A DNA stretch of 64,000 nt from Kingdonia uniflora (Eukaryota > Streptophyta > Magnoliopsida > Ranunculales > Circaeasteraceae). How positions within the stretch are numbered: the stretch's first letter is position 1; each line of letters opens with the position of its first letter. The notes below the pieces were generated by a model that was given only the letters and a program-made list of their open reading frames with translations, was not told the DNA's origin and searched no databases. Shown piece after piece: positions 1-64,000 of this stretch. The stretch lies in contig JACGCM010001311.1 of NCBI GenBank assembly GCA_014058105.1, positions 682,001 to 746,000 on the forward strand, given 5' to 3'. The translations under genes and the position numbers were made by a program.

Positions 1-1757
1 CAATTATCAATTTACCATCACCACCTCCAGTACCTCAACATGCCTTACCCTTACCATTGTCTATGCCTTCTCCTCCCCTTTCTCCTCACCTAGGCACTTC
101 TCTTGATATTATGCCACAGGAAACACCTACTCACTTAATGCTTACCCGATCCAAATGTGGGATAGTGAAACCTAATCCTAAGTATGCATTAATTGTCAAT
201 CTCTCTCATGATCCACATGAACCAACATCATTTACCAAAGCCAATAAGAGTACGGATTGGAGAGCTGCAATGTGTTCCGAGTTTAATGTTCTTCAAAGAA
301 ATGGTACTTGGTCCCTCGTGCAGCCCACTTCAAAGATGAATATATTGGCGAATAAATGGGTATTCAAGATCAAGAAAAATGCATATGGGATTATCGAACG
401 GTATAAAGCCCCTCTTGTCGATAATGGCTTCCATCAACAATAGGGTTTGGATTACTGCGAAACGTTTAGTCCTGTGGGTAAAAATACTACTATTCGTACA
501 TTCATTGCATTGGCAGTCCACCATAAATGGCCAATCCGACAATTGGATGTTCAAAATGCATTTTTTAATGGTACACTATCGGAGCAAGTTTACATGAAAC
601 AACCCCGTGGATTTGAAATCCCATCTTTTCCAAATTCTATATGTAAACTCCACAAGTCTCTCAATGGACTTAATCAAGTGCCTCATGCACGGTTTAAATG
701 GTTCTTGGATTTTCTGGAAGAAATTGGATTTGCATGCTTGAAGGCGGACTGTTCTCTTTTTACATATCATAAAGACGGCGTTTCGATATTTCTTCTCATC
801 TATGTTGATGATATTTTCGTGACTGGAAACAACGTCTCCACTTTACAACATCCTCTTCATAAACTTGGTACTCTATTTGCACTTAAGGATCTCAGGCGGT
901 TGCATTACTTCCTAGGGATGGAGGCTCACTATTCAGAATTCGGTATATCTCTTACACAAAGTAAATATGCACTTGATCTTCTAAAGAAAGTCAATATGGA
1001 GATGGCTAAGCCATATTCCTCTCCTGTTGTTGCTAACCAAAAATTATAACTATCGGATGGTGATCCTATTTCCGATCCCGGGATTTATCGAAATGTAGTT
1101 GGGAAACTTCAATATCTTACATTAACAAGGCCGGACATTGCTTTCGTCGTTAATTAGGTGTGTCAATTTCTTCATGCTCCTCACACCATTCATTGGACGG
1201 CAGTGAAAAGAATCCTTCGTTACATTAAAGGCACGCTTGATCAAGGATTTTTTTTTTGACCCGGACCCCTAAAAGTAGAAGCTTACTCAGATGTAGATTA
1301 CGCGGGCAGTATGATTGATCGACGCTCCACGGAAGGCTATTGTATTTATCTTGGTTTTTGCCTAATTTCTTGGAGTTTGAAGAAGCAAGCAACCATATCA
1401 CGTTCAATTACAGAAGCCGAATATTGCCAAATGGCACTAACGGCCGCGGAACTATTGTAGCTATGCCCTTTATTTCACGATCTTCGTATATTTCTAAGGG
1501 ATGCTCCGACAATATGGTGTGATAATATTAGTTCGATGTCCCTTGCTTCAAATCCGATATTCCATGCACGTACCAAGCATCTAGAAGTTGACTACCATTT
1601 TGTTCATGAAAAAGTAGTCGATAAAGAGCTTACTGTCCTGTATATTAGTACGGTGGATCAAGCTGCCGATGTTTTTACAAAAGGACTCACTAGTGCTCGC
1701 TTCCAATTGTTCAAGTCCAAGTTCATTGTTTGTCTGAAACCCATTAGCTTGCAGGGG
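1..1757 (+). pseudogene. Ty1/copia pol remnant (reverse transcriptase and RNase H)
   Basis: This is the 3' half of a copia polyprotein; the gag, protease and integrase parts lie outside the window. The reverse transcriptase runs from about 230 to 1050, with the start of the RVT_2-type fold (WRAAM, then NKWVFKIK), the LDVQNAF block near 545, and the catalytic YVDD at 801-812. RNase H follows at about 1270-1440 (VEAYSDVDYAGS, then ITEAEY), and the family tail ADVFTKGL lies near 1665. The frame is broken: TAG at 441-443, a frameshift just after it, TAA near 1047, TAG at 1155-1157 and TAG near 1458. It cannot encode an active enzyme. It ends at the polypurine-like stretch GCAGGGG that precedes the LTR. 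Confidence 0.93.
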
Positions 1758-1948
1758 TGTAATAGAAAAGCAATCTCTCACAGATAAATAAAGCCACATT
1801 GGCTAACCACTAGGTAGTTATTCTTGTAGATAAACTTTGCTTTTAAAACTTCCTCAAACTCATGTAACTTCCTCTAACTCCGGGATGTATCCTATATAAA
1901 TTAGTTTTGTGAATATGTAATAAGACAACCATGAGCTTTTACATAGAT

Positions 1949-2200
1949 AATTATCGTTTGAATGAGTTTTCTTGTCGTTCGAACGAGTTGTCATGTCCTC
2001 TGAAATTTGGCCCATAGACAATTATCGTTCGAATGAGTTTTCTTGTCGCTTGAACGAGTTATCATGTCCTCTGGAAATTTGGCCCACTGACAATTATCGT
2101 TCGAACGAGCATTTTTGTCGTTCGAACGAATTGTTAACTTCCTAGGGTTTTGGACCAAATTAGACCTAAGTCGTTCGAACGACATTAGGTCTCGTTCAAA
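1949..2200 (+). repeat. 71-72 bp tandem repeat inside the copia LTR
   Basis: Three copies start near 1949, 2019 and 2091. Each opens with AATTATCGTT, continues with a TCGTTCGAACGA-like palindrome and, in the first two, ends with TTTGGCCCA. The third is degenerate at its 3' end. Another full palindrome TCGTTCGAACGA sits near 2171. Confidence 0.85.
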
Positions 2201-2425
2201 CGAATCTCGAGAGAAATTGGTTTACTATTTAAGCAAACCCTGTTTCTTTTTTTCTCCGTCTCTTTTGTTTGGCAAAACATTTATTTTTTTGAAAAGCTCC
2301 AAATACTTTATCAGAGAGTGTGAATTCAATATCAATCAAGCATCTTCTAATCCTGAGATTGATGTTGAGTTAGTTTTGTAATACTTCTTATATATTGTTC
2401 AAGAGCGATTCAAGAAGAGCAATTC

Positions 2426-2517
2426 TTGGTGTGAGATCAAGAAGGATTGTTACGAGAATGGAAGAAGATTATTGGTGTGAGATCAAGAGGGGTTGTTACG
2501 AGAACAGAAGAAGATTG
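2426..2517 (+). repeat. 46-bp tandem duplication in the copia LTR
   Basis: Two copies start at 2426 and 2472, both with TTGGTGTGAGATCAAGA, followed by a shared GTTACGAGAA and GAAGAAGATT. They differ at a few bases only. Confidence 0.85.
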
Positions 2518-2811
2518 GGCGTAAAGCTTTAGTCAGAAGAGAGATAATCATGAGACAAGGCTATCGAGTCTGTAAGTGTAATTCATATTAAACTCTTTTT
2601 AATTAGTAAATTTTTGTTTATCTATTTCATCGACAACGACCTGTGGTTTTTCTCCCGTGTAAGAAGTTTTTGCAGAGTGAACAATAGCCTGTGTCTTTTA
2701 ATTTCTTGTCTTTACTTTTGATTATTTCTGCTTAATCCTAGATCATTGATTGATAGAAATTGCTCTAACCTAATTTATCAAAATACATTAAATACGAGCA
2801 CATAGAATTTC

Positions 2812-5800
2812 ATCAGTCACGTCAAGTTTCCTTATCATGATGTTCTGGTTATCATGCTGAGGATAAACAAATTAGTAATACATACCATGATGATTGATAC
2901 TGGTAGCGAAATCAAAATTCTCTTTCAAAGCACAATCGAATAAATGGGATTGGCCAATCAAGTTATTCCAAACGACATCGATATCAGTGGCTTTAATGGC
3001 TCTAAGGAAGAATGAGTAGGTAAGATCATCCTACCCATCACCATTGGACTTACCACAATCGACGTCATATTCTATATCATCAACTCCAAATCTCGTTACT
3101 TAGGGATTATGGGCCGCTGTTAGATTTACAACATAGAAGCAATTGCTTCTACGTACCATTAAGCACTTTGCTTTAATCACAACGGTAGTATCTATAAAAT
3201 CAAAGGCAGTCAAATGCTTTTATGAGCTTGCAAAAATACTATCTCTGCCATTCTCGACACATCCGATAGATTTGTTGTATAATAATTACAAAAAGTTGGT
3301 CACACCGATGATCAACCTTCTGCAGAAGCACTTATATAGTAGATCAACATTGATAGACCTAGCAGTGGTACTTATATTGGTACCAAGCTGGTCCAACACA
3401 ACAAGGAGGCCCTCGTTAACTTTTTATGAATGAACACAAACATTTTTGCTTGGACGTTAAAAAAAATGCCAATAGTTCACCCATCCAAGGCATGTCACTG
3501 ATTGAGCATCAACAACAACACCATGGCAGTCAAATAAAAATAAAAAAGACTATCACCTCGTCTTTGAGATGAGGTTAATAATGAAATCGATAAATTGATC
3601 AAAGTCGGGTTCATTCTAGAAGCCAAGTACCCAGATTGGATCTCCCACAAAGTCGCAGTACCAAAGAAGAATGGGAAGGTCTGAGTTTGTGAGGATTTCA
3701 CAAATTTAAACAAATACACTCCAAATAACAGTTTTCCTCATCAAATCATTCATCAAATTCTCAATTCAATGGCAGGACAAGAGCTCTTATCTATGGTAGA
3801 TGTTGCTTCATGATACATCAAATACCTCTCTTAGACGACGATTAGGAAAAAACCACTTTTATCACTGAAAGAGGACTATACTATTACAGAGTCGTGCCTT
3901 TCGGACTTAAGAGCGCAAGAGCAACTTATCAAAGGTTAATGACAACAATGTTCAAAGCACACTTGGGGAAAATTATTGAAGTATACATCGATGATCTACT
4001 TTGCAAAAGCTTATAGTCAAAAGACTATATTACCAATCTCGCTACGGTCTTCCACATTCTACGCTCATACAGGATGAGGCTCAACCCTGAAAAATGTCAA
4101 TTCAGAGTATACTTAGGCAAGTTCTTGGGACATCTCATTAGCAAGAAAGGGATTGAGGCCGATCCAGATCAAATTTGAGCTCTCCTCAATATGCCATCTT
4201 CAAAAATAAAGAAAGCCGTCCAAAAACTCACTGGCAAGATTACCACTATCAATTGATTTTCCTCTAAGTCTTCAAAACGATGCTAGTGGCCGTACTTATT
4301 ACCTTGAGGTTGTACCAAATGAAGAAAGGTTCAACCTAACAAAGAGATCCACTAGACAAAAAAATGTAAAACAACTTTTCATGAACTCAATAACTATTTG
4401 GGAAAGTCTCCCATCATGAGCACCACAATAGACAATGAGAAATTGATCATCTACCTTACAGTTGCAGAAAACTCTCTTAGCTCGGTCCTCATTTGACTGG
4501 ACGGAAAGGTTGAAAAGCCGGTGTATTTCATCAGTAAAACCCTTACTCTGGCTGAAACACGATATTCCAAGATCGAGCGACCCCTTCTAACTCTCGTATA
4601 CACTTCACAAAAGCTCAAGCAGTACTTTCAAGCTTATTCAGTCAAGGTTATGACGAACTTCCCACTCCGAGAAGTTTTATCTAAGAAATAAAAGTTACAA
4701 AGAGTGCAACAATGGTTTGTCAGTCTGGGAGAACATGATTTAAAGTTTGAACAACGCCATTTCGATAAAGGTCAAGCAGTTGCCGAATTTCTAGCAGATT
4801 TTCCTGTTGAAGATCCAGATTGGGAAGAGCGCGACCCTGACCTCACAGAAGAAATAACATAAGATCCACTTACCAAACTATTTGACGAACGGGCTAAATA
4901 AATTACAAGAAAAAGATGGAGACTTCTTACAGATGGCTCAGCAGGACCAGCAGGGTCAGGAATTAGAATTGTACTGATTACCCCATCAAACAGAAAAATT
5001 GAAAAATCAATATGCTTAGATTTTAAAGCTTTAAATAATGTCACAGAGTATGAAGCTTTGATTCATGGGCTCGATTTAGCACTCAAGCTTGACATTCCTG
5101 AGCTATCAGTGTATACATATTCGTTGTTAATCGTCCACCATTACTCTGAACAGTACAAGAAGAATAGAAAAATTGTCGACTATGCAACCCTCATTGCTGA
5201 TAAGATAAGCAAATTCGCAAAAGCTACTCTCGGCTATTTACCACGATGAGAGAACAAACATGCCGATTCCTTGGCTTACTTAGCCGGGGTCTTGGGTACA
5301 GAAGCATGATACCTCCAAATTGAAGTGATGTTAACCCCCAGTATTAATCTCCACTCTGTATACACGAACAACACTAGGGGCGATGAAGCGGAGGACGACG
5401 ATTAGATGAAACCTTTTATCGCCTATCTCGGCCTGAAGAATGAATGTGACAGACCCCTTCCAAGTAATCCAAAAGAATGTTGTCAGTTGATCAAAAATTC
5501 AAAGCGTTATACAATTCAAGAAGATCTTTTATATCGAAGATCAGTAACAGGGTCCTATCTCAAGTGCCTCTCCAAGAAATAAGCTGACATAATGCTCAAA
5601 GACTTACATAAATGAACTTGTAGCTCCCATGTCGTAGGTCGGTCACTTGAAAGCAGAGCAATTACGCAATGAGTATTCTGGCCGGGAATGCGCAAGCAAG
5701 CAGAAGAGTACTCACGAAAATGTGACGCATGTCAACGACATTGATATATGATACAAGCTCCTGCACTCAAGATCCATGCAAGCAAAGTATTATGGCCTTT

Positions 5801-6293
5801 TAAGCTGTGGGTACTCGATCTAGTGGGAAAATTTCCCAATACGCCAGATAGCCGACGGTTCTTACTCGTGACAACAGGGTAGTTTGCAAAATGGGTGGAA
5901 GTAGTTCCTTTTTGTTGAATTAGAGATGAAGAGGTCATCTCTTTTATCTAGGAACATATTATCACACGGTTTGGTTGCCCCCACCTGATTCAGATTGATA
6001 ATGGGCTGCAGTTTGATGGAGAAAAGGTTGTGGCTTTCCTCAACAAACATAACATCATTCATTCCCCATCCAATCCATACTACCCCCAAGGAAATGGCCA
6101 GGCCAAAATCACCAACAAAACAATAGTCGATGGAATCAAGAAGAGGCTTCACTTTCTAAAGAAAGGAAATTAGATACGGGAGCTGCCTCACGTCTAATGG
6201 GTGAACCGTACTATATCAGGACAATCAACTGGGTGATCCCTCATACTTCTGGCTTATGGCACAAATGCCATCATTCCAATAACAAACCACCAT
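2812..6293 (+). pseudogene. Element A: Ty3/gypsy (Tat) pol, protease to integrase, part 1
   Basis: This is the older host element of the nest. Domains in order: aspartic protease (about 2815-3150, MMIDTGS), reverse transcriptase (about 3566-4260, EVYIDDLL near 3979-4002), RNase H with connection (about 4370-4830), a second archaeal-type RNase H (about 4915-5290, LLTDGSAGP and EYEALIHGLDLAL), and integrase (about 5440-6293, zinc-finger end CDACQ, IDNG, YYPQGNGQA). The double RNase H places it in the Tat (Ogre/Retand-type) lineage. Dozens of stops and frameshifts are present, and the integrase catalytic E after GNGQA reads as K. The copia element cuts it off at the left, so gag is missing. Element B splits it at the right, and the integrase C-terminus resumes at 19542. 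Confidence 0.9.
6289..6293 (+). repeat. Target site duplication ACCAT, left copy (element B)
   Basis: ACCAT lies directly before the 5' LTR and recurs at 19537-19541 directly after the 3' LTR. Five bases is the usual gypsy value. Confidence 0.93.
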
Positions 6294-7021
6294 TATAGTA
6301 GCCTACTCGCAGCCTTCGACCCCCTCAGACACTCGAAGTCTACTTTACAGCCTACTAGAATGTATCGAAGCCTATTCAATCCTCCAAACAAGCCTCACAG
6401 AGATCTACTGAAGGTGAAGCTTCGACTCCAAATAAGCCTCGAGGACAGATTCACACGTCGCAGCAGAAACCCTTCTATCATATCTGCATGCGGTTAAAAT
6501 ATGATGGGATAGGCAGCCAGCTAACGAGACAAGATGGCGCATTAATTGGTCCTGGCAACTACAGTGACAGGACCGACCATTGCGCTGCAGTACAGAAACA
6601 TCTCAAATAAATGTTGCAGTGACATTGTAGACATGACCGGTACCCATACTCCGCCGGGATTTCCTGACATGTAATCATGTAACCTGGCCTACACTTGGTG
6701 ACTCAGCCTCCTATGATTCTATAAATAGGAGAGATGGGGAACCAAGGTGGGGTTAGAAAAAATCCCCCCGGACCCCTTGCAGTTTACCTTTGACCACTCT
6801 GTAAAGCTCTGTATTCGAGCCTTCAAATTACTCATCAGTAATATAAAACATCTTAAAAATCCTCATCAGAGGTCGTAGAGCATCACATTCGGACCTCTAC
6901 ACAAGTATTTATCTCTAGTTTGTTCTTGCTTTAGAGCACTTACTTCTATTCCTTCGACAGAAGATTAACCCCGTGCTATAAGAGCCAACTTCCCCTCTAA
7001 AAGAAGTTAGGCCCCTACAAT
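6294..7021 (+). repeat. 5' LTR of element B
   Basis: It starts TATAGTAGCC, against TGTAGCAGCC in the 3' LTR (the TG end has mutated), and ends CCCCTACA. A promoter-like CTATAAATAGGAG lies near 6719-6731. A diverged solo copy of the same LTR family is at 49810-50624 on the other strand. Confidence 0.93.
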
Positions 7022-7040
7022 TGGCACCGTATGTGCTTCC
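7022..7040 (+). promoter_or_regulatory. Primer binding site of element B
   Basis: TTGGCACCGT follows the 5' LTR with a one-base gap. The minus-strand element D has the same TTGGCACCGT after its LTR, which supports this as the tRNA primer site. The tRNA was not identified. Confidence 0.65.
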
Positions 7041-7103
7041 CACCCTACCAGCCCCTTTTATTTTTCCCCTCCCTTTATTTTCAACATCCACTGCTTCTCT
7101 TCA

Positions 7104-8480
7104 ATGGCACCTACCCACCGTTCCAATTCAACCCAGGCAGGCAGCTCCATCGATGGAGTGGGAACCCAAATAGCCTTATTATCTCAACAAGTCGCTCAAG
7201 CAGAGGAGCGCCACCACGCCCAACTAAACTAGGAGTGTGAAAACCACCGCCTGGCGCTGGAAATTGAACGGAATCAACGCCTGGACGATGAAAACAGACA
7301 TAATAAGACAACCGGTGAGCTGCACAACACCGTCTGAGAGCTACAGAGATTAGAGCCTCTGGAAACTGCCCGCCCATCCCAGGAACCAGACCCATCGCGC
7401 ATATCTGCCTACGCCCGTCTAGGACCCTCACCAAATCTCAAGATACCCCCAGTTTATACCGGTACCGAAGGCGTTCATCGTACTATTCCCCCAACAAGCT
7501 CTATCCACCTCGGGATTCACGCAATAAAAAAATCTTCTGACTCCACCCTCCGCTCCTCCAGACATCCCAGACTCCGTCCTGCTCGAGAGCGGCCCGGGGA
7601 ACGCAGCGCTGACTACATGCCACACGCTCGACCCTCCAACCTTCGAATTCCCCAATCTCCCCCTCATCCTGTATATGTTACACAGTAGAACTTCGACCAC
7701 AAAATACAACCGGTCATTCGCGTCAGCACGAGCCCAGCCACCAACTCTAGGAGCCGCCTCAACAACCCGATATGCCCCAAACTTTTGGCTATCGAAATAC
7801 CTCCAAGCTTTTGAGTTCGCAAACTCAGTAAATACCGCAATACAGACCCCAAATCTTACATTTTCGAATTCCAAAATCCCCTGAGCCTCTAATCTACGGT
7901 GGACTACCTGTTATGTCGCCTTTTTCTAACCAGTCTCACTGAGAACCCCCTCTGATGGTATCACAACCCCCCAAACGGCTTGATACGAAACTTCGAACAA
8001 ATATCACGGCTTTTCATCGCCCAGTTTGCCTTCAATAAGGACAGAGAAGTCAGAGTTGACGCTCTGTTCAATTTCAGAAAATCCAGCAGTAAGACACTTC
8101 AAATCTTCATCAAGAGATTTCTCGACGAATCCCAAAAAATTGAGAACCTTAACTACCCGAATACCATACTCGCATATTCGAATGCCCTGCCTGATCACAG
8201 CCGAGTAAAAGAGCAGTTAGTTATCCATAAACCTCAAACGCTTGAAGAGATGCTCTCGAAGGTCAATGGTTATATAGATCTCAAGCGCCTTCAGGACACC
8301 CACAAACAGACACAGCCTTCGCACACCATAAACTTCAATAAACCATGGTAAAATCTACCTTCGACTCCAACAACCCTGATCGCTCCCGTCTTACAGGAGA
8401 CGGAGAGCCGCAAATGCCCTAACAACGATAACAGTGCCGAAGCTCGCAAGAAGCGACCAAGGCTCATTTTGCCTATAATC
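7104..8480 (+). pseudogene. Element B gag
   Basis: The ATG at 7104 opens a frame with a coiled-coil N-terminus rich in Q and E, broken by TAG near 7230 and by more stops. The core gag domain is clearest at about 7975-8350 (FEQISRLFIAQF, then LQIFIKRFLDESQKIENL), which matches the plant retrotransposon gag fold. No clear zinc knuckle is seen. The product would be the capsid/nucleocapsid of the particle, but this copy is broken. Confidence 0.75.
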
Positions 8481-8929
8481 ACCGCCCCCTCAACACCCTT
8501 CTACCACATATACAGGCAGACCCCATTTGGCGTATCCCTTTCCCTATCAAAGTCAGAGCAAGTGAACCTTACTGCGCCAATCACAAATGTAATTGTCACC
8601 ATACCAACAAGTACTTCGCCTACCAACGCTCTCTCGAACTCATCCTCAAAGCAAGTCGCCTACACCAGTATATTGCCGACCTTCCCGGCTACCTTGACGG
8701 ATCTTACCTCCAGCCTCAATCCACCCCTATTGCTGACCCGACCGTGGTACACATTTACAGGTCATGCCTTATCGAAGTTAACAACATAGACAGCATACGC
8801 TCTAAGAGTAAGCGAAAGCGCGTCGAAGAATATCACAAACTCACCTATTAGGAGAAATTTCTCACCCTCCTGCCAGTATCAAGCCATTACCCTCGCATCG
8901 AAGGCATTTCCTTCATCAACTGTGATACA

Positions 8930-9290
8930 TCTCATGTCCGTTTTCCCTATTCCGATCTACTATTCATCATGATTAAGATCGAAAACCTCGTCCTCCACAC
9001 AATGCTCATGGACACAGGGAGCGCAGCTGAGGTTTTTTTTCTCTCAACTGTTGTAACCATGAAAAAAACTGACTTCATAACTGCGGCTAATGTCTAATTA
9101 AAAGGTTTTAATGGGGCAACCAAAGTCACTGTTAGTCGTATTAGCCTACCAGTCACCACAGGCCCTCTTACCCTTCAAACTAGCTTCCATGTTATCGACA
9201 AGAAGTCTAAATACCTCGGTATACTCAGACGGGATTGGCTCCATGCCATGCTTGTGATACCTTTAACCTACCACTAAACCTTTCATTTTG
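8930..9290 (+). pseudogene. Element B aspartic protease
   Basis: The catalytic triad context MDTGSAAEV is coded near 9007-9033, preceded by the conserved LVLHTML and followed by GFNGATKVTV and KYLGI. A TAA near 9098 breaks it. This enzyme cuts the Gag-Pol polyprotein in intact relatives. Confidence 0.82.
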
Positions 9291-9674
9291 CCACAGTCGA
9301 AGGTACCCAGAATCTGAAAGGCTCTCAACGCCTTGCCCGCTCATACGAGCACCCGAAGATCGATCAGACCCGAAAACTCATTAGCCGCCCATATCAACCA
9401 CTATCTCTTTCTATCCCTTCGACGTCGACAGATACCACCACACCCATCAAGCCCACAGTTTATATCGAACTCAACGGTCCTGGTTGAGGTGCATTCATCA
9501 GAACTTTTCTCGATGAGGCAGAACGCCTCGAGCTCACAAATTTCCTTTGAACAAACAAAAATGTTTTTACATGGACATTCCAGGAGATGCCCGGTGTTGA
9601 CCCCAACCTGGCATGCCATCACCTCGACCTCATCCCATATTCCTCAGCAGTAAAACAAAAGAAGTGTAACCTGG

Positions 9675-10370
9675 TACCACGACTTCAATAAGCATTAAAC
9701 CTTGAAGTAGATAAACTCATAGCTGCAAGTTTTATCAGAGAAGTGAAATACCCTGACTGGATATCAAATATTGTGGCAGTACCAAAGAAGAATGGCATGA
9801 TCAGAATCTACGTCGACTTCACAGACCTCAACAACCACACACCGAAGGACAGTTTCCCTCTCCAGACTATTTCAGTACTTCTCGACGCTACTATTGGACA
9901 TGAGCGCTTATCAATGATGGACGCGGCTTCGGGTTTCAATCAAGTACCCCTCCTCCTTGAAGATTAACTTAAAACTTCTTTTATTACTGAGCAAGGCCTT
10001 TATTGTTTCAATGTTATATACCCTTCGGCCTTAAAAATGTGAGAGCTACTTACCAACGCCTTATCACAACCATGTTCAAACCTTTGCTTGGCAAGTCGGT
10101 CGAAGTCTACATCGACAACATGTTATGCCAAAGCCTTCAGAAACACACCCATATACAAGACCTAATAAAAATCTTCTCAGTACTTCGCACATATAACATG
10201 AAACTCAACCCAGACAAATACCAATTTGGTGTTTCATCCGATAAATTTTTAGGCCACCATATCAGTAAGTGTGGTATCGAGATTGACCCCACCCATATTC
10301 ATGCCCTTATCGACATGTTACGCCCCGAACCAAAAAAGACGTCCAAAAAGTGGCTGGCAAGATAGCAGCC
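9675..10370 (+). pseudogene. Element B reverse transcriptase
   Basis: The frame carries FIREVKYPDWISNIVAVPKK, DFTDLN, MMDAASGFNQ and, near 10107, EVYIDN. The catalytic YIDD has become YIDN, so the active site is lost. A TAA at 9964-9966 and a frame change near 10020 also break it. LGHHISKCGIEIDP marks the end of the palm/thumb region. Confidence 0.9.
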
Positions 10371-10469
10371 CTCAACCGTTTCATTTCAAAATCCTCATAC
10401 AGATGTGTTTGGCTCTTTTCCCTCCTACGCGATCAAGGGGTCCTCAAATCAAAAAAGAAAAACAACCCC

Positions 10470-10935
10470 GAGATCAACTGGACACCCGAGTGTGAACAAG
10501 CCTTCCTTGAACTCAAAACTTATCTTGGCCATCCACCCATTATCAACACCCCTATCAAAGGCGAAACACTCTCTCTATACCTCGCTGCCACATATACTTT
10601 TATCAGTTCAGTACTTATTCGACTCGATTTCAACATCAAAAAATTTGTATACTTCATCAGTAAAACTCTAACCTCCGCAGAAACTCGGTATTCGAAGCTT
10701 GAGCGCCTGCTCCTTATACTTGTTTATTGAACCTGCAAACTTAAACCATATTTCCAAGCCTACTCCATCCGTGTTATCACAAGTTATCACCTTCAAGAAG
10801 TACTCAGTAAAAAAGAAAAATCCAAACGAGTGTAACAGTGGTCTGTGTACCTTGGTGAATACGACATTACCTTCAAGAAGCAAATATCTAGAAAGGTCAA
10901 GCAGTAGCAGAATTTCTAGCTGACTTCCCGATCAA
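10470..10935 (+). pseudogene. Element B first RNase H and connection
   Basis: TPECEQAFLELKTYL opens the domain. YFISKTLTSAETRYSKLE and the GQAVAEFLADFP block (about 10890-10930, shared with element A) close it. Stops occur around 10728 and 10832. Confidence 0.82.
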
Positions 10936-11004
10936 AAATATCGATTAGGAAGAACACGAAGATGACTTATCAGAAGACCAACCCAAAACAATGGACCCCT
11001 GGGA

Positions 11005-11695
11005 CCTTCACACTGGCTGGCGTTTATTCACAGATGGATCCGCATGACCTAATGGCTCAGGAATTAGTATAGTCTTGGTAACACCCACTAATGACCGAGT
11101 ATATAAAGCTGTCAAACTTACCTTTAAATGTTCCAATAGCGAAGCTGAGTACGAAGCCTTAATCCATGGCCTCGACCTCGCCCTCGCCCTCAATCTCGGT
11201 ATTCCCAAAATTATTGTTTTCACAAATTTCCAACGTGTTCAGGGGCATTACACAGGAGAACACCAAGCTAACAGTTGCATGGCTTACTACGCTCTCTTGG
11301 TGCGGCAGCGCATGAACCGATTTCCTGTAAAATCCACAATCACTCATTACCCAAGAGAAGAAAATATACATGCAGATTCCCTCGCCTATATAGCTACTAT
11401 GCTCGGACAATTAGAATCTCGGACCCTCCATATCAAAGTACTTGAACGCCCAAGTATTGACCAGATGGAAATCAATGCCATTAATACTGGGGGCGAGAGT
11501 TTCGATCCCTATGATTGGCGAAGACCATTCCACCATTACCTCAACAATTCTACCCACCCAGATGATCCCAAAGCCAAATGGTCGCTGTTAGAAATTACCA
11601 CATATACAATATTCACAAAAATGAATTACATCGCAAATCCTCGAATGGCATCCTCCTTCGATGCATATCCCAAGCCGAAGCCACTGCAGTTTTAG
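11005..11695 (+). pseudogene. Element B second (archaeal-type) RNase H
   Basis: GWRLFTDGSA (about 11020-11047) is followed by TGA, then NGSGISIVLVTP, EAEYEALIHGLDLALAL and ENIHADSLAYIATM. A second RNase H after the normal one is the mark of the Tat lineage. The D in TDGS, E in EAEYEAL and D in HADSLA are kept. Confidence 0.85.
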
Positions 11696-12780
11696 CCGAA
11701 CTTCATGAAGGAACCTGCGGTACTCACAGTGTTGGTCGTTCTATGGCCCTTCGAGCTGTCACTCAAGGATTATTTTAGCGTAATATGAATACACAAGCTG
11801 AAGAGTATGCAAAACACTGTGACAAATGTCAACCTCGTGCTCATGACATCCATTTCCCTTCTCAAGACCACCATTTCAGTCAAGTCTACTGGCCATTCAA
11901 AAGATGGGAAATCAATCTCATCCTTCCCTTCCCAAAAGCCTCGCGCAGTAGAGAAAACATCCTTGTTGCAAACGATTACTTCACCAAATGGGTCAAAGTT
12001 GTACCTTTATGCCTAACTAGGGAAGAAGAAGTTATCAAATTTTTATGGGAAAACATCATCACACGCTTCGGCTACCCCCACATGATTCGATGCGACAATG
12101 GCCCCCAATTCGTAGGCAACAAAGTCATAAACTTTCTCAAAAAACATAACATCATTCTCTCACCCTCAACCCCTTATTATCCCCAAGGCAATGGTCAAGT
12201 CGAAGCGATCAGCAAAGCCATTGTCGACGGTCTTAAGAAAAGAGTTGACGCAAAGAAAGGATGATGGGTTCGAGAGTTACAACACGTCATCTGGGCCTAT
12301 TGAGCAACCCCAAGAAAATTTACAGGATGCACCCCCTTCTTCCTAGCATATGGTACCGAAGTTGTGCTCCCCACTCAATTCGAAGTACCCACACGAGATC
12401 CTAACTTCCCAGACGAAGAGAATGAGTTTGAGCTCGCTTGTAACATGTTATGGATCAATGAAACCAGAGACTGAGCTATCGCCAACCTTGGCCGCTATCA
12501 CACATCACTTTAGAAATCCTATAGCAAGAGAGTTCGACCACGGAGTTTAAACATCGGAGATCTAGTACTTTGACGTGTCAATCAATCCTCGAAACCTCAG
12601 AATGCCGACAAGTTAGCTGAATCTTGGAAAGGACCTTATGTCGTGTACGATAAAACTGACAAGGGTTCTTACTATCCTATGACCAAGACGAAGAGCCTTT
12701 ACCAAACCCAAGGAACACAATACAGTTGGTCTCCTATAACAAGCCTTATCCTCAACCATGTACAACTGATGTAATCGAGA
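11696..12780 (+). pseudogene. Element B integrase
   Basis: The zinc-binding part is LHEGTCGTHSVGR ... CDKCQ (about 11701-11830). In the core the second D (CDNGPQF near 12090) and the E (GNGQVEAI near 12190) remain, but the first D is N (EINLILPFP near 11910). Stops lie at 11776-11778, 12262-12264 and near 12300. The C-terminal part (NIGDLVL, AESWKGPYVV) parallels the element A fragment at 19542. Confidence 0.88.
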
Positions 12781-12829
12781 GTAATCAATAAATACTTTTT
12801 TCAACCCATACTTTGTTTCCTATTTTTAT

Positions 12830-13500
12830 TAAATTTCTTGGTTTAACTTAGGTATCATGTCAACCTTCAACCCGACTGATACATGGGGGTAACCTTGAGA
12901 TTTTTCAAGCTCCCAATTTTGAGCAAACTTGAGGGGTAAAAGGATGGTTGAAAGACCAGACCCTCAAGAATGTATTGGGGGCGAACAGTTATACTTCGTT
13001 ATGGCTAAGGCCTTCGAAGTCCAGTAGATTTCCTAGTTTCTTCTAAGTATTACGTTAAACCTTCGACCCGACGGATACCTGGGGGCGACCTTGAAATTTT
13101 CAAGCTTCCCATTTCGAGCAAACTTGAGGGGCAAGGATGGTCGAAAGACCAGACCCTCGGGGATGCATTGGGGGCGAACATATATGCTTCGATCAGGCTC
13201 CAAAACTGTCAAAGTCTAGTCAATTTCTTGGTTTACCCCGGGTATCATGTCCACCCTCGCCCCGACTGATACTTGGGGGCGACCTCGAAATTTTCAAGTT
13301 TCCAATATTCGAGCAAACTCGAGGGGCACGAATGGTCGAAAGACCGGACCCTCAAGAATGCGTTGGAGGTGAACACATATTGCTTCGTTGTGGCTCAGAC
13401 TTCTGAAGTCCAGTAAATTTTTGGGTTTCCTCTAGGTATCACGTCCCCTCAGCCCGACTAATACTCGGAAGCGACCTTGAATTTTTTTTCAAAATTCTAG
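12830..13500 (+). repeat. About 194-bp tandem repeat in the 3' region of element B
   Basis: The anchor CCCGACTGATAC or a variant occurs at 12871, 13067, 13261 and 13453, giving spacings of 196, 194 and 192. Each unit also carries GAGCAAACTTGAGGGG and GGTCGAAAGACCAGACCCTC. Short ORFs in the repeats are by-products. 13500-13900 holds nothing I recognise. Confidence 0.9.
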
Positions 13501-13902
13501 CATCGTTGTGGCTTCGGCCTTCGATGTCCAGCAGATTATACAGGGATCGATCTAGATACCCTCGAAACTCGTCAGGGTTTGATCACTCTGCAGTTATTCA
13601 AACAGCAACAGTACGCACAAATACTATCTACAATTCTATCAAGTACAAAGAACATTCAAAGCATCATCCATTAGAGGAATAGTTAAAGTACAACTCAAGA
13701 TCAGTCATCAAAAGTTCAATACAAGCAAAGTTAACAGAATACGCATCAATATGTTCAGAATCAACTTTAGAAGTTCAATAGTTAACAGCAGCTCAAAAAC
13801 CTACCGAGTTTAGAGACCAAGAAAACAAAATAACATGGTTCAAAATATTATAACTCAACATCATATCAGCAAAGAAAACATGAAACCCCAACTCCAAATA
13901 CC

Positions 13903-16030
13903 TCATATCGGCGCGGTTATGCCTTTTTCCTCCACAGATCCCCCAGCGCCAACACCCTCAGCAGCTTCAGTCAAACCTTCGACAACCAAACCATCAACGG
14001 TTCCACTACTGGCCACCCCAATAACAGAAGTCTCCACACCACCTCCAGTACCTCCAGCTGCCTCATCCACAACATCTGCTTCCTTTATCTGCAAATCACC
14101 GCCATCAACAAGTTCTGGAGAAACAGGGTAAGGCTCCAACGTATCGGGATCATACCCCTTCTCGTCTATAAACTTCTTCAACCTAACATTCACCTTATTT
14201 TTGCCATCATACTGCCGCTGGAAATTCACCCTCTGTTTTGCTATCTCCCTCTCTTTTACCGCAAGCTTTGCAGACCACTCCCATTCCTGCCTTGACCACT
14301 GAAGCTCGAGCCTCTCATCATACGATTCAGTAAGCACCTTCAGATCTTGCTTCAACTTCTTGACTTTGGACAACAATGAAGCCTCAGTTCCCCAAGAAAT
14401 ATTTAGACTTTCCACTGCCTGTCTCAATTTCTCCTTTGCCGACTTTATCGCCTTGTTAAACGATCGCACCCAAGCCTTTGTCTGCTAGAATATTCAAGCA
14501 GTCAGTACACCTTGAAACTCAAAGAGCTTAAACAAAATCTCAGACTCTCACAAAATCAATTCATAAATAGTTACCTAAAACATGTGCCTCTTTATTTCCT
14601 TCGCAACCTCATTTGGGTGATCCTCGCAGAGCTCGACCATCGAAGCTTGTTTGGCAACTGCTTGCTCATGTCGTTCAGCCTCTGTCATCTCTTCATCCTC
14701 ATCTACTGCATCATTCTCCCCCAGTGCCCGATGCCTTTTGCGCTATCCAACCTTTGATTGCTAAACCTTTGGGGCCTCGGGAGCTACATGGCCCTTCCCC
14801 TTCTCAGTTTGAGTTGGGACCTGCCTCGACCTCAACCTCAAAGCATCGCCAGCCACTTCGGGCAAGAGTGTTGCTTACTTCGACCCCCTCCACATTCGCG
14901 GCACATACTAAAAATTCCTTGGAAACTCTTCCCCTCCCATTTCTTTTTGACCCTTCGAAACACCTTCGCATCTCTTTCTCTTAGATGGTTTTGGCGTAAC
15001 GGGTACGCTTCGAAGCAGGGAACCCATTTTTTTTCTCCTTTGCCTCTTGATTCTAAGACTGTCAAATACAGAATTTACCCAATCCTCACTAACTTCAAGC
15101 AAAGTATCAATATAATTCATCGGATTGCTCCAAGATGAATTCTTCGGAACTGCAGAACAATCGAGAATATAATGATCACCTATTCAAGACGTACATCAAC
15201 AATAACCCTTCGACAATGAACATACTTTGATTATACGCCCTATGATGCAACTTATAAGGGTCATCCTCCTCAACATTCTCGAAGTTACCCCTTACTATCA
15301 ATAAATCTTTATTCCACCCTCGACCCGTCGAACAGAGATCAAAGAACCATGGCTTCTCTGGGTGACATTGGATATGATAGGTACCTGGGTTCTGGCTTGT
15401 CTTCTTCGAGTAGAAGGTAATAACATTAAACAACTTAATCAAACCCTGACCCTCACCAGTCAATTTTGCATTCATCCCCTCTATAACCCTCATCATCTCA
15501 TAAAAATTTATGTTCATTTGTACCGGGGCCACCTCCCAGAAATTCAGTACTTCTTTCACCAGCCTTTGAAGAGGAAGTTGCATTCCCAATCGAATCTGGC
15601 CTCCATAAGTCATTATCCCTTCCCCAGGGTCCGATTTGAAGGTTAATCCTACCCCCGCCACACTTAGATAAACACCCACCTTTGACAGTTCTAGCTTGGC
15701 AGCAAACCGATCTAACCTAATCTTACCCCTAGCAGAAACGGCACCTTCAACACTATTCGACTCAATCAAATCCCCACTATCATCACCCCCACCCCTCTCC
15801 CCCCATACTGTCTCTTCCTCCTTACTATCCTCAGTCACTATCATCCTACGACGCCTCGTAACCGAAACCTCCTCTGCCGACAGAACCATGGATAAAGGGG
15901 CCTCGATTATCACATCTAAAACTTCTAAGTCGCTACCCTCATCTATTGAGGGTTAAGAAAAAATACTAGCTTTGAATGCTTCGATTTCTATGTCTATCAG
16001 TCTCCGTCTCGAAGCTTGACAGTTATGCAT
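13903..16030 (-). pseudogene. Element B antisense main gene (Transposase_28-like domain plus coiled coil)
   Basis: A likely start ATG is at 16030. It lies in the second exon after an intron (16311-16037, with GT and AG borders). The frame is open apart from a TAA near 15957. The domain at about 15650-15176 (LGMQLPLQRLVKEVLNFW, then VQMNINFYEMMRVIEGMN) resembles Pfam Transposase_28, 'putative gypsy type transposon'. A basic stretch follows at about 15120-14908 (IKRQRRKKMG, KPSKRKRC), probably a nuclear signal. The last part (14469-13903) is a coiled coil with an acidic and Pro/Ala-rich tail. It is transcribed toward gag-pol. Such antisense genes are known in Tat elements such as Grande; the function is unknown. 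Confidence 0.72.
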
Positions 16031-16455
16031 TTTAGCCTACATAAGAAGAGGCACGCAATTAGATCGATAAATTTGACAAATATGTGTCCATAACCCCTGG
16101 CCTATCTACCCCCTCCAAAAGATTTATCGGAACTTCGATCTTAAACCCTATGCCTCCTCCAAAAAACCCAAAATCCTAGAATGGGTCAAAACATATATTT
16201 ACAAAATCTTCTAATCTTCGAAGATACCCTCTAAGCACTAGACCCAGAATGTCCTACTTAAACACTCAAAAAGGAAAACAAAATAAAATTGGTAGAGATC
16301 AAGTAACATACCTGTATTAGAAGCACTATCTTCGAAATAGCAAGATCAATACAACAGCTACAACAACCATTCTCAAGTTCTAATGGCGTACGTTCTCTTC
16401 CCTTCACACTCTTTAATTTTTCTCAGTAAACAGTACAGTGATTACTCTTCTCAAA

Positions 16456-16467
16456 CTTATATATCTT
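16456..16467 (-). promoter_or_regulatory. TATA box of the element B antisense main gene
   Basis: On the minus strand GATATATAAG lies about 145 bases before the splice donor at 16311 and well before the start at 16030. Placing it as a promoter is inference from position and from the similar motifs before the other antisense genes. Confidence 0.5.
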
Positions 16468-17370
16468 TCGAAAAACCAAAACCGCTTCGATTTTCTAACC
16501 ATTATCATTACCACGACCCCACTACCCTGACTTTTTGGCTACAATGTGTTTTGACCGATTTGCCCCTCATATCCCTCACGTGCAAATAACATACTCACTT
16601 CAACTCGCCTACAAAAACCAAAGCTTCTCAAACCCTTTTTACCCTTACTCGAAACTAAACAATCAAATCAAAACAGTCAAATCATAATTTTTTCTGTAAT
16701 ACAAGTAAAACATCATGATTACTTTTCAGCACACTGCCCCAGGCGCAGGTACCGTCATGACAGACCAGTTGTCTGGGTTGTCAGAACGGCCAGTCAAATC
16801 AAACATAACCTTCGACATACTCCTCGAATTCTATCAATCGACCACTCCTCTTTTCGAACACTCATCAACAAATATCCTCAAATTTGGTTTTCTAACGTAT
16901 CGACATTCAATCTCCAGCGAATTCGTCCATTCAAAACCTCATGCCCCTACTATTTTGACATCACCCTTCGGCAAGTTACAATCATACATTTTGACAAGTC
17001 AAATATTTACGCTTACAGACCCAACCTTTTGTACCAACAGACTAATCTTTTCAGCTTCGACAGATAATACTCCCACTTCGACAGATTATAACTTTTCCTT
17101 CGATAATCCAAGTTTTTCACTTTGAACAATCCAAACAATATCCTTCGACAGTTATAGTATTAATTCGACAACTCACAATACTACTTCAAGGATTCAGATT
17201 TTACTATCATATTTAGTTCGACAACGCAAGTTATTACTTATAAAGAGTAATACTACAACGAGTACTTCCAAAAACCAGTTTCATTCAGAAAGACAGAAAA
17301 TATTACAAGCCTCGTCCAAAGAAGACAGAACAACGGAAAGAAATAACAAGACAACATGAGATAGAGGTCA

Positions 17371-17688
17371 CTAATTATCAATAGGATGCTCCTCTTCAAC
17401 CACGGCTGCAGCATCCGCATCCTCTTGGTCTACTACATCCTCCACAAAGCCCTCAAGAAGAGACAACCGATGACCGGGGAATGGCCCCATCATCTGCAAT
17501 ATTCCCCACCAGTATGTGAAGGGCATGTCGAGAATAGGTGCCCCGGATTCCACCTCATAAAGATTCGGCATTTCCGCATCAATGTTTACCTCAAGACCAA
17601 ACCTCCGTCGCAGCACCAATAAGACCTCTTGTATCCGCCTAATTCTCACAGCCGCCGGGTCCTCCTGAACGGGAATGTTTATAGCCAT
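17371..17688 (-). CDS. Element B second small antisense ORF (105 aa)
   Basis: The ATG at 17688 is chosen because a clean TATA motif lies about 75-85 bases upstream. The protein is mostly helical in look, with a C-terminal acidic tail (VVEEEHPIDN). Its middle (RRFGLEVN, MPNLYEVE, FTYWWGIL) aligns with the neighbouring small ORF at 18220-18522 (FFGKHDMN, MPDLMKVE, YAYLWEQL), so the two look like duplicates. No known domain was recognised. The frame is open, but expression is unproven. Confidence 0.55.
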   Translation of the reverse strand: MAINIPVQEDPAAVRIRRIQEVLLVLRRRFGLEVNIDAEMPNLYEVESGAPILDMPFTYWWGILQMMGPFPGHRLSLLEGFVEDVVDQEDADAAAVVEEEHPIDN

Positions 17689-17760
17689 CTCGATCCGAGC
17701 AACAAAGAAGAAGAATGAATAAAGCATACAGTATGATGAGAAATCCTCTCTACAACAGTT

Positions 17761-17772
17761 CCTTTTATACTT
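17761..17772 (-). promoter_or_regulatory. TATA box before the second small antisense ORF of B
   Basis: The minus strand reads AAGTATAAAAGGAAC here, about 75 bases before the ATG at 17688. Confidence 0.55.
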
Positions 17773-18219
17773 GTAAACCCACTTCAACTTTCTTTCTTCC
17801 CTAGCCGCATTAATTGTAACTTTCAATTACCCACCACGAAAACTCACGCACAAACCTTTCCAACTTCCTAGACGTAACTGATTCGTTTGTACCTGCATTC
17901 AAACTTCATTCCTGATGACTTCTAGTCGAGCAAACCTCCAGCATCAAACGTTCGACTATCATAACGTCCGGCTATCATAACCTTCGATCATATTATTATA
18001 CTTCGATACCCTTTTTTTATTCACTATCAACAATTCAATGACATGCATGTGCTAAGCGTGCATATGAGACTATCAGCCTACATTATCAATCAGACACAAT
18101 CACACAAGTTTCCAGAGAATATTATTTCCATTCTATTACCCGATCGACAAAACAGACACATTGCAACAACCACCCCAAACAAAAACCCCAAAAATATAAG
18201 GATACAGATATTCACCACA

Positions 18220-18522
18220 TCAACCATCAGTCCTACTTCCAAAAGGTCCAGCTTCAGTCGCCACGTTCTGTCCCTCGATGATCTCTTCTGTACAAATAAA
18301 ACTTTCGGTCAGAGCCATTAGGTAGAGATAGCGCTTCTCAGCGGTCGCAAAATGAAACCTCAGTTGTTCCCACAGATAGGCATAAGGTTTACCATTGATG
18401 AACTCCTCAGCTTCTACCTTCATAAGGTCGGGCATGTTCCAGTTCATATCATGTTTCCCAAAAAACTTTATGTGCAATTCCGCTATCTTCCGCCCTACAA
18501 GACGATCGCGGGCGAACCCCAT
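18220..18522 (-). CDS. Element B first small antisense ORF (100 aa)
   Basis: The frame opens at ATG 18522. An upstream in-frame ATG at 18558 is cut off by TAG. The protein has a basic N-terminus and the pattern FFG ... YLWEQLRF ... EKRYLYLMALTE. The same pattern, including the spacing from FFG/YFG to the aromatic helix, is seen in element A (28255-28577) and element C (41840-42171). It has no known domain. It lies between the main antisense gene and the 3' LTR. Confidence 0.55.
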   Translation of the reverse strand: MGFARDRLVGRKIAELHIKFFGKHDMNWNMPDLMKVEAEEFINGKPYAYLWEQLRFHFATAEKRYLYLMALTESFICTEEIIEGQNVATEAGPFGSRTDG

Positions 18523-18635
18523 CCTCTTCTAATAACGCGTGTTTGGTGTGGTATCCATTAAAATGTTCAGAATCAGAAGAAAGAGCAGAAAACTATTGCA
18601 AATGGAAGAGGATACAATATCCCTACACAGTAACC

Positions 18636-18648
18636 AATACTTATAGCC
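18636..18648 (-). promoter_or_regulatory. TATA box before the first small antisense ORF of B
   Basis: The minus strand reads GAGGCTATAAGTATTGG, about 80 bases before the ATG at 18558. It matches GGCTATAAATA before the equivalent ORF in element C. Confidence 0.55.
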
Positions 18649-18797
18649 TCACTTCATTCATTACCCTATAACCACCTATACCTCTTAATTACCCTCTTTT
18701 ATTACTTACCCAAAAACCAACAGTCAAACCGCTCAGATTCCAAGGCCAAACAGTTTTCTTAGCAAACGCCTCTCCACCTGCCTTTGAGACCCTTGCT

Positions 18798-18810
18798 AAG
18801 AGGGGGCAAA
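18798..18810 (+). promoter_or_regulatory. Polypurine tract of element B
   Basis: AAGAGGGGGCAAA lies directly before the TG of the 3' LTR. Confidence 0.8.
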
Positions 18811-19536
18811 TGTAGCAGCCTACTTGCAGCCTTCGACCTCCTCAGACACTCGAAGTCTACTTCACAGCCTACACGAATGTATCAAAGCATATTCAATCCT
18901 CTATGCAAGCATCCCAGATATCCTCTGAAGATGAAGCTTCGACTCCAAATAAGCCTCCAGGACAGATTCATACATCGCAGCAGATACCCTTTAACCATAT
19001 CTGCACACGGTTGAAATACGATGGGACAGGTAGCCAGCTTACTAGACAAGGCGGCGCATTAATTGGTCCTGGCAACTACAGTGACAGGCCCGACCACTGC
19101 GCTGGAGTAGAGAGACATCTCCAATAATTGATACAGTGATAGTGCAGACATGACCGACACCCATACTCCACCGGGATTTCCTGACAAGTAATCATGTAAC
19201 CTGGCCCATACTTGGTGACTCAGTCTCCTATGATTCTATAAATAGGAGAGATGGGAAACCAAGTTGGGGTTAGAAAAAATCCCCTTAGACCCCTTACAGT
19301 TTACCTTTGACCACTCTGTAGAGCTCTGTATTCGAACCTTTGAATTACTCATCATTAATATAAAACATCTTAAAAATTCTCATTAGAGGTCGTAGAGCGT
19401 CACATTCGGGCCTCTACGCAAGTATTTGTCTCTAGTTTTTTCTTACTTTAGACCACTTACTTTTATTCCTTTGATAGAAGATTAACCCCGTGCTGTAAGA
19501 GCCAACTTCCCCTCTAAAAGAAGTTAGGCCCCTACA
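18811..19536 (+). repeat. 3' LTR of element B
   Basis: It starts TGTAGCAGCC and ends CCCCTACA, so the short inverted ends TGTAG/CTACA are intact. TATA-like CTATAAATAGGAG is near 19234-19246. Confidence 0.95.
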
Positions 19537-19541
19537 ACCAT
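19537..19541 (+). repeat. Target site duplication ACCAT, right copy (element B)
   Basis: Identical to 6289-6293. Element A sequence resumes at once. Confidence 0.93.
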
Positions 19542-19905
19542 CCTGTCAAAGATCACGAGCTCATTGACGATGAGAATGAGTTCGAGCTAGCCAACAATAT
19601 GAACTGGATCAATGAAACCCAAGATCATGCTATTGCCAACCTGGGTCGATATCATCATAAGTTAGCCAGCTCATACAACAGAAGAGTCTGAAGCCGTGAG
19701 TTCCAAATTGATGATCTAGTCCTCAAAAAAAATCTAAAGAGCAAAAAAGAGCTAAATGCTAAAAAGCTCGTAGAAAATTGGGAAGGTCCTTTCCTAATTG
19801 TTGGCCGCACTGGCCTTGGATCATACTACAGAGAAAGGCGTCCGAATGCCAAATCTTTGGACCACTAGAAGATTGAAACGATATTATCGTTTAATCCCTA
19901 GTTCT
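19537..19905 (+). pseudogene. Element A integrase C-terminus (continuation after element B)
   Basis: The frame resumes with DENEFELANNMNWINE, IANLGRYHHKLASSYNRRV, a TGA, then IDDLVLKK and LVENWEGPFLIVGRTGLGSY. This is the part that would follow 6293 before element B inserted. It closely parallels element B (about 12415-12660) and element C (about 35870-36200). Confidence 0.88.
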
Positions 19906-20039
19906 CCATTACATATTACTCCATTCTCGTTCTTTACATTCCAAAAGTGAGATTTCAATCTCCAACAGTGTGTATATTCTTTTCCACTAAATGAAAACTC
20001 TTAAGTTTTTTCCCACATTACACTCTACATATATGTAGA

Positions 20040-20315
20040 CTCTACTAAATCTTAAAGATTAAAGCAAATGTTATACTAGCTTTCAATCGATCCATCTATG
20101 CATATATTAAATATTAAAGTAAAGGTAATACTAACTTTGAATCGATCCATTTATACATATGTCAATGACTAAAATAAAGGTAATACTAACTTTCAATCGA
20201 TCCATTTATACATATATCAATGATTAAAATAAAGGTAATACTAGTTTTTAATCAACGATCTCTACTATCTCTAAGACACAAGATAAAGCAAAGGTAAAAT
20301 TAGCTTTTATCTCTT
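20040..20315 (+). repeat. 55-bp tandem repeat in the 3' region of element A
   Basis: The anchor CAATCGATCCAT or a variant occurs at 20084, 20139 and 20194, and decayed forms at about 20249 and 20306. Each unit carries AAAGGTAATACTA. It is AT-rich and directly behind the integrase, like the repeat in element B. Confidence 0.88.
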
Positions 20316-21479
20316 TACATGTCTATAATATAAAATACACAAGTCACTTTTACAAGTTTTTCTATCGGGAGGTCAGCTGCGCTTTCCCCTATGTAGGAGG
20401 TCTTGCAGCCATAAAATCTGAAGCTCGAACAGATACAATATTTCTTCCTCGCTCTACCTGTTCTGCAGTAATGGAGCCTAAATCGGTCTCCATGGAGTTC
20501 AAACAATTCCCTCAATCTATTTCAGTATTACGGATATAGCCTTTCAGCACCAAATAGTCATATAAGGTATCCATTTCGAGCTTAAGCCTCTTTCCTTCTT
20601 CCACAAAATAGGTGATGACCGCCATTATTTCCTTCGAGTGCACCTCATCCAAGGAAATCCTATTTCGGTCTGGAATGGCTAACTCAGCAAATTCTAATTT
20701 TAGTGTCTTATGATGTTTATCCAACTTCGCGTAATGGGAGTCTGCCTGCTCTAAGCATCGCTCTAAGCTCGATATAACTGCATTCAAACTCGATATCAAT
20801 CCAGTCGACTTCTCTTGCTCAGCTAGATTTTTAATTTTTAGCTCATCCAATTCATCATGCAGTGCTCCCAACTCTACCTCATTTACATCACGTCCCCCGA
20901 CACTAGCTTTTTCAAAAGCTCATCCTTTATCATGATAGCCTCATTTAGCTCTTTCTCTTTAAGGAGAGAGTACCTTCTAACTTATCACCACTCTCTTTCG
21001 ATCATTCATTCGCTTACCTAACGGTAACTCGAACGCAAATTAAATATGCCTCCAACTCTTTAATTCGAGCTGATATATTAACCACATCACCCTTGGCAGT
21101 CGTGACCTCGACATTATTCTTTTTCTTCTTTGACCCCTCTTTAGCCCCGACCTTCTTACCATGCGAACTAGTCAAGTTCGCCTTCAACTACACAACTTGC
21201 TCATTCAGTTTGTCACATTGATTTTGGGTGACCCGAAGGTCAATATCTTTACTTTGTATGGCCTCACTCAGCTGCTCCACCACACTTTCAGAACTCGCTA
21301 AATCAGCTCGCGCCTTTACAAGTTCACTTTCCTTCCTAGTCACTTGACCCTTCAAACTAGCCACATTGTTCCGCAGCTTTTTAGCTTTCACCTCTAACAT
21401 TCTGATGCAATATTGTGCGGCATCCGCATCTTTACCTTTTGTCCCCCATAATTCTACACTGCTCATTAACTCCGCGACC

Positions 21480-22300
21480 TCACTCTGAACATTAATGACC
21501 CCCCCCCCCTGTATTTTTCCTTTTTAGTATCTCTACTCTAGATCTGTTGGGTCAGTTCATTCACAGTCTTCTCAGCTTGTACATGCTTGATCTCCAACTT
21601 GACATACTGATCCGCACTATCTTCACTTGCCTCTTTCATCTTTCCAAAATCAAACTTAAACTCATATAGTTGCATCCCGTAGCATATTCTTCACTAGCTC
21701 GAACAACTTCTAGCTCGGCCTGCACAAACAGCTCGATTATATAATACACTACAGATACAGTCTATAAACTACAGTTTGTTGTACACATATCTAAAAGAGT
21801 TATATTTATCACAAGCTAACAAAATGAGAAGCTACTTAGCCCTCAAGCTACAAAGTTATCTCACATTGATGGCCATACTATCTACATTTCCTCATATTTC
21901 AAGGTACACATTTTCTACTTTCTCGTTCTATAGCATTCTAACATGATCTAATTCTTGGATTACTTTTGATAAACTTGATTTTATTTTTATCTGCCCTATT
22001 ATATTTTCAAATGCAGGTGCTAGAGATATAAATTGAGCAAGTCAAAATTTTTTAGTTATTTTCTCACATGTAGCTCTGTATGTGAAGTCAACAGAGTTGC
22101 TGAAGAGTTTTACTCTTTAGCGAGCTATTTCTCTACATCCTCAATTTTGAGGCACAAACCTTTCAGTTTCTACAAATCAATATTTACAACATCTCTTAGA
22201 CAACCCCACAATATCCTTCACATACATTCTATACAATTACAGTTTTTGATTGATAAAAACATAAACTTCATTATTTACTCTACCCTCTCACTCTCTCCTT
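21480..22300. other. Antisense-gene spacer of element A, no clear coding
   Basis: This stretch has a run of 12 C at about 21497-21508 and short broken coiled-coil-like pieces on the minus strand (about 21540-21730). Otherwise it is AT-rich sequence with nothing recognised, probably intron or decayed exon of the antisense gene. Confidence 0.4.
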
Positions 22301-25263
22301 CCTGATTCTATAAATTAGCTCTCGCAGAGACCGCATCCAACCCTTTTACAATACCTTGTGGAGAGCTGCCTTCAACTTCCATCTCCTCTTCTGCATCGGC
22401 CTCTTCGACATACCACCCCTTTATAATCGCTTCAATATCGGACACAGAGTATCCAACATCTTGGAGCATTTGGCCAAGGTTATCGCGAGTAACTGAAACT
22501 TCCTCAACATTCTTCTTTGCCTCCCCTGTGAGTTTGAGCATCGTAACCCGGTATGAATCCTTCGCAGAAATCGAACACCCTTTTTCAAGAGCTAAATTAG
22601 CCACAATTTGAGCAACCCTCTTCTCGAACTTAGCAACTATCTTCTTAAGCTCCGTCTTCTAATCCTCAAACCCGAGATAGATTCCTTTCAACAAACGGGA
22701 CATCTACAACACAAAGTAACATTTCAGTTCGAAGATTACACAAAATTCAAATAAAACGTAGCGTTTAACTTACCCTACAAAGTTCCAACTTCACAGACAT
22801 GCCCAGCTTCTCAGAAACTTCTCGAGCTGCTACCCTCGTCTTATTCTCTAGAACCAACAACTCGTCCTTCACAGTAAGACTACTCCCAGCCTCCTTCACC
22901 CCACTCACAGGAACAGGAGCATCCACCTTCCTCCTTTTTGAACTCATGGCAACCTCTCCACTCTCAGTGGTTGCCGAGTTCGAACCATTAACCTTCACAT
23001 TCTTCCTTTATGGGTGCCTTTGAATTAACTTGCTTGATGTAGCCCCTACGAGATTTGCCTTCAATGAGATCGGTACAACCTTTTTTAATGTTGGACGTCC
23101 TTCAACGTTCGATACTGCCCTCCTTCCATCTTCAACGGTTGTACCAGATCCTGTCATTTTTCTCTTCGCTTGAGACTTTTAAACCTTTTTCGACCTACTG
23201 TTAGCCCTTTTAAATCGGCAAATTTCGAACTCCCCCAAAACAATTTCGAGCTCTAATCCTTCTCGAGATACAATATCGATTAATGATTCCTTTCTCGCAA
23301 CTTGAGATCAAGGATCTGCAAAAAGTATAACACATTGTTACATATAGACATAACGCTAACACATTATTACTTTTCTTTAGATTTTTATATATCAAATCCA
23401 TAGGTTCCTCGCCCACCCTTTGAAGACAATCACCCTTCATCCATATCAAGTTATCATTCCATACTCGTCCTGCCGAGTTCAGATCAAAAAATTGAGGCTG
23501 AGACGAACTAGAAGAGAAGTACGCGCCCCTAGTAGCCGTATAGTATTTCATAGTATAATATTGCAAAACATCTACATAGGTTATTCTCCTCTCCACCCTG
23601 TTGAAAGCCCACCTTCTATTCAGGTTATCACAAACATTTATCACTTCCCACATATTCCCATTCAGTTGGGGAGGGCAGGCCTCAATAACATTCAAAATAT
23701 CTTTAACAAGATTGCTTAAAGGCATCATCAGTCCAAAATCTAGCTAAGAAGGATAACACAAAAATCCCTGGTCCAGATCACTTTGGACAATCTCATTAAA
23801 ATACTCAAAAGATATAGTCTCATCCACTCCCCTCTCAGATTTCTTATGCTCTAAATCAGGCAATAAGAAAAAGTATTCGTCACCGCTTTTAATTGTGCAC
23901 CCCCTAAATGACCTACTGGCATGTTCTATCACCTTACCCCATGCACCACCAAAATTACTTTTAATTGTATAAAACTCCTTGAATACATCTGACTCTGCAA
24001 GATATGGTAAGAAGTTACCAGGGAAATCTACAACAGTACAACATATTTTAGCTCGAAAACAAATACAAAATTCAAAGAATTACAAGCTATCAACTTACCA
24101 TCCTAGTCAGCTCCAACTGTGCAGAGGTAGTCAGCTCCTCCGTACCTCTTCAAGCTACCAACCTCAATCGCTTCTCCACTACCAGTAGATCATCCTCATC
24201 AATAGGTCAGCTCAACCTGACCTTCACCCTTCCGACAGCAGTAGGCAGGCCAGCCCTCCTCTTTTCTATATTCCCCTTGTCCTCACTACTCACCGGGGTA
24301 CCGGAGGCCGAGCTGCCCTTCACAGCTTTCTTCTTGGTGTACTTTAGAGTTAACTTGCTCGACGCTGTCCTAACATAAACATCCCCTAACAATATTTCTG
24401 AGGCCCTCAACAATACCGGACATTCCTTCCCGTCCACTCCTCTTTTCTTGCTCGTTCCCACCCCTGTCATTTGTCTCTTGGCCTGAGACTTTTGAACTCT
24501 CTCTGATCTACTATTAGATTTTTTGCTTTTGCTGATACCGAGCTCTTTCAGAACTATCTCGAGCTCAACACCTTCACGAGCTACAGTATCCAGCAGCGAT
24601 TCTTTTCTTGCCATTTTAGATCGAGGACATGTAACACAATATAAACAATTGGTTAAACCATAGAACAAGCCTACAACTACCACAGATCAATTTTATATTA
24701 CTTACTTTTCTTCAAAGTTCTATATACAAGTTTTATGGGTTCCTCGTCCATTATCTGAAGACAATCACCTTTCACCCATATAACATTATCGTTCCAAACT
24801 CGACCTGCTGAATTCAGATCGAAGAAAAGAGGTCGAGACAAACTAGAACAGAAATACGCACCTCCAGTTGCAGCATAATATTTCACAGCGTAGTACTGCA
24901 AAACATCCTCAGGAGTTATTCTCCTATCTACCTCATTCTCCACCCATAATCTATTCAGAGTCTCACAGACATTAATCACCTCCCACATGTTTCCATTGAA
25001 TTGGGCAGGACAAGCCTCTATGGTGTTCAGTATACCTTTAACAAGATTGCTAAGAGGCAATCTTAGCCCGTGCTCCAACTGGGATAGATAATACAAAAAT
25101 CCCTGGTTCAGGTCTCTCTAGACATTCCCATCAAAATACTCTAAGTGTATCAATTCATCTACCTTCCTCCTCATTTTCTTCTGTTCTAAGTCAGGCAACA
25201 AAAAGAAATACTCTTCCCCACTTTTTATAATGCATCATCTAAATGACCTCCCAGAGTATTCTA

Positions 25264-25800
25264 CCCATGGTTTTAAATAATCGTTATAACAACTGTTATA
25301 ACGTCGTTATAATGGTAACGCCTTGAGCCCGCTCCATTATGTGTCTTGTTCTGTTCTAAAAAATAAGACCCGTTCTTTTATGTTACAAACCATTATTTTA
25401 TGCCATAACGGTTGTTGTTACCATTAAAACAATGCGTTATTTTCAGTATTCTCTTTTACATTTTTTACCAAAGTTATATACCGTTATAGCGGGGTTATAA
25501 CACTGTTATTTATAAAATAATGACTATTATAATCGAAAACTAATGCAAAATTTTAGAAAATAAATAGCAATGTCATAATGTCTAGTACTTTAATGAGGGA
25601 GGTGCGAGCTAAGCACCCCATATAACCTAAATATAGAAACGCATAATTATTACCACTATTTTTGAATTTTAAACAATTTGACTGTCTTTACGTGTTATTT
25701 GGCTTTTGAAAATGTAACACTGTTATAACACCATTATAACGGTTATAACGATAACGACCTCTGCCCGTTACACCGTTATAACGTACCAATTTAACCCTTG
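25264..25800. mobile_element. MITE-like insertion with GTTATAACGG palindromes
   Basis: Comparison with the second copy of the same gene (about 23880-23960) shows a 537-bp insert flanked by ATTCTA on both sides (25258-25263 and 25801-25806). The ends are loosely inverted (GGTTTTAAATAATCGTTATAAC against GGTTAAATTGGTACGTTATAAC). Palindromic TTATAACG motifs are packed toward both ends. The superfamily is unclear because a 6-base duplication fits no standard class well. Confidence 0.6.
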
Positions 25801-26534
25801 ATTCTATCACATTACCCCATTTTCTACCTACACTAGTTTTGAATTTACATAATTCTTTGAATACATTAGATTTCAAAGGATAAGAGCACAAAATACCAGG
25901 GAAATCTGGAAATTGTACTTCTTCCTCCACCTCAGATTCTATATCTACGATTTCTATATTTTCAGACTCAACCATGTGACCAGAGATCGATGTCTCTATA
26001 TCATGTAAAACCTCCATTACAGATGTAGGCTAAAGGATGAGGATTTATTTCTATAACAGATTCTCCTCACTCCCCAACCTACATACAGGTCCAGGTATTC
26101 TGTCAATTCACTCAATCATTTTCTTTTGTCTATACACATCCATACATGCATTTACTATATCTCTATTATACATATGCAAACATATTTATTTTTACAGATC
26201 AAACAGTCTTTTCAAATATTTACTATAAATAACATAATTTTCAAATTTTTGAAAACCCATAAATATTTTTAAACTTCACATAAATTAAATCAAAAACTCA
26301 ATCACGAACCTTCAACGTCTGAGCATGAATTAAAGGCAGTGCCCAATCCATTTTTTTACCACGACAATGTACAACCAACATTTGGACTCTACCTCCATAG
26401 ACTTCTCTCCCGTTCTGTGACGATCACCTTCGTCCAATCTCTCACGTGATTCTCTGCAAGTTTTTCTCTTTTCTCTCCCGCTACTCTTACATTTTTCAGA
26501 GTTTGATAAAATTTTGAATGAGAAAGACAAACTA

Positions 26535-26548
26535 CTATTTATATTTTC
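26535..26548 (-). promoter_or_regulatory. TATA box of the element A antisense main gene
   Basis: The minus strand reads AAAATATAAATAGTAG, about 520 bases before the first recognised coding exon (26017). An acceptor-like TTTAG sits just before that exon, so a 5' intron is likely, as in element B. Confidence 0.45.
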
Positions 26549-27014
26549 TCTTTCTACTACTGGTAGTTATTGAGCTTCGCACAAGCCGCCCTCAGTTTTG
26601 AAACCGATCCATCCCTTCCATAATTAATGTCAGATGTTTCATACCTTTTCGGTGAAAGCACCTTTCCATTATTACCCCACCATCTATATTTTAATATATT
26701 TTTATCTCTCCCAACAAGATCCCTCTCAAACCTTCCCACACTCATGATGACTCTATACTCACATGCAATCAAACTTTTTATCTCCTTATACAAAAGATAA
26801 AAATCAAAGCTCATCTGCTTTTTCCATTCCAGCTTGTGTACTTATAGTACTATTGACGTCATTTTCAATGTAATCATATTTTAAAATTTAAATTTTTTAT
26901 TCACAACCGTTCCTAACCACATTTATAACAAAATAAGAACAGATTCAAGAAACACATTCTACCTACATTCCAATTACAGTTATTCGATCTAATTCAGTTC
27001 GCTCCCTCATATAA

Positions 27015-27310
27015 TTACACATAAAGCATCCTCATATCTTCCTCATCTACCTCTTCCACGGTAATTTGCTTCATAACCACTTTTTGAGCTGTAGGATCCA
27101 AAATCACTTTACGGAATATCTTCGAGTATAAATTATGCCCAATCTCAAGTTCCCTCGCCCTCAAATCCAAGCCTTCGAATTGCATTTCAGATTTAAGCAA
27201 GTCAGCATCATAATCTAATAGCCCAAGGACCCTCTCCCATACTTCTACAATCTTTATCGCTAGTCGTCCCTTTGCAGGATGACGAGATCTTTCAAAACGA
27301 GTCTTCACCA
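27015..27310 (-). CDS. Element A second small antisense ORF (98 aa)
   Basis: The start is placed at ATG 27310 (MVKTRFERSRHPAKGRLAIK). The body (LLDYDADLL, FEGLDLRARELE, YSKIFRKVILD) and acidic end (VDEEDMRMLYV) align with the equivalent ORF of element C (41373 leftward: AVKGRLATKV, LLSYDAVLP, IFRTLILD). The frame is open here, unlike in C. No known domain was recognised. Confidence 0.55.
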
Positions 27311-27648
27311 TTTTTTCTCTTCTTCCTCCTCTATACATCGTCTCTCCATCATATTTATGCACCTTTTCAAGATAACTTTGAATCTCCTACATTCTGCAAA
27401 TATTATAATCTATTTTTCCATAACTGGAATCCCTTAGATCATGATAGAAAGTTATTTGAACTTATCTGCACAAATTGACCTCCTTGAATTCGTCCATCAA
27501 CGTTTCAAACTAACTTTCACATTCTATTCCCACTGCAATACAATTTCAACATATCTCCTTAGCTCGATATTTTTGTTCATGCATATTATATTCCCTGTAA
27601 GGATTTTTTACCTAGCACAAGTCTTAAAATCAAATCAGCTCAATACCC

Positions 27649-27651
<3 letters not shown>

Positions 27652-27695
<44 letters not shown>
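27652..27695. repeat. (TA)n microsatellite
   Basis: About 20 TA units with one C interruption at the right end. Confidence 0.97.
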
Positions 27696-27696
<1 letters not shown>

Positions 27697-28254
27697 ATAT
27701 TTACACTTTCACATATATTTTCAACACTTTGACTAATCAAATTCTATTTTTTAGTTTGCCTTCTCAAAATTATATTTTTGCACTCCAACATAAATATATT
27801 TCTTTCAGCTCGATTTAAAAAAAACAACTAATTAGATATATTAACACAATTTTCACAAAGTTTCTTTCTCATTAGTTCGAAAGTTGCTCACAAAATACTT
27901 TACAGATATCAAGTCATTCAAATATTTCTACAGATTGATGTACAGGTTACATTATATCTAAGTTTGCAAACACAGATTTGTTCCAAAACTCTTCTGTAAG
28001 AGAGGTCCTGGAACTAAAAATCACTAATCTTGATCCCTTCTTCACACCATTTACTTCCACAAGAAACTGAGGAAGTAGAGGTATCAATGCCTGAACTAAA
28101 CCTCAGCACGGGGGCCTTCTTCACGATAAAAGAAGATGATTATGCAAAAGAAACACTTCCAATCTCTGTCTCCCTTCTCCACCACCACCGTCTCCTCATC
28201 CATAACCCCTACCAACTGAGAGTTGGTAGAGATTATAGAATGTCCTACCTTATA

Positions 28255-28577
28255 ACCCAGTCCCTCGCAAGATACCCGCAGTAATGCCTCGCATGTATGT
28301 CAGCCTTCATATCTATCTCCTTAACATTGTCCTCCACCAAGATACGAAGGCATCTCCGACGCTGCTCCCCAGATAGAACCACGTAATAAAATTCCCACAT
28401 ATGGCAAAAATCATTTTCAGCTTCTGTCACTTCTTCTTCCGACATCCCATGATAAGTCGAGGGTACGGGAATGGGTGCAGGATTCTTGAGTGCTTGATTA
28501 CCAAAGTAGAGTAACTTTAGCCTCTAAAATTCTACAACCACTCTCTCTTAATATACCATACGCCTAGTCTTAACCAT
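28255..28577 (-). pseudogene. Element A first small antisense ORF
   Basis: From ATG 28577 the frame runs MVKTRRMVY, then TAA, a TAG, and stays open from there: LLYFGNQALK, PAPIPVPSTYHGM, MWEFYYVVL and RRRCLRILVED. Element C has the same order (RYFGQQSL, PTPIPVEPTYQGM, LCQFYYILL, RDNLRSLAE). Two stops near the start make it a pseudogene as read. Confidence 0.6.
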
Positions 28578-28653
28578 TGTCAAAATAGAGTATAGAAAAA
28601 GATGTTACAGTAACAAGATGTTTTACAGAGATGACAAACACTACAGTATTGGT

Positions 28654-28666
28654 ACTATTTATATCA
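28654..28666 (-). promoter_or_regulatory. TATA box before the first small antisense ORF of A
   Basis: The minus strand reads TTGATATAAATAGTACC, about 80 bases before ATG 28577. Confidence 0.55.
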
Positions 28667-28898
28667 AACTCAGATTCAATGTGCAAGTACATTCCAAAGC
28701 AGTCTTCATTTAAAGCAAAACCAATCTAGGAACCCCAAATGTCAAGTACATCAATTCTTTCCATCATCATAAATACTTAATACATTCTTCAATAAATAAA
28801 TACTGAGTATGCAACCAGGTAGAGATGGACCCTAAAATTGGCGATTGTTGCAAAATTGGGACTAATTATTGATTACTTCCTAATCTCGACAAATTTCC

Positions 28899-29940
28899 AT
28901 GGATCTCTGGGAGACTAAAAGCTCCTTCCCTAGGGCTTCGAGTATAAATCAAAATGGAGCTCCAAAATACGCTGAGATGGCAAAGGAACAAGAGGGTTGC
29001 AGCTGTTCACTTGACCAACTTCCTACCTCAGGCAAAAGAAGGGATTTTCCATCCATCAAAGTGCCAACCGAAGCTCATAAAAGAGGTTTAAGCATAAATA
29101 TATTCAATCTTGTATGTAGGTTGGATCTTCAAAAAACCCCAATTTATGAAGCACAGTCTCAAGCTCTCGATCTATCAAAACCAAAAAGAACCTGCAGACT
29201 GATTCCAGTGGGCAAAGGTTATATTACCATTTTTTTGGATAATGAAGAAAATCGCAACAAGATTTGGTCAGGAGGTCCTTGGGTTATCAGAAAATAGTTA
29301 CTCCGATTGTTACCCCAAGTTCAAAGAGTTAAGGATCCAAAAAAGAGCCAATAAGAGATTCCAACACCTGAAGCTTTTACAAAGAATACTTATGAGGAAA
29401 AAAAAGTAAAGAGAGGCTCTAAACAAAGGAAAAGTTCTACTAGAAGTAACTGAGGATACAAGTACGGAGGTGCTAGACAAAATACCAAACCCAATAACTG
29501 ACGCAGAGGTACCTGATGTTATTCCTAAGCAAATGTCTGATGGAGGACCTTCAAAGTTTTAGGGGCAAGAGAGCAGGGAAGTCACTCCGGTTCAGTGGAA
29601 GAATTATGATACTCTCATTTGCTTTGAGCAAGCAATAACAAGTACAAAAATGGTTGAAGGTGATCTCATAAGTCCACCCCCTAACCCCGAAATTTTATAT
29701 CAACATCTTAAAGAAACAGCTATTGTCAAGCTTTAATTAGCCTTGAAATGGGCAGACATGGTTGACGATACTGAAAGGGATAAGGCCTTGATTGCTCATG
29801 AAGGAATCTAGCACAACTCGGGCAAGGACAACCATGTCCAATTGAAGAAAACTATAAAGCAAAAGAATGTGAGATCCGGTGAAGGGAAAATCTATCTAAA
29901 CACTAGGTCAAACCGGAATAAAAACATAGGTTTCCAATGA
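28899..29940 (+). pseudogene. LINE ORF1 (DUF4283-like)
   Basis: The ATG at 28899 opens 132 codons. The middle (RTCRLIPVGKGYITIFLDNE, IWSGGPWVI) is typical of the DUF4283 domain of plant LINE ORF1 proteins, which bind the element RNA. TAG at 29297 ends it. The rest is a decayed, lysine-rich linker. Confidence 0.72.
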
Positions 29941-30660
29941 GGGTGATCTTCTAGAATATCATAGGCATTGGTAATAAAAATTCTAGACTCTCACTCCGTC
30001 GGCTGGTGAATAAATATAAACCTATTTTTATCTTCATTGCTGAGCCCAAATTAAATCTATTGTGTCTAACATTCTCAAACTGGGTCTCTCAGATTACAAA
30101 ATTTCTTTTATTTCTAATGATTGTGATTCCAGGCTTGGGAATTTGTGGTGCCACTAGAAAGCGGATTCCCATGACCCAGTCCTCGTGGTAGCCTCTTCAT
30201 ATCATATTACTATAATATATGAAGGAGTGTTAATCTCTGCAATCCACGGTATGGTCTCTATCTCCGCAAGAAGGGCTTTGTGGAAGGATATAGAAAACCT
30301 TGCAAATCTCAACCTTCCTTGGCTGACTTTAAGGGATTTCAACAGCTTTCAAAACTGGGATGAGCGAAGTGGTGGTACGGGGCCTCCTCTTTGATCTATA
30401 ACTGAATTTAATGACTGCATCGATTATTGCAGACTTTTTGAAAGTTCTTCCTCGGGTCCAAAATACTCTTAGTGCAATGGTCAACAGGGAAGAGCTCAAA
30501 TCTTGAGAAGACTCGGCAGTGCCTTATAAAATAGTGCCTGGATATCAAATTTTTAGGGATGGTCCTACAAGTATTTGGCCAGAGACAACTCTGATCACTC
30601 GGCATTGGTTGAAAGTATTCAAGGAATCCCTAAACCATTCCATTTAGAATCATAATAGCT
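29938..30660 (+). pseudogene. LINE apurinic-type endonuclease
   Basis: The frame starts near 29938 and carries GIGNKNSRLSLRRLVNKYKP and FIAEPK, the N-terminal motifs of the L1 endonuclease, where E is catalytic. LPWLTLRDFNSFQNWDERSGG marks the usual GDFN region, with G changed to R. Several stops and shifts occur. Confidence 0.75.
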
Positions 30661-31229
30661 TGGGTTTCATATACTAGTTTCAGAGACTTAGTGGCTAACT
30701 CTTGGGGTGAAATTCTCTTTGGAGATCCCTTATTTGATCTAATGAAGAACTTGCAGAGGCTTAAAGTGGCAATCAAGGTTTGGAGGAAAGAAAACATGGG
30801 GGGTTGAAAGACTCAAATAGAGACAAGTGCAGCTGAACTTGAGGTACTGCAGGCTCAGCCTGATGACAACTACTCTGATAACTTGATGATGGAAGCTTCT
30901 TAAAAACAACTTTCTCTCAACAGTCTTTTAAATCATGAAGATTACATTTGTAGGCAGAAGCAAAAGTGTCCTGGCTGAAAAGTGGGGAGAGAAACACAAA
31001 ATATTTTCATGCGCTCTACAGAATTATATCGGAAAAGAGTCTTATTACTGAAATATCCTTAAAAATGACTCCCTCTTATCTTGTCAGGCTGAGATTAAAG
31101 AGCACATCGTGGACTATTATACTACAAAATTTACTCATATTCATTCAAACATCAATTCAGATCTTATTGGCATGATCCCGTCTCATGTTTTAGCTGAACA
31201 AAATCTGTTGATTAGTGCGCATACTTCTC

Positions 31230-32420
31230 CATAAGGGGTTAAACTGACTGCTTTTGGTCTTAAAGGTGATAGTAGTCCAGGTTCGGATGGATTCAGCGGG
31301 GTTTCCTTCCAGCATTTCAGAGATATCATTGGGAGTGATCTTAGAAGGGCAACAATTTCTTTCTTTGTCGATTCCACTATTCCAAAGGGCTTTAACTCAA
31401 ACTTTTTGGTCTTAATCCCAAAAAAGAAAGATTCATGCACAATGGGAAACTTTAGACCAATCTGTCTGAGCAATTTTGTGTTTAAAGTGATTATAAAAAT
31501 CATCGCTACCAGACTTAGTAAAATTACGCCGGATATTATTTCCGCTGAACAAAGTGGGTTTGTGCCTGGAAGATCAATCCATTCTAATATTTCTCTAGCC
31601 TAAGAGATGACAAACGAGACGAGAACTTACTGTAAAAATGGAAATATTGGTCTCAAGATTGACATTTCACAAGCTTTTGATACTGTGACCTAGCCTTTCC
31701 TTTTCCAAGTGCTTAAATTATTGGGGTTCTCTTTTCAATTCTACAGCTAGATTAGGGTGATTCCTAACAGTGCCTATATTTTAGTACTCATCAACGGTGG
31801 TCCATGTGATTTCGTTAAAGCCTCGAGAGGTCACCAACAGGGCTGCCCCATCTCCCCCATCCTCTTCGCCCTTGTGAAAGACGTGTTCAGCAAAGGAATC
31901 CCATGGCTGAGAGATAAACAGATACTCAAATCTATGGTTCCTTACAAATAGATACTCAAACCAAGCTCAACTTATCTTCTCTTTGCGGATAACATACTGA
32001 TTTTTTCTAAAAGAGATCTTAAAGGTCTTAAGGCTCTAAAAATCCTCATGGAAGTTTACCAATCTTCCTCTAGCCAATGGGTTAACAAGGAGAAATACAA
32101 AATATTTGTTGGTTCTCTCTCTTCTTATCGACTTAAAACCATTGCTTCTCTCTTTGTTTTTGGGATGGGTACACTTCCAGAGAGGTATCTTGGGATCCCC
32201 CTGGTGCAAGGAAGAGTCTCAAAAGCAACGGTGGCTCCTCTTACTAACAAAATTAGATTTAGGGCAACTGGTTAGAGTGGAAAGCTGTTCTCTTTCCAAA
32301 GTAGAGTAGTTCTTATACAATCTATACTTACAAGTCTTCCAATTTTTAATATGGTGATCTAGAAGTGGTCGATTGCAGCAGTAAAAGAATATGAGAAAAT
32401 CATTAAAAAATAGGTCTTTT
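31230..32420 (+). pseudogene. LINE reverse transcriptase
   Basis: Conserved blocks: SSPGSDGFSGVSFQ, VLIPKKKDSCTMGNFRPICL, EQSGFVPGRSIHSNI, LKIDISQAFDTV, GHQQGCPISPILFAL, and LLFADN in place of the catalytic FADD. ERYLGIPLVQG and KLFSFQSRVVLIQSIL follow. Stops near 31603, 31750 and 31951 and a truncated end rule out activity. Confidence 0.92.
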
Positions 32421-32699
32421 CCCAATGGTCGATTGCACAGGAGATCATCAATGTAGACTTCCACGCAAAGACGTCTCGATTCAGTCATAAGAATTGAATG
32501 AGAACATCCTTATCGTGTTGGACCAGCTTGGTACCGATAAAAGTACTTCTGTTAGGTCCATCAATGTTGATGTATTCTGTAAGTTCCTCTATTGAATGTT
32601 GATCATCAAAGTGATCAGCTTTCTATAATTGTTATGCAGTATATCTGTCTGAGGTATCTAGAATGGCAGAGACGGTATTCTCGCAAGATCGAGAAAGCT

Positions 32700-33135
32700 T
32701 TTGACTACCTTTGATTTCATAGATACCATCATTGTGCTTGAATCAGAGTGTTTAATAATAAGTGGAAGCGATTTCTTCCATGTTGTGAATCCAATAGCGG
32801 CCCATACTCCCGAGATAGTGAGATTTGGCATTAATGACGTAGAAGACGACGTTGATTATGGTTGGTCCTGTAATAATAGGTAAGATGATCTTACCTACGT
32901 GTTCTTCTTTAGAACCATTGAATTTACTGATATCAATGTCGCTTGGAATAACTTGATCGGCCAATCCCATCTGGTCGATTGTGCTCCGAAAGAGAATCTC
33001 AATATCACTTCCAGTATCGATCATCATTGAATGCATGACAAACATCTTCATCTTGAGCATTATGACTAATGCATCATGATGTAGAAACTTTACATGAGTA
33101 ATGTCGTAATCTTCGAATGAGATCCCAAGCCGGCG
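32700..33135 (-). pseudogene. Element D aspartic protease
   Basis: On the minus strand: YDITHVKFLHHDALVIML, MMIDTGSDIEILF, KFNGSKEEHVGKIILPI and SHYLGSMGRYWI. The open part is 32752-33060. Most positions are shared with element A (2815-3150), including the DTGS centre. Confidence 0.88.
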
Positions 33136-33389
33136 ATTGCTCGACTTAGGTAGAAGCTTGGCCTTTTTATCTTGAGGTGTGAAATCACAGCATTCTGATA
33201 GTCTTCTGCGCTTGAATCTATAAAAGTTGTTGATCTAATGAATTTTGATCATGTTGCAATGGTACATATGGTAAAGATGTTTCTCCTCAGCTTGATTTTT
33301 GACCTAGATTACTTCGAGCTTCTTCTTTTAGCGACCATCCTTGTATGATTCCAGGTCGATAATATATTTGTGCATCCATCCCTCTTTGA

Positions 33390-34955
33390 AAATGAATTCT
33401 AGCAACCTCTATAAATCATAGCAATTGCCAATAGAATGATGGTTTACCTTGTAATGCATGCAATATAAGCGGCTTTCGATTGGTTCCAATGGTTGAGAAG
33501 GACGATATAACTTGTCCTTGGATAAAATTAGAAAAATTACGGATATTCGAACATTCATCATTGGGAGGACCGGATTAGGTAATGTACTGCCTTTTCGAGG
33601 ATTGCCAGTATTGCCTTTGGAATGCTTTTTATCACACTGATCCTCCTTCGGGTCATTGTTTCGATATGTAATTGGACCTTTCGTGGTTAGGACAGATTTA
33701 GTAGATTTATACCTTTCGGACATCATCATTTTTAGGCCTACATATCCATTGGCCTTGGTGATCATATCCTCCAAGGTCACAAGTTTGCTGAGGAAGAGGT
33801 GTTATTTGGCCTTACAGTCGAGCTGGAGCACATTGGTAAAAGCAGTAATAACAGTTTTTTTATCGAGATTATCCACTTTTTGCTCGAGCTCCAAAAACCT
33901 CTTTGCAAAAGCCTCAAGCTTCACTCTGTGTAACTGTTTAAGATTAATAGGATAATATAAATTCTCCTATTTGTCTCTATTGTGAGCATATGTCTTGATA
34001 AATTGTTTCTGCAGCTGATAGAATGTGAGTATGAAATTTTAGGTAAAGAGTGAAACCACCGGAGCATCGAATGTGAGAATGGAATCTTCAGGTAAAGAGT
34101 GAAACCACCAGAGCGGTTCTTCCTATGTTGCGAACAAATGGCAGAAGATGTGGTTAAGATTGGAATATAACCCCAATGAATCACGGTATTATTGAATGTG
34201 CTCTTATGGATCGGTGCCCTTGTATTTACAATTTTTTAGAGTATGGAAACCTTTCGACATTTCCATATCGAATAATTTTTTGGCAATCGGACTTCCCTAT
34301 AATTTGGTAAGGTCATCTGTAGTACCTAGAACTTGCGCTTCAATCAACTCTTTGATGAGCTGATCCATATACTCTTGTGTGACGAATTGACGTATTGCTT
34401 GAGTGGCTCGGTGAGGAGGTTGAAGATTATGAGTATCGGTGCCCTTACTCAAATGATCATGTGCAGGAATTCAAGGTTGAGGTCGCTGTTCTTCATCCTA
34501 ACGTTTGGAAAATCGGTGACCTCTGCTGATTTTAGACTGAACTTTACCACCCAAATGAATGGAAGATTGATGTTCATGCTGAATATTTATGGAAATATTT
34601 TTGCTGGTGCCTCCTCGAGGTCCCAATCTATCCCACGAAGAAACCTGGGAGGTCTCTGGCACTTGATCGCGATCTTTGGTTTGAGGAGCCTGTTGAGTAT
34701 CTTGCAGAGCTTGTAATATAGTCTGCATGGTTGTTATTTAGTCTTCATGTCGTTTGAACGTTGTCAAACGAGCCTATCGCTCAACTTTGAGCTCCTTCTC
34801 GCAGAACTTTCGGTCAATAGTAACCTGACGTTTGAGCTCATTATGTTTCTCTATTTTGGCGTTTAATATGGTCAGTAGTTCTGTAAGTTGTTCCAACTCA
34901 ACTGAAAGATCGAGCTAGATTTCGGTGGCTGGTCGTCTGGAAGTGACCATGATTG
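33390..34955 (-). pseudogene. Element D gag
   Basis: From about 34951 leftward: a coiled-coil N-terminus (MVTSRRPATEI, then ELEQLTELLTIL), a spacer, a conserved capsid core (WWFHSLPEDSI near 34100, FIKTYAHN near 33990, FAKRFLELEQKVDNL near 33890), LEDMITKANGYVGL near 33770, and a decayed zinc-knuckle-like CMHYKVNHHSIGNC near 33440. Many stops occur. Confidence 0.82.
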
Positions 34956-35013
34956 AAGATTGATAGCAGAGTAAATGTATGCCTTAGGATATCATGGAAA
35001 TGTCTTCTTTCCA

Positions 35014-35028
35014 ATAGACGGTGCCAAA
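35014..35028 (-). promoter_or_regulatory. Primer binding site of element D
   Basis: On the minus strand TTGGCACCGTC follows the LTR end; the same core is seen in element B. Confidence 0.6.
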
Positions 35029-35646
35029 TGTAATGGCCTAATTCCGTAAGATCGAGATGGCCCAGAATTTGCTCTTACACTAATGTTCCTGTAATAAAAA
35101 CTAATGTAAAACGAGAAATGGCACAGGTGATTTAGCATGGAAAACCTTTGAATAGGTAAAAAAAGATGTAACCTCGAGTTGAGGATTTTAGTAATAGTAA
35201 CTTTTATTGCTTGAGGTTGATATCTTATTACAAACAGTCTCTTGAACTAGAAATACTTGATCTTGTAACTTAAGAAGTTTGGTGTTTGAGAATCTAGAAA
35301 ATATGAGTTTTTTGGTAATTTCTCGTGTATTTTTCTGGTATTTGTCTCTTTTGGAACTTTTTCCTTATATAGGCATTGCCCGCAGTTCATTTATCGTGCT
35401 GAAGTACATTTTCTGAATAATGTGGTAAGTGGCGGTTGACTAAATAACTGTTAAGTTTGTGAGAGACTGGTATCTTTAACTTGTTAATGCTTTTCTGTTG
35501 TGCTTGACCCACGTTCTTCACCAGTTCATGGTGTAAGTGTCAATACTGACTGTTTATATCACATGTAAAATGTGTGAGTCTGATATATAAGTAGTTCGAG
35601 TTGAAGGTAGCTCGAATTGGGTTAAGTCAAGAGATAGGTCCCTACA
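35029..35646 (-). repeat. 5' LTR of element D
   Basis: On the minus strand it starts TGTAGGGACC and ends GGCCATTACA, 618 bp. CCTATATAAGG (about 35370-35380) is the likely promoter. A stretch TTACCTATTCAAAGGTTT is shared with the LTR of element C, so the two families are related. Confidence 0.82.
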
Positions 35647-36210
35647 CTACCCACAGGGGAATGGTCAGGCAGAAATAATTAGCCAAACTATTATTGATGG
35701 GATAACTAGTCAAACATAATGAACAACCCCGTGGATTCAAAAATTACCACATGTACGGGCATATCGAACAACCTCATGGATATCTACGGGTTGTACCCCT
35801 TTCCTGTTAGCATATGGAACTAAAACTGTTACCCCAACTGAATATCATCACATTTTACGTAACCACGAAATGGCAGATGAAGAGAATAAATTTCAGTTAG
35901 CATGTAATATGAACTAGATCGAAGAAACAAAAGTTCGAGCAATTATAAATTTTGGATGATCCCATTAGGCATTAGACAAATCATACAACAAACGAGTTCG
36001 CAACATATAATTTAACATTCAAGACCTCATTCTACAGGAAATACCAAAACACATAAAGGAATTAAATATCAGGAAGCTTACAGAAAATTGGGAAGGGCCT
36101 TTCATTGTAGTCGGTAAAAGCAACCTCGGTTCTTACGATCTGATCATAGAAGGAGTTTGAGTTCCAAATCCTTGGTATACAAGAAGGTTGAAAACATATC
36201 ACGGATAAGA
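35647..36210 (+). pseudogene. Element C integrase C-terminal half
   Basis: It opens mid-domain at YPQGNGQAEII, where the catalytic E is present. It goes on with CTPFLLAYGTKTV, ADEENKFQLACNMN and LTENWEGPFIVVGKSNLGSY. The 5' half is missing because element D abuts it. Stops are near 35720, 35917 and 35960. Confidence 0.88.
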
Positions 36211-36299
36211 ACGCTTTACAGTTCATATTTTTATCTATTTAGTGGGAATTATTTTCAATATTTATGTACGTTGCTCTTGCATTAATGAAATATTTATGT

Positions 36300-36425
36300 T
36301 TGATCGGCGTACACATCTAGTATACATACATAACATCTACTATGCAACCAACACACATCTACTATACATTTGTACATATAACTCAGTCTACTATAAATAG
36401 TATACCACACCTCTTATCAAAACAA
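36300..36425 (+). repeat. Degenerate short tandem repeat behind the element C integrase
   Basis: ATCTACTATAC-like units recur at roughly 25-35 base spacing. It occupies the same place as the 55-bp and 194-bp repeats of elements A and B but is more decayed. Confidence 0.55.
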
Positions 36426-36559
36426 GAAAACTAGACACATGGGTAATTTATTTATTTTGCTCCTTTGTCGAATGGTGCGAAGACTCTTTTTTCATACCTC
36501 ATCTCCATGAACTACCTACATGATCAGTATCATAGGAACATAATCTCACGATATCTTAC

Positions 36560-39500
36560 TTACGATGTATTCGTTGAGAACGAGGTACTAGATCTTCGAC
36601 CTCCTCCTCCTCATCCTCTGACCAATCTTGTATAGGTACAGGACCTGGATCTTCAGAACGATTAAAACCTTTCTCATTGTCATTTTTTACAAACCAAATA
36701 TTTTCATCATTGGCATTTTCCACAATAAAATCTTTTCCACACTCAGTAATATACTTTCAAAATTTATTCTCCACTTTGTCCAACTCACTACCATAAAAAC
36801 CAATCACCGACTCTATATGACGCTTATAGTCAGTCTTAGCAACAACCTGTGCTCGCATAGGATATAAATATTCCATCATCCGTTTATTCGAATCATATAG
36901 CCGATTACGAGATCTTTTTTAACCACTTTTAAGGCCTTCAGTTTATCTTCCACTTTATTTCTCAACGATATCTCCTTTGTCACTCAAACAGCAAGCCAAA
37001 CGTTTTGTTCGGTACACTGATTTAATGTTTCTTGAGATTTGTTCAACTTACTATCTAAATTGGCTTGTATCGTCCTCTGTTCTTTATTGACGTTGAAAAA
37101 CAAGATTATCATCGCCCTCTGACCCTACACAAGACCGAATACGTTGATTCAAACCTATACAACACCATATCATTAAGTTTTATATATTATTGATACAACA
37201 GCTCGAGCTGAACATTTTTTGGCTTCTGCACTATAACGATTTCTTGCTTCTTACGCCAAAGATTCCACTCGAGCTGGATCTGGCATCACACTCCTCTCTT
37301 TTAAAATGTGTATGTAAGCGTCCTTTAAACCTCACTTACTATTCACTTCGGCCTCAAAATGCAGTGTTAAAGATAGCACACTTTTTAACATTTAGCCTTT
37401 TTACCCTTATCTGTAAAAGGAACCTCTTTTATGAATTTTCCTTATAGATTAAACCTATCATCTTCTTTCCTCCCAGATTCATCCCTCTCTATTTTCATTT
37501 CCGCGTATCTACCATGAAGTTCATACAATTCACTAAAATTCTTCTCCAACAGAGATTTAAAATGCCTTCTCTCATATTTAGTTTTATTTATTACCTACTG
37601 AGTACAACTCACTGAGTTTCTAGCTCTCGTCAAAGCTCTCTACAAATTATTAACAGTATTCCTCAACCGCTCTACGTCCTACATATAGTACAAATTTTAT
37701 ATTATTAATACAATTCAAACTCACATACCAAAATAAATTATGTCTATCAAGAACCTACAGTTTCCCCAAATAGACAATTACATTCCCATGACAGGTCAAA
37801 AATTAAAATAGGAGATCCCTCCAGTTTAAAATGGTAACAAAACATAGAAAGATAGGCCTAATAGCCTTTGACATGCTCTACCTCTTGGGGTGATTTTGCC
37901 CTAGCAGCAGCATCCCAAGCTTTGTCAGTATTTTGGGGAAGGGGAACATTCGCCACATCTATAGGGGAAAAACCACCATCTGGCCGATCTTCCTCGACCT
38001 ATTCATCTTTGACTTCAGAAGGGAAGATAATATCTTCATACTTGCCATCGAGCCCAAGTGAGATATCGTTCTCCGATAGACTGAAGAAACGATACGACTG
38101 GATCAGGTTGTTTCGCCTAACCTTGATCGTCTCCACCGCCTTTTCCATAATTTTTTGGCGCTCTGACAACTGTGTCTGGAGCTCCAGCCTAACGGCCACT
38201 TTAGCATCTTCCACCACTCTTTCCTTTTCTCTCTCGAACTCAGCAATCAATCTACTCAAGTGAGCTTTCAACTGTACATTTTCTTCCATTTAAGCCTCGA
38301 CCTTGCAGGAGAGCTCAAAATGTTCTTTGTTCCTCTTCATGAGAAATTGAGAAGAACCCTTCCCCCGTATAGATAGCTGTAAGATACTATTCAATTCAGG
38401 AACAGTCGTACTTAACAAAATCAAACCACAGAATCAGGTTGCAGTGAAAATTTACCTGTGTAACCTGTTCTTGGAAGATCTCCTCGAGCTTCTCAGGGTC
38501 ATTCTCAACAAGACGAAAGCAGCGATTCTCCACTACTCTAAGCTTCGTCACCACGTCGGACCGAGTTTGATCACTTCCTTCGAGCTTATGATATTTTTGC
38601 TTTGTCAACGTGGACTCTTCTTTTTCCTTGGTGACCGCATCACCAACCTATCGATTTCTTACAACCCCAACTTTGGAAGTATCCCAAACTGGCAAGGTAA
38701 CACCTTCAGCTACCCGTGGAACCTTTGTAGTGGACCGTGAAAGCTCCTTATTCGACTTTCTCAACCTACGGAATTTTTTTGCACCACTTGAAGTCTCAAA
38801 AGGAAGGATATCTGCGAAATCGGGTACAGGAGGGAGGTCAAAATTCCTAGTGTTCCCTGAAGAGTCCTTTTTATTGATAGTCTCTCCTTGTCCAACCATA
38901 GCCTGCCTCTGGTTAGCGCATTGGACTTTGGGAATCTCTGAGTTTACCCTTTTGTCCCTCTAGATATTCAAATCCCTAAAACTTTTTTCAGCCCGTTCTC
39001 TCCGCGGGACACACGGTCAAATAAGCTCGACTCGTTAGGAGTGGCGACGGCTTGAGGACCTAAAAAAGATAAATACAAGAAATGATAAAAAGTTTGAATA
39101 GGTCAAGACATTTACTCAAGATAGCAAGAGACACTAACTCGGATTAAAATATTTAAATTCCAGCTCGAGTACTGGTTCATCTGGGATCTGCATACAGTTG
39201 CCCTAGCCAACACAAGATGGTCGTTCCATGGTCTACCAACATAATCAAAATCGAAAAACTTTGGTCTTGATGAATCACTATACATGTAATAACTCTTACT
39301 GGCTTTCAGGTACTTCATCTTATAATACTTCATCACATCAGCAGCAACAAACTGCTTAGAAACACCACTCACTCTTTACCTCTCATTTAAAGTCTTACAG
39401 ACCCTCATCATTTCATATACATTCCCATTCAGCTGCGCGGCAGCAGTGTGGCATATTCATGACCCCTTTTTAGAAGTAGGTCAAAGGTACTCTAAGGCCA

Positions 39501-40575
39501 TACGACAACTAGTTAGTATAGCATAAGAAACCATCACCCGAGCCTAACTCCGCAGATCCGTTATAATACATTATCGTCACATCGTTCTGAATTCCCCTAT
39601 CTAACTTCAAAAGTTCGAGACTAGGAACTTGGTAACACATTTTCCCCCCTTCCACTATAAAAAAACACCATAAACCACAAACCTTCTTCCATTACATATC
39701 TTCCCCACCCCCAATGTCCCTTTCAGTTTCTTCTTGTATTTCAGAAACTTTTTTCCAACATCTACCCCCTCCAGGTATATACAAAATTCCTCATCATCAA
39801 CCCTTATCTCCCTTTCAGCGTCGTTCACTACTCTATGATCGACCTGAATGGGTATGTTTTTTACCACATCTATTAATACTTCCCTACTGTCTACGACCTC
39901 CTCCATACTATCTTTATGATCCGTTCTCACAGATTGGGCAAAAATCTACAACACGGATAGCACAATCCCATAGATTTTGTTTTCTCTTAATTACCTAATT
40001 ACTCCTGCAACAAACTTTTCCTTATTTCAAACTTTAAAGGAAATGATCAGACTTCCATTTTCTCCCACAAACAGTTACAAAACACAAGCAAGATTATAAA
40101 ATAAATTGGGAATTAAAACCCCCAAATCTACAATAATCTACTCTACAATTTCCCCAAACACATAATCATTCAACATAATAATTGGGGAATAAAAGTTCCC
40201 AAATTACTCCCAAATCCCAACTCACAACAAAGCCCATAAATTCCAAAAACACAAAATTACAATTGAAAGTACACAATACAGAATCAGGAATCCACACTAA
40301 CATATGCTAAAAGATCCACAATCCTCTGTTTTGCCAGTAATTTTTGAAGAAATCCTCCGTTTGTACTGACCTTCAAGAAAAATCGTACCGCTGCAAGACT
40401 TTTTTTGTCAATAATGGTAAAAAAATCTTTAGAGTTTAGACACTTTCTCTCTCTAGACGTCCCATTCACCACAAATTTTTCTCTCTCTAAAACTGTAGAA
40501 AACTCACGGGGAAGAGAGAAACGAGTTTTTATACTCTCCCTCAGTTTTTGAAACATGGCTCTCTCATACAAGTGT
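36560..40575 (-). pseudogene. Element C antisense main gene
   Basis: Read leftward from about 40530: a promoter-like TATA, an N-terminal acidic part (39930-39655), a Transposase_28-like domain (about 39470-39110, VMKYYKMKYLKAS and KFFDFDYVGRPWNDHLVLA), a linker (about 38899-38400) and a coiled coil (38289-37999, REKERVVEDAKVAVRLELQ). Further helical pieces follow (about 37440-36900). It ends in a conserved acidic tail near 36870-36560 (MRAQVVAKTDYKRHIESVIG, then WSEDEEEEVEDLVPRS). It parallels the antisense genes of A and B. Frames are broken repeatedly and introns are likely. Confidence 0.65.
40525..40534 (-). promoter_or_regulatory. TATA box of the element C antisense main gene
   Basis: The minus strand reads GAGTATAAAAACTC in a context of short CT/GA runs. 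Confidence 0.5.
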
Positions 40576-41044
40576 CAGTCACCCTGCCTTCATGTAGAAA
40601 CCTTATTTCCCCGCCCAGCTTCATCATCACTTTTTGGGTAGTAAATTTTATCATCATGAGTCTTTCTAAAGTCAATCATTAATTATTTCCACTCTTCCTT
40701 CCCAAGAAAGCCTGAGTATCATACACTCTAAACGGCTACTCACTATTATTTGTCTCAAAACATTCGTACTACTCCAAACCTTTATTACTACAAATAGCAA
40801 CAGTTTTAAATTCAAAATATTCAACAACTATCTATGACAAAAACAGTTGTCACCCATAAAATACGCCCCTATAAGTGGCACGAATCAAGTACCATTTATA
40901 CTAGACAGTTCGAAGCTAAACTCGTACTTATCAAAACTAAAAATACATTTGACAAGTACAAAATTCTGGCGAAAGTCCTTTATTCATTCAAATCAAACTG
41001 GCAACATAAATGCCTACATTCAAATAAAATTACATTTAAAGCAG

Positions 41045-41373
41045 CCAGGGTGATTCGGTTTGCCACACGGAATTATTTCCCCACCTGCTTTTATTTTGTC
41101 ATCTTCTGCAAGTTTGTCCAGTGCAATCTCCCGCACAACAGTTTCTCGAACTGCTGTATCAAGAATAAGAGTACGAAAAATATTACACCAGAAGCGGCGG
41201 TCCAGTTATACACGTTTTTCTTCATCCTTTAGACCCTCCAATTGCAACGGCCACTCCGGTAAAACGGCGTCATAGGACAACAGCCAAAAGTACCGCTCAC
41301 GCAGTTTGGCCACCTTGGTAGCTAACCTACCTTTCACTGCATGTTGCAGATGTTGAGAGAGTGTCCTTACCAT
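41045..41373 (-). pseudogene. Element C second small antisense ORF
   Basis: From ATG 41373: MVRTLSQHLQHAVKGRLATK, LLSYDAVLP, LQLEGL, then a frame change, after which IFRTLILDTAVRETVVREI and LAEDDKI continue the similarity to the element A ORF. The frameshift near 41215 breaks it. Confidence 0.55.
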
Positions 41374-41427
41374 GAAAACTTTTATGCAGTGAAGAAGAGC
41401 AAGATGAAATGTACCGAAGGACCAAGT

Positions 41428-41438
41428 CATTTATATAG
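41428..41438 (-). promoter_or_regulatory. TATA box before the second small antisense ORF of C
   Basis: The minus strand reads GGCTATATAAATGACTTGG, about 60 bases before ATG 41373. Confidence 0.6.
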
Positions 41439-41839
41439 CCAAGGAGGAGAAGATTTTTTGAACCATCAAATCTTCTGGGAAACATATTTTTGGGATTACA
41501 TATTTTTGGGAACCAAATTTTTGGGAAACCAACCTCTTTTGGGAAACAAAATATCTTCCCTACCAATTCTAGCATGTGAATACAAATATGCACTAATACC
41601 AGCATATATTTACCATAAAAAGAGGAAGAATATTTGACCAAATCATATATCACTATTACCCACACAATTTGAGACAATCTTCTACAGCTTCGCGCATAAA
41701 CAGTTTGCATGAAATTATGCATACAAGGTTGACATACTTAAAACAAAAAATACATAACACATTTGCACAAAACAGGAAACAAAAGGACATATTTATTTCA
41801 AAGCATAAAGGTTACAAATAAGTTTTTTGTAAAGAAAAC

Positions 41840-42171
41840 CTATTTACAACCACAAGGACGGGCCTTCTTCAAGTCCACAACAAAGGCATTGTCTTCATCT
41901 TCTACAGTCTTTTCGGCCAAGCTACGAAGATTATCCCTGTACTCCACTTCCAACAAGAGAATGTAGTAAAATTGACAGAGCTAGAAAAAGTCTTCTTCGG
42001 CAAATTCTGCTTCATAATCACACATCCCCTGGTACGTAGGTTCCACAGGTATAGGAGTAGGGTCTGCCAGAGATTGTTGCCCAAAGTATCGAGTTTAAAG
42101 CTCTTCAAACTTGACTTGCACACCCCTTCAAACTTCTCACTACGAGTCTGAGGTCTTGCCTTGATCACCAT
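41840..42171 (-). pseudogene. Element C first small antisense ORF
   Basis: ATG is at 42171. After a frame change near 42100 it carries RYFGQQSLADPTPIPVEPTY, QGMCDYEAEFAEEDFF, a TAG, then LCQFYYILLLEVEYR and an end rich in acidic residues. It aligns with the element A ORF at 28255-28577 over its length. Confidence 0.6.
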
Positions 42172-42218
42172 GATACGAATGCGATGAATTAATAAGCAAG
42201 GTGTCCATAGAGAAGGTG

Positions 42219-42228
42219 TTATTTATAG
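42219..42228 (-). promoter_or_regulatory. TATA box before the first small antisense ORF of C
   Basis: The minus strand reads GGCTATAAATAACACC, about 50 bases before ATG 42171. Confidence 0.6.
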
Positions 42229-42422
42229 CCTAGAATACTTATGTTGCAAATCCCCAACAGTCAAAAGGAATGTCATCAATACACCTTAGAACACTGAAAG
42301 ACTAGTCAAATCAAGACAAGTATTCGAGAATAAACATTGGAAATGATTCCACCACATTTAATGCATTAGAGATGAGTTTTCTCAATTAACACCACTCGTA
42401 CTCTTGGTTGAGAGAGGACGAT

Positions 42423-42906
42423 TGTAAGGCCTTATTCCGGCCCTCAACCTCATAGAATATTTGATATCGACCTCCGTACAAATAGTTCGACTCCATAACC
42501 GCTTGACATCATTAAAGAAGCCGTTAGAGAACATAAGGATTAGACCATTAAACAACTATTATGAAGACTCATCAAAACTATGTTTAACGTTCGCCATTAA
42601 ACGAGATAATGACCATAAAACGGTCATAATATGAGACCTATAAATAAAACCAAGGAATAACAAATTAAAGATAGATTTTTCTATCTATAATGTCTAAACT
42701 AAGTTACCAAGGATACTTGTTGTAATAGGCAATCACCCAATCAAATACCATCATCATTTCTAAATCCTCCAAAGAGGTCATGATTTTTACCTATTCAAAG
42801 GTTTCCACGTTATTCCTTGTGTATTAGTGATTATTTGTTACTACATGTGTTATGTTCATCTTCGTTGTGAGAAACTAAGTTTGAGCTCCGAATTTAGGCT
42901 CTTACA
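42423..42906 (+). repeat. 3' LTR of element C
   Basis: It starts TGTAAGGCC after a purine-rich AGAGAGGACGAT and ends GGCTCTTACA, 484 bp. CCTATAAATAAAACC near 42640 is the likely promoter. TTACCTATTCAAAGGTTT near 42790 is shared with the LTR of element D. The partner LTR is not in the window. Confidence 0.8.
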
Positions 42907-43851
42907 AAAGACTCATCAAACCGAAATTCCGATAAACAGTGATCAAATAGTTGATAGTAATTTTTGTGAACATGTACCTGAATTCATTAGTCAAAAAATC
43001 ATTGAAGTAATTTATTTCCGTATATGTAATACTACACTTGCAGAATGAATGTTCTTCGTTATCAGCTAGCTTAACCATTGAGCAAAGTCACTAGTCACAA
43101 ATAATACTGTCACTAATTAATTTTCTTAGGATTTGAAAACGAAAAATCGATCATCAACATAGTTATGCCAAACAGTAGATTTTTGTGTGAACGCCATTCT
43201 GGACAGTTTCTGCATTTTGACTGGGAAAAAAATTACATATAATGAAGGTCAAGATTCGTTCCAGTTTTTGTTTTTCATAGTTTTTCGCAGGAAACATGTG
43301 CATGGATTTCTAGCAAATTGAGATTATAGATCACCATTTGAGATGCTGGTAGAAAGTTCTTAATGGATCAAACACAGATAATATAAACGAATACAAAAAT
43401 GTTTTATCGTGAATGAATGTGACTGCATGGGTAGTTCAGTCTGGTTTCTTAAAATAAGAAAAATGCACAACAATTCGACAAAGTCCTAATGGCACTGCAA
43501 ATACAAAGCAGACTTCAGTGCAATCCAGATCTATGTTTTGTTAAACATACACTTAATGACTTGTGAGCATTTAAAATTTATCATCATACAATGTGAGAAC
43601 ACATAATTCTGAGGCAACGGCACACAAGGAACATATGAACAATTTCCATATACATTCTGAACACAAGTTATTGCTGCTCTAATTTCTAGTCTTTCAACTT
43701 AATCGAAATATGACAAGAAGCAATTTACGTTTGTGTGTCTAATTGAAGTAATAATGTACGAAGGAAGTGGTTGAAAACTAAGCCTTGCAATGCAGAGACC
43801 CCTCTGACTCGTCCAAGCAACTACTTGGCTAGTTGTTCCATAACAGGAACT
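42907..43851. other. Spacer downstream of the SPX gene
   Basis: This is AT-rich with no gene recognised. Its right part probably holds the SPX 3' untranslated region, since the SPX stop is at 43852-43854 on the minus strand. Confidence 0.5.
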
Positions 43852-46453
43852 TTATTCCAACACACTACTCTGCATAGGTGGTAATGAGAACACACTCACA
43901 GTCGAACTCCCGTTACGGATCTCCTTTAATCCTCTCAGCGCAGATACTGTGCTCTTCATGTACAAGCTTTCCATATTCTCGATCTCTGCAAGTTCCTTGG
44001 GAGCTCTAAGCAACTCATTTGTATCACTGGTCGTTACCTTGGAATCACATACTTCCTCTTCGTCAACAACCTCACTAGAAACCAGTGAGTTGTTTAAGCC
44101 ATCCAGCATTATCTCACATTCCTTGACGAGCTTGTAAATCAAATCTGTTGTGAAGAAGGGTTGTTGCAGGACTCTTTGGATGAAGGGCAAGCGAATGACT
44201 GCACCAGTTCGTTTTTCGTATTTCTTAAGTATCTTCACCAATCCTGTTTAAAGCAAAGGGAGACATTAGAATTTTTCCTGGGAAGAATTATTAGAAATGC
44301 CAAAATGCCATGAATTGAGTGTAAGAGAAAGTATATGACTACAGAATAATGAACTATTAAAATAGCATCCTATGGATTTTGATATGGGTGTACTGTATGC
44401 TACTTTACTTATAGTAAGAGTCTAAGAGTCCATATCCCTTATAATGTGAATCACTTATAATAGTCATGGAGGTTCATATTCTTTTCATAATTGTAGATAA
44501 CCTGATACTGGACTAGCTTTTATTAGAACAACCCTGCATTGCATCACATATCCCTTCTTTATAATTTTTCAAGTATGGCCCACAATGTACGAGTTAGTCT
44601 ACGATAGAGATAGCATCATAATGATCAACATCAAAACAGTATCAGAACTTCTTCTCTGCCATAACCAGATAAATTTGTATATGTTTTCAATCAGAGCAAC
44701 TCCTTTTGTCCCATATTATAAGCGAAGGAGATAGAATGCTAGAGAAAATTCTGTCACTTTCCCTTTCGTTCCTCAACTTATACAGTACTAAGCATGTTCA
44801 GAAAAAATAAAGGCTGTGGCATTGTTTAGCATTTCTTGAATTTAGGTTATCAAAATGTCAATAATATAAATTTATGCAATTATAGCACGACTTAAGCTGA
44901 TAAACTACATTTGTGGGGTTCATAATAAAATAAGCACGGAATTATTTATTTTCCCCAGATCAGTGGAAATCCAGGTTCATAAATTAATCACCATTTGACC
45001 AACTAATCCCAATGCGAGATCTCCACAGCCATTCGCGCCGGGTTAGTTGGGTTAAATCCTTGCGAGTGGCCCCCGTTGAATGAGTCGTAAAGTTCAAATA
45101 AAAAAAATCCAATTTTCCCCCAAGTTAAATAAGATTAAAAGTACTTGTATACCATTATCCGTCCCTAGAATCTAGGTAACAACGACACGGATACGAGTGT
45201 CGGTGTCCGACACGGGTACGAAGTATCGAAAACGGCAGAAAATAGAAAAGTACCTTGTAAATAGTGTTGTTGGACACGTGTGTCCACGTGTCTGAGTGTC
45301 AAACACGTTTTATTTTTTAAAAGTGAAGTGTCGCTGTTACCTAGCCTAGAACATAAAAAGTAAGACAATTTAATCCGTGGGTAGAGTCGAGGTATAGAAT
45401 TTTGTGAAGAAGTCTGCCAACACACATTTTAACTATCAGGTGGTTTTTATATAGACCCATGTCACTTATCAACAATTTTCTATAAGAATATAACTTGAGT
45501 TGCAAAACTTATGCAGCCCAAGCACACGCCTACTATTTTTACTAGTACTAGTAAAAGAGAATTCATAATATATAAAAACTCATTCAGATTTAAGACTTAG
45601 ATTCCGCTAATTTTACTAGAACTAGTAAAAGACACTTATTTATCAACTTAATTGAGTTCTATTACTTACCTGTGTAGTTAAGAGCGCTGTAATTTTCCAG
45701 TAAAACCATCTCCCCATGAAAATCAACAATTTCCTTCCGTAGTACTTTCATCAACTCCTCGCTCGATTCCTTGGCCTTCACCACTCTGTCCTGCAATTCC
45801 TGCATTCACCAACAAAATTCAAAGAAAGTAAAAACTGAACTACACGTGAGAAGCTTTTGAAAAACAAACAACACTTTTTAGACATGCAACACAGAGGAAT
45901 CACCATTTAAATCACCTAACAAGTAACACCCACACAATTCAATCACGTTGTTGTACTGAAATGTGCATCATTCATTACAATGTATCTGTGTTATCCTCGT
46001 AAACAAATGTGTGAAATTGTCATAATGTTACTGGGTGGAAAGAAAAAAGGTGAATAAGTAATTAAATACAAAACAAAAAGACAAGCCATTGTAATCTCAT
46101 TTTGTATGTTTGGATCTACAACTACAAGCAGCCCTATCTACAAAACCATAAAGAAGGAGTAATAAAAATTATACCTTTAATCTGATAATATAATCCTCCT
46201 CTTGTTCAACAAAAAAGGCATTAAATTTGTCAAGCTCCGCATCCAATAACTCAGTAAAATCAATCTCTTTCCCCTCATCATCTTCATCTTCATCCTCATC
46301 CAATTTCGGCCTTTTAACAGGTCTCTCATCACCAAAATACTTTGGATCAATCGATTTCAACTGTTTCTTCAACTCTTTGTACGAGAGAAACTTATCCCTC
46401 CATTCTGGTAGGGTCTCTTCGATCTGATTGCTCAAACTCTTTCCGAATTTCAT
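43852..46453 (-). CDS. SPX1: SPX domain protein, SPX1/SPX2-like
   Basis: Three exons: 46453-46175, 45799-45670 and 44243-43852, all with GT/AG borders and matching phases, give 266 aa. The protein starts [18 protein letters not shown], the hallmark of plant SPX1/2. It has a basic patch (KRPK), an acidic run, [34 protein letters not shown], and [11 protein letters not shown] with the conserved lysines that bind inositol pyrophosphate. Length and ending (SLPPMQS) fit stand-alone SPX proteins. In the family, SPX1/2 bind the transcription factor PHR1 when phosphate is ample and block it. Two P1BS sites upstream fit the known PHR1 feedback. Choosing between SPX1 and SPX2 needs a tree. Intron 2 holds a small MITE. 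Confidence 0.95.
45172..45344. mobile_element. hAT-like MITE in SPX intron 2
   Basis: The ends are inverted (CTAGGTAACAACGACAC against CTAGGTAACAGCGACAC). They are flanked by 8-bp near-identical duplications, CCTAGAAT (45164-45171) and CCTAGAAC (45345-45352). It is 173 bp and contains CACGTGT-rich sequence. Confidence 0.75.
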
Positions 46454-46518
46454 GATTTTGAAATTAGGACAAAATTGAGAGACGAATTGGGGATAGGATT
46501 TGATCTTTTTATGAGAGA

Positions 46519-46549
46519 GAATATTCTAAATGTAAACATTAGAATATCC
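46519..46549 (-). promoter_or_regulatory. Two P1BS motifs upstream of SPX
   Basis: GAATATTC at 46519-46526 and GAATATCC at 46542-46549 both fit GNATATNC, the PHR1 binding site. They lie 66 and 89 bases before the ATG. A TATA-like motif (minus strand AAATATATAAAATG) is further up at about 46655-46668, so the sites may fall in the transcribed leader. Confidence 0.6.
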
Positions 46550-46669
46550 AACGACACCAAAGCATATTTTTAGTTATATTCGATCAATCCATTTTCGCAC
46601 ACTTTGATTCCCATATATTTACATTTTTACAATATGGCCGTCCTAGAGGCTCACATTTTATATATTTAA

Positions 46670-47211
46670 CTCCTAATTTCCTCTAATATGACTGAACACG
46701 GATTGTAAGATCATAGTAATAAATGGAGATTTGTGATAGAAACAGAGATACGTTGAAGAAGGGAGTGTTTTTAGGTCAGTTATTTTGTAAAAGGATTGGG
46801 CGAGTACCAACTCTAAGCATTTTTTGTGCTAGTGGAACTGCACTATATGCTACAATAAGCAATTTGCAATTTGCAAGTAGCAAACATATACAAGCAAATG
46901 GAGCCAATTTGCTATCCTATTTTTGGTGTCAGGGACCAAACCCTCAATATTATACATGTAGGAACTCCAAATAATGGTCCACCACTCACCAGCTTCTTTT
47001 ATTTAACCTTTTAATTTTTAAGCTTATCCACAACAGTCATAGATATCTGGATATGAAAAGCAATATTGTTTTAACAAATATGGCTTACAATATTTCATTA
47101 CTTACCAAATTAAACAAGAAGAAGGTGATGATACACAAAACCACACAAATCAAAAGAGTCAACTCAACAAAAGCTGCAGAAATCGGATATATCTCAGAAA
47201 AACGTTCCTTT
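46670..47211. other. Spacer between LOLITA stop and SPX promoter
   Basis: This 0.5-kb AT-rich stretch should hold the LOLITA 3' untranslated region and distal SPX promoter. No other gene was seen. Confidence 0.5.
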
Positions 47212-50200
47212 TCAGACATCAGTTGGAGGCTTTAACCTTGTCAATCTTCGAATTCTATCTTTGTCTGTGTTCTCCAGCATACCCTTCACAATAGAAGAAC
47301 AAAACCCCAGAACATGTAATCAGGACAGGACTACTGAGTAACTGAAGTGAAAGAAAGAACTGAACCCGTCTATCTATAATATAGTAGTAGCAATACATCA
47401 AATATGTGTATGTTGATCCACTTACCGTCCAAACAATTTCATCCAGGCACAAGCATATCCTTCCGTACTTATCAAGGAAAAGGCGCTCAGTTGGTGGTTT
47501 TCCGCACACATCCTTCACGGATGAGGTTATAACAAATATCACTTCTGCCACTGAAGAGAAAACAAAGAAAAATCAAAAGCTGCGATCGATTGATATCCTA
47601 AGATGTTTCAGGAATATAAATTTACACGGTTACAATACGAGATTTAGGATAGAGTAATGTAATAATTAGAACAAGGGCAATGGTTTACAAGGAATATCGT
47701 CCAATATTACACTCTTTTGATACTCATTTGAGAATAATAAGGGATATTAAAATTTTGGGATTGGACAACGCTTGCAACTTATTCACACATTGGTTTTCCA
47801 AAGAAAGATACATCATACATTATTGATATGGATCAGATATGATGAAATGAGTTCATAAGCACAAACTTGACTTCAATGAATGAGAGTAAACATATGATAT
47901 ATTCAACATTTAATTTATTATGTCTTTAATGGTCATAAATTCATTAGCTATCTGGAAAAAAATGAGCCCGTGCATAAGATGGGTAGGAGTGCTTGATAGT
48001 CATATCTAGGTCTACTTCCTGCATGTTAGCCACGTTCTCTGGCACATACAGTTGGTAGCTTCTTCCCATGTAAGAGTCCGTCCTAGTAAATAGGCTCCAA
48101 GCTTGAAATATACTTACAAGCAAGTTCGTCATAATCATCCTTGCCAACAACGTAGATACAGATATCTCCAATAACAGTGTAAACAATATAAACTGACCTG
48201 AAAAGACGGAAGTAAGAACCAAACATCAACTTAGATCATTGGAAATATTTTGGATGTCAAATTAGCTCATAATATAGATTCAGCGAAATGTAGTAAAAAC
48301 ATACAGGCATTAAGATATTGAACTATGTTTTTCTCCATCATTTTATTTATATTTCTCAAAGAGTTAATGTAATAATAAGTAAAAAGAAAATGTGCTACAA
48401 GATAATAGAAGGAAGTATTCAAAACATACTTGTGGGAGGCAACAAAGAGCTCTTCGTTTTTGGCACCTTTAAGATTATCTGCTCCCAACTTAACTAAGAA
48501 AGAGCGCCAATGCAACCGCTCCTCGGATGGAACTCCATGAAATCTGAGATATAGCTCAAATTAATGTAAGGATTTGTGATATATTCCAAACTACTTTCTT
48601 TAAAACAGATATAGATCAAAAAGATCTCAAATTTAGTCAATGAAAGGTTTTGAAAAATGATAAACCTACCTAGCAAAAAAGAAGAAGGGAAATTATAGAC
48701 TGTGCTTCATTTTACCTAGTAGTTATAGTGAGCATTCTACACAATCAGAAAAACTGAATAATTCTTAAAGCACATATAACTTCGTTTTTATTTCAAATGA
48801 AGACATCCCATAAACACTTAATACCAGAAATTCATCAGGTGCCAGCTGGTTCAGTTGGTAAATTATGTGGGAGTTGTAATCACATACATCGATCAAAAAA
48901 GGGTACAGTGTGAGTTACCGATATCCTTTACGAAAACAGGTTTATCCGGTGGCAACATCATACAAGTTTTACTTTCACAAAAAAGAAGAAGGAAGATACG
49001 AGTATGATATAAGAAAAATTACTAGAGGCAAGGGGCCAACATTGAAAGAAGCAAAAAAATCTCTTGATTTAGTTTGTCTCTCCACCAGTCAAATTGTCTC
49101 TACATATTTTATCCATTTACAGTTTTCGTTTTCTCCAATTTTCTCCCTTAGCTAAGATTGGAAAGTTTTTCTGTTGAGAGTTTGAGTTTTAGGAAAGAAG
49201 GATAGGAAAATTGATGTCCGAAATTATGAAAAGGAAGGGTTGCTTTTTCCTCTGTTTCAATCAACCACTGATCTTTAGTATTAATAACAAACGAAATACA
49301 TTTTTTTAAATAAATGTAACTTGTATTTATGAAAAGTTCAAACACGAAGATCTAAATACAATAAAATTGGTTTACTAGAAATTCATTTTCCAGGAACCAA
49401 ACCACTCTAGAAGTCTAAAATGTGACTATGCAAAGGCTCTTCCTTTCCACATACAAAATGCATGTTGTTTGGTACCAACCAAATAACATTGACAAGAAGA
49501 AATTTCTACGTGATCCTGCCCTTTCCACATAATGCAGGAATTTTATCACTAAATAGTTCCTCGATATATGTCATAAACATATGGAGGAGACAAGTACGAG
49601 AAGATACTCCACACCATAAGTAATACAGAGAAAACTCCAATACAACATAACAAACTCTTTCAAGAAATCTACTGTGTTCTTACCCTCCTCGACCATGTGT
49701 CAATGTTCTATTCACAATTTGACGAGGTGATATATCCAATATCCCTTTCTATTTTGAGGACTCTCATTCCCCCAATTTCATCGACTACCGTCTTCAATGT
49801 CATCCTCAGTAGGGAGCTAACTCCGTTCAGAGGGGGAGTTGGTTCTAACTAAAGATAAATACTTGCGTAGAGGCCCGAATGTGACTCTCTACGACCTCTG
49901 ATGAGGATTTTTAAGATAGATTGTATTATTGAAGAGTAAATAACAGGGTTCGAGTACAGAATGTCAGGGTGGTCGAAGGTAAAATGCAAGAGACTGGAGA
50001 TGATTTCTTCTAACCCCCTCTTGGTTTCCTCTCTCCTCTATTTATAAAAACACAGAGAGCTGAGTCACCAAGTGCGGATCAGGGTTACATGATTACAATG
50101 TCAGGAAATCCCAGCGAGTTATGGGCGCCGGTCTTATCGGTACTATTACTACAACATTTATTGGTGATGCCTCTGAACGGCGCGATGGTTGAACCTGTCA

Positions 50201-52372
50201 CTGTAGATGCACGAGCCAATTAATGCGTTGTCTTATCTGATGAGATAGTTGTCTGTCTTATCTTGCTTCGACCGTGTGTTAGTGAGGTCGAAGGGTTTCT
50301 GTTGTAGGATGTTAATCCGTTCTCGAAGCTTTGTCTGGTAAGCTGGTTGTTTGTCTTGTCATACTTCGACCATATATGGTCGAAGGATGTCTGCTGCAAT
50401 GTACTGATCTGTTCCCGAAGCTTTGTCTGGTGAGCTGGCTGTCTGTCTTGTCATACTTCGACCATATGAAGATATGGTCGAAGGATGTCTGCTGCAATGT
50501 ACTGATCTGTTCCCGAAGCTTTGTCTGGTGTCGAAGGTTCGTCTCTGGGGGATCTCTGGGGAGCCTGTTTTAGGGATTGAGTGGGCTTCGACTGTCTGTC
50601 GAAGGCTACGAGTAGGCTACTACACTCAGCAAAATATAAAAACTTGGGATCGTGGGTCTCATTTCCATCAGCCTTTTAAATCTCCTAAAGAAACATGTTG
50701 GAGGTCCCTATAAGAAAACTAAAAACAAGCCCAATGACATTCACATCTATTTTTAAAATAAGGAATTATTAATTGGAAAACGAGTCCGAATAACATGTTT
50801 CCGAGACCAGAGAAAAATCAAGGTACAAAGAGAATACAAGCAGACGACCAAAAAAAATCAAGTAAGAGACGTCTATAAAATAGTCAGTTAGCAAACTTAG
50901 CTAGCCTAGTGGGCCATGGTGCAGTGTTTTGTGTGTGTTTTCTGCTAGCTTAGTCTTCTTTTTCTTTTAGAGTCTCCTTCTTTATTGTGAGGCTATCTTT
51001 TGTATATTCTCTTAAGTTTTTATAGGGCAGGGGGGTCTGCTTTCAACCCCAGCTTGACCTCCAAAAAAAAAAAACCACTATTCAAATTTGTCTAACTAAA
51101 CAACCCACTATCAAAAATTTGCAAAAAAATATCGTTTAGCCTAGCCTACTGGAGTGAAGGTAAGGTCTCACTACAGGGCTAGCATGTTCCTTTGTGATTA
51201 CCCTTGTTAATACTCTCCATGGTACAATCAGAGGGTCCAATAAAGACTCAATAGTGAGACTTTGCAGCTCAGGGCAACGGTCCTATTAAAACATATCGCC
51301 TTTCACCTCCTAAGTGAGGCTATGTAGATCGGGAGTGCTACTTTTTTGCTTAAGCCATCAAACAAGTAATTCTGTATGGGACTACTGATCAAGTATACTC
51401 CTGCCTCTTGTTGATAATGAATGCCAAAAGATGGATAAAAACGTACAAAAATTCTAGCCGTCACTACGAAACTCTCATCCTAAAATGAAATAATCCAATT
51501 TCGATGTACATCAAAACATGGTTGGTGGATTCCCCATTCACTTTCACATAATTCAGAACATCGTTAAGAAATAAGGTCAATGTGAAAAAGAAAATTTTCC
51601 GGAAATTGCAGCCTGGAATACTTCATGCTCACAAACATGGAAAGAATAATATGAGAACTTGGTCCTAGAAAATGGAAGAAGAAAAAAAATCCATCATTTG
51701 TTAACTTCCCATCTCTTTCTCTCTTGTCCTCCTTACCCAACTCAGCAACACAATCCTAACCAACTCAAACAAACGAGGAGCAATTAACTTCCTCCACCCC
51801 CTCATACTATCTTCATCCTAAGTAATGAAAACCTCCATTACTATCTAAATAAATAAATAAATGAAAACCCACACTTTGCCTCCCACGTCACTGCGCTAAC
51901 AATTCTTTTAAACGCCAAAAATCCCACTAGGGTACCTCATTACCTCCACATTTCACATATTAAGCTCCCTCCCATTTCTACTCAACCTCACAACACTTCA
52001 CCAAAATCGTCATCCCCAAGAAACTATCATTCCCACACTTTTATTCTCAAATTTGATTTTTTTTTTAATTTCGTCTCCAGAAAAATAGAATAAATAAAAC
52101 ATACGCATACCATCAAACCAATTAGCCATGATCATATACAGAAATTAAAAAAAAAATCGCATAATTAGTTTAATAAAAATAAGTAGATCAGCAGTACTAT
52201 TGAAACTATTGTTTATGATAGAATTGCATAATTGATAGATGACTCTTTACAATTTCTACATTAACGTAGAAATAAGAGAGAATAGATCTGTGAAATGGAC
52301 CGTGGGGATTTGATCTTACCGTTCTACCAGTATGTTGCCTTCTGAGTTGGAGAAGAGAACTGCCAGCAACAT
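47212..52372 (-). CDS. LOLITA: LOLITA-like longin-domain subunit of the TPLATE complex
   Basis: Five exons: 52372-52320, 48543-48430, 48197-48118, 47550-47426 and 47283-47212. All have GT/AG borders and joining phases, and give 147 aa with no stop. The protein starts MLLAVLFSNSEGNILVER and carries ERLHWRSFLVKLGADNLKG, VYIVYTVIGDICIYVVGKD, KDVCGKPPTERLFLDKYG, CLCLDEIVW and LENTDKDRIRRLTRLKPP. These match the plant longin-like small subunit LOLITA. It belongs to the TPLATE/TSET adaptor complex, which works in clathrin-mediated endocytosis at the plasma membrane. Sigma-adaptin and COPI-zeta are more distant relatives. Intron 1 is 3.8 kb and holds a solo LTR. Confidence 0.92.
48838..48965 (+). 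mobile_element. Possible tRNA-derived SINE remnant in LOLITA intron 1
   Basis: AGCTGGTTCAGTTGGTA resembles a Pol III A box, and ACATCGATC about 40 bases on may be a decayed B box. No poly(A) tail or target duplication was confirmed. Confidence 0.3.
49805..50629 (-). mobile_element. Solo LTR of the element-B family in LOLITA intron 1
   Basis: Read on the minus strand, 50624-49810 starts TGTAGTAGCCTACTCG and matches the element B LTR start (TGTAGCAGCCTACTTG). It carries a TATA-type region (TTTATAAATAGAGG, about 50037-50050) and GAGGTCGTAGAGAGTCACAT. It is flanked by CTCAG on both sides (49805-49809 and 50625-50629), a 5-bp target duplication. No internal sequence remains, so this is a recombined solo LTR. 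It is about 90 bp longer than the B LTR, mainly through internal repeats. Confidence 0.9.
50324..50530 (+). repeat. 92-98 bp tandem repeat with palindromes inside the solo LTR
   Basis: CGAAGCTTTGTCTGGT occurs at 50324, 50416 and 50514. The first unit holds a perfect 22-base palindrome at 50364-50385 (centre CCATATATGG, arms CTTCGA/TCGAAG). The second holds the same arms with a 6-base insert. An older diverged unit lies at about 50250-50320. Confidence 0.88.
50630..52319. other. Remaining distal part of LOLITA intron 1
   Basis: No gene was seen. At about 50880-51075 a stretch ending in a run of A after ACCTCC looks like the 3' end of a retroposon, but the family was not recognised. The rest is AT-rich. 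Confidence 0.4.
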
Positions 52373-52489
52373 CCTCTGTTTCTTTCGTTTTCTTCTCGTT
52401 TCTGTTTGAGGATCTGATGATGAGTTTGGGTACAATTACCAAACATTTTTTCACTACGACCATCTCCAGCAGTGCCTTCTACTTTCGTG

Positions 52490-53352
<863 letters not shown>

Positions 53353-53708
53353 GGTTTGGCAATCTTCCTAAGTGTCGCTATCATGTCGAGTTGGAGTTCA
53401 AGCTCAGATTTCAAGCTCCATGTCAGCCAATCCCCTCCACGGCCAAACTCAAGCTTCATGGCACTTGAGTTCTACGCTACAAGTGCCATGAGAGAGTAGT
53501 ATCTCGTTTGGAAAGGATCGGTGGCATGCCTAACAGTTACGTGCCTCCGAAAATTGAAAAGACGTATAACAATTATGTGTCACATTTTCATGTGATTTTT
53601 CATGTAGTTTTTGTAGGGAATTGGTTTTAAAGGTTGCTTTAGAGAGTTAAGTAGTACGATAATTTATTTAAAGAAAAAGTGGCAATATCATGATAGGCAT
53701 TGTGCGTA
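53353..53708. other. No feature recognised
   Basis: Unique-looking AT-rich sequence between the plastid fragment and the next MITE. No coding support. Confidence 0.4.
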
Positions 53709-53971
53709 TTAAACCATCTCTACAAGATCTCAAAACTGAAGCTCACAAGCTCCACGTTGAATCTTAATCATCCATAGCAATGCATAGAGCTTGAGGGTTT
53801 TGTGCTCATCTAAAAGTTAGACGATACGCGCATAAGAGTTATGTTCTTCCGCTAAGTTTGAGCTCCAAATATCAAGCAATGGTAGAGCATTTGAGCTAGT
53901 GTTGGTCACTCGAGGTTTCTAGCTCACTCAACTCAAGCACCATATCTGCCCCAACTTTGGATATGCTCTTA
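53709..53971. mobile_element. Possible Tourist-like MITE, 257 bp
   Basis: TTA at 53709-53711 and 53969-53971 flank ends AACCATCTCTAC and, inverted, GAGCATATCCAA. Similarity to the GAGCATCTCC ends of the big PIF element is partial, so this is tentative. Confidence 0.4.
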
Positions 53972-55060
53972 CATCTCTACTACTATAAAGCAAACTACCC
54001 CATACAGTCGTTTAGCCGTCATCCCTGGAAGTTACTAAAATACCCTCACTACACAACTCTTTCTTCATCGATAATTTTTTCAACAATTGACACACACTTT
54101 TTTTTTCTCTCTCTGTGAATCTTGAGGTTTGAAGAAATGTTGATGTTTAATCTCTCTAGATCTCTCTCTGCTTGGTGCTTTCTACGATGCGCATAGCTCT
54201 GTTGCACAAAGTGGCAGAGGAAGTGATCTCTACTACAAATGGATTCCTTCCATGAGGAAGATGATTTAGAGATTGAGTCCTTTCATGAGAAACCAAACCA
54301 ATGATGGTGGTGTGATTGGATTCCAATTTAATTTTATCTTGATGTATACATAGTGATTCTCTCTCTATAATTAGGGTTTTGGGATTACCATAAGCAATCT
54401 CATATCCCCTTTTCAATTTATTTCTTTTTTAAAATCTTATTCTCTACCTGTACCATCTCTTTCCTTTTTCTTAATCGATTTAAGGATTTTACTTCTTCTT
54501 AATGTACCTCTACATAGTGGCTCTCATTCCCTCAATCTCACTTTCCTTTTTATTTCCCATGGAGTAGTGTGATTTCACGTTGGACCCAAAATTATATTTC
54601 TTAGACTGAAACTAATGTAATTCTGAGTTACGGAAGTAAGAACTCAGATTGATAAACGTTAACACAATTAAAATTAGGGTTTTTATTAACACTAAACACA
54701 CAAAACTAACTTCAAATTGAAAGTAAACAAAAAGTTTAAACTGGAAACTAAAGCTTAATTCTCTTCAAATCATCAACTAAAAAAAATAGAGAACCTAGCC
54801 TCCTTTTTATATAACACAAGGGGGGTGGAAACCCTAATTATGAATATTATAAAAACTATGAAAAATACCCATTTAACCTTGTGTTGGTTAATTAGGAACT
54901 CCCCAGAACCTACTAAGCATCTTTAGCAGGGAGGTTTGAATCAAATAACATTAATATAAATAAACCATAGACTGTGAGAAATGGCCATGCGAGGATGATT
55001 CACATCAGAAACAAGTACTAAAAGCTCATCTACTTGGATTTACATTTTCTTGATCAAATC
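53972..55060. other. No feature recognised
   Basis: AT-rich with CT runs near 54105-54175. No coding frame has support on either strand. Confidence 0.4.
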
Positions 55061-55397
55061 AGTTTAATCAGGGACGGAGCCAGAGATCTAGACTAGGGGG
55101 TGTCGGGTGTTGAGGGTGGAGTCCCCCAAAAAATACGATTAATGGATCTTTTATTGATTTTGCTTACGAAGTTAGACAAAGAAAAAAAGTAACGTGAAGA
55201 AATAAAGAGAATGATAAATGGTGAGAAAATTTAGGCTTAAAAATCAATTGGAATGACCTCTGAGGGGATGCCAAACCCCCTTGCTTACATTTTTTTTTGC
55301 TTACATGTAAAAAAAAATCTTTAAAAAAAGAAGTGGGGGTGTCGAGCACCCCTAGACCGAACCCCCCCCCCCCCCCAAATCCGCCCATGAGTTTGAT
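55061..55397. mobile_element. hAT-type MITE, 321 bp
   Basis: The element (55069-55389) starts CAGGGACGGAGCC and ends GGGGG-rich then TCCGCCCATG, forming short inverted ends (CAGGGACGGA against CATGGGCGGA). The flanks AGTTTAAT (55061-55068) and AGTTTGAT (55390-55397) form an 8-bp duplication with one change. A run of about 15 C lies near the right end. Confidence 0.75.
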
Positions 55398-55771
55398 GTT
55401 CCACTGGTTTTCAAATACTATTCTTTGTGTTTAGACTGAAGTTGATGTTGGTTACGTTCATTGCAGCTTTGTATGTCAGAATCTAATATTGGGATATTTT
55501 CATTGTAATTTTTCTTACTGCAATTCCCGATCGGTCGATGGGTAAACAAATTAGTTATCTATGTTTTGCTCCAATTATGTTCTCTTAGCGTGATAACAAC
55601 TCATGGTTAGACGCGAACAAAATCTTACATGGATGTATTGCATTATAAACACATAACAAAAACTCACATAGATATATAATGATAGAGGAGAGAAGAATAT
55701 GATAGGAAAATGAGGAAAATGTATGAGTTTTTCAAGCTTTACCCTAACTCATTCTGAAATAATTGTTGTTA

Positions 55772-55933
55772 TTCTCTTTGGCTTGAATTGTGATTTTCTC
55801 TTTGTTAGAAAGTTTGAGCCTTCTAAAAAGTGGGGTTGTACGCCTGTTGTTCTTCTCTTTGGCTCGAATTGTGATTTTCTATTTGCTAGAAAGTTTGAGC
55901 CCTTATGAAAGGTAGGGTTCAAACTAAGAAAAC
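55772..55933 (+). repeat. 81-bp tandem duplication
   Basis: TTCTCTTTGGCTTGAATTG at 55772 and TTCTCTTTGGCTCGAATTG at 55853 start two units that also share TTAGAAAGTTTGAGCC or a close form. Confidence 0.85.
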
Positions 55934-56877
55934 CTCCAACAACATGGTATGTTATTACGATTTTCACATACTCTTGCAAAAACCCCTTTCAACAGGGGTA
56001 TGAGGTTCAACATACCCACCCCCATACCCTTTTAAAGTATGCGAAACCTGAACTTGGAGAGGAGTATCCGCATACCGCCTAAACGCTCAACCGTTAAGTG
56101 CGCGCCAACTTTTTAATACACGTGACATTTTTCTCTCTTCCATCACAACTTCGTTCCCTAATATGACATTTAATTCGGCATTTTTTGTTAGGCGCCTAAC
56201 CAAATAATTTGGCCTTTTTAGGATGGCGTTGAACTATTACTATTATGGGAATCATGTATACCGATATGCCAAACCGGAATCACGTACCTTGTTGTTGTAG
56301 GTAGTGCTGAGCATGGGTCGGTTCGGGTCGGTTTTTGACCTAAACTAAACCCGAATCAACCTAAATCGGTTCCTGAGTTTTCAAACCGAACCAAAGTACG
56401 TAAAAACTGACCCGGCCCGAACCAAAAAGTTAGAGGGTAAGCCGAAACCGAATCGAGATGGAACCAATTTCCGGGTTGAGTCAGATCGGTAAACAAAAGG
56501 AGGTGGTTTTGCAGCTGCTTCCATACTTTTTTTTCTCTCTCTCTTCATGTTTTCTTGCTCTCTTCACTTATAACATTTATGTTAAATACCTCAAACAAAA
56601 ATGGGGGGGGGGAACCTTTATTTATTTTCTTCTTCTTTGTTTTATACCCAAATTGAGGATTGTTAGAGGAGAGACCCAATACGAAGATCGTGTGCATATT
56701 AGGTTCTGCATCGAGGTCTATAGAGATGGTGGAGACAAAAGCGAGCTTTAACTTCTTTAATGGATAAATCAAGAGATGGCTAGGATTTGTTTGAATTGAG
56801 ATGTTGTTCTTCTCTCTCTACAATTATATCACTTACTCTTTATTTTCAATTATACCACTCACTCACTTTCTCTACAA
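55934..56877. other. Spacer left of the PIF element
   Basis: No gene seen. 56189-56202 is a perfect palindrome around TTAGGCGCCTAA. 56310-56480 is a GGTTCGGGT/ACCCGAACC-rich stretch like a dispersed plant repeat, whose ends I could not fix. Confidence 0.4.
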
Positions 56878-56880
56878 TTA

Positions 56881-56911
56881 GAGCATCTCCTAAAGTGCTT
56901 CACTACCTTGG
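56881..56911 (+). repeat. Left terminal inverted repeat of the PIF element
   Basis: 31 bases, matching 63966-63996 inverted with two changes. A second CTCACTACCTTGG follows at 56953-56965. Confidence 0.92.
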
Positions 56912-57013
56912 ATTTATAGGTGCCATCTAGGATTTTCGTGATCCAACAGTGCCTCACTACCTTGGATTTGAGTCTCAAAAAGCAAGGCTGAGCCTTGCTT
57001 TTTTACGTCGTGA

Positions 57014-57080
57014 TTGGGCGCCCAAGTGTTGGGCGCCTATGTTATTTTTTTTAATTAGGCGCCCAACTCTTAGACGCCTG
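57014..57080. repeat. GGCGCC palindrome cluster 1 (upstream of ORF1)
   Basis: TTGGGCGCCCAA at 57014-57025, then GGGCGCCTA, a T tract and TAGGCGCCCAA, then GACGCCTG. Shared units recur at clusters 2 and 3. Confidence 0.85.
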
Positions 57081-57372
57081 TTTCACTGACTAAATCCATG
57101 GGAACTTTCAAACCAAGTCATTTCCCTCTCTTCACCACTTTTCTAAAAACTATTTCCCTCCCTTCACCACTTAAACAAAAACCATACCCAATTGCACCAC
57201 AACTCTCCTTCACTCTATTGGGATCAAATAAGGTTTGAAATTGTTGAAGGTTGATCTCTTAAGATAAGTTCTTGTTTAATTTTATCATATCCCTTTTAAT
57301 TTTCTAAATTTTTATATTATAGGGTTTTAAGTTTTTCATGATTATTAATTCTATATATATGTAAATTATTAG

Positions 57373-58850
57373 ATGAGTTCCTCGAATACAACACAAGATA
57401 AAGATTTCACTACCGAGAGTAATTTGAATCAACCCAACAATTTTGGACAACAATAACAAATCCTACTTAATTGTTTGCAATTCACTCATTCCCCTCAACC
57501 TCAATCATCTCAATCCCAACCTTCTCAATATTTTAACTCGCCCAACAATTAGGTACAACCCTCTCATCCATTCATAGCACCCAATAGTTGGGGACAACCC
57601 TCTCAATTCGCCATTCCCACTCAATTCTAATATCCTTCTTTATTCACTAATCCCTCATAATCTCAATCATCTCAATCACATGGTACTCAATCGGTTGACT
57701 TATCTCAATCCGAAGACGCGAGGGTTGTTGATGGACAAAAAAACAAAGACAAACGTTGCTCGACAACAAAAAATACCAATAGAGGGGGGGGTCTCAGTTG
57801 TTGAAATGGGCGGGTATTCAAAACAAAAATCTTGCAAAAACTTGAGTTTATGTCTCGGAGGATAGAATCAAAAACAACAACCAGCAACTTGATGTGTTTT
57901 AGGACTCGGCTTTGGATGCATTTCATGATTTTTGTCAACAAGTGAACGGGTTGAACGTTTAGTTTCATCTTTAAAAAATTATTGGTCGAATATGAATCGT
58001 GCATGCAAGGTTTATGAGACTTGTTTGAAAAATGTTATGCATGGTCCAATAAGCGGTACGCAACAAGGAAATTTGGTAAGTAATTCAAAATTTGTCATTA
58101 CTAATAAATTATAAACTATTTTTACCAAAATTATACCTTTTTTTATTGTTTTAATCTATTTTATAGGACGATGCCGCCAAAACGATTTATGAAGCACGTG
58201 GCAAAAACAAATGGTTGTATAAAGAAGCTTATGAAGTTTTAAGTTGTCATCAATGTTGGAAAATATTGCAAGACCAATACCCGAACACTTTAGCTCGCAA
58301 TGTGCGAATGAAACAAACATCAAATTCTAGCCCTGAAATGTTTATTCCGGCAACACCCGACACACCCGTTAGCTCCAACACTGACTCTCCAGTACTTGTC
58401 ACGGATGATGAGACAGAACGTTTCGGCGGTATCAAAAGTGCTAAACTAAAGGAAAAGAATAGAAAAAAGACAAAATCTTCTATTGAACGCCAAAATGTAC
58501 TTATTAGTTGTCTTGACCGAATGGAGAAAAATAAAGAAGAGTATGTTGTTGAGAGAGATAAGAAGAAAGAAGAGTACATATCTGAGAGAGATAAGAAGAA
58601 AGAAGAAAGAGATTCACGTATAATAGAGTTAAGAGAAAAGAAGACAAAGGTCGTGGTGAATTTATAAGCTCATTTTCAAGCCCAAAATGATCAAAAGGTG
58701 ATGGCGATGGACATGTCTACTTTGGACGACACTCAAAGGATTTATTGAGAGGCACAACGCAATGCGGTTATGGCGAGAATGTTTAAATATAATAATAACT
58801 CCTAAGAGGCTCTAGCTGAAGAATCTTATTTTAAAAGTTTGGTAGTATTT
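57373..58850 (+). pseudogene. PIF/Harbinger ORF1 (Myb/trihelix-like accessory protein)
   Basis: The ATG at 57373 starts a Q/N/S-rich leader with stops (TAA near 57454). The DNA-binding-like part is visible at about 57900-58075 (AFHDFCQQVNG, and in another frame VERLVSSLKNYWSNMNRACK, CLKNVMHG). An intron at 58076-58166 has GT/AG borders. The open part 58167-58667 follows (LYKEAYEVLSCHQCWKIL, then a long charged coiled coil with KKEE repeats). In PIF/Harbinger elements this protein helps the transposase reach DNA and the nucleus. A frameshift and several stops make it a pseudogene. Confidence 0.78.
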
Positions 58851-59157
58851 TAGTGATTCTTGTTTAAGAAGTTTGGTTGTACATTGTTTAAAAACCTTGT
58901 TTAAGATGTTTGGTATATTTTGTTTAAAAACTTTGTTTAAGAAGTTTCTCTGGATTTAAGAAATTTGGTAATTTAAAATAATATAATCTTTTTGAGAAAG
59001 TTTAGCTTTCTAATTATTTTTTTATTTCAATTTATATTGAAATTGAAATAAATTTCTTAAATAAATTTCATAAAATGTTTAGTTGAAATTACATAGAATT
59101 GAAATAAAGTTGCGTTTACATAAAAATTACAAATAATTGAAAATACTAGTTGTTTCT

Positions 59158-60488
59158 CTAATGCTTCCACAAATGCTTAATGAGATCATTTTGAAGTGCC
59201 ATATACTTATCCGAACTTGTCATTTTATCGTACTTCGCAATGTATCTTTGTAAAGTGACTTCTTCCCGATTCAAGTCAATTGGTTGAGGGTCTAGGACAA
59301 AATGCTCGGTCAATAAGCTTACTTCGTACCTATTGCGTTCTTCCTCGACGATCATGTTATACATAATTATACATGTTTGCATTATTTTACCGAGGTTTTT
59401 GGTTGACCAACTTTTTGCCGGACCTTTCACAATTGCAAATCGAGATTGAAGCGCATCGAAAGCTCGTTCTACGTCTTTTCGATAGGACTCTTGTTGCTTG
59501 GCAAAATATTTCTCTACATTACCTCGGGGAAATTGTAAGGTTTGAACAAGCGTTGCCCATTTCAGATATATACCATCCGCCAAGTAGTATCCAATGTCGT
59601 ATGGTTTTCTATCGACTTCAAAGTTGCAAGATGGAGAACGACCAAGACAAAGATCTCGAAAGAGATGTGATTGATCAAGAATATTTACGTCGTTGTTGGA
59701 ACCAAGCCTTCCAAAAAAATAATGCCATATCCATAAATCATGAGATACCACCACTTCTAAAATAATTGTTGGTGTTTTCTTATTCCCCGTGTATTAACTC
59801 GCCCAAGCCGTGGGGCAATTTTTCCACTCATAATGCATGCAATCCAAACTACCTAGCATGCTGGGAAATCTACGCTTCTCGACAGCGTACAACAACCGTT
59901 TTATATCATATGGAGTTGGCGATATCAAATAGCACCGAATTGCGCAATCATTGCATTGCAAAATCTCGTAAGGGACCCAATTGTTGTGCTCTCTGCAACC
60001 CAATCATATTTATCACAGTTGTCCACCGACACTCCTAATGCAAACATACAGAATACCGTCGTAAGTTTTTGATGAGGCGATAAACCCAAAATATTTGCAC
60101 AATTTTGTTTCTGAGCAAAAAACTTTTCATAAGCAACCACCGCATTTAAAATACGATCGAAAAGTCTTCGGCTCATACGGAATTTTTAACGAAAATTTTC
60201 GCTTCCGTAAACATTTTCATCACGGAAATAGTCGTGCATAAGTAACTTATTATAGAAAACACGTGAGCGATTTATGGTTTTATGCCCGATAACCGAACCG
60301 ACACGAGTTCTTAAAGATTTTGCCTCTGCTAATTCTTCAATTTTAGCTTGATTTCGTAATATCTCTAGCTTAATCTCATCAATAACGTCGTCATCACTAT
60401 AATCGGTTGAAGATTGCTCGATATCCTCTTCCTCTTCCTCCTTGGATGAAGAATCGATGAAAACATCAAGAACCGCCTCGAAATTCAT
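59158..60488 (-). pseudogene. PIF/Harbinger DDE transposase
   Basis: The frame starts at ATG 60488 with an acidic N-terminus, then a helical part (NFR, TAA, KFRMSRRLFDRIL), the helix-turn-helix-like region (LSPHQKLTTVFCMFALG), LGSLDCMHYEWKNCPTAW with the first catalytic D, GSNNDVNILD with the second, and YRKDVERAFDALQSRFAIV with the E. GYYLADGIYLKWATLVQT between them is typical of Harbinger transposases. Defects: TAA near 60187, a frameshift near 59940, TAA near 59796. Both stops fall where a CAA is expected. Confidence 0.92.
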
Positions 60489-60670
60489 CAGATATGAAAC
60501 ACAACACTAAAATTTAACTAAGAGAATATCATAATTGATTTTAGATAATATGAGTTTTTGGATTTGGTTTATGTAGTCTCTTCACAAAATATAGTCGTTC
60601 TGAACCAAATATAGCCTTTACCAACAAAATATAGCCGTTTGAAACAAATATAACTGTTGGAAAAAAAAAT

Positions 60671-60765
60671 TACTCAGTGAAATAGGCGCTTAAGACAGAG
60701 GCGCCTGATTGAAGAAAAAAAAAACAATCAGGCGCCTATGTCTTAGGCGTCTGTTTTGCTGAGTA
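60671..60765. repeat. GGCGCC cluster 2: 41-nt inverted repeat upstream of the transposase
   Basis: Arms 60671-60711 and 60725-60765 are inverted copies with a few mismatches, around a 13-base A-rich loop. Each arm holds an AGGCGCCT and an AGGCGC/AGACGCC unit. It lies about 180-275 bases before the transposase ATG. Confidence 0.9.
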
Positions 60766-61044
60766 CATTTTTTCTTCTTCCTGAAAGCGTGTAAATTACA
60801 ATTAAAACTATGAGGAATATAACACAAGATGATACTTGTAAATTGCATAACACAATATGCTACTTCTAAATTGTAAATTGTAAATTGCATAAGAAGATGC
60901 TTTCTGTAAATTACGTAACACAAGATAACAAAATCAAAAGATTTCATTAAAAACTATAAACAACTAAAAAGATCCATCAACACAAGATCCCCATACAAAA
61001 CCCATACAACACTAAACAAAAGAAGATCCCCGCGTACGTCTTGA

Positions 61045-63257
61045 TCATCGGGGAGGAGCGGCCCCACCTTTAGATGTCCTTTCCCCGCGCGAACCCCTCC
61101 CCCGTGAAGTCCCCATTTGAGAAGTTCCCGCTTCACTTTCGTCATCTTCCCAATCGACTACAATCCCTTTAAACATACAAAATAGGAATATCAACATTAA
61201 TTAAAACTACAAATATTAATAAAATGGAAAATATATCATAAGATGTTTAAACAACTTACTTGTCCATCTAAATAGTCATTCAATTGGGAAAGACGGTCCT
61301 CTGCACGTCTCAAGTCCGCCGTCAAATGTATAATATGACTCTCGTCATGAAGGTGTCGAGCCTCCAAATCTAATGTCCTATTAAGTGTAAGCTTCCGCAT
61401 ACCCTTAGTCATAGCGAAAAAATCATATCCTGTTGGTACGTCTATAGTAGAGGTCAATAGAATAGAGGGAATGGTATGCCATGTGGTCCCATGTGGCGAC
61501 CCTAACTCCATAATCTATCCAGGGTAATCACCAAACCGTGGGGGAGGGATTTGTGTCTCCTGAGTAGAAAAATCTGTAGTAGAAAACTCAACATGTGGAA
61601 AGGTAACTCTGCCTGTCAAAGCACAAATGCATGGGATGTCAATGTTTCCACACCTTGTAATATCCGACATGAGTGCACCATGTGAAACATGCCTCCAATA
61701 GGCATCATAGTCGACATGGTGACCCACAATATAATGTTGTGCTTTGATCCAGCCCACTGCTCAAAGGGAACGAACCACATCGATAGTCGGGAAGCAATGA
61801 AGTTTCTTTGGTCGGTCGTACGACACTGTATGATGCTCTAGTTGAGCCCAACAACGGTCCTCAAGATACTACTCGTATCCACCAAATGGCCATTGCAGGA
61901 GTACTCTTTTACAACTAATATTACCGACGATGATTACCTCCCACTTTAGTGCATTTTTCATATTTCTAAAGGGGTCCCATTGCATGTTATTGATTGTACG
62001 CAAATCCAGTTGTTGCTTCATCAGTGCTAGATGATGTTTCGCCTTATTTCTCATAAATTTTTGTCTTTTAGTTTGCCAGGCTGACATCCTTGGCCAAAAA
62101 TCATCCAACCTATTATCTATCAAGATATGATGGCCTATATGATAATACTCATAGCAATGATACTGCAAAAGATAAAAAAATAAAATAAAGTAAGTATCCA
62201 AATAATCTTAAATTCCAAATAAATAAATAACTAGAACTATTACTTAAAAATATTCTACCTCGATCAATTGGAAAATGCCGCCGATGTATTTCACCTCCTG
62301 TTTCGATGCTTGGTCAAGACAGTAGTAGAAATGCCCTAATATAGCGGAGCAGAAGTCTATCGTATAAGCCTTGTTTTCTAATACGGCAATAGGACCTAAC
62401 AACTCTAGTCGAGCCCAGCTCTTCGAGTTCCCAAATATGATACCTCCAAAGTACAATAACATAAATGCTCTAAAGATTGTATTAGCATTAACGGGATCTT
62501 TGATGTTTACTCTGGTATGTTCAAGGTAAGTTTGGAGGTGAGCAAAACTAATACATCCATTTTTATAATTTGTAGGCATCATATCGGGAAAAATTGTTAC
62601 GGCATTACCGTATTTCGTGTATTACTCATCAAATTCCATCGGCTCTCCTGTCCCGATATCTATCCCTGTAAGCACAGCAAAATCTCTAGGAGTTATCCCT
62701 AGCTCTCCACAAGGTAGGTGAAATGCGTGAGTGGTTGGCCACCAACGCTCAATCATCGCCAAAATTACTTGGTTGTCTCCATTCCCAATTTTATAATCAA
62801 ATACACTCATCAAATTGGTAACCTTTAATATCTGCTTCAAGTGAGGTACCTCTAAAAGTATTAAGTACACTTCACGGAGCTTGACTAACACCGATCTATA
62901 TTTAAATCCAACTCGAGCCTGTAAAGGCATTAATAAACACAAATATAAATACTTTGAAATAAGTATAAAACCAATAATTTACTAATTTGCGTTATTTCAA
63001 CTTACCAATGTAGTAGTAACTGATGGGGACAAATGACCCTTCCCATCCGGTTGTGTGAGTTGCCGAAAGTCATGTGCTTCATAATTTTGCGAAAGAGGTG
63101 GAGGAGGTTCAGTGGAGACATTGACGACTTCTTCAAAATTAATTTTCTGCCTTTTGCCCGATAAAAAACGCATTTGAGAAACATGACTTTCGCTATAATC
63201 GGACTCAGATCCCTCATCATCGCCGGTTCCGTAATATTCTTCATCCTCTAACGACAT
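61045..63257 (-). pseudogene. Plant mobile domain (PMD, MAIN-like) gene carried by the PIF element
   Basis: Exons: 63257-63006, 62918-62259, 62162-61260 and probably 61166-61045. Introns have GT/AG borders, and the first three exons keep one frame (605 codons). Exon 1 is acidic with KRQK. Exon 2 has IERWWPTTHAFHLPCGELGI and FAVLTGIDI, the signature of the PMD family (Pfam PF10536). FRAFMLLYFGGIIFG and IGGIFQLIE follow. Exon 3 has DRCWAQLEHH and ends in a coiled coil. The last exon would give an acidic then GR-rich tail, but its phase does not join cleanly. Stops occur after EFDE (62640-62638), GGYE (about 61872), VVRSL (about 61759) and DYPG (about 61514). PMD proteins such as MAIN/MAIL1 act in the nucleus in silencing and genome stability. 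Confidence 0.82.
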
Positions 63258-63788
63258 CGTTAAATTATGCATTAATAAACACATAGTAATTTATATAAAG
63301 ACCACCACAATACTCAGGGCAATAGGAAGTATTAAAATCAATCAGAGGGTGTCAAATTCTTATGATTACAACATAATGTCAAATTCTTAGCAAGCACCAA
63401 GGCGCGTTCGTCGTTTTCAATATTATTTTCCATACAATACCCTAATTTTAACACATTGGAGTAAAACTTTGGGATGCAAGAGGAGTAAAAATTGCTGATT
63501 TCAACACTATGAAAGCCAAATTCAATCAATACCCTAAATTCTACCAAGAAATCACAATATTGGGAAAATTTTACAATACCCTAAAATACATCAAGAAATC
63601 ACAAAATCAAGTCAATATCCTAAATTAACAAGTAACAAATTGTTGGATTTGATACCTTACTTCAATTACACCAAGGGAATTCAAAATAAATGTGTGTAGA
63701 GAGAGAGAGTGTGAGAGAGATACCTGAAGAGAAGTGTAAAATTTGACAAGAGATGACTAACATAAATGTTTTGAAGCTTCAGTCCATC

Positions 63789-63895
63789 AGGCGCCTAAGA
63801 CTTAGGCGCCTAATTTTTTTTTAAAATAATTTGGGCGCCCAAGTGTTAGGCGCTTGTATTTTAAAACAAACAGACGCCCAAATATTATGCGTCTA
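63789..63895. repeat. GGCGCC palindrome cluster 3 (upstream of the PMD gene)
   Basis: GGCGCCTAAGACTTAGGCGCC, split by its own centre, then a T tract, TTGGGCGCCCAAGTGTTAGG and ACGCCCAA. The TTGGGCGCCCAAGTGTT unit is a direct copy of that in cluster 1. Confidence 0.88.
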
Positions 63896-63934
63896 TTTAA
63901 AATCTAAGTTAGGTACTGTTGGAAGAAATAGAGC

Positions 63935-63996
63935 CTCACTACCTTGGATTTTGTTTTTTTTTCAACCAAGGTAGTGAGGTACTTTAGGAGATGCTC
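63935..63996. repeat. Right end of the PIF element with subterminal hairpin
   Basis: CTCACTACCTTGG at 63935-63947 faces its inverted copy at 63966-63978, inside the terminal repeat, across a T-rich loop. Confidence 0.85.
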
Positions 63997-64000
63997 TTAT

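Follow-up and report, generated by a model that had tools for sequence, protein, structure and literature searches.

Two PMD (plant mobile domain) proteins silence transposons in Arabidopsis, and PMD genes recur inside transposons. For the PIF/Harbinger superfamily, a 3-bp TTA/TWA target duplication is the defining length and sequence. PIF/Harbinger elements have two proteins each, according to the portion of PMC8616336 that was available. In the available sections of PMC5418596 (Ikeda et al. 2017), the transposon-borne PMD genes reside in Ty3/gypsy and MULE elements. The MULE form, PMD-C, is fused to the MULE transposase in several grasses and in Amborella, and an anti-silencing use was suggested for it. 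Pack-TYPE elements, as defined in the accessible part of PMC8903248, are non-autonomous and carry fragments captured from coding genes.

The window analyzed here is a stretch of 64,000 nucleotides from contig JACGCM010001311.1. It comes from Kingdonia uniflora, a rare alpine plant whose assembly is given as PRJNA587615 in PMC9866071, and contains a structurally complete PIF/Harbinger element at positions 56881–63996. The element resembles the PIF/Harbinger elements with Plant_tran (PF04827) in its TTA duplication, inverted ends, DDE transposase, and ORF1. In contrast to the two-protein elements in the portion of PMC8616336 mentioned above, it has a third, spliced gene encoding a PMD protein. 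Like MULE PMD-C, it is a DNA transposon bearing a PMD, but here the PMD gene is separate and lies in a PIF element of a Ranunculales plant, whereas the PMD of the MULEs is fused to the transposase (PMC5418596, same sections). The Ty3/gypsy PMD-A elements also bear a PMD, but they are LTR retrotransposons (PMC5418596, same sections). The self-comparison of our element revealed no long direct repeat that could represent an LTR, and no reverse transcriptase or integrase was detected in the 10 element pieces scanned, of the 49 frames listed. Gene sequence carried between inverted ends is a feature shared with the Pack-TYPE elements, as the accessible part of PMC8903248 describes them, but the present element has its own transposase and ORF1 genes, although both are broken in the window copy. 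Within the open-access literature searched, including the available portions of PMC8616336, PMC5418596, PMC7156037, PMC4583175, PMC8903248, and PMC9866071, no PMD gene is named in a PIF/Harbinger element.

Structure of the Element

The element is bounded by 31-bp terminal inverted repeats, at 56881–56911 on the forward strand and 63966–63996 on the reverse strand, which were located by inverted-repeat and end-match searches and differ at two positions. These are the sole two matches in the window at up to 3 mismatches, while 0.00 were expected (100 shuffles). TTA duplications, read from the sequence, directly adjoin both ends (56878–56880 and 63997–63999). A BLAST search of the element against the window (E ≤ 1e-3) found no match outside the element. 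The inverted ends and the TTA duplications of the preliminary description are confirmed.

The transposase gene (59158–60488, reverse strand) contains two in-frame stops and one frameshift. Its conceptual protein matches PF04827 (Plant_tran, E 2.2e-89) and PF13359 (DDE_Tnp_4, E 4.6e-14), in agreement with the DDE transposase proposed previously, and the candidate D, D, and E motifs, assigned by eye, start at residues 218, 306, and 343. Among the best 120 of the 2557 transposase matches, HARBI1 is the name of many relatives and PF28509 is listed for 119; none of these 120 is Kingdonia-named, many of the matches having no name. ORF1 (57373–58805, forward strand) is interrupted by several stops. 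Its joined C-terminal part of 254 residues matches PF14303 (E 1e-10, 43.2 bits against a cut-off of 27.7), which bears out the earlier assignment, while the longest single piece alone reaches 26.7 bits, under the cut-off. The second gene of the superfamily typically encodes a SANT/Myb/trihelix DNA-binding domain; within this C-terminal part, no Myb-like family matched, and the N-terminal part is broken by stops.

The PMD gene (61045–63257, reverse strand) separates the transposase gene from the right terminal repeat. Its exons, with joins read from the sequence, lie at about 63257–63006, 62918–62259, 62162–61260, and 61170–61045, and contain four in-frame stops. The spliced conceptual protein matches PF10536 with E 2.7e-30 and 106.2 bits, far above the curated cut-off of 34.9, and the related gene model P0005 scores 119.3 bits. 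Thus, the third spliced gene with a PMD signature, as previously claimed, is present. The preliminary description had also called the transposon whole, which holds for its structure but not for its genes. The copy at 56881–63996 is dead, because ORF1, the transposase gene, and the PMD gene are all broken.

A GGCGCC-rich palindromic module, detected by the inverted-pair search and self-comparison, occurs upstream of ORF1 (57016–57093), upstream of the transposase gene, between it and the PMD gene (60663–60773), and upstream of the PMD gene (63779–63895). Two inverted module copies flank the PMD gene (60719–60762 and 63779–63822, 82%), and the middle copy is itself palindromic. The preliminary description had named two signs of a nested insertion, target duplications belonging to the PMD gene itself and other copies devoid of the gene. 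As regards the first, no second pair of ends resembling the terminal repeat was found within the element, and the inverted pairs around the PMD gene, among the 25 longest of 53, are copies of the module, which also lies near ORF1.

The PMD Family and Its Association with the Transposase

The PMD searches returned 55 matches (E ≤ 1e-3) and 95 matches (profile, E ≤ 1), giving a union of 96 gene models, all named Kingdonia uniflora. Judged by these sequence matches, the PMD gene is a multicopy Kingdonia family. Outside Kingdonia, no relatives appeared at E ≤ 1e-3 or at profile E ≤ 1, the reach of the profile search being narrowed by a word filter. No solved structure matched the PMD profile at E ≤ 0.1, and the predicted structure of P0005 (mean pLDDT 43.6) was too poor for a fold search.

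In 21 of the 96 models, the PMD part runs downstream into transposase pieces in the order and strand of the window copy; the first search alone contributed 13 such models among its 55. The transposase lies downstream on the same strand in all 21 linked models, with no instance of the reverse order, and its best E value per model ranges from 6e-5 to 1e-36. Two of the 21 also reach an antisense ORF1 beyond the transposase. The database Pfam row of P0209 lists PMD together with PF28509, while our own scan of this model reported PMD alone. A few linked models have little PMD: P0036 has none (Pfam, E ≤ 0.01), and P0037 and P0047 fall under the cut-off. The linked models, read as annotated gene models, could include segmental duplicates.

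The PMD tree has three deep groups (support 100/99, 100/100, and 86/96), and the linked models that it places lie in groups I and III. The linked models of both groups keep the PMD gene ahead of the transposase and share the last exon join near 61260/61170. In group II, no model is linked (0/22, against 19/92 linked overall; P 0.003, in a test picked after the tree was seen); its PMD copies may be without a transposase, or may simply end at a proper stop.

The divergence of the PMD proteins parallels that of the transposases, with a Mantel r of 0.43 over 141 pairs (0 of 500 permutations as high) and a Spearman coefficient of 0.65 (P 0.002, n = 20 of the 21 linked models). Moreover, the clade I transposase pieces are farther from the transposase of the window than the rest (P 0.0007), the rest including P0212 and P0216, which the tree leaves unplaced. 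It seems that the PMD gene spread along with the element and diverged in step with it. These results support the earlier proposal that the family took up a PMD gene, which then travelled along.

Only one of the 96 models, P0005, covers at least 400 PMD columns without an inner gap of more than 5, in a count where some gaps are made by the alignment method itself; P0005 covers 508 columns without a gap. Because of this count, the decay of most PMD copies is likely. The 96 models also contain 24 unmatched pieces of at least 20 residues, among which no recurrence was found (E 1e-3), and 16 of which begin with the first residue of the model. Several models with such pieces carry domains resembling host genes, according to their Pfam rows.

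Discussion

How did the PMD gene come to lie in this element? The linked models in the window's order, taken with the parallel divergence, indicate standing cargo rather than a chance insertion, and we therefore assign the PMD gene, with high confidence, to the standing cargo of a PIF family. If an independent element with a PMD gene had inserted by chance into a single PIF copy, inverted module copies might lie around the PMD gene, as observed, but the module is also present upstream of ORF1, its middle copy is a palindrome by itself, and the element lacks a second pair of terminal-repeat-like ends. Such a nested insertion is largely refuted by the 21 of 96 other models, where PMD and this transposase are joined in an identical order, and is very improbable. 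We give similarly little credence to the idea that the linked models are annotation accidents, with PMD genes of another repeat lying near Harbinger copies. Gene predictors do join neighbors, the unmatched pieces often start at the first residue, and several models bear host-gene-like domains; however, the transposase joins downstream on the same strand without exception, the 24 unmatched pieces all differ from each other, and the two proteins diverge in parallel.

A rather unlikely reading, but one with more in its favor, is that a single capture brought in the PMD gene, which was then copied without benefit to the element, as in gene-capturing DNA transposons, and decays by disuse. The four stops in the window copy and the single model with long uninterrupted coverage fit this passive transport. 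However, the transposase and ORF1 are also broken in the window copy, and therefore post-insertion decay explains both. The retention of the gene order and last exon join in groups I and III, and the gap-free coverage of P0005, also argue against it.

We thus return to standing cargo, and propose that Kingdonia uniflora, or a species very close to it, has a PIF/Harbinger family with three genes, an explanation that is, as a whole, very likely. The PMD gene, flanked by the transposase gene on one side and the right end on the other, would be moved as cargo by the transposase and ORF1 of the element. The PMD gene was probably acquired by an ancestral two-gene element ahead of the split between PMD clades I and III, with the copies presumably spreading by cut-and-paste thereafter. 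In the weakest step of this scheme, the PMD protein may benefit the element, in which case interference with MAIN/MAIL1-type silencing is the likeliest means. Such an anti-silencing role, which the preliminary description had raised as a guess and which was suggested for other transposon-borne PMDs, is plausible but somewhat less likely than not.

PIF/Harbinger would accordingly be added to gypsy and MULE as a superfamily carrying PMDs, and a cut-and-paste family would have carried a PMD through its diversification, beside its own transposase. The family would be a naturally occurring example of a transposon that possesses a component related to host defense, the PMD being kin of silencing proteins. 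As a multicopy system in one genome, it makes the selection on the cargo, the cargo's age, and its effect on silencing directly measurable.

A broader and more speculative reading, which we consider unlikely to hold in full, joins these points. A third transposon class, PIF/Harbinger, may have acquired a PMD independently of gypsy and MULE, and may have kept it through several clades by countering or redirecting MAIN/MAIL1-PP7L silencing. The three genes would share the palindromic module as a regulatory one and form a co-regulated unit, and clade II may have shifted to carriers that lack a transposase and depend on the one supplied in trans.

The orientation of the module was dropped as a promoter argument, since the gene pairs prefer opposite orientations. 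The module is palindromic, and our claim therefore goes no further than its occurrence upstream of each of the three genes. The upstream stretches of ORF1 and the transposase match best in the same orientation (score 53, with 0 of 200 shuffles as high; reversed, 36, with 1 of 200), and those of the transposase and PMD genes match best when reversed (50, with 0 of 200; same orientation, 37, with 6 of 200). For the ORF1 and PMD upstream stretches, the top match in the same orientation is the terminal repeat.

Element structure and decay

The PIF/Harbinger transposon spans positions 56881-63996 and is bounded by 31-bp inverted repeats with TTA on both sides. The two ends differ by two mismatches and are the sole such matches in the window (0.00 expected by shuffling), which bears out the inverted ends and TTA duplications of the preliminary description. 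Exact copies of CACTACCTTGGATTT lie at 56901, 56955, and 63937. From left to right, the element carries ORF1 on the plus strand (PF14303, E 1e-10), the DDE transposase on the minus strand (PF04827, E 2.2e-89), and the spliced plant mobile domain (PMD) gene, also on the minus strand (PF10536, E 2.7e-30); the Pfam matches thus confirm all three proposed genes inside one element. The term "whole" holds for the ends and the gene content but not for the genes themselves, as every one is broken: ORF1 by several stops, the transposase by two stops and one frameshift, and the PMD gene by four in-frame stops. Three of these four PMD stops fall in alignment columns where a single residue strongly prevails in the filled rows, and the fourth where two residues are common. 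We read this pattern as decay after insertion.

A GGCGCC-rich palindromic stretch lies upstream of each gene: 57016-57093 (ORF1), 60663-60773 (transposase), and 63779-63895 (PMD). Elsewhere in the window, no 23-mer matches this module at 18 or more. The first two stretches match in the same orientation over about 75 bp (0 of 200 shuffles as high), while the second and third match better when one is reversed. These putative regulatory stretches would be either promoter parts that the genes share or binding sites in a subterminal position. The middle stretch could represent the old right flank of a two-gene ancestor, in which case the PMD gene would have entered the interval between this stretch and the right end.

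The PMD family of Kingdonia

The PMD protein was queried against 5.8 billion proteins in a database clustered at 90%. The single-protein search returned 55 matches, every one named Kingdonia uniflora, and a 15-row profile returned 95, again all Kingdonia; their union comprises 96 proteins. The nearest relative of the window's copy has 85% identity and the median nearest-neighbour identity is 86% (94 Kingdonia rows with at least 120 shared columns), both values being capped by the 90% clustering, and its end branch of 0.13 resembles the median of 0.12. Since these values match those of the family, sequence comparison places the window's copy within the Kingdonia PMD family, which makes K. uniflora the very probable source species. 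The transposase search gave 2557 matches; the 120 listed are 44-52% identical, their named proteins are mostly from plants, and none of these 120 is named Kingdonia. The transposases are probably masked in the Kingdonia annotation.

PMD gene models joined to the transposase

Alignment of the full set of 96 PMD gene models to the element showed 21 that run on past the PMD part into the transposase, a join that attests same-strand neighbours and says nothing of location between shared ends. In all 21, the transposase lies downstream of the PMD on the same strand, matching the window's arrangement, and the reverse order occurs in none of the 96. The transposase pieces are 56-92% identical (best E per model 6e-5 to 1e-36), the weakest belonging to P0021, P0028, and P0185. 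Most linked models end while still in N-terminal transposase sequence; later parts are reached by P0022, P0200, and P0206, and the antisense of ORF1 by P0036 and P0037. The PMD is partial in several linked models: at E ≤ 0.01, Pfam reports none in P0036, and P0037 and P0047 score below the cut-off.

In the 56,880 bases of the window outside the element, the 96 proteins matched at only two places, both retrotransposon-like and both through the tail of P0049. The 24 unmatched model pieces of at least 20 residues include none that resembles another at E 1e-3. Sixteen begin at residue 1 of their models, one of which (P0049 1-26) resembles a divergent PMD start. Downstream pieces occur among the other eight, for example behind the transposase piece of P0039, P0049, and P0053, and also in P0045 and P0215, which have no transposase piece. 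What recurs downstream of the PMD is therefore PIF sequence, and upstream nothing recurs, as predicted if the element's right end sits just upstream of the PMD gene.

Probable shared history of PMD and transposase

The PMD tree holds 93 rows, as four of 97 had fewer than 180 filled columns and were dropped (the linked P0212 and P0216 among them). It divides into three deep groups: I (29 rows, 7 linked), II (22 rows, none linked), and III (42 rows including the window's copy, 12 linked). In a second tree of 75 rows with at least 250 columns, the groups have supports of 100/99, 100/100, and 86/96 from a bootstrap that had not settled, and linked rows number 4 of 19, 0 of 21, and 9 of 35, respectively. 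Linkage is scattered over the tree rather than confined to one clade (15 changes against a shuffle mean of 17.6, with 30 of 500 shuffles reaching so low a count), the pattern to be expected were PMD and transposase generally linked but only haphazardly detected as such. Moreover, PMD and transposase distances among the linked models correlate (Mantel r 0.43 for 141 pairs, a value that none of 500 permutations reached), in a set that left out P0200, one of the 21, which had no blastp match, and included noise from an overextended P0049 transposase alignment. Therefore, the PMD gene and the transposase most likely descended as a pair while groups I and III diverged. Together with the uniform joins, this correlation upholds the earlier proposal that the PMD gene travels with the element family.

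Group II shows a linkage deficit (0 of 22, P 0.003, tested after the tree was seen). Four of its members (P0006, P0008, P0025, and P0032) share sequence just past the PMD stop; the group has some short branches and contains P0005, the sole long gap-free PMD model. The group could be a younger carrier that lacks the transposase; alternatively, its models may simply end at a good stop codon.

Predicted transposition and possible role of the PMD

In the PIF/Harbinger superfamily, ORF1 and the transposase act on the element ends, and insertion occurs at TTA. By this ordinary route, the two proteins would mobilize the present element.

Ikeda et al. (PMC5418596) report PMD-A in gypsy elements and two captures of PMD by MULEs. 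We found no PMD gene described in a PIF/Harbinger element in the open-access literature searched, including passages of PMC8616336 and PMC4583175. In Arabidopsis, the PMD proteins MAIN and MAIL1 act with PP7L to silence transposons (PMC8616336, PMC7156037), and counter-silencing is suggested for transposon-borne PMDs by the authors of PMC5418596 and PMC8616336. Our leading guess is that the element's PMD protein would serve counter-silencing; the main rival is that the gene is a passive passenger.

Other observations

In four Kingdonia models (P0010, P0046, P0048, and P0054, the last named Aurora kinase), other domains are joined upstream of the PMD exons; from their Pfam numbers, we take these to be ARM repeats, a PfkB-type kinase, and a proteasomal ATPase. 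Such joins reflect either erroneous annotation or the splicing of element exons into transcripts of host genes.

In the window, a Copia-type reverse transcriptase fragment lies at 444-1049 (PF07727 RVT_2, E 8e-43), and Ty3/gypsy-like polyprotein pieces lie at 10287-12264 in the order RNase H-like, RVT_3, integrase core. Three minus-strand reading frames occupy 15176-15952, 23210-23743, and 24698-25117. The first two, those scanned of the three, have no Pfam match. By eye, the latter two look closely related and the first similar; all three may belong to a local retroelement as additional genes.
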